DNA from: Bacteroidota bacterium
GTDB lineage: Bacteria; Bacteroidota; Ignavibacteria; Kapaibacteriales; UBA2268
Direction: 5' to 3'
Assembly: GCA_022707965.1 (NCBI GenBank)
Contig: JAKIZO010000013.1
Location: 270-51,496, forward strand
DNA: 51,227 nt
The stretch's first letter is position 1. Every line of letters starts with the position of its first letter. The notes under the pieces were generated by a model. It ran no database searches, was not told where the DNA came from, and saw only the letters and a list, made by a program, of their open reading frames with translations. A program made the position numbers and the translations under genes. This document shows, piece by piece, positions 1 through 51,227 of this stretch.

Positions 1-1871
1 GATTGGGGCTACCTTGTCGAATACTTTATTTTCAAAGATATTTATGATTATATTAATCGCAAGCACGAGCACATAATCGACGTTGCTGTTGTTCTTCTTG
101 AATTTGCAAAATACTCAGACGCAGTCCCTCAATACAGGCAAAATATAGACGTTCCGATAGTTGTTCTTTCTGATGAAATCACCGAATTTGATGCTTCGCT
201 TCTTATTAAAAAAGGCATTTCTCTGGTGTTTAATTTTTCGCACCAGGACCATTTTGCTCGTGAAATTGATAAACTATTGAAATACGGGCAATCGAAAAGT
301 ATTTTGCACTCAGACCAGCTTACCGAAGACGAAAAAACTTCTGCTTTGGAGCGTGAAATCACCGCAATTCTGAAAGAGGAAGGTATGCTGCGCGAACACC
401 ATCTTTTTATGCAAACAATTCTTGAAAATATTCCCAGCTTGATTTATGTTAAAGACGTTACTACTATGAAATATCTGTTTGTCAACAAAAGTGCAATTGA
501 TATAATCGAATTTTCGCCCGATGAGATGATTGGCAAAACAGTTTTCGAGCTTTTCCACCCAAAATATGCTGAATATTACCACTCGAAAGATATTGAACTC
601 ATTCGAAGCAATATCACCACTCAAACCGTCGAGGAGATGTGCCTTACGAAAAATAGCAAATTGAAAGTGTTGCTTACGAAAAAAATTCTTATCAAGAATA
701 GCAAAGGCGAACCGCGATATTTCCTTGGTATTTCGGAGGATTTAACTCAATTGTATCGTTCGCAGGAAGAACTTCTCAAAAGCGAGACGCGTTTTTCCAA
801 AATTTTCCATTCCAGCCCCGTTCCTATTTTTATTATATCGAACAGAAAAAAACATTTATCGATGCAAATATTAAATGCACTGAATTTTTTGGAATTAATC
901 GCGACCGTGCAATTGGTAATTCAATAGATGAATTCTCCGAATTCAAAAATAGCGAACTATTGACAAATATTATTGATGCAATCGAAAATGATAAATCTTA
1001 CGTAAACAGGCAAATTACGATTAATCTCGAAGGGGCGGAGCGCCACATTTTGCTTTCTTGCGAGCAGCTTCCATTGCCTGATGATATTTGGAGCGTGTTC
1101 ATCACTCTCGACGTTACAGACAGAATTAACGCAGAACGCAAAATGGAAGCAGCGCTTGCCAAACAACAAGATTTGAATAAACTTCGCACCCAGTTCATCT
1201 CGATGGTTTCTCACGAATTTCGCACACCGCTCACTACAATTATGCTCGCGGCTGATATGCTCGGCAAATATTACGACAAAATTCATCCCGAAGAACGCCA
1301 AAAGCAAATCGAACGCATAAAAGAAACAATTCAGAAGATGACGAACTTAATGGAAAATCTGCTTGTTATCGGGCGTATGGATAGCGGCAATTTCCAGTTT
1401 AATCCAAGAGAATGCAACTTGGAGCAACTTTGCTTGAACTTAATCAAAAATGCAGAATTCAACTCGGGCTTTTCGCATAGAATTAACTTTAATTTGAATG
1501 GTAATTGCAAAAATGTAATTTTAGACGACCAACTTATTTCTCTTGTGATTAATAATTTGCTTTCGAATGCAATTAAGTATTCACCAAATAGCAAAGTAAT
1601 TGATTTTACTGTTAATTGCAACGACCAGATGATTGAGCTCATAGTTACTGACTATGGAATTGGCATACCCGAAGAAGAGCAACACCTGCTTACTCAATCA
1701 TTCTATCGTGCTTCGAATGTGGGTCAAATTTCTGGCTACGGGCTCGGAATGTCCATTGTAAGCCGCGCAGTAGAAGCTCACTGTGGGCAAATCGAAGTTC
1801 GGAGCAAACCCGGAAGCGGCTCTACTTTTATTGTTAAATTGCCACAGGATTGTGGTAATAAATCTAATTAG
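1..1871 (+). pseudogene. PAS-domain sensor histidine kinase, 5'-truncated and frameshifted
   Basis: The gene enters from the left edge with no start visible. Frame 1 runs from base 1 to a stop at 927 and the rest is read in another frame to a stop at 1869-1871. Joining the frames gives a degenerate receiver-like domain (about codons 1-95, no clear acceptor Asp), one full PAS domain, a second PAS domain that spans the break, HisKA with SHEFRTPL (His codon at 1212-1214), and HATPase_c with NNLLSNAIKYS, DYGIGIP and GYGLGMS. The break maps to a run of seven A at 846-852. A -1 slip there turns the stop-bound reading into RKKTFIDAN, a normal PAS continuation, so one A is missing or the ribosome or polymerase slips. 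Kinase and ATP-binding motifs are intact in the downstream part. It is probably a cytoplasmic two-component kinase; its signal is unknown. The mutL gene begins 21 bp after its stop. Confidence 0.85.
846..852 (+). other. A7 slippery tract at the kinase frameshift
   Basis: Seven consecutive A residues form the heptamer A AAA AAA in the phase of the upstream frame (aga aaa aaa c). A -1 shift at this point joins the two halves of the kinase exactly within a PAS domain. This heptamer is a known type of slippery sequence for ribosomal frameshifting and transcriptional slippage, but homopolymers are also the usual site of real indels and of sequencing error. No strong downstream stem or upstream Shine-Dalgarno stimulator was recognised by eye. 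Confidence 0.6.
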
Positions 1872-1892
1872 CGTTCCATCGTCATTACTTTT

Positions 1893-3731
1893 ATGGAACA
1901 AAACAACCAAATAAAGATTTTGCCCGAATACATTGCAAACCAGATTGCAGCGGGCGAAGTAGTTCAGCGTCCCGAATCTGTTGTTAAGGAATTGGTCGAA
2001 AATTCGCTTGATGCAGGTGCAACCTCTATCGGTATAGTTGTGAAAGGCTCGGGCAAAACTCTAATTCACGTGCTCGACAACGGCAAAGGAATGAGCCGCG
2101 AAGATTTGGAACTTGCACCTTTGAGGCATTCCACCAGCAAAATATTGACACAAGAGGATTTAGAGAAAATACAAACTTATGGGTTTCGCGGCGAGGCGCT
2201 TGCGTCGATTTCTGCTGTTGCTTCGATGGAAATTCGCACCAAACGCGCCCAGGACGAACACGGTTGGTCCTTGCGGTCGGAGCCAAACCAGCCGTTTCAA
2301 ATTTCACCTGTCAAGTGCGACAATGGAACACAGGTCTTCGTGAGAAATTTATTTTTTAATGTTCCCGCACGCAAGAAATTTCTCAAATCAGATATTACTG
2401 AATACCGCTATATCACTGAAACTATTACAAGATTTGCTGTAATTCACTTCGACAAAAGATTAGTTTACTATGATTCTGATAATTTAGTATATGATTTGCA
2501 CCCATCGAGCCAGGAAGAGCGAATAAAAAACGTTTTCGGCGAAAATATTGCCAACGAAATTGCAAAAGTTGAATTTTCTAACGATTTGGTCTCAATTCAA
2601 GGATTTATCGGTAAGCCCGCAGCAGCCCGCCCGACGGGAAACTATCAGCATTTGTTCGTAAACAACCGTCCCGTTGTCAGCAAAAATCTGAATTATGCTA
2701 TATTTGCACCTTTCGAGCACCTTCTCGAAAAAAACTACAAGCCTTTTTATGTTATCAACATAGAGATTGACCCACGAAAAGTTGATATTAATATTCATCC
2801 GCAAAAGCACGAAGTAAAGTTCGACGACGAGAAAATGATTTTCTCGGCACTTCATCGAGCAGTTTCGGAAGTGCTTGCAAAATACAACTTCACCACTGCC
2901 CACAAGGTAGAAAAATCAGGCAGTAGCCCGTTTGTTCGTTTCGATGCGCAGGAAAATTCCCTAAATAATATTCTTGTCAATAGAAAAACGGGCGAAGTGC
3001 TAACCGAAAGTTTTGCAATGAAGCAAACTTCGGACTGGTGTCCCCCGCTCGAACACCGTTTTGGAAATTCCGGGCAAAGCAGCAGAAGTGCCTTTGATTT
3101 GCTTTTCGATACTACCCCGAAAAGCGATTTCCAAACTCCCAAGGACAGAATTGAAATTAGCGAAGATGCCCAATTTCTCCAAATTCACAATAAATACATA
3201 TTGATGCAGAGCCCCGCAGGTGTGTTCATCATTGACCAGCACAACGCACACGAGCGAATACTCTACGAACGAGCTTTGCGCGCGATGAACGCAGATTTTT
3301 CGAATATGCAGGTGTTGCTCTTTCCTATTAGTTCAGTTCTTGAACCTTCGCAAATAGCAATTGCAAGAGAAATAGAGCAGGAATTGAGAAAGCTCGGCTT
3401 CGATTTTAATTTGTATCCCGATGGCAAAATTGAAATAATGAGCGTTCCGCTGGATATTTCCGAGAATGAAGCAATATCCAGCTTTTCCGAAATTTTAAGC
3501 GAATATGTGAAATTGCTTGAAATCAAGCATAGTTCGAAGCGGGACAGTCTTGCCGCAAGCTACGCTTGCCGTTCGGCAGTGAAAACAGGGCAGAAGCTTT
3601 CGCAAGACGAGATGCTACACCTTGCTCGAAATCTTATGCAGTGCAATATGCCATACGTTTGCCCGCACGGTCGTCCGGTTGTGCTTGAAATTAGTTTGCA
3701 CGAGCTGGATAAAAGTTTCAAACGCGTCTAA
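1893..3731 (+). CDS. mutL: DNA mismatch repair protein MutL (endonuclease type)
   Basis: This 612-residue protein is the mismatch-repair matchmaker that links MutS recognition to strand incision. The N-terminal GHKL ATPase shows ENSLDAGAT, DNGKGM and GFRGEALASI. The C-terminal dimerisation region carries DQHNAHERILYE, an example of the DQHA(x)2E(x)4E metal-binding nuclease motif, plus ACRSAVKTGQ and CPHGRP. These mark the latent-endonuclease class found in bacteria without MutH, so this MutL should nick DNA itself. The ATG at 1893 gives a standard N-terminus (ILPEYIANQIAAGEVV). The stop overlaps the stop region of the convergent receiver-PP2C gene by 4 bp. Length is typical. Confidence 0.97.
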   Translation: MEQNNQIKILPEYIANQIAAGEVVQRPESVVKELVENSLDAGATSIGIVVKGSGKTLIHVLDNGKGMSREDLELAPLRHSTSKILTQEDLEKIQTYGFRGEALASISAVASMEIRTKRAQDEHGWSLRSEPNQPFQISPVKCDNGTQVFVRNLFFNVPARKKFLKSDITEYRYITETITRFAVIHFDKRLVYYDSDNLVYDLHPSSQEERIKNVFGENIANEIAKVEFSNDLVSIQGFIGKPAAARPTGNYQHLFVNNRPVVSKNLNYAIFAPFEHLLEKNYKPFYVINIEIDPRKVDINIHPQKHEVKFDDEKMIFSALHRAVSEVLAKYNFTTAHKVEKSGSSPFVRFDAQENSLNNILVNRKTGEVLTESFAMKQTSDWCPPLEHRFGNSGQSSRSAFDLLFDTTPKSDFQTPKDRIEISEDAQFLQIHNKYILMQSPAGVFIIDQHNAHERILYERALRAMNADFSNMQVLLFPISSVLEPSQIAIAREIEQELRKLGFDFNLYPDGKIEIMSVPLDISENEAISSFSEILSEYVKLLEIKHSSKRDSLAASYACRSAVKTGQKLSQDEMLHLARNLMQCNMPYVCPHGRPVVLEISLHELDKSFKRV

Positions 3732-4909
3732 AATAGCTTTCGTTCGATTATTAGCATTGTGAGGTCGTCGTAGAATTCTTCTCCGTTTGTCCAGACTTTA
3801 AGTTCGGGAACAATCGAGCGGAGCATAATTTCGGAATTATTGTTCGAGTGGTTGTTGAGGAACTCAACAAGTTTATTTTGAATAATCAATTTATTTTTAA
3901 CGCCAGCGCATTCTGTTATTCCGTCTGTATAGATGATGAATTTATCACCCGTTTCGAATGGAATAATCTGGTCGTAGTATTCGGCTTCGGGCAAAATACC
4001 AACGGGAAATCCGCGAGAGACAATTATTTCGGCTTTGCCGCCAGCTTTAATCAAAAATGGATTTGGATGACCCGCCTGCGAAAATACAATTTTATCTTCG
4101 ATTAAGTCGATGACACCATAGAGCATTGTGAAATATTCCGCATTTTTGCCACGCGAGAGAAACTGTTCGTTGAGCGATTTTATTACAAGCGATGGCAAAA
4201 TATAATCGCCCGTTTTTTCGTCGAGCAGCAGTTTTTTCCCTGTATCCTGACTTAGTGAACGAGAAAGCGAGACCGACAGAAACGCCGCTGGCAGTCCGTG
4301 TCCCGCTACATCTACAATGTAGAAAGCAATATGTCTATTATTTAAGGGGAAAAAATTAAATGTGTCGCCCGAAACAAACACACTTGGCACAAATATCCAG
4401 TTAAATCGGCAATCGCCGAATGAAACATTATTTTGCGGAAGAAACTCGCGTTGCAATTCGGCGGCAGTTTCAAGGTCTTTTCTGATTGTGTCGTAGGCTT
4501 CTTGAAGCTTTCGGGTGAGTTCTTTTTCTGTTGTGATGAGCCTGTATTGTTCGAGCGCGTCATTAATCGAGTTGATTAGTTTATCCGTAGGCAGAGGTTT
4601 AGTAAGGAAGCGGAAAATATTGCCCTCGTTGATTGCTTCGATGGCAATTTGCATATCGGCAAATCCTGTAAGAATAATTCTGATAGTATCGGGCGAAATT
4701 TCTTTGACTTTGTGAAGCAGCTCAATTCCGTCCATTTCGGGCATACGGTAGTCGGAGATAATAACAGCGAAATCGCCTTGTTCGGCAATGATTTTGAGGG
4801 CTTCGCTGCCACTATTTGCTATATGAACATCGAATAGGCTTCTAAGATTTCGTCTGTAACCGTGCAGAACGTTTATTTCATCGTCAACGAAGAGAATTTT
4901 TTTGTTCAT
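3728..4909 (-). CDS. Response regulator with PP2C-type (SpoIIE/RsbU-like) phosphatase output
   Basis: This 393-residue protein has a receiver domain (acidic pair D9/D10, phosphoacceptor D53, K104 in FLTKP), a helical linker containing AAELQREFLPQ, and a C-terminal PP2C-type serine/threonine phosphatase (VSGDTFNFF, VDVAGHGLPAAF, YTDGITE). Proteins of this build usually dephosphorylate an anti-sigma antagonist in partner-switching pathways, controlled by receiver phosphorylation. No anti-sigma factor or antagonist is seen in this window, so the target is unknown. Its ATG overlaps the stop of the upstream lone receiver by 4 bp, which suggests translational coupling. It is the last gene of a kinase-receiver-phosphatase operon and meets mutL tail to tail. 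Confidence 0.93.
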   Translation of the reverse strand: MNKKILFVDDEINVLHGYRRNLRSLFDVHIANSGSEALKIIAEQGDFAVIISDYRMPEMDGIELLHKVKEISPDTIRIILTGFADMQIAIEAINEGNIFRFLTKPLPTDKLINSINDALEQYRLITTEKELTRKLQEAYDTIRKDLETAAELQREFLPQNNVSFGDCRFNWIFVPSVFVSGDTFNFFPLNNRHIAFYIVDVAGHGLPAAFLSVSLSRSLSQDTGKKLLLDEKTGDYILPSLVIKSLNEQFLSRGKNAEYFTMLYGVIDLIEDKIVFSQAGHPNPFLIKAGGKAEIIVSRGFPVGILPEAEYYDQIIPFETGDKFIIYTDGITECAGVKNKLIIQNKLVEFLNNHSNNNSEIMLRSIVPELKVWTNGEEFYDDLTMLIIERKLF

Positions 4910-5289
4910 TGTTGCAGTAATTCTTCTTTTTTTGAAAGGCAGTTGCTGATAGTATCCAACAACATTTTGTAACTAACAGGTTTTGAAAGAATTATATGAG
5001 CAAATTCGTTCTTGAATTTTTCAATTTCAGAATTAATGTGCCCCGTCATCATAATTCTTATAGCATTAGGTTGAGTTTCTTTTGCAAATTCAAGCAATTT
5101 AACGCCATCAATTCCGGGCATATATAAATCAGTAACGATAACGTCGAAATTTTTAGACGATATTTTTTCGAGAGCTTCTTTGCCTGATTGTGCAAATTCA
5201 GCATCGATAGCGTCAGATGTTGTTTTAATTAACCGCTTTAACCCAAGCAAAATAAACTCTTCGTCGTCCACAAACAAAACTTTTGCCAT
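4906..5289 (-). CDS. Stand-alone response regulator receiver (CheY-like)
   Basis: This 127-residue single-domain receiver has the acidic pair D8/D9, phosphoacceptor D54 in VTDLYMPGIDG, the switch residue T82 and K103 in LSKP. There is no output domain. It lies between a histidine kinase (20 bp upstream) and the receiver-PP2C protein (4-bp overlap). It could be a phosphate shuttle or sink in the same relay; that role is inferred from position only. The sequence is complete with all receiver residues in place. Confidence 0.93.
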   Translation of the reverse strand: MAKVLFVDDEEFILLGLKRLIKTTSDAIDAEFAQSGKEALEKISSKNFDVIVTDLYMPGIDGVKLLEFAKETQPNAIRIMMTGHINSEIEKFKNEFAHIILSKPVSYKMLLDTISNCLSKKEELLQQ

Positions 5290-5309
5290 AACTTAGCTTC
5301 AAATAATAA

Positions 5310-6665
5310 TTACTCGTATGGCAATTTAATAATAAATTCTGTTCCTTTCAAATAATTTGATGAGACAAAAATATCACCACCAAGTTTGCTGCAAATCACA
5401 CTATGTGCGATAGCAAGCCCCTGACCAGTTCCTTTGCCAGGTGGCTTGGTTGTGAAAAATGGGTCGAAAATTCTATCTAAATGCTTTTCCTGAATGCCAA
5501 TTCCGTCGTCGACGAATTGAATTGCAATATATCTTTCGCCAAAGCAAGTTGAGATTTCAATTTTGCCGAAAGTGTAATTATTGTCAATCTGCATTTTTTC
5601 TTTAACTGCATCAATGGAATTGAGCAAAAACTGCAACAACACTTGATTAACTTCGTCGGCGTAACAATAGATGACAGGCAGGTCGTCGTGCAGTAATAAT
5701 TTAACATCTGCAACTTTTTTCCATTCATTGCGTGTAATCAGCACAATATCTTCGAGTGTCCGGTTAATATTGAGAAAAGATTGCTCACGAATGCCCACTT
5801 GCGAGAAATTCTTAATTGTGTTGATAATTTTGCTAATTTTAAGAATTCCTTCTTGCGACTGACTTATTGCACCAGGAATTTCGGAAAGGAAAAAATCGAT
5901 ATCAGTTTCTTTGATATTTTTCTTGATTATGTTTCGAGCTTTTTCCCAGTTCTCAATATCCAATTCAAAAATCAGTTCATTAATGCTTGAAGCAAAATAT
6001 GACAAAGCTTCGTAGGAATGCTCTAAAAAATCTAAATTATCGTTTATGTATTGCAGTGGTGTATTGATTTCGTGGGCTATGCCCGCAGCGAGCTGACCAA
6101 TAGATTGAAGTTTTTGCGAAAGGAAGTTGCGATTAATTTCTTCGAGCCGTTTGTTCATTCGTTCCAGGTCGCGAGTGTCGATTATTTTTTTGTAAATAAC
6201 TGCTGCAATGTTGGTAATAAATGAAATAGCGCTAACGACTTCGTCGGAGAAATTATCAACTTTTGTGCTTGCAAGCGAATAAACGCCCAGCACCTGATTA
6301 TTGTTTATCAGAGGAATATATAGCCTTGAATTAAGCAAGGTGGGCTTTACAAATTTGGTTTGAAGTTCGTATGCTTCGGCATCAGCTTCCTTGATATAGA
6401 TGATTTCTTTTGCTCGCAGGCAGCGACCGGGCGCGCGTTGCATAGCAGTTTTTTGAGCAACAAATCTTTCTTCTTTTGTAAGCCCTTTTGTTGTAACGGC
6501 AATTAATCTATCGGAATGTGCTGTGTAGTAATACAGCACCATATATTCGTAGTCGCAGATTTCGTTGACGAGTTTGTCGACAGTAGCGAAAAGCGTTCGC
6601 AAATCGTTGCAAACAGTCGCAAAATCCTTATATTTATCAAACAAATTTGTAAAATTATCAACCAT
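5310..6665 (-). CDS. GAF-domain sensor histidine kinase
   Basis: This is a soluble kinase of about 451 residues. An N-terminal GAF-type sensor region (about residues 20-165, with PLINNNQVLGVYSLAS) is followed by a coiled segment, a HisKA-type dimerisation domain with GQLAAGIAHEINTPL, and HATPase_c with FLLNSIDAV, DDGIGI, DPFFTTKP and GKGTGQGLAI. An in-frame ATG at 6737 would add a hydrophobic stretch of 24 residues, but that part is AT-rich and low in complexity. The ATG at 6665 (MVDNFTN) was therefore preferred; neither start has a clear Shine-Dalgarno. It probably phosphorylates the two receivers encoded just downstream. The ligand of the GAF domain cannot be told. Confidence 0.9.
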   Translation of the reverse strand: MVDNFTNLFDKYKDFATVCNDLRTLFATVDKLVNEICDYEYMVLYYYTAHSDRLIAVTTKGLTKEERFVAQKTAMQRAPGRCLRAKEIIYIKEADAEAYELQTKFVKPTLLNSRLYIPLINNNQVLGVYSLASTKVDNFSDEVVSAISFITNIAAVIYKKIIDTRDLERMNKRLEEINRNFLSQKLQSIGQLAAGIAHEINTPLQYINDNLDFLEHSYEALSYFASSINELIFELDIENWEKARNIIKKNIKETDIDFFLSEIPGAISQSQEGILKISKIINTIKNFSQVGIREQSFLNINRTLEDIVLITRNEWKKVADVKLLLHDDLPVIYCYADEVNQVLLQFLLNSIDAVKEKMQIDNNYTFGKIEISTCFGERYIAIQFVDDGIGIQEKHLDRIFDPFFTTKPPGKGTGQGLAIAHSVICSKLGGDIFVSSNYLKGTEFIIKLPYE

Positions 6666-6759
6666 CGCAACCGCGGAAAAAAATATATTATTATAACAGA
6701 TAAGAAGAAAATAAATTGTAAGGAAAAAGGAAAGCAAAACAAAATTTTAAATTGTTTAT

Positions 6760-7530
6760 TTATGTAAATTGAATAAAATAATTATCTAATTCAGTTCTTA
6801 ACTGAATTCCTGCTATTTCAAAACATTCAAGAAGATTATCGTAAGTACCTCTTCCACCAAGGAAATCCCAAAATTCTCGACCAACCATTAATTCGTGTTT
6901 GTCGTCTAACATACCTTTGATTGTCCATCTTTCATAAGGTTTAGGTTCGTATGGATTATAAGGTATAGCAATAAGAGTATGAATTTTCGCTTGTATATTT
7001 TGTGTGTATGCGATTGCAGCCCATTCAAGAAGTGTTCTTTTAAAATCTTTGAAATTACTAATATTTGGTTTGGCAGTTTTCAAATCAATGAAAAACATTT
7101 CGCCGCCTTTGTTTTCTAAAAAAATGTCAGCTTTGACGGTTTTTATTATGTTTATTTTCTCAGTATTTGTAGCTCTCCGAATTTCATCAAGTTCATTTTG
7201 TTTATTGGGTGCAGTATCTGCAACTGATAACCTGTTGATAATACTTTGAATGGCTTGTTGTGAGCCTTCGCTGATAGTATTACCAATTTCGTACTGAGAG
7301 CGGACTTTTGCAAAACGCCCTTTTGCTACTGCCAACGCAACGGGTTCGAATATGGAAGTACCAAAAGTTGTATTCAAAGATTGAATAAAAGAGTATAATG
7401 CCATTCTATCGCGTCCCAATAATCGATAATGGAATGGCATATTAACTGTCTCAGGCTTATAATTGCTTAGTTTTTTTCTTAATGATTTTATAATTGTATC
7501 GATAACATTTGTCTTTTGCTCTTCAGTCAT
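6760..7530 (-). CDS. Type II restriction endonuclease, TdeIII-like
   Basis: This 256-residue protein resembles the TdeIII/MjaII restriction endonuclease family as I recall it, with PFHYRLLGRDRMALYSF near the start and FGTSIFEPVA. A PD-(D/E)xK-type core is visible as D135 in KADIFLEN followed by D149-L-K151 in FIDLKTAKPN. Family members known to me cut GGNCC; the specificity here is an inference that rests on family recognition alone. The start codon overlaps the stop of the methyltransferase gene (TAATG), so nuclease synthesis is probably coupled to prior methylase translation. The gene seems more AT-rich than trmD and rimM upstream, which fits a horizontally acquired cassette. Confidence 0.8.
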   Translation of the reverse strand: MTEEQKTNVIDTIIKSLRKKLSNYKPETVNMPFHYRLLGRDRMALYSFIQSLNTTFGTSIFEPVALAVAKGRFAKVRSQYEIGNTISEGSQQAIQSIINRLSVADTAPNKQNELDEIRRATNTEKINIIKTVKADIFLENKGGEMFFIDLKTAKPNISNFKDFKRTLLEWAAIAYTQNIQAKIHTLIAIPYNPYEPKPYERWTIKGMLDDKHELMVGREFWDFLGGRGTYDNLLECFEIAGIQLRTELDNYFIQFT

Positions 7531-9137
7531 TATTTACCTCTCAGATGAAAAATGATTTCAGAATAAGCACCTTTATCTTTTTCTGTTCGGTTCAGCACTG
7601 GTCTTTTAAATTGATTAACAATTTTCATCCCTGATTTTTCAGCAATAATTGGATACAAATTATATTTGTCATTTGCTACCAAAAACACGTGATAATCATT
7701 TGCAAGAAATCTCTTACAGTTTAACAGAACCGAAGCAATGCTTTCAACGTAACTTTCCCTTGCTTCTTTGCTTTGACCTTTGAACAATGGACCTATTTCT
7801 AATTCATCTCGTCTGCGGAAACCAAACAAATCATAAGCATAAGCGTGTTGCTCGTGATAATCAATTAATCCAACATAAGGCGGGGACGAGAAAATCCCTT
7901 TAATTTTTTGTTCAGATACTAATTTTGCAAAAGAAGGATTTATACGGTATAATTCGTCTGTGATATTGATACTCCTGCTATCGCCGGTTAAACATATCTG
8001 ATTTGTAGAGGTTCTAAGTTTATCAAATTCTAAAACCCTTTTCAAAGTGTCCTTCGAGTATGTTTCCCACCATTTTAATATTGTAAAAAGTGGCTTACAA
8101 ATTTTCCCGTGTTTGGAACAATAATATGGTGCGGTTACTGGTTCAATTAGTGTTGCAAGGTCAGCGTGAGTTGTTGCTCTACAACTACGCATAGTTCGAC
8201 TTAATATCAAGCTGACTAAGTTTTTGGTATTCTGATTAGTAACTTTTGAAATCTCTTTATATACGTATTCAATTTCTTCCCTGATAGGTTTTAAATACCA
8301 TTTATCTATGAATTTATCTGATTTTTCTTGAATATGATTAATTTCGTATTTATCAATCAGTTCTTGGAAAACATTAAGAAATTCCCTTTCCTTTTTGTAT
8401 CCGTACTGTTTTTCATCGATTTCACCTTTGCGAAGCTTATATTTGAAGTCAGGAACGGGGAAATGCTTGTTGTTATATTCAGAAAGATATTGTGTAAGTT
8501 TCTCATCAAATTCAAGTGTTTTAGAATTTGAAAGAAAAGACTTTAATGCTTTTGTTATTCTGAGCACTTCTCTATGGACGTCAATTATATCATATTTTGC
8601 AATTTTACAATTAGAGATAAGCGTATTGAACTCAGAAATATCTACTCCGATTGCGTGGATACCTAATTCATTGCATTGAACTAATGTTGTTCCACTACCG
8701 CAAAACGGGTCAAGAACTATATCTCCTTTGTTAAAATAAACTTCTTGCTTGAAAGCATCAGTATGATTATCTAAAAAATACTCTACAAGCTGCGGGATGA
8801 ATTTCCCTTTGTAAGGATGTAGCCGATGAACGTGTTTTGTTGTCTCTGCTTCTTTGTATTGGTCGAAAGATAAAGCCCAATTTAAATCTTCGCCCAGTTG
8901 TTCCCGCCAGGTTAGTTCTCTTTTCCCTTTGTGTGAATTATAATACTCAATTAGTTCTTCTTTTGAAACAAGGGTTTGTCCGTTGGAACCATATTTTCTA
9001 ATTCGCCCATACTGAATTAAGTAGGTTATATTTGAAGTAGTTACTTTTTTCCCTGTAAAAGAAGAAGCAAAGACACTCGCTTCTTTGATAGTAAGAAGTT
9101 GAGCATTGCTATTTATGTTACTGGTATCGAATAACAC
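7530..9137 (-). CDS. Site-specific DNA methyltransferase of the R-M system (SPPY type)
   Basis: This 535-residue enzyme has SAM-binding motif I as DPFCGSGT (residues 143-150) and the catalytic motif SPPY (418-421), which indicates N4-cytosine or N6-adenine methylation. Motif I comes first and about 270 residues separate it from SPPY; that long middle part probably holds the target-recognition domain, an alpha-class-like order. Residues 14-70 look like a small helix-turn-helix/excisionase-type domain (LTIKEASVFAS, SKEELIEYY), unusual for a plain methylase and perhaps involved in self-regulation. The start is GTG at 9137 with no clear Shine-Dalgarno. It lies 73 bp after trmD and overlaps the endonuclease start. 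It protects the host DNA at the site cut by the partner. Confidence 0.87.
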   Translation of the reverse strand: MLFDTSNINSNAQLLTIKEASVFASSFTGKKVTTSNITYLIQYGRIRKYGSNGQTLVSKEELIEYYNSHKGKRELTWREQLGEDLNWALSFDQYKEAETTKHVHRLHPYKGKFIPQLVEYFLDNHTDAFKQEVYFNKGDIVLDPFCGSGTTLVQCNELGIHAIGVDISEFNTLISNCKIAKYDIIDVHREVLRITKALKSFLSNSKTLEFDEKLTQYLSEYNNKHFPVPDFKYKLRKGEIDEKQYGYKKEREFLNVFQELIDKYEINHIQEKSDKFIDKWYLKPIREEIEYVYKEISKVTNQNTKNLVSLILSRTMRSCRATTHADLATLIEPVTAPYYCSKHGKICKPLFTILKWWETYSKDTLKRVLEFDKLRTSTNQICLTGDSRSINITDELYRINPSFAKLVSEQKIKGIFSSPPYVGLIDYHEQHAYAYDLFGFRRRDELEIGPLFKGQSKEARESYVESIASVLLNCKRFLANDYHVFLVANDKYNLYPIIAEKSGMKIVNQFKRPVLNRTEKDKGAYSEIIFHLRGK

Positions 9138-9210
9138 AATTCATATTGATTAATTAAACAGAAACAATAATTTTACGATAAATTTTGTTTGTTATTGCTT
9201 ATTATTTCCT

Positions 9211-9891
9211 CTATCCCTCTCCCAGCAAATCAGGGCGGCGAAGGCGTGTTTTTTCCAATGCTTGCTGCTCACGCCATTGGCGAATTCGCTCGTGATTGCC
9301 CGAGAGCAACACCTCCGGCACTCGCATACCGCGAAATTCCGACGGCTTGGTATATTGCGGCGGTTCGAGCAACCCATTCTGGAATGAATCCTCCAATGCC
9401 GATTCCGCGTTGCCAATTACACCAGGTATCAAGCGAACTATCGCATCGGTTAGCACCAGTGCGGGCAATTCCCCGCCGCTTAGCACATAGTCCCCAATAG
9501 AAATTTCGCGCGTTACTAAGTAGTCCCGCACACGCTGGTCTATTCCTTTGTAATGTCCCGCAAGTATGATTACGTTTTGCTTCAAAGATAGTTCATTGCA
9601 AACTGTTTGCGTAAGCGGGTATCCATCGGCACACACATAGATAATTTCATCGTAAGCGCGTTCTTGTTGGAGTTTTTCGATGCAATCAAATATCGGCTGG
9701 CACTTGATAATCATTCCGGCGCCACCGCCATACGGTGTGTCGTCTATATGGCGGAAGCGGTCAAGTGCGTAATCGTGCAGATTATGCAAATGTATCTCGA
9801 CAAGCCTCTTCTCCTGGGCAATTCTCAGTATGCTGCCTTGAATGTAAGATGTCATAAGTTCGGGAACAGCCGATATAATATCAATCCTCAT
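9211..9891 (-). CDS. trmD: tRNA (guanine-N1-)-methyltransferase TrmD
   Basis: TrmD methylates G37 of tRNAs that read CNN and GNN codons and prevents +1 frameshifts. The SPOUT-family knot is clear in DDTPYGGGAGM, LAGHYKGIDQRV and SIGDYVLSGGELPAL, and the C-terminal part SGNHERIRQWR is typical. The chosen start is the ATG at 9891 (MRIDIIS) because GAGGTG stands 6 bases before it; an in-frame GTG at 9900 lacks such a site. The product is 226 residues, normal for the family. The gene overlaps the end of rimM by 11 bp. The rplS gene that often follows trmD is replaced here by the restriction-modification pair. Confidence 0.97.
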   Translation of the reverse strand: MRIDIISAVPELMTSYIQGSILRIAQEKRLVEIHLHNLHDYALDRFRHIDDTPYGGGAGMIIKCQPIFDCIEKLQQERAYDEIIYVCADGYPLTQTVCNELSLKQNVIILAGHYKGIDQRVRDYLVTREISIGDYVLSGGELPALVLTDAIVRLIPGVIGNAESALEDSFQNGLLEPPQYTKPSEFRGMRVPEVLLSGNHERIRQWREQQALEKTRLRRPDLLGEG

Positions 9892-10426
9892 CAACTGCAC
9901 CTCTATTGTGTGTCAAATCCAGAAGTCCGTCAATAACATTTATTTTTACTAATTTATTGGCGAAATCTGTCTCGACAATCACGTCCTCAATCACAGGCAA
10001 AGGCAGTTCGCCAAAATCTGTTACGACAAGCCAAACATCGTTTGCAGGCAATTCCCAGATTTCCACGATTTCCCCTAATACATTGCCGTTTGCAATATCA
10101 ATCACTTTGCAACCAACAATAGTGTTGCTCGAAATAAATTTGGAATTATGCTTTTGAATTTCTTCTTCGTCTGCGAAAACACCTTGATTGCGAAGTTTTT
10201 CGATACCTTCTTTATCGTTTATTTCTACGAGCTTTGCTACTGCACGATTATTTTTTTTCTGAAAGTGCTCAATAGTGTATTCTTCTGAAAAATTAGGCGA
10301 ATAACCGATTTTTACCTTCATACCATAGGGCAACGCCTCGATTTTCCTGTATTCCAGAATGAAATTAAACTCACCTTTCCAGCCATAATAATTGCCTACA
10401 ACTCCGATTAATACTAAATTCCCCAT
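9881..10426 (-). CDS. rimM: Ribosome maturation factor RimM
   Basis: This 181-residue protein helps mature the 30S head by binding S19. It starts with VLIGVVGNYYGWKGEFN, the usual RimM N-terminal barrel, and ends with a PRC-barrel-like domain containing LPANDVWLVV and LPLPVIEDVIVETD. It is directly followed by trmD (11-bp overlap) and preceded by dtd (3-bp gap), so dtd-rimM-trmD form an operon. The usual upstream neighbour rpsP is missing from this place. Length and ends are normal. Confidence 0.95.
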   Translation of the reverse strand: MGNLVLIGVVGNYYGWKGEFNFILEYRKIEALPYGMKVKIGYSPNFSEEYTIEHFQKKNNRAVAKLVEINDKEGIEKLRNQGVFADEEEIQKHNSKFISSNTIVGCKVIDIANGNVLGEIVEIWELPANDVWLVVTDFGELPLPVIEDVIVETDFANKLVKINVIDGLLDLTHNRGAVDED

Positions 10427-10429
10427 ACG

Positions 10430-10873
10430 CTAATCCCTATCTATAATCAGTGTTACAGGACCATCGTTTTGCAAGCGAACATCCATCATCGCACCGAAAA
10501 TGCCCGTTTCTACCTTCAAGTTTGTCGATGAACGGAAGTGCTGAACAAACCTTTCGTATAATGGCTCGGCTATCGAAGGTGGCGCCGATTCTGTGTAGCT
10601 TGGGCGCGAGCCTTTACGGCAATCGCCGTAAAGAGTGAAGTTCGAGATAATCAAAATTTCGCCCGCAATGTCCGTAACTGACAGGTTCATTTTGCCGTCG
10701 CTATCGGGAAAAATGCGCAAATTAAGTATTTTCTGTGTCATCCACTCGATAGTTTTATCGCTATCGCTTTCTTTCATTGCAATGAAAACGCAAACGCCGC
10801 GACCAATTTTCCCGTTCGATTTTCCTTCAATAACAACTTCGGCGTTGCTAACTTTCTGGACAACTGCACGCAT
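10430..10873 (-). CDS. dtd: D-aminoacyl-tRNA deacylase
   Basis: This 147-residue enzyme hydrolyses D-amino acids wrongly attached to tRNA. The N-terminus MRAVVQKVSNAEVVI and the C-terminal NDGPVT (cross-subunit Gly-Pro motif) are characteristic. The usual SQxTL active-site motif reads SNFTLYGD here, a small change from the common glutamine. The start codon overlaps the stop of the nucleotide-sugar dehydrogenase gene (TAATG) and rimM follows after 3 bp. Confidence 0.95.
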   Translation of the reverse strand: MRAVVQKVSNAEVVIEGKSNGKIGRGVCVFIAMKESDSDKTIEWMTQKILNLRIFPDSDGKMNLSVTDIAGEILIISNFTLYGDCRKGSRPSYTESAPPSIAEPLYERFVQHFRSSTNLKVETGIFGAMMDVRLQNDGPVTLIIDRD

Positions 10874-12144
10874 TACCGCCCTATTCCTTTATAGTATATG
10901 CCACTTGCACGAATTTCTTCTTTATTCAGGCAGTTTTTTCCATCGATAACAATCTTAACATTATGCTTTGCAAGTAATTCGGAATTTATCGTTCTAAAAG
11001 CGCTGTGGTCTGTTGCAATTATTATGGCAAAAGACTTTTCTAAAATTTCCTCCAAACTGCTTGCGTTGCTCATTTCAGGGAAATATGGGTCGAAGACAAT
11101 TAAATCAGCACCTTTCTGCTGCAAAATCTGCATAATTTTCAGAGCGGGGCTTTCGCGCAAATCACCGACATTTGCTTTGTAGGATAACCCAAGAAGTCCG
11201 ATTGGTGTGCTTTTAATGGGTTTAGCGTATTCGTTGAGAGCATTCGCAAGCAATTCAATTGTGTAGGCAGGCATAGAATTGTTAATTTCCCGCGCAATTT
11301 TCAGAAACTTATGGTCGAAGCCGCTTTTGCTTGCCCTTTCAATCAAATAATATGGGTCGACAGGTATACAATGTCCGCCCACACCACAACCCGGATAGTG
11401 CGGCATAAACGCAAATGGCTTGTTCGAGGCACCTTTTATTACCGTAAGTATATCAATTCCAAGCACATCAAACGATTTGGCAAGTTCATTGGAGAACGCA
11501 ATATTTATATCGCGGAAAGTGTTTTCGATAATTTTCGTTGCTTCGGTGCTTTTCAGGTCGGGCATTTCGTTGATTTCCGCATCCACGAATCGACGGTAGA
11601 AATCAGCAAGAAACCGTGTTGATTCCGGACGCGTGGAACCTATATTTCGCGGAATGTTATAGACATTCCAGTGAGGGTCGCCGGGATTAATTCGCTCAGG
11701 GCAGTGAGCAACGTCGAAATCACGTCCGGCTATCAAGTGAGTTGCTTCTTCGAGCATCGGGATTACAACTTCGTCGCAAACGCCCGGATTTATGGTTGAT
11801 TCTATCACAACGTAGTTGCCTTTTTGCAGGTGTTTAGCAACAGTTGAAACGGCATTTTTCACAGGTTGCAGGTCGGGAGTGTAGTCGTCGAGGACGGGCG
11901 TTGGAACGCAGATAATGAAAATATCGCAGCCCGCAAGTATTTCGTCGCTTGCAGATACTTGCAATGTGATTTCTTTTAAGTCTTGCTCGCACTGATGGTC
12001 GTCTATTGGGCAAATTCTATTCTTTATTTTCTCGATTTTCTTTTCCGAAAGGTCGAACCCAACAACCTGATAATCAGTCTTTTTCTGAATTGCCGCAGCA
12101 AGCGGCAAACCAACATATCCAAGCCCAATAACGCCAACTTTCAT
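10873..12144 (-). CDS. Nucleotide-sugar (probably UDP-GlcNAc/ManNAc-type) 6-dehydrogenase
   Basis: The 423-residue enzyme oxidises a UDP-sugar to the uronic acid with two NAD+, supplying precursors for polysaccharide. The Rossmann motif GLGYVGLPLA is at the N-terminus; CPERINPGDPHW and the catalytic-cysteine region HYPGCGVGGHCIPVDPYYL are present, followed by the C-terminal UDP-binding domain (LSYKANVGDLRESPAL). The ERINPGD form is more like the WbpA/TviB branch than UDP-glucose dehydrogenase, but the substrate is not proved. The ATG at 12144 (MKVGVIGLG) was chosen over one 11 codons upstream because it gives the family N-terminus. It is first in the operon with dtd-rimM-trmD. Confidence 0.92.
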   Translation of the reverse strand: MKVGVIGLGYVGLPLAAAIQKKTDYQVVGFDLSEKKIEKIKNRICPIDDHQCEQDLKEITLQVSASDEILAGCDIFIICVPTPVLDDYTPDLQPVKNAVSTVAKHLQKGNYVVIESTINPGVCDEVVIPMLEEATHLIAGRDFDVAHCPERINPGDPHWNVYNIPRNIGSTRPESTRFLADFYRRFVDAEINEMPDLKSTEATKIIENTFRDINIAFSNELAKSFDVLGIDILTVIKGASNKPFAFMPHYPGCGVGGHCIPVDPYYLIERASKSGFDHKFLKIAREINNSMPAYTIELLANALNEYAKPIKSTPIGLLGLSYKANVGDLRESPALKIMQILQQKGADLIVFDPYFPEMSNASSLEEILEKSFAIIIATDHSAFRTINSELLAKHNVKIVIDGKNCLNKEEIRASGIYYKGIGR

Positions 12145-12298
12145 TTTATCAACCCAATTTAATATTTTAAAAAACAAAATTAAGAATTTACCAAAACATA
12201 TTGAGAATTTTTTTTTCTAATATTAATAATTAGGGAACAGAAGGGAATATTGAAATTAGTTGCGAATATAAAATTGGGAGCATTTATAAAAATTGCTT

Positions 12299-12392
12299 GC
12301 ACAGACAGGAATATCTGTGCTACCTTTATAGAAAAAACCTTCCGAAGGTTCCAAACCTTCGGAAGGTTCTAAGCCTGGAAATATTGAGAAAA
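12299..12392. repeat. Dispersed palindromic intergenic repeat, copy A
   Basis: The element starts with a hairpin (CACAGACA, loop, TATCTGTG at 12300-12319, one mismatch) followed by GCTACCTTTATAG, then two 15-bp palindromes of the AACCTTC-N-GAAGGTT type at 12336-12350 and 12354-12368. The second is the reverse complement of the first, so the pair can also fold on each other. A tail (AAGCCTGG, then TGAGAAAA) is shared with copy E. It lies in a gap between two minus-strand genes. Confidence 0.85.
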
Positions 12393-12428
12393 TCTGTGAA
12401 AACACGTTTATTTCACGCTATGAACAAT

Positions 12429-12513
12429 CACAGACAGGAATGTCTGTGCTACCTTTATAGAAAAACCTTCGGAATTGAGGAAACCTTCGGAAGGTTCCAA
12501 ACCTTCGGAAGGT
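12429..12513. repeat. Dispersed palindromic intergenic repeat, copy B
   Basis: A perfect 8-bp stem hairpin CACAGACA-GGAA-TGTCTGTG lies at 12429-12448. It is followed by GCTACCTTTATAG, a half palindrome at 12464-12474 and two full AACCTTCGGAAGGTT palindromes at 12482-12496 and 12499-12513. It is in the same order and orientation as copy A, 129 bp after it, so A and B look like a direct duplication that has since diverged. Confidence 0.87.
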
Positions 12514-12556
12514 TCTAAGATCGGGAAATTATGTAACAATCTGAGAAGATTTAGAT

Positions 12557-13168
12557 TTAGTATTTCACCGAGCAACCGTAGGGTTGAGTTACTTTCGTCG
12601 AGACGGGCTTGCCCGCAAGCGCTTCACCGAGTGCTTTCGACACATAGTTTTCAGCTTTTTCGATGTCTGCTTTGTCGGTTGAGCGAATGCTATCGATTGC
12701 TCCTGCATAAATAAGCGTTCCTTGTGGGTCGATAATATACATATGAGGTGTCGTCTTTGCTGAATACAAACGCCCGACGTCTCCACTTTCGTCAATTAAA
12801 TATGCAGTGAATTTTGTTTTATAGTTTTCGGAGCGTTTCTTGATTTCATCTTTCGGAAGGTGCCCTTCTTTTCCGGGTGCCGACGAGCAAATAGCAAGCC
12901 AGATAACGCCCTGCTGTGTGTATTTATCCTGCAATTTTTGCATATTTTTGCTGTCGTAGTGCTTTTTCACAAATGGACAATTGAAATTAATCCATTCGAG
13001 CACAACATATTTTCCCCGAAAATCCGAAAGTTTGTGCTTTACGCCATTGACGTCGGTTAGTTCGAAATCGGGGGCAGGTTTGTCGATTTCAGCTTTGTTT
13101 TGAGCAAATACGTTTGTCAGTGCGAAGCTCAAAGCAATAAGAGCAAATACACCAAATAGCGAGTTCAT
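12557..13168 (-). CDS. Secreted peroxiredoxin/thioredoxin-like protein
   Basis: This 203-residue protein has an N-terminal signal peptide (hydrophobic FGVFALIALSFAL, cut near VFAQ) and an AhpC/TSA-type fold: PAPDFELTDVNG, YVVLEWINFNCPFVKKHY with a single Cys at the active-site turn, and TTPHMYIIDPQG. The C-terminal TQPYGCSVKY supplies a second Cys, as in PRX-like periplasmic proteins. It probably acts in thiol redox or peroxide handling outside the cytoplasm. It lies 14 bp downstream of a broken DsbD-N-like gene, and the two probably formed one redox unit. The substrate is unknown. Confidence 0.9.
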   Translation of the reverse strand: MNSLFGVFALIALSFALTNVFAQNKAEIDKPAPDFELTDVNGVKHKLSDFRGKYVVLEWINFNCPFVKKHYDSKNMQKLQDKYTQQGVIWLAICSSAPGKEGHLPKDEIKKRSENYKTKFTAYLIDESGDVGRLYSAKTTPHMYIIDPQGTLIYAGAIDSIRSTDKADIEKAENYVSKALGEALAGKPVSTKVTQPYGCSVKY

Positions 13169-13182
13169 AAATCCTCCTTTTA

Positions 13183-13997
13183 TTATAAAAATATTACAAC
13201 ATCGTAAGCTTTTTCGTTATCAACAATCAATGCTTTAAATTCTTTTGGTATTTCCACGTGGAAAGCATCGAGCCGAGCAACAAGCGAACTTCCCTGCATA
13301 GATTGAGCCGCTGAATTGTCAATTATCCCTTCCAGATACGGAATAATTCTTGCTTTTTCGGATAAATTAAGGCTTCCGCTGAGTTTCACTTCAAGCATAT
13401 TATCTTTGATTTCTCCACGCAAAGGATTGTCCAATCTGACAGGAATATTGCCAAAAATGTCAGAGAAACTTCTATTAATCTCGCTGCGATTGCTCGAAAT
13501 AAGTTGAATTTTGACTGTATCTTTGCCCGGCAAACACTTTTCCTTGCAAGCAAGCCACTTTACAACACCCGTAATTTCGAAAATTTGATTTTCTAAATTA
13601 TCAGGAACTGTAAATTTATAGAAAATATAGTGTTTGTGATGATAGCCGTAGGATATAATCTCGTCAGTTTGGATTATTTCGGGCACTTGCCAGACGGTAT
13701 CGACCAATGAGATACCTTTCGGCAAATTCCACTCAACGGTTGTAGCAAGCCCCGCATCACCGGGATTTGCCCAGTATGTGTGCCAGCCTGATTTACGGCA
13801 AAAGGGAGTTGTCTAAATAATGCACCGGGATTTGCCCAGTATGTGTGCCAGCCTTCCTTCGGTTCTATTTCGACAGCTATCCAGGTGCTTTCGCCTGCTG
13901 CAACCTTGTTGTGCAATGCAAGCAAAGAAACTCTGGCTGTTTCGTTACTTTCTGCCATAAATAATAGGGCGCTGAGCAAAATTGATAAATACATCAT
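13183..13997 (-). pseudogene. DsbD N-terminal-domain-like protein, disrupted by a 65-bp insertion
   Basis: Two reading frames together encode a secreted protein like the thiol-accepting alpha domain of DsbD. The 5' frame (from ATG 13997) has a signal peptide and EPKEGWHTYWANPG. The 3' frame resumes with DAGLATTVEWNLPKGISL and contains the Cys pair of WLACKEKCLPGKD. Between them a 32-bp segment is present twice (13758-13789 and 13823-13854) with a 33-bp spacer. Removing one copy plus the spacer (65 bp) restores an exact uninterrupted frame across the WANPGDAGL junction. The transmembrane and thioredoxin parts of a full DsbD are absent. As it stands the gene would make only a truncated product of about 107 residues. 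An assembly artefact cannot be excluded. Confidence 0.82.
13758..13854. repeat. 32-bp direct repeat flanking a 33-bp spacer inside the DsbD-N-like gene
   Basis: The two 32-bp copies (13758-13789, 13823-13854) are identical by eye and share the sense WHTYWANPG coding segment. The unit plus spacer is 65 bp, not a multiple of three, which explains the frameshift. The spacer matches nothing else recognised in the window. Confidence 0.9.
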
Positions 13998-14202
13998 AAC
14001 GAAAATTTTGAGAATATAAGTAATTGACGGAATTTAGTCGTCCTTATTTTATTTGTTTAGATTTGACTGAATCGCTTGTGATTAATAGTGTTTTAGAAAC
14101 TGATTGAACAATTTATTGAAAAATTAACAATAAAAATTCAGCTAAAAAGGTGTAAAAAAATAAATTCAAAAAAATAAAAAAATGTTAATTCGAAAAAAAA
14201 GT

Positions 14203-14233
14203 TTTGCAAATTAGAAAAATGTTTGTATTTTTG
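14203..14233 (+). promoter_or_regulatory. Bacteroidota-type promoter for the tRNA cluster
   Basis: TTTG at 14203-14206 and TATTTTTG at 14226-14233 are separated by 19 bases and match the -33/-7 consensus TTTG-N19-TAnnTTTG of Bacteroidota sigma factors. The first tRNA begins at 14250, so transcription would start a few bases before it. Transcription may continue into secE and the ribosomal genes. Confidence 0.75.
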
Positions 14234-14249
14234 TATTCCTAAATTGTTC

Positions 14250-14333
14250 GGGCAGGTACCGAAGTGGTCAACCGGGGCAGACTGTAAATCTGCTGGGCTC
14301 CGCCCTACGGAGGTTCGAATCCTTCCCTGCCCA
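14250..14333 (+). tRNA. tRNA-Tyr (anticodon GTA)
   Basis: An 84-base class II tRNA with acceptor pairs GGGCAGG/CCTGCCC, discriminator A, anticodon loop CTGTAAA (GTA) and a long variable arm (GGGCTCCGCCCTACGG region). The T-loop is TTCGAAT. The CCA end is not encoded. It is the first of five tRNA genes in the cluster. Confidence 0.97.
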
Positions 14334-14350
14334 CTATGAAAACAAATTAT

Positions 14351-14423
14351 GCGGGAGTAGCTCAGTTGGTAGAGCATCAGCCTTCCAAGCTGAGGGTCGC
14401 GGGTTCGAGTCTCGTCTCCCGCT
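14351..14423 (+). tRNA. tRNA-Gly (anticodon TCC)
   Basis: A 73-base tRNA with acceptor GCGGGAG/CTCCCGC, discriminator T, anticodon loop CTTCCAA (TCC) and T-loop TTCGAGT. It differs at only 8 of 73 positions from the next tRNA in the cluster. Confidence 0.97.
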
Positions 14424-14437
14424 CAGCTCGAAGAGAT

Positions 14438-14488
14438 AGCGGCATACAATTTAATAATTCTTGTGGAATTACAAAAGCCGCTTTTTTT
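14438..14488 (+). terminator. Possible intrinsic terminator between the two tRNA-Gly genes
   Basis: AGCGGC (14438-14443) pairs with GCCGCT (14477-14482), an inner AATTC/GAATT stem is possible, and the second arm runs straight into seven T (14482-14488). The loop is long, so it may be a weak terminator or an attenuator that separates the Tyr-Gly part from the later tRNA genes. Confidence 0.4.
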
Positions 14489-14497
14489 GTCGTAAAT

Positions 14498-14570
14498 GCG
14501 GGAATAGCTCAGCTGGTAGAGCATCAGCTTCCCAAGCTGAGGGCCGCGGGTTCGAATCCCGTTTCCCGCT
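14498..14570 (+). tRNA. tRNA-Gly (anticodon CCC)
   Basis: A 73-base tRNA with acceptor GCGGGAA/TTCCCGC, discriminator T and anticodon loop TTCCCAA (CCC). It is nearly identical to the TCC tRNA upstream, including a compensating change in the last acceptor pair (G-C to A-T). This points to tandem duplication followed by a wobble-base change. Confidence 0.97.
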
Positions 14571-14584
14571 CGGGCGAAGCAAAC

Positions 14585-14657
14585 GCTGATGTAGCTCAGT
14601 TGGTAGAGCACATCCTTGGTAAGGATGAGGTCACCGGTTCAATCCCGGTCATCAGCT
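14585..14657 (+). tRNA. tRNA-Thr (anticodon GGT)
   Basis: A 73-base tRNA with acceptor GCTGATG/CATCAGC, discriminator T, anticodon loop TTGGTAA (GGT) and T-loop TTCAATC. In many genomes tuf follows a tRNA-Thr at this place; here tRNA-Trp follows after 21 bases. Confidence 0.97.
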
Positions 14658-14678
14658 CTGCGGAAAAAATTTGCAATT

Positions 14679-14751
14679 ACGGGTGTAGCTCAATTGGTAG
14701 AGTAGCGGTCTCCAAAACCGTTGGCTGTGGGTTCGAGTCCTACCACCCGTG
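14679..14751 (+). tRNA. tRNA-Trp (anticodon CCA)
   Basis: A 73-base tRNA with acceptor ACGGGTG/CACCCGT, discriminator G (the usual Trp identity base) and anticodon loop CTCCAAA (CCA). It lies 64 bp before secE, the common arrangement, and is likely to be cotranscribed with it. Confidence 0.97.
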
Positions 14752-14815
14752 CAATCAATTTTAAGGCAAGCATCGCGTTTGCCGAGATTTTTTTATTTGT
14801 AAATGAGAATGTGTT

Positions 14816-14998
14816 ATGGTTGCTAAAATTAAAAAATTCGTTAATGAAGTTGTTGCCGAGATGAAAAAAGTCTCCTGGCCCACAAAAGAACAATTGAAGG
14901 AATCTACCAAAGTTGTTATCGGGGTTACTTTGGTTATCACACTTTTCATTTTGGTTGTCGACCAGGCTTTGACTGCAATTATGAAAGCTATTTTTTAA
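14816..14998 (+). CDS. secE: Preprotein translocase subunit SecE
   Basis: This 60-residue protein is the short, one-helix form of SecE, which clamps SecY in the translocon. The amphipathic KKVSWPTKEQLKEST segment and one transmembrane helix (VVIGVTLVITLFILVVDQA) are diagnostic. It lies between tRNA-Trp and nusG in the classic order. The ATG at 14816 gives a normal N-terminus. Confidence 0.96.
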   Translation: MVAKIKKFVNEVVAEMKKVSWPTKEQLKESTKVVIGVTLVITLFILVVDQALTAIMKAIF

Positions 14999-15023
14999 CT
15001 TAAAATTATAAAATCAGAGCGAT

Positions 15024-15713
15024 ATGAATTTCGACGATACATACGAAAATATTGAACAGCTTGGCGAAAGCTCTCAACCCGACAGCAACGACGACTTCGA
15101 TTTCTCCGCTTTGGAACGCAAAAAAGAAGAATTCGTCGAACCTCCCAAAAAATTGTCCGACGACGAACGTTCCACTACCGAAGCACGATGGTACGCCCTG
15201 CGCACCTTCACCGGACACGAACTCCGCGTTAAGCAAAACATCGAAGCCGAAGTAAAGCGACTGAACCTGAAAGATAAAATCTTAGAGGTTGTCATCCCCG
15301 AAGAAACTGTCTATGAAGTGCGTGGTGGCAAACGCCGCTCTCGTCGGAAGAATTTTTTGCCCGGCTACATCATTGTCAAAGCAATTTTAGATAAGAAAAC
15401 ACGCGAAATTATCCAATCATTGCCCTCTGTGGTTGCTTTTGTCGGGCGTAAAAACGAACCCCAGGCTTTGCAACCCGACGAAATCAAAAGAATCCTTGGG
15501 CGAGTGGAAGAAAGAAAAGATATCGAAACTGTGGTTACCCAATTCGAAATTGGTGACCCCGTACGAGTAATAGATGGACCATTCAACACATTCAGCGGGA
15601 CAATCAAAGAAATTAATTACGAAAAACAAAAGATGAAAGTTGAAGTGGGTATCCTTGGGCGTAAAACACCAGTGGAACTTGACTTCAGCCAAGTCGAAAT
15701 AGAGAATAAATAA
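15024..15713 (+). CDS. nusG: Transcription termination/antitermination factor NusG
   Basis: This 229-residue protein couples RNA polymerase to Rho or the ribosome. The NGN domain begins near residue 54 ([13 protein letters not shown]) and contains [11 protein letters not shown]. The KOW domain is [19 protein letters not shown] to the end. About 50 extra N-terminal residues are strongly acidic (DDTYENIEQ to PPKKLSDDE) and are absent in most NusG. It sits 25 bp after secE and 29 bp before rplK. Confidence 0.96.
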
Positions 15714-15742
15714 ACGTATTTTTCACATTCAGTAAAAGTAAA

Positions 15743-16168
15743 ATGGCTAAGAAAGTAGCAGGAACATTCAAACTCCAACTCAAAGCAGGCGAAGCAACTA
15801 TGGCTCCACCTGTTGGTCCGGCGTTTGGTCAGAGAGGCTTGGCAGGTATGGAATTTGTTAAGCAGTTCAATGCCAAAACCGCTAAACAGCAGGGAACAAT
15901 ATTGCCAGTGGTTGTTACTTACTATACTGATAAAAGCTTCACTTTTATCATTAAGTCGCCTCCGGCACCTGTTCTGCTTCTGAAAGCAGCAGGTTTGCAG
16001 AAAGGTTCAGCCGAGCCAAACAAAACAAAAGTCGGCAAAGTTACAGTCGCTCAATGCGAAGAAATTGCTAAAATTAAAATGGATGACCTCAATTGCACTT
16101 CCATCGAATCTGCTATGAGTATGATTAAGGGAACTGCAAGAAGTATGGGCATCAATGTTGTTGAATAA
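15743..16168 (+). CDS. rplK: 50S ribosomal protein L11
   Basis: This 141-residue protein is normal for L11, which forms the GTPase-associated centre with 23S rRNA. Recognisable parts are [19 protein letters not shown] at the N-terminus and [18 protein letters not shown] at the RNA-binding C-terminus. rplA follows after 17 bp. Confidence 0.98.
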
Positions 16169-16185
16169 TTAATTACGAGATTGAA

Positions 16186-16884
16186 ATGAGACAAAGAGGA
16201 AAAAGGTACAGGAAACTTGTCAGTAGCTTCGATAGAAACAAACTCTATAACGTAGGCGAAGCTATTGAAATCGTCAAAAAAAATGCCACCGCGAAGTTCG
16301 ACGAATCCTTTGAAATCTCTATGAGATTAGGCGTCGACCCACGTAAAGCTGACCAAATGGTTCGCGGGACTGTATCTCTTCCCCACGGCACTGGTAAAAC
16401 AGTTAAAGTACTTGTTCTCTGCAAGCCTCCAAAAGATAAAGAAGCTTTGGACGCAGGAGCAGACTACGCCGGATTGGAAGAATACATCGAAAAAATTAAA
16501 GGCGGTTGGGCTGATATTGACGTTGTTGTTGCTACTCCCGATGTTATGGGAGAAGTCGGTAAGCTTGGTCGTATTCTCGGTCCGCGTGGTTTGATGCCAA
16601 ACCCGAAAGTCGGCACAGTTACTTTTGATGTTGCTAGAACTGTTGCTGAACTTAAAGCCGGTAAAATCGAATTCCGTGTCGATAAAACCGGTAATATTCA
16701 CGCGGCTGTTGGCAAATGCTCCTTCCCACCTGAAAAACTTGCTGAAAACGTTAATGCTTTCTACCAGAGCATTATGCGTGCTAAACCTGCTACTGCTAAG
16801 GGTAAATACGTAAAAAGCGTTTATTTCAGCTCTACTATGGGACCGGGCGTTGCTGTAAGCGACCAATCATTTGATAAATTCTAA
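16186..16884 (+). CDS. rplA: 50S ribosomal protein L1
   Basis: This 232-residue L1 protein forms the L1 stalk and in many bacteria represses its own operon. Typical motifs are [21 protein letters not shown] (its start), [19 protein letters not shown] and [11 protein letters not shown]. Length is normal. It is followed by the rplJ leader. Confidence 0.98.
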
Positions 16885-16912
16885 ATTTTAAGTCTATTAC
16901 GCACTCGCTGCA

Positions 16913-16957
16913 TTCGGGATGCTTCTCCTTCGCCCCATAAAGGCGATTGTTCCCGAA
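16913..16957 (+). promoter_or_regulatory. Candidate ribosomal protein L10 leader RNA
   Basis: The rplA-rplJ gap folds into a nested stem: outer TTCGGGA/TCCCGAA (16913-16919 with 16951-16957) and inner TCGCC/GGCGA (16930-16934 with 16942-16946), separated by an asymmetric internal loop. Known L10 leaders at this position have a comparable interrupted stem that binds the L10(L12)4 complex and represses translation. Assignment is by position and shape, not by a covariance search. Confidence 0.5.
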
Positions 16958-16995
16958 AGCAACGTTAAAATAAATCAAAAAACGGACAGAGGTTT

Positions 16996-17523
16996 ATGAT
17001 TACTCGCGAAAAAAAACAAAGCATAGTTGAGAATTTAGTCGAGAAACTGCAGTCTGCAAAAGGGATTTATTTCGTAGATTTTACTAAAATCACTGTCGAA
17101 GAAATTAACAAAATTCGCCGTGAATTTAAATCGAAAAATTCTACCTTCAAAGTTGCAAAAAACACGCTAATTCTGCGTGCTCTTGCACAAGTTGGTGGAT
17201 ACGAGCTGCCCGAGCGTCGCCTTTTCGGTCAGACAGCTATGATTTTAGCTTACGACGATGCTGTCGCTCCGGCTAAAATTATCAAAGATTTCTACGAAAA
17301 AGAGCAAAAACTCGAACTCAAAGCCGCTTTCATCGAAGGTCAGTACTTCGACGGAAAGGATTTGAAAGTTATTGCTTCACTGCCATCCCGCGCAGACCTT
17401 GTTGCAGGTATTCTTGGCAGTCTCAACTCGCCGATTTCTGGCATTATCGGCTCTATCAACGCTGTTATGCGTGATGTGGCTTCGCTTATCGAAGAAGTCG
17501 CTAAAAAACAAAATGCCGCTTAA
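16996..17523 (+). CDS. rplJ: 50S ribosomal protein L10
   Basis: This 175-residue protein is the base of the L7/L12 stalk. It has the usual N-terminal RNA-binding part (VDFTKITVEEINKIRREF, KVAKNTLILRAL) and a C-terminal helix for L12 dimers. The ATG at 16996 follows an AGAGGT element, a clear ribosome-binding site. The 111-bp leader contains the structured element listed separately. Confidence 0.98.
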   Translation: MITREKKQSIVENLVEKLQSAKGIYFVDFTKITVEEINKIRREFKSKNSTFKVAKNTLILRALAQVGGYELPERRLFGQTAMILAYDDAVAPAKIIKDFYEKEQKLELKAAFIEGQYFDGKDLKVIASLPSRADLVAGILGSLNSPISGIIGSINAVMRDVASLIEEVAKKQNAA

Positions 17524-17555
17524 TTTTTTTTGAATAATTTTTGGAGTTTAATAAA

Positions 17556-17939
17556 ATGTCTGAAAAAGTTGAAAAATTAGTTGAAGAGATTTCCAATCTC
17601 ACATTAGTTGAAGCTGCTGAACTCAAAAAAGCTTTAGAAGAAAAATTCGGAGTTACCGCTGCCGCTCCTGTAATGATGGCTGGCGCTATGCCTGGCGCTC
17701 CTGCTGCTGAAGCCCCAGCTGAAGAAAAAACTGACTTCGATGTTGAACTTACAGAAGTTGGTGCTAACAAAATTAACGTTATCAAAGCTGTTCGCGAAAT
17801 CACTGGTCTTGGCTTGAAAGAAGCTAAAGACCTGGTCGAAGGCGCTCCTAAAATCGTTAAAGAAGGTTGCAACAAAGACGAAGCTAACGATATTAAGAAG
17901 AAACTCGAAGAAGCAGGCGCTAAAGTTACACTTAAGTAG
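17556..17939 (+). CDS. rplL: 50S ribosomal protein L7/L12
   Basis: This 127-residue stalk protein has an N-terminal dimer domain, an Ala/Pro-rich hinge (about residues 35-55, with [15 protein letters not shown]) and a C-terminal factor-binding domain with [20 protein letters not shown] and [12 protein letters not shown]. The ATG at 17556 was used; a TTG five codons earlier is in frame but lies on the GGAG ribosome-binding site. A strong hairpin follows the stop. Confidence 0.98.
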
Positions 17940-17949
17940 TTTTTTTAAG

Positions 17950-17985
17950 CAGGGGAGACCACTCCCCTGCAATTATTTTTTGCAA
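17950..17985 (+). terminator. Intrinsic terminator/attenuator after rplL
   Basis: GCAGGGGAG pairs with CTCCCCTGC around the loop ACCA, followed by AATTATTTTTT. The stem is perfect over nine pairs. In many bacteria a partial terminator here lowers rpoBC transcription relative to the ribosomal genes. Confidence 0.85.
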
Positions 17986-18149
17986 AGCTATGATGCAAAA
18001 TGTCTATAATATCTTTTGCAATAATAATCAGAAAAAGCTAATTGTTTTTTTGAAATAACTTGTGTGGGTTTGCTACACATATATTATTTATTAGTATAAA
18101 AAAGAATTGCATAATAAATATATAAAAATGAAAATATCAGTTGTTGGTA

Positions 18150-18210
18150 GGATTTTTTGATGTTCTTTTTATGCTCTTGCAATGAGGAACGTCAAAAAAT
18201 CCTATTTTTT
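18150..18210 (+). promoter_or_regulatory. Long hairpin before rpoB, possible leader attenuator
   Basis: A 16-base arm at 18150-18165 (GGATTTTTTGATGTTC) pairs with 18187-18202 (GAACGTCAAAAAATCC) with one G-U pair and a 21-base loop. It is followed at once by TATTTTTTAT. It lies about 40 bp before the rpoB start in a 300-bp gap after the rplL terminator. The shape is that of an intrinsic terminator or attenuator; its effector, if any, is unknown. Confidence 0.6.
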
Positions 18211-18241
18211 ATAATGAATTTAATTTCTGAGGAGGCTTACT

Positions 18242-21200
18242 GTGGAGAACAATGAATTTCAGGAAATAATCGGCGAAGGTTTCGAATCTGCTCTCCCGGT
18301 TAATTATAAAACAAGCGACACCAGCAATATCTTCCTGCTGGACACTTCGGAAGATATTGTGCGACTTCGGAAGCGAGTGAACTTCTCGCGTACGAAATGG
18401 GCGCCACTCTATCCTGATTTGCTCGGAGTGCAGCTCCAATCATACGAAGAATTCTTACAAGAAAACACGCCACCAAAAAAACGTAGAAATATTGGATTGC
18501 AGCAAGCTTTCAATAACAATTTCCCTATTGAAGATGCTTCCTCAATTTACCAACTCGAATTCCTTGAATACTCGATTGATAAACCTAAATACACCGAAGA
18601 AGAATGCCGCGAACGTGAACTCACTTACGCAAAACCTCTAAAAGCAAAACTTCGGCTATCGAGCAAAGCCGATAAAGATTCCGAAGATTATATCGAAGCT
18701 ATCGAGCAGGATGTTTATTTAGGCAATATTCCCGCTATGACAAGCCGCGGCACCTTTATCATCAATGGTGCCGAACGCGTTATCGTAAGCCAGATACACC
18801 GTTCGCCTGGCGTATTCTTCGACGATGCTATGCACCCAAATGGTGTGCGTATTTATTCCGCACGCGTTATTCCTTTCCGTGGCTCGTGGATTGAATTCAC
18901 TACCGATATCCACGAAGTTATGTATGCTTATATTGACCGCAAGAAGAAATTCCCTGTTACTACATTATTGCGTGCTTTGGGATTTTCCTCGGACAAGGAA
19001 ATTCTTGACCTGTTCGAACTTGTAGTTGATGTAAACCCCGAAGATTTAGATGAATCATACATTGGCAAAAGAATTGCCTCCGACGTAGTGGATTTGAACA
19101 CAGGCGAAATTATCGCAACCCGCGATATGATTCTGACAGAAGAACTTTTCGCTCAATTCAAAGCCACTACTATTACTCCTTTGAGATTCTTCTCATACAC
19201 AGACCCAATCGACGAACCTATCATCGCAAGAACAATAGCTAAGGATACTACCCGCAACCGCGAAGAAGCCCTCGAAGCAATCTACCGTCAGATGCGTTCG
19301 AGCGACCCACCAGACATTGAAACTGCTGCCGGACTGCTCGAAAAACTTTTCTTCAACTCCAAACGCTACGACCTTGGTGTTGTCGGTAGAGTTCGTATGA
19401 ACGAAAAAATTGGGCTTAATATTCCGACCGATGTTACCGTCCTTACAATAGAAGATATTGTTGCTATTATCAAGCACTTGATAAAACTCCACGAATCGAA
19501 ACACACTGGCGACGATATAGACCATCTGGGCAACCGCCGCGTTCGCTCTGTCGGCGAGCAACTTCAAGCACAATTCAACGTTGGGCTTGCTCGTATGGCT
19601 CGCACTATTCGCGAAAGATTAAGCATTCACGATGGCGAAAATCTCACCCCATCTGAACTTGTTAACGCACGAACAATTACTTCCGTCGTTAATCAGTTCT
19701 TCGGGACAAATCAGCTTTCTCAGTTTATGGACCAAACAAATCCACTCGCCGAACTTACTCACAAACGCAGAACTTCGGCACTCGGTCCCGGCGGTCTTAC
19801 TCGCGAACGTGCTGGCTTCGAAGTACGCGACGTTCACTACACACACTACGGAAGGCTTTGCCCAATCGAAACACCCGAAGGTCCGAACATTGGTCTTATC
19901 TCCTCGCTTGCTATACACGCAAAAATAAATGAACTTGGATTTATTATGACGCCTTACCGCAAGGTTGTCAATGGATACGTAACCAATCAAATCGAGTATC
20001 TAACAGCAGATAAAGAAGATGGCTTAATATTAGTTCCCGCATCAACAGCAGTTGACGAAAACGGACGCCTTGCAGGTGAGAAAATTCGTGCCCGCCGCAG
20101 CGGCGACTATGTCTTCGTTACTCCCGAACAAGTTGATTATATGGACGTTTCGACCGACCAGATTACTTCTCCTGCTACTTCGCTCATTCCATTCCTCGAA
20201 CACGACGACGCAAACCGTGCGCTTATGGGCTCGAATATGCAACGTCAGGCTGTGCCACTTCTTCGCACCGAAGCCCCGATTGTCGGTACAGGTATGGAAG
20301 CACGTATCGCAAAAGACTCGCGTACTCTGCTTTTAGCCGAAGGCAACGGTGTAGTAGAATACGTCTCCGCCGACAAAATTATTATCCGCTACGAAGACAC
20401 CCGCACCGAAGAAGAAAAACTTGTTAGCTTCGAAAATAAAGAACTTGTTGAATATAAACTGACTAAATTCTTCCGCACCAACCAGGATACTTGCGTCAAC
20501 CAGAAACCAATTGTAAAGAAAGGCGATAAGGTTGTGAAAGGTCAGCCAATTGCCGATGGTGCTTCGACCGACCGCGGCGAACTTGCACTTGGCAAAAACG
20601 TGCTTGTTGCGTTTATGCCCTGGCGTGGCTATAACTTTGAGGACGCTATTATCCTTTCGCAGAGAGTTGTTGCCGAAGATGTTTTCACCTCCGTTCATAT
20701 TGAAGAATTTACCCTTCAAGTGCGCGACACAAAACGCGGCGAAGAAGAATTTACTCGCGAAATTCCAAACGTTAGCGAAGAAGCAACCAAAGACCTCGAC
20801 GAAAACGGTATTATCCGCGTAGGTGCTAAAGTAACGGAAGGCGATATTCTAATCGGTAAAATTACTCCAAAAGGCGAAACCGACCCAACACCCGAAGAAA
20901 AACTGCTTCGCGCAATATTCGGCGACAAAGCCGGCGACGTCAAGGACGTTTCGCTCAAAGCAGGTCCCGGAATCAAAGGTGTTGTGATTAATACAAAACT
21001 TTTCACTCGCCGTATGCACACAGGCGACCGCGAAGCTCGTTCCGAAGAAAAGAAACGCGCCGAGCAACTTAACCGCCTCGAACGCGATGTGTTAAAGCGT
21101 CTTGATGACGAATGCGTAAAGCGCCTGGGTAAAATTCTTGACGGCGAAACTTCGCTTGGTATGAAATTGACTAATAATGTGTCTGTCTTCCGCTCCGGAG

Positions 21201-22141
21201 CAAAAATGACAGCCGCTAATATAAAAGAAAAATACAACGATGGCACTCTGAAACCTGAACTTTTGAGCGAAGACGATAATTTTGTTTCTGACGAAGCTAA
21301 AAACGAACTTGTTAAAAAATTGATTGCAAATTATAAGCAAAAACGCTCCGACGAGCAAGCTCGCTTCCGCTCAGAACGTAATAAATTGGCTGCGGGCGAC
21401 GAACTCCAACCTGGAATTTTGCAAATGGCAAAAGTATATATTGCTAAAAAGCGTAAAATTCAGGTCGGCGACAAAATGGCAGGTCGCCACGGTAATAAAG
21501 GTATCGTCTCCAAAGTTGTTCCTCCGGAAGATATGCCATTCTTGCCCGATGGAACTCCTGTCGATATAGTGCTGAACCCGCTCGGTGTGCCTTCTCGTAT
21601 GAACCTTGGTCAGCTCTACGAAACTGCACTTGGCTGGGCTGGTTCCAAACTGGGAATACATTTTGCAACTCCAATTTTCGATGGTGCAACCTGGGAGCAA
21701 GTGGGCGACTACTTAGAAAAAGCGGGATTGCCTCGCGACGGAAAATCGGTGCTTTACGATGGACGCAGCGGCGAACCATTCGAAGAGAAAGTTACCGTTG
21801 GCGTTATCTATATGCTCAAACTGTCGCACCTTGTCGAAGATAAGATGCACGCTCGTTCCATTGGTCCTTACTCGCTTATCACTAAACAGCCACTCGGCGG
21901 TAAAGCACAATTCGGTGGTCAGCGTCTTGGTGAAATGGAAGTTTGGGCTTTGGAAGCTTATGGCGCTTCGCACACACTGCAAGAAATGCTTACAGTCAAA
22001 AGCGATGACGTCCAGGGTCGCGCTAAACTATACGAAGCAATTGTCAAAGGCGACAATATGCCCGACCCGAACATCCCCGAATCATTTAACGTGCTTGTTC
22101 GTGAGTTGCAAGGCTTGTGTCTTGATTTGTATGTTGAATAA
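18242..22141 (+). CDS. rpoB: DNA-directed RNA polymerase subunit beta
   Basis: This 1299-residue subunit carries the usual rifampicin-region sequence ([25 protein letters not shown]), [19 protein letters not shown] (its parts), the [13 protein letters not shown] catalytic region and the C-terminal [18 protein letters not shown]. The start is the GTG at 18242, because AGGAGG stands six bases upstream and no better ATG exists. Many antisense reading frames inside it are shadows of its codon bias. rpoC follows after 45 bp. Confidence 0.99.
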
Positions 22142-22186
22142 TTATTAATAATGAAAATTAGAAATTAAATAAATGGAGTTTATCCA

Positions 22187-26542
<4,356 letters not shown>

Positions 26543-26569
26543 TATTAAAACAAATTATAAATATTTATA

Positions 26570-26743
26570 AACCTTCCGAAGGTTTCAAACCTTCGGAAGG
26601 TTCTAACGATTTAATGCTCTTTTTGCTCAAAGACAGGAATTTATTATAAATAAACCTTCGGAAGGTTAAAACGACTTATAACTCTTTGTCCACACAGACA
26701 AGAATGTCTGTGCTACTTTATTTGAAAACCCTCAGAAGGTTAA
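26570..26743. repeat. Dispersed palindromic intergenic repeats, copy C (rearranged)
   Basis: Two palindromes stand at 26570-26584 and 26588-26602 (AACCTTCCGAAGGTT then its reverse complement), one at 26653-26667, the hairpin CACAGACA-AGAA-TGTCTGTG at 26693-26712 and a degenerate palindrome at 26728-26741. The order of parts differs from copies A, B and E, so it looks like two incomplete elements side by side. It fills the gap between rpoC and a convergent lipoprotein gene and could serve both as terminator. Confidence 0.85.
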
Positions 26744-26775
26744 AAGAAAAGATTTATGAGACTGCCCAAAGTCGG

Positions 26776-27243
26776 TTAATTCGAATTCTGTATCTGAGGC
26801 AGTTCTCCGGGAGTGGATATATCGTCAGCAAACTTCATACTTTTGAGATTAGTAATTAAATAGTACGTTACACTTTTGTCGTCAGTTTGGATTTCTTTGC
26901 CGTCAACAATTTCTGCAACGTATGTTTCTCCATCGGTTAAATTACGAGGAATGATTTTCTCGGAAGACCATTTGAGAAAGTTATCGTTTGAAATCAAAAA
27001 TGCATAATTATCGTCGTCGGAATTAAGAGTGAAAATATGGTATTCTTTATTCGTTTTTTCACTGGATATTTCTCCATAATCGGTTATAGTGCCTGAATAA
27101 GTAAGGTAGAAAAAAGATTTGTAAATAGAAGTGTCGCCCGTTTGCTCAGCTTTTTCCGCAGTTTCTTCTGTTTTTTGGTTGCCGCAGCTAATAATCATTG
27201 CTGCTGCAACAAATGCAACAATAATGTTGAAGAACACTTTCAT
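26776..27243 (-). CDS. Hypothetical lipoprotein
   Basis: This 155-residue protein has a signal peptide ending in a lipobox-like MIISC with the Cys at residue 20, followed by an acidic, Glu/Thr-rich linker (KTEETAEKAEQTGD). The rest suggests a small beta-rich domain. No family is recognised. It faces rpoC tail to tail across the repeats. The membrane anchor is well supported; the role is unknown. Confidence 0.75.
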   Translation of the reverse strand: MKVFFNIIVAFVAAAMIISCGNQKTEETAEKAEQTGDTSIYKSFFYLTYSGTITDYGEISSEKTNKEYHIFTLNSDDDNYAFLISNDNFLKWSSEKIIPRNLTDGETYVAEIVDGKEIQTDDKSVTYYLITNLKSMKFADDISTPGELPQIQNSN

Positions 27244-27324
27244 TATTTTGCCTCTTGAAAAATTAGAGAAAGAATTATAGAGGAAATAATGAATTTCAAG
27301 TTGAAATGCAAGAAAAAATTATAC

Positions 27325-28221
27325 TCAATCTTTCGAAATGGATTTTTCCAATTTTAGCGAAATATAAAAGAAGACAGCTCCGGCAAGCACATCTATCACA
27401 TAGTGATAACGCAAATAAACTGTCGCCAAAATAAGTCCACAGCCAATTATTAGAAAAACAAATCGCAGCTTCGATTTAAATTTGAATGCCAGATAAATGT
27501 TAATCAGCGTCATCATAGTGTGTCCGCTGGGCATACAATCGCGATGCACCTGCACTTCTGGCGGAATTGCGGCACTGATTATCCCACCGCCGGTATTTAC
27601 AACAGAACGGAAAAATTCCGTCAGATACACGCCTGGCAGATCGCAAGAAAGCGTTGAAAAATCGTGCAAAGTAAAACGCGGTCCAATCGCCGGAAGGAAA
27701 AAATACAGCAGGTATGAAAAATAGAACCCGAAAAGAATATTCCGCAGTAGCTTGTCGAATTCTGCGTCTTTTTTGCGTATATGCAATTCAATTCCGTGAA
27801 TTATTGGCATAAAAAAGAAAGTCATATAGCAAAACTGCAAAAACTCTGTCAAGTATGGATTAGCAAATTTCATTGTAAAATGTGTGGGGTCTGTGCCGCA
27901 AATTGCACGGTCAATCTTAATAAAGAGTTCATCAAAAAGATTTGGGTTAATTATTGTGATGTATGTGTTTGTTTGATTATAGATGAAATAGACAAAAATC
28001 AAAAGATAAAACTTCCGAATAGCGATAGTATATTTATTTCTTTGCTGAATGCTTGATACTGCTAAAATTATAGCAAAGAAAAAAGCATTTTGAGCTATGT
28101 TTATCAGATAATCCGTTGAATTAAACAAAAACAATAGCGACAGTAGCGTGTAAAACAGTAATATGATTATTGTATATTTCTCTGCTAAACTGAATTTATC
28201 TGAAAGTTTTTTTATTATCAT
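27325..28221 (-). CDS. PAP2-superfamily membrane phosphatase (inositolphosphotransferase-like)
   Basis: This 298-residue integral membrane protein has several hydrophobic helices and the PAP2 signatures PSGHTMM and RYHYVIDVLAG, the form seen in PAP2_3 (Aur1/Ipt1-like) proteins. These remove or transfer lipid-linked phosphate groups at the membrane, perhaps in lipid or polyprenyl metabolism. The ATG at 28221 (MIIKKLSDKF) was chosen over an in-frame TTG at 28242. It starts just after the glycosyltransferase gene (18-bp gap), suggesting a shared envelope pathway. Confidence 0.87.
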   Translation of the reverse strand: MIIKKLSDKFSLAEKYTIIILLFYTLLSLLFLFNSTDYLINIAQNAFFFAIILAVSSIQQRNKYTIAIRKFYLLIFVYFIYNQTNTYITIINPNLFDELFIKIDRAICGTDPTHFTMKFANPYLTEFLQFCYMTFFFMPIIHGIELHIRKKDAEFDKLLRNILFGFYFSYLLYFFLPAIGPRFTLHDFSTLSCDLPGVYLTEFFRSVVNTGGGIISAAIPPEVQVHRDCMPSGHTMMTLINIYLAFKFKSKLRFVFLIIGCGLILATVYLRYHYVIDVLAGAVFFYISLKLEKSISKD

Positions 28222-28238
28222 CTGCAAATGCAATAATA

Positions 28239-29186
28239 TCAAACATTATTAATCAATTCGTAGTTTTTGAATGAGGAAATCTGTCGCCCACCTAAAAAGT
28301 TGTTTTCAATGAACGAAAGCAATCTATATTTTAAACGCTCGTGTTTGTGTGGCTCACGGTTTGGGTTTGGCTTGCCACTGTATTGCAATTTGTCCTGCCA
28401 GAACATTTCACAAATTCGTTTCTGCATCACCTGTGGGTGAGTTCCTTTGAATTGAGCAAGTCGATTAAGCGGACCATAGTCAAATTCAGCGGGTTTATTT
28501 CGGTAGATTTCTTCAACTTTTGCGGCACCTTTGTGGTTTGTGTCGATAGCTTTGCTTTTGCTTTGCATTAGGTGAGGCGGACGCACCCAACCGTAATGGT
28601 AGATATGGGCATTTATTTTTGCCACGCGAAGTTTGCGAGTGCCTTCGCGTTGGTGTGGGCGTTCGTAATAATCAAAATAGCGGAATGATTGAGCGCTCTG
28701 CCAGGAATGAATTTCAGGCAAATTCCGCACAATTCGGATTTCATTTTTATACCAGCCGTGCGAATTATGGTAGTGGAAATAATCGCCCCAGAAGTGATAA
28801 TAATCGAAAAGCATTCCCTCTATTTGCGGATTGTCGAGCAATTGCTCGCAACGGCGGCGAATTTCGGGCACATCTTTTTCGTGAATTAGCTCGTCGGCTT
28901 GCAGGTATAGCAACCAATCGCCCGAACAAGCCTTCATTGCAATATCAGTCTGTATTGCGTGGATTGCACCGCGCACCATATAGCGTTCGTCCCAGACTGT
29001 ATCTATTATGTGTATTTTGTCGCTTCCTATTGATGCAATATCCTCGCGAGATGTATCATCAGGGTCGCCTTTGCCAACTGCTACATATATCTCGTCGCAC
29101 AAAGGCAACATCGATTCAATTGATTCCCGCACGGGATAATACAACTTGCTTCCGTTGCGTACGAAAGAAAAACCACTAATTTTCAT
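28239..29186 (-). CDS. Family 2 glycosyltransferase
   Basis: The 315-residue protein has the GT-A start KISGFSFVRNGSKLYYPV, CDEIYVAVGKGDPDDTS and, at the usual metal-binding place, LLYLQADEL (QADE where DxD is common). It lacks transmembrane helices and is likely cytoplasmic, adding a sugar to an envelope glycan. Sugar and acceptor are unknown. It is followed by the PAP2 gene in the same direction. Confidence 0.87.
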   Translation of the reverse strand: MKISGFSFVRNGSKLYYPVRESIESMLPLCDEIYVAVGKGDPDDTSREDIASIGSDKIHIIDTVWDERYMVRGAIHAIQTDIAMKACSGDWLLYLQADELIHEKDVPEIRRRCEQLLDNPQIEGMLFDYYHFWGDYFHYHNSHGWYKNEIRIVRNLPEIHSWQSAQSFRYFDYYERPHQREGTRKLRVAKINAHIYHYGWVRPPHLMQSKSKAIDTNHKGAAKVEEIYRNKPAEFDYGPLNRLAQFKGTHPQVMQKRICEMFWQDKLQYSGKPNPNREPHKHERLKYRLLSFIENNFLGGRQISSFKNYELINNV

Positions 29187-29287
29187 AAAATTAACTAAAT
29201 GTTAAAATGCAAATTTACTTTATTTATGATTATTATTAAAGTAAAATAAAACAGTAATTGTGCGGTTTTCTAAAAAGTACCTTTTTG

Positions 29288-29302
29288 AACTTTCGGAAGG
29301 TT
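29288..29302. repeat. Single palindrome of the dispersed repeat family, copy D
   Basis: AACTTTCGGAAGGTT differs at one base from the palindrome of the other copies and stands alone without the CACAGACA hairpin. It lies next to an intrinsic terminator between the glycosyltransferase and a lipoprotein gene, and may be a decayed remnant. Confidence 0.65.
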
Positions 29303-29306
29303 CCCA

Positions 29307-29348
29307 CAAAAAAATTGCAGGGGTACCACTAAGGCGAACCCCTACAAT
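29307..29348 (-). terminator. Intrinsic terminator of the downstream lipoprotein gene
   Basis: On the minus strand ATTGTAGGGGT pairs with ACCCCTGCAAT (one G-U) around a 13-base loop and runs into seven T. It is 42 bp beyond the stop of the lipoprotein gene at 29391, in the correct orientation. Confidence 0.85.
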
Positions 29349-29390
29349 AAGTTGAAATGACCTGAAATTATTTAATAAATTCTTATATCC

Positions 29391-30128
29391 CTAATTCAAA
29401 TTTGACGGGAAAATTGTTAGTTTTAATTTTCTGCTTTTATCAGGGCTTTCCCATTCAACACCGACAAGCCCAAATTGGTGATTTGTGTAGTAGATGACTT
29501 TGCCGAACAAATCTTTTAGCGGACCATCGGATACTGTTTCTTCCACTTTAATAACTTTGATTAGCCAGAAGGCAATTTCGAAATCATCTGTTTTAGAGCG
29601 ATAGGTAACTTCGCGTACAAATTTATTGCCGTCTTTGTCCTTAAAAGTATATTTATCGCCTACTTTTGCATTGTATTTGACCAGCAAAAATGGTTTGCTT
29701 TCGTCGCCTTCGCTGTGTATGTAATCTTGCATACCTTCTGATGTTACTTTTGCTTTGATTTTGTAGTCGATTTTGATGTTGTTCAGGTCTGAACTATCAA
29801 TTTTAGCGGCGAAATGCCGTATTGCTTTTTCGCGCAGAGCATCTTTCAGGGGTTTCGGTAGTTGTGCAGTGCCAAACAAAGAATCAAGTTTGCGTATAAA
29901 GTCAATGCTGGTGGTGATACGCCCTTCCACCACGACATTTCCTTTGCGATTTTCGGTTACAACGGGTTCTGAACTTATATCACCCATTCCTGGAATTGTT
30001 GTATAAACGTATGTTTTGGAACCAACATCTGTAAATTCAACATTCGTGCTTCCACCAAGAGTGGTGTCGTCCTCTGAACAAGCTGAAATAATCAGAGGAA
30101 TTACAATAAGCAAAATAAATTTTTTCAT
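29391..30128 (-). CDS. Hypothetical lipoprotein
   Basis: This 245-residue protein has a signal peptide MKKFILLIVIPLIISAC with a lipobox Cys at residue 17 and a Ser/Asp-rich start (SEDDTTLGG). The mature part is mostly beta-type with many charged residues; no family is recognised. The ATG at 30128 was selected since CGGGGAG lies 7 bases before it; an in-frame upstream start at 30185 would spoil the signal peptide. An intrinsic terminator follows it. Confidence 0.8.
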   Translation of the reverse strand: MKKFILLIVIPLIISACSEDDTTLGGSTNVEFTDVGSKTYVYTTIPGMGDISSEPVVTENRKGNVVVEGRITTSIDFIRKLDSLFGTAQLPKPLKDALREKAIRHFAAKIDSSDLNNIKIDYKIKAKVTSEGMQDYIHSEGDESKPFLLVKYNAKVGDKYTFKDKDGNKFVREVTYRSKTDDFEIAFWLIKVIKVEETVSDGPLKDLFGKVIYYTNHQFGLVGVEWESPDKSRKLKLTIFPSNLN

Positions 30129-30274
30129 TTGGCACTCCCCGAAAGTAAAGGAAACTAAATTCAAATTAAATAAATAAATTAACAAATCAAAATTATTGTT
30201 TTGAAGTAAATATTGTTAGATAGAAGAATATGCATTAAAGATAATTTAAAATATGTTTTTCTTGCGTGGTGTCG

Positions 30275-30366
30275 GCACAGACAGGAATGTCTGTGCTACT
30301 ACATTAAAAAACCTTCGGAAGGTTCCCGCCCTTCCGAAGGTTCCAAGCCTGGTAATAATGAGAAAA
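30275..30366. repeat. Dispersed palindromic intergenic repeat, copy E
   Basis: The copy has the hairpin CACAGACA-GGAA-TGTCTGTG at 30276-30295 and palindromes at 30310-30324 and 30328-30342. The tail AAGCCTGG and TGAGAAAA matches copy A. Total length is about 92 bp, so A and E define the complete element. It sits just beyond the stop of a minus-strand kinase gene. Confidence 0.87.
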
Positions 30367-30371
30367 GCAAA

Positions 30372-31478
30372 TTATTCAACTGGTTTAGCAGGAAGGGTGA
30401 AAGTAACGTTGGTCCCAACGCCAACTTCACTTGTGATGCTGAATTCGCCGTCGTGCAATTCAACAAGTCGCTTGGCGATAATCAGCCCCAAGCCTACGCC
30501 CTGCTGTTCGTATATTTGACGCTCGAACTGACGGTATGCACCAATATTATCGATTTGCTCCTGCGTCATACCGCGTCCCTGGTCGGTTATGCTTGCGTAG
30601 AACTTATCGTCATTTGCGGCGATAGTGATTTTGATTTTCTTGCCTTTTTCTGAAAACTTAAAGGCGTTGTCGATTAATTCATCAATGATTTTATGAAAGC
30701 TATCTGTTGCAATTTCAATGTAAATATTTTCTGCAATTCCTTCAACATCAATATCATCGTATCTATCGTATTTTGCGGCAAGCAGCGAAGCAATATCGAC
30801 AAGCATCGCGGCGGGTTCGTCGGTGCGTGCTTCACGCAATCGGCGTCTTTTTTCGGGATTAGATGCAAACGATTCAATACGTATGAATACAAGGAAGTTT
30901 TCGGTGATTTTCATCAATCTTTGTGCTGAATGGATAATATCGTTGCCAAGTTCGATTATTTCATCTTTTTCTATATCATCAGCGTTCGTAGTAAGGTATT
31001 TTGCCGAACCAATCACTTGATTGAGCACTGTTCGGAACTCGTGGGGCAACGCATAATTCAAATTTCGTCCAACTTCCTCGATTTTTTCCTGCACCTGACG
31101 TTCGATGTTCTTGAATTTTTTCCATTGTGCTTCGAGTGCAGAAATAAGTTCGTCCCGAGTGTATGGCTTAACTAAATAATCGTCTGCACCTTTTTCCATT
31201 CCGAGACGCATATTTTGCTTCTCGGTGAAAGCAGTCAGGAATATAAATGGAACCGTGGCAATCTCGGGAGTCTCTCTGATTTTGGAAAGCACCTGAAAAC
31301 CATCAATTCCTGGCATTGATATATCGCAAAGGATTAAGTCTGGCTTCACTTCAAGTGCTGTTTGTATGCCCGTTTTCCCATCGGACGCGGTATATACTTC
31401 GTAACCTTCGAACCGCAGCAAAGTAGAAGTGCTTTCAAGAATAAATTCCGCATCGTCTATTATTAAGATTTTTTGCAT
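30372..31478 (-). CDS. Receiver-histidine kinase (response regulator fused to HK)
   Basis: This 368-residue soluble protein begins with a receiver domain (D8/D9, phosphoacceptor D52, T82, K104) followed by a coiled linker, a HisKA-like helix with LPHEFRTVL (His146; the usual Pro of HEFRTPL is Val) and HATPase_c (IDELIDNAFKFS, DQGRGM, GVGLGLIIAKR). The receiver-first order means its kinase is probably controlled by another kinase, as an intermediate in a phosphorelay. No dedicated partner is adjacent; plus-strand barrel genes diverge from it. Confidence 0.92.
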   Translation of the reverse strand: MQKILIIDDAEFILESTSTLLRFEGYEVYTASDGKTGIQTALEVKPDLILCDISMPGIDGFQVLSKIRETPEIATVPFIFLTAFTEKQNMRLGMEKGADDYLVKPYTRDELISALEAQWKKFKNIERQVQEKIEEVGRNLNYALPHEFRTVLNQVIGSAKYLTTNADDIEKDEIIELGNDIIHSAQRLMKITENFLVFIRIESFASNPEKRRRLREARTDEPAAMLVDIASLLAAKYDRYDDIDVEGIAENIYIEIATDSFHKIIDELIDNAFKFSEKGKKIKITIAANDDKFYASITDQGRGMTQEQIDNIGAYRQFERQIYEQQGVGLGLIIAKRLVELHDGEFSITSEVGVGTNVTFTLPAKPVE

Positions 31479-31582
31479 ATTTTAATAAATCTGTTTTTTA
31501 CATTCGTTAAACCACAATATATTAAATTGAATTAAATATTACTATTAAAAAATATTAAACTTTTGATTAATTAATTTTAATA

Positions 31583-31613
31583 TTTATTATTTTGCTTTAA
31601 TAATGTATTTTTG
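31583..31613 (+). promoter_or_regulatory. Candidate promoter for the outer-membrane protein pair
   Basis: TATTTTTG at 31606-31613 fits the TAnnTTTG -7 box, with TTTA (one base off TTTG) 19 bases upstream at 31583-31586. It lies 33 bp before the likely start of the first barrel gene. The region is AT-rich, so chance matches are possible. Confidence 0.45.
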
Positions 31614-31645
31614 CAACTTTACTAATGATTAATATAAGGAAAATT

Positions 31646-32692
31646 ATGAGAAAGTTCAAAATAATTATCTTGTTTTTAGTTATTTCGAGCCAATTGCTTG
31701 CAAATAGCCCTCAATTCTCAATTCTGGGATATGTCGATGCATATTATTGTACCGATAATCTGGATAAAGAGTTCGACCTGTTTTCTTCGATAAATCATCG
31801 CCGGGAAACCTTCGCATTGAACATAGCATATTTGAAATTTGGTTATTATGATGAGAATTTGCGTGCTACTCTTGCTTTGCAGGAAGGCGATATCCCGAAA
31901 AATATATATTTTCAAGAGCCGAAAAACATTCAGCAAGCAAATATCGAATATCGTTTATTCGATAGATTTTGGCTTGGTGCGGGAATTTTCTCAACTCATT
32001 TAGGAGGGGAAACAACACACCCACGAAACAACTATCTTTCTTCGCATTCATCAACTACTTTCTTCGAACCAACCTATCAAACAGGCGTTATGCTTCAATA
32101 CGAACTGACAAACAATTTCTCTATTGCCGCTTATTTGATTAACGGCAACCATCTTTTCGAAGATAACAACAAAAATAAAACAATTGCTTTTGCTTTTAAC
32201 TACGCTCTGGATAATTTCTCGATTTCTTACAACAATATGTTTGGCAACGAAGAACCCGAAGGACGCAAAAGCCGACTGCATACATATCATAACGTTATCG
32301 TCAATACTAAATTAAGCAAATCGCTTGAATTGCTCGGGCAAATTGATTTTGCCACACTCGAAAATTCATACAACGGAGGAAACGGCACTATGAAAAGCGG
32401 TTTCTTGTCCTATCGCTACTCATTCAACGAAAAGTTCAGCAATTCTGCAAGAGTTTCATATTATTCAGAAACCGAAAATGTGTATAATCTCGACGTCGAA
32501 GGCTTCGATTTCACTATCGGCGTTGAATATAAACCGACTTCGAACTCTTACATTCGGTTCGAGAGCCGCTACTTGAAGAACAACAGTGGAGGCAACAAAT
32601 TCGCATTCCAGCGAAACGGCAAACCAACAAACGAACTAACCGAATTTTCAATAAATTTTGGTGGTTGGTTCGATTTTTTTCTTAATTTGTGA
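31646..32692 (+). CDS. Outer-membrane beta-barrel (porin-like) protein
   Basis: About 348 residues with a signal peptide (FKIIILFLVISSQLLANS) followed by alternating aromatic/polar strands, for example FSILGYVDAYYC, LNIAYLKFGYYDE and FLSYRYSFNEKF, and an ending rich in Phe. The pattern suggests a porin-like barrel of the kind found in Bacteroidota. The ATG at 31646 (MRKFKII) gives a clean signal peptide; an upstream ATG at 31625 is possible. The next gene begins 3 bp after it, so the two are an operon. Its solute is unknown. Confidence 0.75.
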   Translation: MRKFKIIILFLVISSQLLANSPQFSILGYVDAYYCTDNLDKEFDLFSSINHRRETFALNIAYLKFGYYDENLRATLALQEGDIPKNIYFQEPKNIQQANIEYRLFDRFWLGAGIFSTHLGGETTHPRNNYLSSHSSTTFFEPTYQTGVMLQYELTNNFSIAAYLINGNHLFEDNNKNKTIAFAFNYALDNFSISYNNMFGNEEPEGRKSRLHTYHNVIVNTKLSKSLELLGQIDFATLENSYNGGNGTMKSGFLSYRYSFNEKFSNSARVSYYSETENVYNLDVEGFDFTIGVEYKPTSNSYIRFESRYLKNNSGGNKFAFQRNGKPTNELTEFSINFGGWFDFFLNL

Positions 32693-32695
32693 TAG

Positions 32696-33481
32696 ATGAA
32701 AAAATTATTGCTAACATATTGTATAATATTGATTTCAGCATCGCAATTAAGTTGCGAGATAGTGTTGGATAGATTTACAGAAGACAAGTTCAAGCCAATT
32801 ATTTTTGCTGGAATTGGCTGGGATTTGGGGCAAAATGCCGATAAATTTTTAGAGCTTTATAGCAAAGGCTTTGGTGGAAATGTGCTGGATTTTTCGACGA
32901 GCCCAACAGTATTGCTTGAATACAAAAGCTGGATTATGCGAAAAATGCGACTTGCAATTGCTTCCAGTTTTGTCAACTATTCATATTTTGATGAATTCTG
33001 GACTTTGGGGACCTATATCACACGCAGCCACACGAACGAAATCTCGTTCAATCGTGTGCCGATTATGTTGAAGGTTGAGTTCATTCCGCACGATAAGCAG
33101 TTCCGTTCTTATGCGGGGGCGGGCGTAGGAGTTTTGCTGCAACATACAAAATGGCGAGAAACTATTCGTTCAAACTTTGCTCTCGACAAACGGGTAAGCT
33201 CGACACTGTATGATGAACTGGAAGCGTTTCCCGGTATAATTGTTTATAGCGGTCTGGAACTTGGTTTTGATGAGTATCCGGAATCATTTTTTCTTGGCAG
33301 TCTGATTTTTCAATTGGATTATTGCTATTTCCCTAACAAAATGGATATTTTCAAGAAAGCAAGAAAAGTCGTCGACGAGCCGACGCCTCTATTGAATAGA
33401 AAAATTAGGATATTCGAGAGCTACTTTAGTTTTGCAGTTGGGTTGTCGTTCAACCTGCTTAATATTTCAAAAAATCAATAA
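32696..33481 (+). CDS. Secreted, probable outer-membrane barrel protein
   Basis: The 261-residue protein has a signal peptide (LLLTYCIILISASQLSC) whose Cys at residue 20 might be a lipid-attachment site, though the preceding residues fit a lipobox poorly. Repeated beta-strand-like segments end in aromatic residues (FAGIGWDLGQ, YAGAGVGVLLQ, FFLGSLIFQLDYCYF, FSFAVGLSFNLL), the pattern of a small barrel. It follows the porin-like gene after 3 bp. Family and function are not recognised. Confidence 0.65.
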   Translation: MKKLLLTYCIILISASQLSCEIVLDRFTEDKFKPIIFAGIGWDLGQNADKFLELYSKGFGGNVLDFSTSPTVLLEYKSWIMRKMRLAIASSFVNYSYFDEFWTLGTYITRSHTNEISFNRVPIMLKVEFIPHDKQFRSYAGAGVGVLLQHTKWRETIRSNFALDKRVSSTLYDELEAFPGIIVYSGLELGFDEYPESFFLGSLIFQLDYCYFPNKMDIFKKARKVVDEPTPLLNRKIRIFESYFSFAVGLSFNLLNISKNQ

Positions 33482-33561
33482 GATATTTTTATACTTAATT
33501 TTGTTTTTTTTATCTATTTAACTATCTTTGTAAGACTTATAAAAATCTAATTAATAATTAA

Positions 33562-34983
<1,422 letters not shown>

Positions 34984-35005
34984 TATTTGATTTCGTATAT
35001 ACAGT

Positions 35006-35048
35006 TTGGGCTGCCACGTTTTTTCTAAGTGGCAGCCCAATGTTTTTG
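35006..35048 (+). terminator. Intrinsic terminator after tyrosine phenol-lyase
   Basis: TTGGGCTGCCAC pairs perfectly with GTGGCAGCCCAA around an 11-base loop and is followed by TGTTTTTG. The stem is 12 bp, 22 bp past the stop codon. Confidence 0.92.
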
Positions 35049-35189
35049 ATACAGGCACAGGCTTTAATGTTTTGAATGATTATCCTAAAATGCTCTAATT
35101 GCACAGACATCACAACAGGCAGTATTATTCAAGTTAATACAGTTGAATTAACATAGTTTTGCTTTTGCAATTTTGGGTCGAGCATATCC

Positions 35190-35966
35190 TTAAATTTTCT
35201 TTCCAATATAAAATACATATCCGTAATAATCTTTATATTTATCGTAAAGTGTGGCGTGACGTCTTTCGTATTTTATAAATTCTTCAACTGATTTGTTGCC
35301 TTTATATTTCTCTAAAAATAATTCTTGTGCAGAAACTGCTGGTTTGAAAAAATTATTAGTCCAACAAACCTCAGGCAGTATGAATGACGCAACCACAACA
35401 TAACCTGCTTTATGCATTTGAGCAATTTTATTTGGAATAGTATCAATTTCAGGATATGCATCATTCCAGAAATCAAAAATTTCCTTCGGTCGGTCCTCTG
35501 TGAACCACGATGCTTCTGTAACTGCAACATAGCCACCATTTTTTAAAAACTTCTTCCAATAGTTCAAGCCTCTTTCAAAACCAATATTATATATTGCGCC
35601 TTCGCACCATATAATATCTATTTCATTTTCTTGATAGTTAAGATTATCCATTGAGCCAACAACGCCTTTCACCCTGTCTTTAAGATGAAGTTCGATTAAT
35701 TGTTCATTTAGTTTATCGATGAATCCTGGGAATAAATCGATGGCAGTAATACTTCCAGCAACTGTATTTTGAGCCAGAGCAATAGTTTGGGCACCTGTTC
35801 CGCAACCAAGGTCGACAATTTTTGTTTTTTCAGTAATATTATCGATAAAACTCAATGCTTTTAGAGTTGCTTCTGTGCTCCCAGGACCCTGTCGTTTCAT
35901 ACTTGAAAAATATTCGCAAATCAATGCCACATCGAAATCGTGAATAGTATTTTCTGTGTTACTCAT
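35190..35966 (-). CDS. Class I SAM-dependent methyltransferase
   Basis: This 258-residue protein has the SAM-binding motif [11 protein letters not shown], the acidic loop [15 protein letters not shown], and [19 protein letters not shown], all typical of small-molecule Methyltransf_11/25 enzymes. The substrate is unknown. The ATG at 35966 ([12 protein letters not shown]) was chosen; an in-frame TTG four codons upstream is possible. The gene and its neighbour at 36008 look AT-rich compared with rpsO-pnp, so the pair may be a transferred insert. Confidence 0.88.
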
Positions 35967-36007
35967 TTTGATATCCAAATAATTAAATAGAATAATAATA
36001 CATTGTG

Positions 36008-36730
36008 TTAAATCAAACCAAAACTAATAGCAATAAAACTTGGACCATTAAGTCCAGCGTGCATTATAACGCCTACCCAGGAATTTTTTGTCTTTTGAAC
36101 AATATATGATTGAATAAAAATTAATGGTATCAACGTTATCAATAATTGCCAACCAAAAGCAATGTGAAATAATCCCCAACCAAATCCGTGAATTATCCAC
36201 GTATATTTTCCAAACGCTACCTCCTGCCTTGGTAACATTACACCTCTCCAAAAAAATTCTTCTCCAAGAATGTTTAGCAACCAATACGGTATCCATACTA
36301 ATAACAACCAGAAACGGTCCCTGGTTAATGGTTCGAACGACATAAAATCCGGAGAGTGGTTGAATTCACCTATAATTATTTTCAGCCCTTTTATGATTAA
36401 TCCGCTGAGTATTCCAACGATAATTAAACCAACAATGCTCCAAATAATATCTTGTTTTCTTAATTTTCTAAACCTTAATCTCTCTATCCAGGTGTTTTTT
36501 GAAAAGTGATAACCTTCATATTTTAAAATAAACAATCCAGTAATAATTAAAGGTGTGAATATTATCAATCCAGCTACAATGAACCAGCATAGTATAACTT
36601 CCATTCCAGTTGTAGCACTTAATAATGGAATTAAATGCTTAGTCGAAAAATACATTAATAATGCTGCAGGAATGTAAATAGCAAAGGAACCTAAAAGTCC
36701 AAGCTTTTTTATTTCTTTATTTGTTTTCAT
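36008..36730 (-). CDS. CPBP-family intramembrane metalloprotease (CAAX protease-like)
   Basis: This 240-residue membrane protein has about six hydrophobic helices and the CPBP signatures EEFFWRG ([14 protein letters not shown]) and [13 protein letters not shown]. Family members are membrane proteases, some in bacteriocin immunity or membrane-protein processing. It lies between pnp and the methyltransferase gene and its start is 12 bp after a stem-loop that may end pnp transcription. Role here is unknown. Confidence 0.87.
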
Positions 36731-36741
36731 TTTATTAAGAA

Positions 36742-36774
36742 AAGAACAAGAACGCCTGGTGCGCTCTTATTCTT
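36742..36774 (-). terminator. Possible terminator after pnp
   Basis: AAGAATAAGAGCGC pairs with GCGTTCTTGTTCTT (two G-U) around ACCAG on the minus strand. The following T content is weak, so termination may be partial. It also lies in the leader of the CPBP gene. Confidence 0.5.
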
Positions 36775-36845
36775 TACTTTTAGTTAATATTCATTTTATT
36801 TCTACGAATTGATAATTACAAACTGATATACCGGTACGCGATTTC

Positions 36846-39011
36846 TTACCTCGATTTATCGTTGTTTTTCGATGGTATATCCTTTTTTACTAATGGTTGC
36901 TTGGCAGGTATTGGCAGTAATGCTTTTCTGCTTAATCTATATTTGCCATCGGGCGAAATCTCAATTAATTTTACTTCGAACTTATCGCCAACTTTTACGA
37001 AATCTTTCAGATTGGTTACTCGCTCGTGTGCGATTTGCGAGATATGCAGAAGTCCCTGTGTTTTTGGCAGAAATTCGACAATTGCACCCAACCCTTCGCG
37101 CACTTCTTTGACTGTGCCTTTGTATATTTCGCCTTCAACTGGCTTTTGCACAAGCGATTGTATCATCTTTGTTGCTTCTTCGGCAGACTGGCTGTTGGTG
37201 GCTGCAATTAATACTGTCCCGTCGTCTTCAATATTTATTTCAGTGTTTGTTTCTCTACAAATTGAACGAATAACTTCCCCGCCTGGACCTATAACCGCAC
37301 CAATCATATCAGTTGGAATTTTAATTGCTGTAAATCTTGGAGCATAAGGGGACAAATCAGGACGTGGCTCGCTGATTACTTCATTCATTATTCCAAGAAT
37401 GTGAAATCTGCCTTTGCGAGCTTGTTCGAGCGCCTGTCGCATAATTTCAACAGAAAGCCCTTCGATTTTTATATCCATCTGGCACGCAGTTATTCCATCG
37501 TAAGTGCCTGCTACCTTGAAATCCATATCGCCAAGGAAATCCTCGTCGCCAAGAATATCGCTCAGCACAGCAACTTTATCATCTTCCTTAATCAGTCCCA
37601 TTGCTATTCCCGCAACCGGCTTTTTCATCGGCACACCAGCATCGAACAATGCGAGCGAGCCCGCGCACACAGTCGCCATCGAGGACGAACCATTCGATTC
37701 CAAAATATCCGAAACTACACGAATAGTGTATGGAAATTCTTCTTGTGCCGGCAGCATTTCCTTCAAAGCACGCCAGGCAAGATGACCGTGACCTATTTCT
37801 CTACGGCTTGTTCCCAAACGCCCAACTTCGCCCGTGCTAAATGGTGGGAAATTATAATGTAGCATAAAGCGTTCGGTGCGAACAGGCTCTAAGCCTTCGA
37901 TTAACTGCTCGTCGCGATTTGTGCCCAAAGTAACTGTCGATAAACTTTGAGTTTCGCCACGAGTGAACAAAGAAGAACCGTGTGTGCGTGGTAATAGCCC
38001 GACCTCGCAGCTAATTGGGCGAATATCAGTTGTCGAGCGCCCGTCTAATCGGCGATTTTCCTCGACAATCATCCGACGCATTAGCTTCTTCTCGATGTCC
38101 GAGACTATATTTCCCGTATAGCGTTCGAGTTGTGGTTGGAGCTCTTCGTTTTCACCAAATTTTTCATTTACAAGTGCCAGAGCCTTTTCATAAATTTCAT
38201 TTCGTTTTTCGCGGCGTTCGGATTTTGAACTCTGGCTATGGACATATTGATTTATTTCTTCGTAAAGAGCTTCTTCGATAGTTTTAACGATTTCTTCGGG
38301 AATTTCTTCGATAGTATATTCGCGTTTTGTAACTTCCATTTGTTCTGCAAGTTGCAGTTGCAGTTGGTTGAGAATTTTTATTTTCTCGTGAGCAAACATA
38401 AGAGCTGCAACGAAATCTTCTTCCGAGATTTCTTTCGATTCGCCCTCGACCATAGTAATTGCCTGGCTTGTGCCGGCAACTGTAATATCCATATCGCTCT
38501 TTTCGAGTTGTTCGAGCGATGGATTAACAATAAATTCGCCGTTTACTCTGCCGATGCGAACCTCAGAGATGGGACCGTGGAACGGAATATCAGAGATAAG
38601 CAAAGCAGCCGAGGCGCCGACAGCTGCAAGAGTGTCGGGATTTACATCAGGTTCGGCACTGAAAACGGTTGCTATAATTTGAGTTTCGAAGTGCCAGGTC
38701 TTCGGTATCATCGGGCGAATTGGTCGGTCAATCAAGCGTGCCGATAGGATTTCCTTATCGGTTGGGCGTCCCTCGCGTTTGAGAAATCCGCCAGGAATTT
38801 TGCCTACCGCTGAAATTTTTTCGCGATATTCTACTTGAAGTGGAAGAAAATCAACATCTTTCAACTCATTTTCGCTTGCAACTGCTGTAACAAGCACCAT
38901 TGTGTCGCCACAGCGAACCATTACTGCACCGCTTGCGAACTTTGCAAATCGCCCCGTTTCGAGCGAATACTCTTTCCCGTCGAAATCTATTTTTACTGTT
39001 CTTATAGACAT
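36846..39011 (-). CDS. pnp: Polyribonucleotide nucleotidyltransferase (PNPase)
   Basis: The 721-residue phosphorolytic exoribonuclease has two RNase PH-like cores (for example VVSDILESNGSSSMAT, GLIKEDDKVAVLSDILGDED), a KH domain (IGAVIGPGGEVIRSI) and an S1 domain (GEIYKGTVKEVREGLGAIV, GLLHISQIA). It degrades and processes mRNA. It follows rpsO with a hairpin between, the same order as in E. coli. Length is normal, with a short basic tail. Confidence 0.98.
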   Translation of the reverse strand: MSIRTVKIDFDGKEYSLETGRFAKFASGAVMVRCGDTMVLVTAVASENELKDVDFLPLQVEYREKISAVGKIPGGFLKREGRPTDKEILSARLIDRPIRPMIPKTWHFETQIIATVFSAEPDVNPDTLAAVGASAALLISDIPFHGPISEVRIGRVNGEFIVNPSLEQLEKSDMDITVAGTSQAITMVEGESKEISEEDFVAALMFAHEKIKILNQLQLQLAEQMEVTKREYTIEEIPEEIVKTIEEALYEEINQYVHSQSSKSERREKRNEIYEKALALVNEKFGENEELQPQLERYTGNIVSDIEKKLMRRMIVEENRRLDGRSTTDIRPISCEVGLLPRTHGSSLFTRGETQSLSTVTLGTNRDEQLIEGLEPVRTERFMLHYNFPPFSTGEVGRLGTSRREIGHGHLAWRALKEMLPAQEEFPYTIRVVSDILESNGSSSMATVCAGSLALFDAGVPMKKPVAGIAMGLIKEDDKVAVLSDILGDEDFLGDMDFKVAGTYDGITACQMDIKIEGLSVEIMRQALEQARKGRFHILGIMNEVISEPRPDLSPYAPRFTAIKIPTDMIGAVIGPGGEVIRSICRETNTEINIEDDGTVLIAATNSQSAEEATKMIQSLVQKPVEGEIYKGTVKEVREGLGAIVEFLPKTQGLLHISQIAHERVTNLKDFVKVGDKFEVKLIEISPDGKYRLSRKALLPIPAKQPLVKKDIPSKNNDKSR

Positions 39012-39029
39012 AATCTATCCAATTATATT

Positions 39030-39060
39030 AAAAATAAAAACGGCGACCCATTCGCCGTTT
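39030..39060 (-). promoter_or_regulatory. Hairpin in the rpsO-pnp gap
   Basis: AAACGGCGA and TCGCCGTTT form a perfect 9-bp stem with the loop ATGGG on the minus strand, 3 bp after the rpsO stop, followed by TTTTTATTTTT. It has the form of an intrinsic terminator or processing hairpin and would reduce or control read-through into pnp. In E. coli a hairpin in this gap is cut by RNase III for pnp autoregulation. Confidence 0.8.
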
Positions 39061-39063
39061 GAT

Positions 39064-39330
39064 TTACTTACGCAATGATAATGCTGAAATTATCTGGCGG
39101 TATCTTGTAATGTCTGTGTTCATTAGATAATTTAGCAATTTACGGCGTTTTGCAACAAGTTTAATCAATCCACGGCGTGTGTGGTTGTCTTTCCTGTGCA
39201 TTTCCAGGTGTTTTGTTAAGTCGGCAATTCTTGCAGATAATATTGCAATTTGAACTTCTGGTTTGCCCGTATCATTCGGAGTTGCACCGTATTTTGCAAC
39301 AAAATCTGCTTTCTGTTCTTTTGTAATCAT
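39064..39330 (-). CDS. rpsO: 30S ribosomal protein S15
   Basis: The 88-residue protein binds the central domain of 16S rRNA. Typical parts are TGKPEVQIAILSARI and LTKHLEMHRKDNHTRRGLIKLVAKR (in segments), ending in YLMNTDITRYRQIISALSLRK-type sequence. It is followed by pnp in the usual arrangement. Length is standard. Confidence 0.98.
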   Translation of the reverse strand: MITKEQKADFVAKYGATPNDTGKPEVQIAILSARIADLTKHLEMHRKDNHTRRGLIKLVAKRRKLLNYLMNTDITRYRQIISALSLRK

Positions 39331-39451
39331 TCCGATTGCTCCAAATATATATAATTTTCTACTTTTAAACGAATTACAAATATAAGAAAAAAAAATTTTT
39401 CTGCATAAAAATTATTTTTAATGCAGTTTGCGAAATTCTGATACAATAAGA

Positions 39452-42400
39452 TTATTCTTCTTCGGGTTGAACTTCTGGTAAAATCACTTTTACAATTGTT
39501 CCTTCGTTCAGCTGGCTTTCCACTTCAATTTTACCACGGTATATATCAATGCATCTTTTCACAATCGATAGCCCCAATCCACTGCCTTGGACAACTCCTG
39601 TGTTTGTAGCACGATAGAAAGGTTCGAATATATATCTGATTTGTTCATTTGGTATGCCAATTCCATTATCTTTAACTTCGAAAATAAGATTAGAACCCTC
39701 TTTTCTGTGAGTTAGAACAATATCGCTATCAATTGGAGAATATTTAATTGCGTTGGAGATAAGATTTGAAAGTATCTGTTGCAACAAAGTTGGGTCTATG
39801 TAAGATTGTTGCTTGGTGTCGTCGGTGGTTTCGAAGTAAATATTGTGATTGTTCTTGTCGATAATCCTGTATTCATCTACAAAACTATGGCAGAAATCAT
39901 AAATATTTGTAAGAATTGGTTTGACTTTCTGGTCACCGGTGTCTGATTTGGAGATAGTCAGCACCTGGTCGAGCAAATCAGTCATACTTTTAACAGAAGC
40001 TTGAATTCTTGAAATAAATTTTGAAGCGTCTGCAAGATTCCCCGTTTTAATAAATGTATCGACAAGATATGATGCAGTCATAATAGTTGTGAGCGGTGTG
40101 CGGTATTCGTGAGAAACAGTCGAGATAAAGCGCGTTTTGAGCGAGTTCAATTCCTGTTCTTTTTCTATTGCTCGTTGAAGTTCGGTTACATCAACACCGC
40201 TGCCGATATATCCGTGGAAAATCTCGTTGTTGATTATTCTTGGAGTTGCCGTAAGCAGAACGTATCGGTAGCCTTCGAGCTTATTGACCAACCTAACAGT
40301 AACTTCAAATTTTTCTTTTTTATGAAAAGCTTCGTTGTATTTTTCGATAAATAGTGGCATATCCTCTTCGTAGATAAATTCTTGCCAGTTGTCCGTAAGC
40401 CCGGTAATAATTTCTTTGCCTGTGAAATCAATCCAAGTTTTATTTGTATAAGTGATGCGTCCCGTATAATCATTCATCCAGATAAGCACGGGTGCCGAAT
40501 CTGCCATCAGTCGGAAACGCTGTTCGCTTTCGCGAATTTCATTTTCTATGCGCATTCGCTCTTCAACTTGTGCTATGAGTTCCTCGTTTGCCTGACGCAG
40601 CTGAATTGTACGTTGTTCGACGCGTTCTTCGAGCAGTTCGTTCGCCTTGATGAGTTCCTCCTGATACCTCTTTTGCGCAATTGCCATTGCAATTTGGTTC
40701 GACACAAAACTAAGAATTTTCTTATGCTCGTTTGTGTAGCGAATACCTTCTGTGTAGGATTGCACAACAATTGCACCAATAACTTCATCGCGGACTTTCA
40801 GTGGCACTCCAAGCCAGTCAATCGACGGCGCTCCAATGATCTCGACAACTCCTTTCTCGACTAAGCTATAGAATTCGTCAGGGTCTACAAGCCAGGCTTT
40901 GCCTGTATCTATAACAAGTTCGGTCAATCCTTTACCACGTTTTCTTGGTGCTGGTGGTGGGTCGTATTCATCAACAAAATAAGGATATTCGAACAAATCT
41001 TCTTCTTTATTATGAAGGGCGATATAAATATTCTGAGATGGCATCAAATCAGCAATAATGCTATGGATTTTCTTGCACAGTGAAATAAAATCAGGTGTGC
41101 TAATCGCGGCATCGGAAATCTGGAATAGTGCCTGACGAAGCACTTCCTCGTTCTTCTTCTCTGTAATATCACGTGAAATTGCAATTATGCATTTTTCTCC
41201 ATTCAGTTCAATTAGCCTTGCAGAAATTGCAGCATAGAATAATTCGCCATTTTTTCTTCTCATCTGAACATTTTCAAGATATGCTTCGCCTTCTTTATTC
41301 AGCAGTTCTATTAATTCATTGCGATGAGCGATATTATCCCACACTTGTTTTGCTGTATAGTCAAGATTGAGAATGATATCCTGTCGGTTTTCAACTCCAA
41401 GCATTTTCAATGCACTATCGTTCGCTTCGAGAAACATTCCGTCGCTTACTCTTGTGATGGTAACTCCATCGGGCGAAGTCTTGAAAATATTATAGAATTT
41501 TTCTTCTGATTCCTTGATTTTTCTGAAATATTGATTTTTTTCTGTATTATCAACTACGGCACAAAATACAAAATCTCCATCTTTTAATTTCACTTGGGAT
41601 GCCGAAACAGATACTTCCCGCTGTTCGCCCGATTTTGTGTATTGAATTGCATCGATAGTAATGGATTTATTTTCATTTAATTCCAGAATACAGCGTTCAA
41701 TTTTTTCTTTATTGTTTTTTGAAAGGTCAGAAATTCTCAATTCCAGAAATTCGTTTTTCGAATATCCATAAAAATCTTCGGCGGCTTTATTAATATCAAT
41801 AACTCTCAAATTTCTTGGGTCGAAAATAAACATCGGCAGTTGTGTGTTTTCGAAAATGCTCCGTAGGATTTCTTCCGAGCGAACAATTTGCTCCATCATC
41901 TTTTCTTTTTCTGTTACATCTCGCAAAATCGCGAAAACGTATTCTTTTTTCTCGAACTCGAAATAGAAAATATTACCTTCTACAATCAAATATGAACCGT
42001 CCTTTCTTCTTTGCAAAGTTCTATAATGATTGAACTCACCTTTCTTAATTAGTTCCCAGTATGTTTCTTGCCATTTATCAATTTTGAAGGAACTATCTAT
42101 GTCTTTGACAGTCATTTTAAGCAATTCTGCTCGTGTGTATCCTAAATTGTGGGTAACTGCGTCATTTACGTAAATAAATCGGGAATCTTTATCAATACCG
42201 AAAATCATATCAATAGAATGGTCAATCACAAATTGAGCCATTTTGTGCTGCTGCTCTAATTGAATGTGTTCGAGAAACTGCTTTTCGAGTTCCTGTGTCT
42301 TGGCTTTTACTTGTTTTTTCAGCGAATAGTTCCACAGCAAAAACAAAGCAAACAACACTAAAAGAGTGATAAGAGATGGAAGCCAATATTTGGCAATAAT

Positions 42401-43153
42401 TGATTCTTTTTCATAGAGTGTTTCAATTTCGCCGAACCATTTATTGTAGATTTGCAGGTAGCGGCCGTTATGGTGGATTAAATCGAGCCCTTCGTTTATT
42501 TTCCGGATAAGCTCGACATTGTCTTTGTGAACTGCTAATACATTTTTTGAACTGTAAATAATTATGTCTGTTGGCTGAAGAATATCAGTATTGTTTTTGT
42601 AACAATAATAATAAGCAATGAATTTAGGAATAACAGCATATTCATATTTTTCTCGAACCATCAATTCAATTGCCTGGCTTGGATTGTCCACTATGATAAT
42701 TTTAGCATCAGGTGCAACTTTTTTTACCAACTCTTTAATCAGTGGTCCTTCTTCAACAAGAATTTCTTTGCCGTTTAATTCATTTGGCGATTTGATAGGT
42801 TTAGCACCTTTTCTATAAAAAACATTAGCTGTTACATTAATTATAGAATTCGAAAGATTGTATTTCTGTGCTCTTTCGTCGGAATAATACATACAGATGA
42901 TATCGAATTTGCCTTCGTCGAACTGCCTCAGGGCTTCGCCCCATTGCATAGATTGCATTTCGATATTTATTCCTACTTCGCGGGAAATTTCTTTCAGAAT
43001 GTCTATTAAAAAGCCTTTGCTTGTATCATTTTCTGCAAACTCATAGGGATAGTAATCGTAATCAAAAACTGCTTTGTATACCTTTTCTGCTTTAGCACAA
43101 TTAATAATTATTAATAAAAAGAATAACCCAATAATGGTAAAAATTCGCTTCAA
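39452..43153 (-). CDS. Receptor histidine kinase: periplasmic SBP domain, four PAS, GAF, HisKA, HATPase
   Basis: The 1233-residue membrane kinase starts with a signal peptide (residues 1-22), followed by a type 3 solute-binding domain (about 24-245; SDERAQKYNLS with R94 at the amino-acid carboxylate position). One transmembrane helix is at about 256-276, then PAS domains (about 305-420, 425-545, 550-670), a GAF domain (about 680-830), a coiled coil (KANELLEERVEQRT), a fourth PAS (about 875-985), HisKA with SHEYRTPL and HATPase_c (NLISNAIKYS, DNGIGIP, GSGLGLSI). There is no receiver. It likely senses an extracellular amino acid or similar small molecule; the ligand is not known. Its response regulator is not adjacent. 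Confidence 0.93.
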   Translation of the reverse strand: MKRIFTIIGLFFLLIIINCAKAEKVYKAVFDYDYYPYEFAENDTSKGFLIDILKEISREVGINIEMQSMQWGEALRQFDEGKFDIICMYYSDERAQKYNLSNSIINVTANVFYRKGAKPIKSPNELNGKEILVEEGPLIKELVKKVAPDAKIIIVDNPSQAIELMVREKYEYAVIPKFIAYYYCYKNNTDILQPTDIIIYSSKNVLAVHKDNVELIRKINEGLDLIHHNGRYLQIYNKWFGEIETLYEKESIIAKYWLPSLITLLVLFALFLLWNYSLKKQVKAKTQELEKQFLEHIQLEQQHKMAQFVIDHSIDMIFGIDKDSRFIYVNDAVTHNLGYTRAELLKMTVKDIDSSFKIDKWQETYWELIKKGEFNHYRTLQRRKDGSYLIVEGNIFYFEFEKKEYVFAILRDVTEKEKMMEQIVRSEEILRSIFENTQLPMFIFDPRNLRVIDINKAAEDFYGYSKNEFLELRISDLSKNNKEKIERCILELNENKSITIDAIQYTKSGEQREVSVSASQVKLKDGDFVFCAVVDNTEKNQYFRKIKESEEKFYNIFKTSPDGVTITRVSDGMFLEANDSALKMLGVENRQDIILNLDYTAKQVWDNIAHRNELIELLNKEGEAYLENVQMRRKNGELFYAAISARLIELNGEKCIIAISRDITEKKNEEVLRQALFQISDAAISTPDFISLCKKIHSIIADLMPSQNIYIALHNKEEDLFEYPYFVDEYDPPPAPRKRGKGLTELVIDTGKAWLVDPDEFYSLVEKGVVEIIGAPSIDWLGVPLKVRDEVIGAIVVQSYTEGIRYTNEHKKILSFVSNQIAMAIAQKRYQEELIKANELLEERVEQRTIQLRQANEELIAQVEERMRIENEIRESEQRFRLMADSAPVLIWMNDYTGRITYTNKTWIDFTGKEIITGLTDNWQEFIYEEDMPLFIEKYNEAFHKKEKFEVTVRLVNKLEGYRYVLLTATPRIINNEIFHGYIGSGVDVTELQRAIEKEQELNSLKTRFISTVSHEYRTPLTTIMTASYLVDTFIKTGNLADASKFISRIQASVKSMTDLLDQVLTISKSDTGDQKVKPILTNIYDFCHSFVDEYRIIDKNNHNIYFETTDDTKQQSYIDPTLLQQILSNLISNAIKYSPIDSDIVLTHRKEGSNLIFEVKDNGIGIPNEQIRYIFEPFYRATNTGVVQGSGLGLSIVKRCIDIYRGKIEVESQLNEGTIVKVILPEVQPEEE

Positions 43154-43407
43154 TTTATAGCTCGAATTATTTCCAACAATACAAGATTTTTTTAAAAATT
43201 AAATAAAACTTTTTTAATTTCAAAAAAATAAATGTTGCAATCTCATAGTTTTTTTCAACGATTAAAATATAATTACAAAAAAAATATATGGTATATTTTT
43301 TGAGTGTTAAGTTATTATCAAGCAAAATTATAGTTATAACAGATGCATTTATTAAGAATTAATTATTTATCAGTATTTCTACTTAAAATTTATGAAATTG
43401 ATAGTCG

Positions 43408-43415
43408 TATTTTTG
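43408..43415 (+). promoter_or_regulatory. Candidate -7 box for the tail-fibre-like gene
   Basis: TATTTTTG matches TAnnTTTG, 36 bp before the start codon; no TTTG is found 19 bases upstream. The rest of the 298-bp gap (43154-43451), which separates two divergent genes, is AT-rich with no gene or repeat seen. Confidence 0.35.
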
Positions 43416-43451
43416 TAATGGTGAAATAGAAAATGAACGGAGGAAATAGAT

Positions 43452-45695
43452 ATGTCTAAAAAATTAATTTGGTTATTCAAAATTTTTGTGGTGGCTCTGC
43501 TGGCAACAAATTGCCTGTGGTCGCAACCGCAAAACGTTGGGATTGGGACAACTAATCCGCACAGCTCTGCATTGTTAGATTTAGACGTATCTTCTCCGTC
43601 GTTCACCACAAAACTCGGCTTTCTTGTCCCACGAATGACACTCGCCGAACGAGTTGCTATTCCTTCGCCTGCAACAGGCTTGCTTGTGTTTCAAACTGAC
43701 GCAGTCGCAGGCTTCTACTATTATACTGGCACTGCGTGGATTAGAATAGTCGATGCCGAAACAGATAATTTATTCCTTTTGCTTGCCGGCGGCACTATGA
43801 GCGGCAATATTAATATGAACAATAATTTAATTACTAATATTGGTAATTCGGGAACGAACTTTTTAAGCAACGGTGGGCTAACTCTTGCAAATGCTTTAAC
43901 TGTTTCCGCTGGCGGTATCAATATTACGGGCAACAGCACAATTGCGGGAACGCTCACAGGTCTTACAGGGCTTTCCTCGTCCGGGAACATTACTTTTTCC
44001 TCTCTTGCGGCAAATAGCATCGTAAAAACGGGTGCGGGCGGATTGCTTACAGCTGGAAGTATTGATTTGGCATCAACAGAAGTTTCAGGCACTTTACCAA
44101 TAAACCGCGGTGGAACGGGGCTTTCGGCAACTCCTTCAAACGGACAGTTGCTAATCGGCAATGGAACAGGATTTGCTCTTAACACTCTTACTGCTGGTTC
44201 TAATATCAATATTACAAACGCAGCGGGTTCAATTACCATCGCAGCGGCAGGTATTGAACAACCTCTAACTTTCAACGCACCTCTTTCGAGAGCAGGTAAT
44301 ACAATCTCAATTGAACAAAATTCAGCTACTTCTGCGGGCGTTGTTGCTGCGGGCAGCGGCAATCCAAATAAGGTTTGGAAAACAGATGCGGCAGGTGTCC
44401 CCGCCTGGCGCGACGAAGCTTCGTCTTCGGGTACCTATACCGCAGGAACAGGTATTGATATTACAGGAAATGTAATTACCAACACTGCCCCCGACCAGAC
44501 CGTTGTTCTTAATCAAGGTGGTTTGATAAATATTACAGGCACTTATCCTAATTTTACCATTTCAACACCTGATTTTGGTCTAACTTCCGGAACAATTGCC
44601 GAAGGAGACCACACTCACCCAATGACTAATCTCTATGCAAGCAGCTGGCGGCTTTTCTATTCCAACATTTCAGGGCAGATTGTTGAACTTCCATTCGGGA
44701 CAAACGGGCAATTTTTGCAGTCGACGGGGGCGAACTCTGCTCCTCAATGGGCTTCGCTGCTGTTGCTTCCGAATGGCTCAGACAACCAAACTTTACGTTT
44801 CAGTGGTGGCAACTGGCTTGCTTCGGGCTTCCTTAGAAACACAAACTCGGGAATTGCAATAGGCAATTTTACTGAAAATCCTGCTGCTGCTCTTCATCAA
44901 GATATGGGCACTACACAAATTAATTTGCATAAATTCACTGGTGGAACTCTTACCGGTAGAGGTGCAAATGACGGCTTCGATATCGGTATCGAGCAAAATG
45001 GTCACGCAATTTTGCGACAGAACGAACCTCTTAACATTCAAATGTATACAAACGCTATCGAACGGTTTAGAATTACTCACAGCGGTAAAATTGGAATGGG
45101 GGAAAGTGTTAATGTTTCGCCTGATTCTATCACAGTGCAGGTCAATGGGGACTTGCGTGTTACAGGCGACCTTGTAGTCGATGGCAATATCGACCCAATC
45201 GCTATAATCCTACAACCTCAAAATAATCCTCCGGGAACTGTTTTCGAGGGAATGATGTACTACGATAACACCACAAAAAATATCAGGGTGAGAAAAGAAA
45301 ACACCTGGACTGATTTAGTTGCTTCGAACGACACAACTTCTTCCGTCGCTGTCGGAAATCTTGCTGTGGGCAAGCAAAATGCGGCGGTATCTGCTGATAT
45401 CAACGGTGCTTTGTCCTTAAATCCGCCTGATGTTGCTACTTTCTCGCCTATTCAGGTTGGTAATCGTTCCTATGTAAAATTTAACATATCTGGAAATTTC
45501 TCTATTTCTGATGGACAGTCGCCAGGTCAAGTTTTGATTTTACATAAATTAAATACTGCTCATTCAACTTTGATAGGTTCAAACCTCTCACTAAAAACTC
45601 TTTCAGCTTCCTGGGCTACAAACAAGCCAGATGATACTATTACTTTTATATGGAGTGGAACAAAATGGGTTGAACTATCGCGTCAAAATCCTTAA
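43452..45695 (+). CDS. Secreted tail-fibre-like repeat protein
   Basis: The 747-residue protein has a signal peptide (LIWLFKIFVVALLATNCLWSQ) and then NVGIGTTNPHSSALLDL and GLLVFQTD-GFYYYTGTAWIRI, a head often seen in Bacteroidota cell-surface proteins. The centre is rich in Gly, Asn and Thr and contains PINRGGTGLSATPSNGQLL (about residue 213 on), like phage tail-fibre repeats. Near the C-terminus, KIGMG followed by VQVNGDLRVTGDLVVDGNI resembles the stalk before S74 chaperone domains, but no such domain is present. It may be a trimeric adhesin-type fibre. GGAGG before the ATG at 43452 supports the start. The giant gene follows 61 bp later. Confidence 0.72.
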   Translation: MSKKLIWLFKIFVVALLATNCLWSQPQNVGIGTTNPHSSALLDLDVSSPSFTTKLGFLVPRMTLAERVAIPSPATGLLVFQTDAVAGFYYYTGTAWIRIVDAETDNLFLLLAGGTMSGNINMNNNLITNIGNSGTNFLSNGGLTLANALTVSAGGINITGNSTIAGTLTGLTGLSSSGNITFSSLAANSIVKTGAGGLLTAGSIDLASTEVSGTLPINRGGTGLSATPSNGQLLIGNGTGFALNTLTAGSNINITNAAGSITIAAAGIEQPLTFNAPLSRAGNTISIEQNSATSAGVVAAGSGNPNKVWKTDAAGVPAWRDEASSSGTYTAGTGIDITGNVITNTAPDQTVVLNQGGLINITGTYPNFTISTPDFGLTSGTIAEGDHTHPMTNLYASSWRLFYSNISGQIVELPFGTNGQFLQSTGANSAPQWASLLLLPNGSDNQTLRFSGGNWLASGFLRNTNSGIAIGNFTENPAAALHQDMGTTQINLHKFTGGTLTGRGANDGFDIGIEQNGHAILRQNEPLNIQMYTNAIERFRITHSGKIGMGESVNVSPDSITVQVNGDLRVTGDLVVDGNIDPIAIILQPQNNPPGTVFEGMMYYDNTTKNIRVRKENTWTDLVASNDTTSSVAVGNLAVGKQNAAVSADINGALSLNPPDVATFSPIQVGNRSYVKFNISGNFSISDGQSPGQVLILHKLNTAHSTLIGSNLSLKTLSASWATNKPDDTITFIWSGTKWVELSRQNP

Positions 45696-45756
45696 TTATT
45701 ACTATTAACAAGAAATTTTTATGATAAATATTAAACGATACTTGGGAGGGAAATTG

Positions 45757-48700
45757 ATGAAAAAGACTTTGATACAAATTTGTATCATTGTTTCCATCTT
45801 TTTCAGTGCAATTTCTTCTTACTCGCAGGTATTGTATTTGAAAGATGGGGCTGTGTTTTATCTGAATTCGGGAGCAAATGTTTCTATTAATGGTGGTGTA
45901 GAAATAGCGTCGAATGCTACTTTGTCGCATAATAATTCTCAATCAAGCAATTTATGGGTTTCGGGAATTTTCAGAAACTTGGGTAACTACAACCAGAACG
46001 GTTTTGGTGTTTTGCGTTTCTTCGGGGAATTGCAGGATTCGATTACTGGCTTGCCAAATCAGACTTTCGAACGCGTCTGGGTGATGAAAAATGGAACCTC
46101 GATGGTAAATGTTTCCCCTCTTCTGAGCAACCTGACAATTTCGAATTCATTGCGTCTCATTTCGAATAACATATTTAATATACATCGTTCTAATCTGATA
46201 ATCGAAGAAGGGGCTAATATTTTCCCGGATTCAACTTCAACTTATACAAACGACCCGCTTGTCGACCCATTCAATTCGCAAAAATTTGTTATGACCAGTG
46301 GAGAACGCCAGCTCAGCGGTGCAATTGTAAAAAAATTGCCCGTTATCACAAGTTTAACTTCCGATTTAAACGTTCGTTTTCCAATTGGGACGCCTCTCGA
46401 TACTGCTAATCCCGTAGTTCGCAACTACTCACCTGTTAGGTATGTATTCGCAGCTGGCGAGATGACAACAACTGCCAATGCTAATCTATCGGTTCGATGC
46501 ATCGCTGCTGAACACCCGAATGTTGAAGTGCAAGGCGTTTCATTGCGAAAATACTGGAAAACAGACTTCGCCAATATTTTCGTTCAACCCGGCGGATATA
46601 GTTTAAGGTTCAATTACAACGATAGTGAAATTCAAGGTGTCGAAAATCAGTATTTATTAACTTTGTTTTATAGACCATACGACGGTCCTAACGGCACTTT
46701 CTATATTAATCCTGGTGCTGGTTATGGAGTTGAACCTGTAAATAATCGATTTTATATTGATGAAATCAATAAAAAAGATACATTAAGTGGCTCATACCTT
46801 TTGCTTGATGGCGATTGGACTGCCGGTCAGGAAGAAACAATAAGCACATTTTATTACAGCCGTGCCGATGGCGACTGGTTCGACCCGAATACCTGGTCTA
46901 AGCAAGGTTACTTCGGTTCGCCTGCGGGAAGCTACCCCTCGACAATTAACGACAAAGTGTTCATCGGAAACGGACGAAATGTTTCTGTTTCGGCAACTAC
47001 GCCAGAAGTAAAAACAATTCTGGTGCAATCATCCGGGCAGCTTTCGTTCCCTGTGTTTAATGCTTTTGTGCAGGGCGATTCTTTGTTTGTCGAAGATGGT
47101 GGCAAATTAAACATTTCCAGCCCCGATGGTATTACTCAAAATGCTAATGCTGGAAACGTCCGCACTCAAAATAGGTCCTACTCGCAAAACGCAATTTATG
47201 AATATATAGGCAACGCTAACCAGGTTACGGGCGACGGGCTCCCAGATATTGTCCGTAGCCTGATTATTAATAAAACTAACTCTACTGATACTGTCTCGCT
47301 TACAAAATCCATACTCATCAAAGATTCTTTGGTTATCAATCAAGGGACATTTCACCTATTCAAGAATGGCAATTTCACTGCAAACGGGGAAACTGCCGAT
47401 ACAACCATTCGCCAGATTATTATGCGTGGCGGTTATTTTGTGATGCAAACTTACCCAACTAAATACAAAAATGCTGTATTTACAGCCGGAACTCTTGTTT
47501 TCGACGGGTCTGGCTCCTTCCGTTTGCCAAGCAGTGGAAGTCCATCGCCTGGCGAACCCGCTGTTACTCAATATCACAATATCAGAATTACGGGGAATCG
47601 TGCTGCAAATACTTATATTACATTAGACCCAACTGGCGAAATTAGAATAGGTGGCGAACTCGATATTTCTGCTCTTTCGTTCCATCCAACTCCAATTGCT
47701 GATAGGTTTATCGTTACCGGTTCCACTGTTGTTTTTAACGGGAACGGCAACCAAAATATTAACACGGGTTATCCCACCCCAACAGATTTAGTTTATCGCT
47801 TGAAATTCCATAATTTAAATATTGCGGGCGCGGGCGACAAAATTGTTATGCCGCCGAACGATGCCAACCCCGCCAATAATTTTATGCTTGTCCGCAATAA
47901 TATCACTCTGATATCAGGCAGACTTGTCGCAAACGACCAGCATATCAAACTGCTCCATTCGTGGGTTACTCAGCCCGGCGGGCAGTTCGACGCGGGAAAC
48001 GGTCTTGTAACATTTGAAGCGGACGGCAAAGTTACAAGTATTCTTTCCAACGGCATCGCTTTCAATAATGTTAGAATTCAGGGAACGGCTATCAACGGCG
48101 TTGTCAACTATCTTGATAGCACAACTATTAATGGCAATCTGACCATCGACCCCGCAACCTTCCGCGATTTAAATAGCACTGCTCTCGCAATTCGTGGCAA
48201 CTTCATTAATTCAGGCACTTTTGCTGCTCAAAACGGGCGTGTGTATTTCAACGGTGTTGGCAATCAAAGCATCATAAACAATGGTAAAGGTGCGTTTTAT
48301 AATTTAACTGTTAATAAATCAACTGGCAATTTGCTTTTAGATGGCGATTCACTCATTAAAGTAACAAACAACTTAACGCTTGTTCAAGGCAATATCAGCG
48401 GGCGCAATGCAACATCTGTCCCGAACAAACCAATAGTTGTCGATGGCACCATTACTCGTCCCGGAGCAAACCCGGGTCATATTGATGGGCGTTTGCGACT
48501 GCCTTTTGGCGAGAACTCTGTTTCAAAACTATTCCCAATTGGGTTAGGCAATCATTATGCACCTGTTAACCTATCGATAAATGGCTGGGGCGGTGCTGCT
48601 GGCTATCTTGATGCTTATGTGCTTGTAGATACAGCTGCTCCAAATATAACTCGCGCTGTTATCCAAACTCAATTGCCAAATGGTCCTGAACTGGATACAA

Positions 48701-51227
48701 CTCGGAATGTTCGCAAAGTGTGGGTTATCAATGCAGATACAACTACTCAAAACAGATTTGTTCTTGCCTTCACTCGAACCTACGACGCAGAATTTTTCTT
48801 TACTCCCGCAGACACAACCGGACGCGGCAATCCACTCAATTTTGAAATATATCACCGCGATACTACTATTAACACGGGACGTTGGAACCGTGTCGAACTT
48901 GGTGCTCGCAATCCGCTTTCTACTGTTATGATTAACAATAGCGATTTGGACAACAATTCAGGTCATTACTTTATTATCGGCGAGCCGCGTGTTTTCACTC
49001 TCTATTCCATTGCCGATGGCAACTGGAATAATCCAAACACGTGGTCGACCGCCAGCTACACAAGCACCGAACCTTCAACCCGAGCACCCGAAAGCCGCGA
49101 CAATATTCGCATAGGCAACGGAAAAACGGTAGTCCTTAATGTCAATCACAGTGTCGATGCGGGCAGAAGTGTTATCGTCGAAACGGGCGGGGCTGGCTTC
49201 CCCGGCGGGCATCTCGAATTTGCAAATGGTTCGGTTCTGCTTACCGGTGCAGGCACTTTCCGCTTGGATAGTGCAGGTGCCCTGACTATCAGGCATAGCC
49301 AGGGTATTACCGCCTCAGGCAGTACAGGTTGCATACGGACAACGACACGCCAATACAACTTCAACAATCACAATAGCGGGCACTTCATCTATGCAGGCAC
49401 GGGCAGCCAGGAAACTGGTAACGGAATGCCGCTTACGATGCGCACTTTCAGGGTAAATAAACCCTCGGGAACGCTATCTATAACAGGGACAACACCGGTG
49501 ATTTTATACATTACCGATAGCTTATACTTCCAGAGTGGAAATACCAACATCGGAAATGCTATCACCAAAGTTAGCGGCAATTTTGTTATCGATAATGGTG
49601 CTACTTTTAATCCGGGTAGATTCAGACCTGATAGTGTATCAGGTTTCAATTCTCTTACTCCAGCACAAAGGAACCAAAGAGATACTACTTTGTGGCACGG
49701 TGTGGTTGTTTTTAATGGGAACAGTGACCAATATATATGTGGTACTTTCGATACAACGCAATTTCTTGTCTTTAATCGAATAAGTCTTTCAAAACGCTCT
49801 GGGAATGTTATTTCTCGATTTGATATTAGAACACCCGTTTTTTGGTTCAAGATAGGAAACAATTCTAATTTTGATGTCTTTTCAAATAATAAAAGATTAC
49901 TTGTTTATGATTCAACAGGTGGCTATTATGCATTATTCAGATATGATTTAAGTGTTGCTGATAGTGCGTATTATTCGAATGTTGGTTATGTCCTTGGTAG
50001 ATTAATAAGATATATTGGTGCAAACGAAACTGGTTCTAATAGAATTTTTCCGATTGGCACTCGTACTAAATACTCTATGTTTGTTATTTTAGCGGGTCAA
50101 AGACAGCAGGGCGGATTAATTGAAGTAATAGCTGTAGATGGTAATCATCCACAATTTAATCCAAGTAGTATTAATCCTAATACAAATATTCAACGCTATT
50201 ATGAAGTTACTTTACCTTATGGAATGAGCCCGCAGTATATCCAGGGTAATTATAGACTTAATGTTAGATTGTTCTTCACCCAAGATGAACCAAGAGGTGG
50301 TATTGGTCCGACCAATTATCGTGCTTTCAGGCTACTCAATACTGGATTTTGGACGAGAACAGCAAATATTGCTACAAGCAATAATACTACTCGCAGTTTA
50401 GATGTAGCATTGAATAATCCGTCTTTGGGTGGGAATAATATTTTTAATGTTACTTCTCAGTTTTCTAATGCGCAATCAATTGTCTTGATGATTGGGGAAG
50501 ACCCTCCAACTTATTCTGAACGTATTTTCTACTCACGTAATTCAGGCAACTGGACCGACCCAAATACCTGGGCTTTTTCTACTGTTCTATATGAGGACAC
50601 CGAGCAAGGTTATGCCATAACAACAAATAGCGTTAACGACTACCCAAGGTTTAATAACGCATCCACCCGCGATTATGCAATTATTGGAGACGGCGATTCA
50701 GTTTATTTCAACCTTTCCAATGTAGATTTGCGTTACGTCCTGCTCGAAAAATCAGCTAATGGCGTTGGTAAATTAGTAATGCCTGGCGAAAGCTACATTC
50801 GCACCGACCAATTTGTAATGAAAAACGGTGGCAAACTCTACATCGGTTCGGTTCAAGGTATAGTGCAGAACTCCACTACGCAAGGAAACATCAGGCAACT
50901 AACGTCCAGCTCTATTATCAATTTCGATTGGAACGGTCTTGGAGTTAATAATTTTGCCTATATTGGAGCCGCATCTGATGCCGTTCAGCAAACAGGTTCG
51001 GGCTTGCCTAATGTAATTGGCTCGCTTGAAATAAATTACAACCGAACGGGAAACGCTCGCTATGTGGATTTATCGAAAAATGCTCCGCTTATAATTCGCG
51101 ATAGTATCGTTTTTCGCAATGGACGCCTCCGCAACCGCGATGGTCTCCGTGAAATTACTATTTTAGGTGATATTGTCAATTACTCAAACGATGTCGGCTT
51201 CCATAATCAAACAAATCCTTCGAACCG
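45757..51227 (+). CDS. Giant secreted surface protein with WxxPNTW modules (3' end beyond window)
   Basis: The open frame runs from ATG 45757 to the window edge without a stop, giving at least 1823 residues. GGGAGGG lies 6 bases before this ATG, and MKKTLIQICIIVSIFFSAI begins a signal peptide cut near SYSQ; an in-frame ATG at 45721 is less likely. The body is beta-rich, Asn/Gly/Thr-rich and low in Cys. Three modules start with a W-x(5)-W motif: WFDPNTW (residue 374), WNNPNTW (1090) and WTDPNTW (1599), each followed by an IGNG/IGDG-type turn and long beta-helix-like runs, like G8-containing Bacteroidota proteins. It is probably a surface adhesin or matrix protein; a type IX secretion signal, if any, would be at the unseen C-terminus. 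Confidence 0.85.
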   Translation, partial: MKKTLIQICIIVSIFFSAISSYSQVLYLKDGAVFYLNSGANVSINGGVEIASNATLSHNNSQSSNLWVSGIFRNLGNYNQNGFGVLRFFGELQDSITGLPNQTFERVWVMKNGTSMVNVSPLLSNLTISNSLRLISNNIFNIHRSNLIIEEGANIFPDSTSTYTNDPLVDPFNSQKFVMTSGERQLSGAIVKKLPVITSLTSDLNVRFPIGTPLDTANPVVRNYSPVRYVFAAGEMTTTANANLSVRCIAAEHPNVEVQGVSLRKYWKTDFANIFVQPGGYSLRFNYNDSEIQGVENQYLLTLFYRPYDGPNGTFYINPGAGYGVEPVNNRFYIDEINKKDTLSGSYLLLDGDWTAGQEETISTFYYSRADGDWFDPNTWSKQGYFGSPAGSYPSTINDKVFIGNGRNVSVSATTPEVKTILVQSSGQLSFPVFNAFVQGDSLFVEDGGKLNISSPDGITQNANAGNVRTQNRSYSQNAIYEYIGNANQVTGDGLPDIVRSLIINKTNSTDTVSLTKSILIKDSLVINQGTFHLFKNGNFTANGETADTTIRQIIMRGGYFVMQTYPTKYKNAVFTAGTLVFDGSGSFRLPSSGSPSPGEPAVTQYHNIRITGNRAANTYITLDPTGEIRIGGELDISALSFHPTPIADRFIVTGSTVVFNGNGNQNINTGYPTPTDLVYRLKFHNLNIAGAGDKIVMPPNDANPANNFMLVRNNITLISGRLVANDQHIKLLHSWVTQPGGQFDAGNGLVTFEADGKVTSILSNGIAFNNVRIQGTAINGVVNYLDSTTINGNLTIDPATFRDLNSTALAIRGNFINSGTFAAQNGRVYFNGVGNQSIINNGKGAFYNLTVNKSTGNLLLDGDSLIKVTNNLTLVQGNISGRNATSVPNKPIVVDGTITRPGANPGHIDGRLRLPFGENSVSKLFPIGLGNHYAPVNLSINGWGGAAGYLDAYVLVDTAAPNITRAVIQTQLPNGPELDTTRNVRKVWVINADTTTQNRFVLAFTRTYDAEFFFTPADTTGRGNPLNFEIYHRDTTINTGRWNRVELGARNPLSTVMINNSDLDNNSGHYFIIGEPRVFTLYSIADGNWNNPNTWSTASYTSTEPSTRAPESRDNIRIGNGKTVVLNVNHSVDAGRSVIVETGGAGFPGGHLEFANGSVLLTGAGTFRLDSAGALTIRHSQGITASGSTGCIRTTTRQYNFNNHNSGHFIYAGTGSQETGNGMPLTMRTFRVNKPSGTLSITGTTPVILYITDSLYFQSGNTNIGNAITKVSGNFVIDNGATFNPGRFRPDSVSGFNSLTPAQRNQRDTTLWHGVVVFNGNSDQYICGTFDTTQFLVFNRISLSKRSGNVISRFDIRTPVFWFKIGNNSNFDVFSNNKRLLVYDSTGGYYALFRYDLSVADSAYYSNVGYVLGRLIRYIGANETGSNRIFPIGTRTKYSMFVILAGQRQQGGLIEVIAVDGNHPQFNPSSINPNTNIQRYYEVTLPYGMSPQYIQGNYRLNVRLFFTQDEPRGGIGPTNYRAFRLLNTGFWTRTANIATSNNTTRSLDVALNNPSLGGNNIFNVTSQFSNAQSIVLMIGEDPPTYSERIFYSRNSGNWTDPNTWAFSTVLYEDTEQGYAITTNSVNDYPRFNNASTRDYAIIGDGDSVYFNLSNVDLRYVLLEKSANGVGKLVMPGESYIRTDQFVMKNGGKLYIGSVQGIVQNSTTQGNIRQLTSSSIINFDWNGLGVNNFAYIGAASDAVQQTGSGLPNVIGSLEINYNRTGNARYVDLSKNAPLIIRDSIVFRNGRLRNRDGLREITILGDIVNYSNDVGFHNQTNPSN

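Follow-up and report, generated by a model that had tools for sequence, protein, structure and literature searches.

REPs are common, and their spread is poorly understood. BIMEs are clustered mosaics in which REPs stand together with other short motifs, the REPs being of one family and alternating in orientation. The available portions of Nunvar 2010 (PMC2817692) and Di Nocera 2013 (PMC3733652) characterize GTAG-type REPs, and the REPtrons of RAYT (TnpA_REP), by a GTAG or GTGG tag directly adjoining the base of a perfect 8-bp stem, by compensatory changes in that stem, by an intergenic location and by inverted copies at the RAYT gene. The repeats studied here share all of these, with the inverted copies found at RAYTs of relatives, and differ in three respects: no RAYT was found in the host, head-to-tail tandems prevail, and the hairpin forms a compound with a palindrome unrelated to it. 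A GTAG-less counterpart appears in the accessible text of Quentin 2018 (PMC6006769), in which TnpA_Y1 subclass 2.6, mostly from Bacteroidetes, is associated with 'atypical' structures and the motifs YIH[QN]NP and NH[LIV]H. The exact hairpin and palindrome sequences had no match in literature full text, a search that extended to running text and not to the figures of family papers.

The window, a 51,227-nt stretch of the host genome, contained 4 hairpin sites (12300, 12429, 26693 and 30276) and 11 palindrome sites, and neither count was attained in any of 100 shuffled windows. Across the genome, the CACAGACA hairpin was found at 93 places with at most 3 mismatches (control: 0) and the AACCTTC palindrome at 294 places with at most 1 mismatch (control: 2). 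All window copies are intergenic, as the sequence-only reading had stated, and so were 80/83 hairpin and 152/159 palindrome matches in a 428,878-bp sample of the genome, picked for holding copies. That reading had named two outcomes that would speak against it, few other copies in the genome and copies as frequent in coding as in intergenic sequence; neither occurred, because the copies are intergenic to this extent although 87% of the sample lies in ORFs of at least 100 aa. It had also treated the repeats as a single palindromic family. We dropped this view, as the hairpin and the palindrome are two unrelated families, each of which occurs alone in other genomes: G059 carries 346+382 hairpin matches and 0 palindromes, and G034 carries 0 hairpins and 107 palindromes. 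An Rfam scan of the window returned tRNAs only.

Copy A starts with a GTAG-type REP hairpin (12300..12323) whose GTAG end and REP strand lie on the minus strand; the plus strand reads CACAGACAGGAATATCTGTGCTAC, with one stem change. It is followed by a 33-bp double palindrome (12336..12368), two 15-bp palindromes with complementary centres that fold into a 15-bp stem with a 3-nt loop (-22.9 kcal/mol, z -6.3), and by a plus-strand unit tail (CTAAGCCTGGAAATATTGAG...; 12369..12428) that ends at the next hairpin, the unit model matching 12300-12420. That next hairpin (12429..12452, minus strand) belongs to copy B, in head-to-tail tandem with A at a distance of 129 bp, and the double palindrome of B (12482..12514) has centres G and G and one mismatch in the long stem (-18.6 kcal/mol, z -4.5). 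The double palindrome of copy C (26570..26602) lies 28 bp past the rpoC stop, in agreement with the earlier placement of a copy just after this gene; in two genus mates this place is taken by a plain hairpin and T-run terminator. Position 26570 had been taken for a hairpin locus and is in fact a palindrome pair; the hairpin scan placed the hairpin of this cluster at 26693..26716 (minus strand), with a single AACCTTCGGAAGGTT palindrome (26653..26667) before it and a degenerate one with one mismatch (26727..26741) after it. Copy D had likewise been counted as a hairpin locus. The palindrome scan gave one degenerate palindrome (AACTTTCGGAAGGTT; 29288..29302) without a hairpin, followed at 29318..29346 by a degenerate copy of a third repeat, which sequence comparison assigned to the GTAGGGGC..GCCCCTAC type ('double foot' REP). 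Copy E consists of a hairpin (30276..30299, minus strand), a double palindrome with a degenerate second half (30310..30342; -20.7 kcal/mol, z -5.0) and a partial plus-strand tail (30343..30369). The five copies are thus real repeats that do not all share both motifs, and the tail common to A and E stands, while the element of 92-95 bp proposed from it gives way to a unit model of 131 bp.

Read on its other strand, the hairpin is GTAG plus an 8-bp stem and hence a GTAG-type REP. CTAC (GTAG on the other strand) followed 46/49 hairpin cores in the sample, and the outer stem bases were paired in 44/46 hairpins, with three pair types. Among 33 distinct GT(A/G)G hairpins taken by script from the fetched loci, the outermost pair matched in 32 (shuffled mean 12.9; 0/1000 shuffles attained 32) and the second pair in 31 (shuffled mean 14.8; 0/1000 attained 31); within the host genome alone the outermost pair was significant and the second was not (111/1000 shuffles). 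The hairpin or close variants of it were present at 7/40 Y1_Tnp loci fetched from relatives and at 8/16 named loci. A stand-alone RAYT lay between exact hairpins in Ignavibacteria bacterium BIN7 (L157) and in Chlorobi bacterium OLB5 (L160), as did a RAYT inside recG in G067 (L117), and a form with a GTGG tag bracketed the RAYTs of G085 and G090 (L110 and L111); at all five loci the copies were inverted around the gene. The hairpin therefore has the tag at the stem foot, the compensatory stem changes, the high copy number, the intergenic location and, in relatives, the inverted copies at RAYTs by which a GTAG-type REP is recognized. The first 20 Y1_Tnp loci, mostly the strongest matches, were almost all without the hairpin and were rejected as cognate enzymes, apart from L072, with a hairpin about 0.8 kb away; palindromes were present at L070, and the REP-flanked loci were found in the second 20 fetched. 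The L157 RAYT had no sequence match in the PDB.

The palindrome pairs form a 33-bp hairpin without GTAG. Adjacent palindromes in the sample had complementary centres in 53/56 pairs, and the 33-mers folded at -18.6 to -22.9 kcal/mol (z -4.5 to -7.1). In one relative, G013, a 193-aa Y1 gene (L214) has a palindrome pair 32 bp before its start, one copy inside in frame and one copy 4 bp past its stop. Only in G013 was the gene flanked by exact palindromes on each side; in G016 a single side has one, and in G006 one lies 220 bp away. When the design was sought as a stem of at least 13 bp with a palindromic arm within 350 bp, it was present at 9/21 homologue loci (control: 1/200), mostly in other sequences, and absent from 12/21. 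Close homologues occurred in 5 of the 12 genomes with at least 20 palindromes and in 6 of the 88 others (Fisher p 0.0033), leaving 7 of the 12, the host included, without a close second gene. The L214 and L106 proteins carry the YIHQNP motif; the HUH motif is THFH, and NF047646 scores were 52.9 and 53.5 bits, under the 80-bit cut-off. Set against subclass 2.6 in the available text of Quentin 2018 (PMC6006769), YIHQNP and GTAG-less flanking structures with copies elsewhere in the genome are alike, THFH in place of NH[LIV]H is different, and the flanking structure here is given a defined design of two 15-bp palindromes, complementary centres and a 3-nt spacer. The palindrome is a second, GTAG-less REP system that flanks such a subclass-2.6-like gene mainly in one genome, where it both brackets and enters the gene. 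The palindrome could instead have no transposase of its own and be carried as a REP flank, its position at the G013 gene being an ordinary landing. We regard this as rather improbable: exact bracketing in a single genome, the palindrome-rich genomes without the gene and the entry of REPs into tnpA genes, known from the accessible text of Quentin 2018 (PMC6006769), would all fit it, but palindromes exist without any hairpin to carry them (107 and 0 in G034), homologues of the G013 gene have other sequences of the same design far more often than control pairs, and gene presence is associated with palindrome number. Palindrome flanks were not common to genera, and therefore no longer element was found at palindrome loci.

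In the host, the two systems are fused in a unit of about 131 bp, whose ends vary. A palindrome lay within 60 bp downstream or 130 bp upstream of 70/71 hairpins, and within 60 bp downstream of 53/71, as against 1.8% of random positions. Hairpin neighbours less than 300 bp apart were on the same strand in 22 cases and on opposite strands in 11, often as head-to-tail tandems. Like BIMEs, they form clustered mosaics in which REPs are combined with other short motifs; they differ from BIMEs in this orientation and in joining REP systems of two different transposases. They also depart from most REP families in the available text of Di Nocera 2013 (PMC3733652), whose neighbours are more often inverted. 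The three genus mates had 0 hairpins. Comparison with them was possible for 8/56 clusters, and at all 8 loci with both flanks alignable the unit was absent from the mates, one of which has a palindrome pair there; one locus showed a 213-bp insert relative to all three. The compound unit thus appears to have arisen recently, after the split from the genus mates. The host assembly is a draft in 128 contigs, with the copies concentrated on some of them, as would happen had contigs of a repeat-rich organism been mixed into the genome; this we dropped as scarcely credible, since the window contig carries an rpoC with 97-98% identity to that of the three mates and the repeat-bearing contigs C33, C40, C51 and C56 are collinear with the genomes of these mates. 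The sequence-only reading had offered a non-autonomous element of either REP/BIME or MITE kind. The former is supported, and the spread is genome-wide. A MITE of a DDE-transposase insertion sequence would also be short, non-coding, repeated and recently inserted, yet the unit model lacks terminal inverted repeats, the unit ends vary, the one clean insertion, at C51:53513, inspected by eye, shows no target-site duplication beyond an A-run, and the parts occur separately in other genomes, where they bracket Y1 and not DDE genes. We consider the MITE very unlikely and did not retain it.

The elements occupied 24/54 convergent, 15/208 unidirectional and 11/54 divergent gaps (Fisher p 1.6e-8), and the enrichment persisted with gaps of at least 50 bp only (p 4.6e-6). 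In 14/15 unidirectional gaps the element was closer to the upstream 3' end. These distributions fit a possible reuse of copies as terminators. They would also fit host sequences kept as terminators or mRNA-end protectors and made alike by recombination copying rather than transposition, as would the stable folds of the 33-mers and the palindromes standing past rpoC in place of the plain terminator of two genus mates. However, a run of at least 5 T was present on one side in only 29/56 paired units, its orientation relative to transcription was not significant (10:5, p 0.30) and that of the hairpin was 6:7. The loci C51:53513 and C51:92473 have each retained a terminator next to the element, and a need for terminators leaves the GTAG tag, the tail and the bracketing of Y1 genes in relatives unexplained. 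We judge this origin unlikely.

The statement that the window holds no RAYT or other transposase extended to the assembly: a PF01797 search gave 0 matches, a RecG-RAYT query gave none to its RAYT part at E<=1, the L157 RAYT gave 0 at 1e-10 and the L214 protein 0 at 1e-3. The assembly is 92.4% complete; as neither transposase was found in it, either the copies are orphans or the genes belong to the 8% that was not assembled. G059, despite its many hairpins, likewise had no match to the L157 RAYT at 1e-10. As far as the text of Di Nocera 2013 (PMC3733652) goes, a RAYT in the same genome is usual and not obligatory, and loss of the cognate RAYT is reported. What was observed directly is the number of copies, their intergenic position, the pairing within the stems, the joining of the two parts, the absence from the genus mates and the bracketing of transposase genes in relatives. 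The explanation we favour, with a probability of about 0.7, is that the window repeats are compound REPs, likely spread by two Y1 (HUH) transposases, not found in this assembly, that acted on folded ssDNA, each part bracketing its own Y1 gene in relatives. The predicted substrate of a RAYT of the L157/L160 type is the GTAG hairpin GTAGCACAGACATTCCTGTCTGTG, at which it would nick; that of the other transposase is the double palindrome, where nicking would likewise take place. Joint action of both, together with tandem duplication, would have produced the unit of about 131 bp after the species split from its genus mates, and both genes may later have been lost, or were not assembled. Gene ends would be tolerated insertion sites, and some copies may have taken over transcript-end roles.

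Beyond the window, recG and other housekeeping genes of relatives were seen to contain RAYTs in frame. The available text of Di Nocera 2013 (PMC3733652) reports in-frame REP insertions inside genes, often DNA repair genes, and that of Quentin 2018 (PMC6006769) REPs in tnpA_REP; in the relatives, by contrast, recG and other genes contain an entire RAYT gene with its REPs, inserted in frame. One and the same loop of RecGs with 97-99% identity is occupied by RAYTs that share just 49-51%, suggesting that REPtrons are mobile. In AlphaFold models of RecG-RAYT the RAYT part had a pLDDT of mostly 75-91, and the RecG part averaged 45 (11 sequences), too low to judge; Foldseek ranked RecG 1gm5 first and the E. 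coli RAYT 4er8 seventh. Literature full text, searched apart from figures and most supplements, contained no account of RAYTs inside recG. We tentatively suggest, at somewhat under even odds, that REPtrons are mobile as whole units: RAYT and REPs may jump together in frame into tolerant loops (recG, aminoacyl-tRNA synthetases, thiE, priA, restriction-methylases), where the REPs would become peptide linkers, and REPs would be scattered from there; in this host two such systems, differing in their transposases and in the build of their REPs, would have met, fused, filled gene ends after the split and lost both drivers. The genome offers a recent REP burst with genus mates as empty-site controls, defines how a GTAG-less REP linked to a transposase lineage of its own is built, and shows the fusion of two REP systems.

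The hairpin CACAGACA-NNNN-TGTCTGTG-CTAC has four copies in the window (at 12300, 12429, 26693 and 30276) and the palindrome AACCTTC-N-GAAGGTT has 11 at up to two mismatches, numbers reached in 0/100 shuffles in either case. The sequence-only reading had taken these for a dispersed repeat family, and a genome-wide count (2.10 Mb, 128 contigs, 92.4% complete) found many copies beyond the window, with 93 places for the hairpin, 29 of them exact (reversed control, 0), and 294 for the palindrome at up to one mismatch (control, 2). Their intergenic position, also claimed earlier, was confirmed on 428,878 bp of sampled sequence picked for holding copies (the window, contigs C40, C51, C128, C32 and C56, and part of C49), where 80/83 hairpin and 152/159 palindrome matches lie outside ORFs of at least 100 aa, although such ORFs, taken as coding, cover 87% of the sample; the other 3 of the 83 hairpin matches fall within these putative coding ORFs. 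Elements occupied 24/54 convergent, 15/208 unidirectional and 11/54 divergent gaps, and 14 of the 15 in unidirectional gaps were closer to the upstream 3′ end. Because orientation relative to transcription was not significant for either the T-run (10 to 5) or the hairpin (6 to 7), reuse of the copies as terminators is possible rather than demonstrated.

On the opposite strand the hairpin reads GTAG followed by CACAGACA-TTCC-TGTCTGTG, and by its sequence it is a GTAG-type REP. CTAC directly follows 46/49 cores in the sample, and the outer bases are paired in 44 of these 46 (CA/TG 38, TT/AA 5, AA/TT 1; 2 unpaired). Covariation was assessed across the fetched loci, using every distinct hairpin that bears a GT(A/G)G tag and has free outer bases (n = 33). 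The outermost pair was complementary in 32/33 and the second in 31/33, values that 0/1000 shuffles reached, and the 11 distinct hairpins of this genome alone gave significance at the outermost pair only, not at the second.

At up to three mismatches the hairpin was found in 17/100 genomes, this one included, and had no match in any of the three genus mates; matches number up to 346 + 382 in genus g33, which belongs to a different family within the order. The hairpin or a close variant adjoins the gene in 7/40 fetched Y1_Tnp loci (L072, L104, L109, L110, L111, L115 and L117). With one hairpin-flanked RAYT (REP-associated Y1 transposase) as the query, named genomes yielded 16 loci, 8 of which have a GTAG hairpin of the window kind within 400 bp. 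The exact window hairpin flanks a stand-alone RAYT (150-160 aa) on both sides in Ignavibacteria bacterium BIN7 (L157) and Chlorobi bacterium OLB5 (L160), and these proteins score 69-79 bits against NCBIfam NF047646 (REP-associated tyrosine transposase), slightly under the 80-bit cut-off. Judged from these matches, the putative transposase of the hairpin is found in relatives.

The palindrome, on the sequence evidence, is a second system distinct from the hairpin REP. The two occur apart, as genome G034 has 107 palindromes and 0 hairpins and G059 has 0 palindromes. Adjacent palindromes are spaced 18-20 bp apart, and the centres are complementary in 53/56 pairs (G then C in 33, C then G in 20), so that a pair forms a hairpin of 15-bp stem and 3-nt loop; predicted folding energies of the window pairs range from -18.6 to -22.9 kcal/mol, with z from -4.5 to -7.1. 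Palindrome flanks compared between genera showed no shared sequence. At locus L214 of genome G013, the gene of a 193-aa Y1 protein has a palindrome pair 32 bp 5′ of its start and further palindromes, one inside the gene in frame and one 4 bp past the stop, and a palindrome stands just outside the homologous gene in G016 and 220 bp off in G006. The double-palindrome design (stem of at least 13 bp, palindromic arm) was present at 9/21 homologue loci versus 1/200 control window pairs, mostly in different sequences, such as AACTTTCCGAAAGTT in G010 and AAGTCATCCGATGACT in G018. Close homologues (E < 1e-30) were found in 5/12 genomes with at least 20 palindromes versus 6/88 others (Fisher p = 0.0033). 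TnpA subclass 2.6, as characterized in Quentin 2018 (PMC6006769), comprises mostly Bacteroidetes proteins with YIH[QN]NP, NH[LIV]H and GTAG-less flanking structures; the L214-type protein agrees in phylum, YIH[QN]NP and flanking structures, but its HUH motif is THFH. It fits as a candidate member with a deviating HUH motif.

Of the 71 non-redundant hairpins of this genome, 70 are accompanied by a palindrome that lies at most 60 bp downstream or 130 bp upstream; the downstream range alone accounts for 53/71, compared with 1.8% of random positions, and 19/100 palindrome units have no hairpin within 250 bp. An iterated profile yielded a 131-bp unit consisting of hairpin, spacer, double palindrome and A/T-rich tail, with 174 matches in the sample, counting strand duplicates from the palindromic parts. 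Tandem units are frequent, 126-134 bp apart, as in window copies A (12300) and B (12429), and neighbouring hairpins lie on the same strand in 22 cases versus 11 on opposite strands. No palindrome stood beside the hairpin at the loci examined in G013 (L128, L129) and G019 (L130).

The unit probably arrived in this genome recently. The genus mates (G001, G002 and G003) share 97-98% rpoC identity with this genome, and gene order is kept. Both flanks could be aligned, in fetched stretches of the mates, for 8/56 sample clusters, and the unit is absent from the mates at 8/8 of these loci; local structure is the informative part of this comparison, because the mates carry no hairpin anywhere. At C51:53513 there is a 213-bp insert relative to all three mates, at an A-run, and after rpoC two mates have a plain terminator where this genome has palindromes. 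G003 has its own palindrome pair at one of the 8 sites, and its intergenic gap at the site of window copies A and B (G003:C11 near 14019-14128) contains a GTAG hairpin of different sequence (GTAGAGCCGCAATG..) twice.

Window 29252-30371, with copy D (29288), a 264-aa ORF (29391-30185) and copy E (30276), is missing in G001 and G002, which have ~140-147 bp there; it is a repeat-bracketed gene either gained here or lost in the mates. Gene order relative to G003 breaks at two repeat clusters of contig C51 (~46.6-47.1 kb and 58.6-59.0 kb), as if the repeats had mediated rearrangement. A third repeat (GTAGGGGC..GCCCCTAC, with a variable inner stem) lies at window 29318-29346, has 7 intact copies in the sample of this genome, and resembles the 'double foot' REPs of PMC6006769.

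The window had been said to hold no associated transposase, and searches of the whole assembly (92.4% complete) likewise matched neither the RAYT nor the L214-type Y1 gene, which would make the copies here orphans. The negative result is not proof of absence, because a REP-bracketed 500-bp gene could drop from a draft assembly. Loss of a REPtron with REPs retained is reported in PMC3733652.

In G085, G090 and G067 (L110, L111 and L117), recG contains an in-frame RAYT together with its REPs, flanked by the DEQH and ATPIPRT motifs; the G067 gene is split across two contigs. RecG of G080, which has no insert, is 95-97% identical to that of G090. Proteins of 539-1715 aa were searched for embedded RAYTs of this type, with 40 matches (P0001-P0040), which from their Pfam content we take to be 5 RecG, 4 aminoacyl-tRNA synthetases, 3 ThiE-like, 1 PriA, 1 SNF2-like, 25 with methylase/restriction-type domains and 1 with Y1 only. 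Outside the insert, P0003 and G090 (L111) have RecGs that are 97-99% identical, with RAYTs only 49% identical, and P0002 and P0004 share 98% in RecG and 51% in the RAYT. Gene conversion confined to the insert could have produced such near-identical RecGs with divergent RAYTs; from the sequences, different RAYTs seem to have entered one and the same loop of recG. The REPs of the embedded genes translate into linkers, such as VAQTFLSV. An AlphaFold model of RecG-RAYT is confident over the RAYT but not over RecG, and Foldseek matches to this model include RecG 1gm5 as well as E. coli RAYT 4er8. The same loop in recG of G059 (L138) is filled by another in-frame insert (..PSPSGRGLGEG..) with no hairpin, and at L121-L127, in several relatives, Y1 domains lie in frame within large DNA-methylase/restriction proteins with repeated peptide linkers. 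According to PMC8266576 and PMC6006769, there is no evidence that tnpA_REP moves, and REPtrons appear not to move as units. Against this, the in-gene RAYT loci argue that REPtrons may move.
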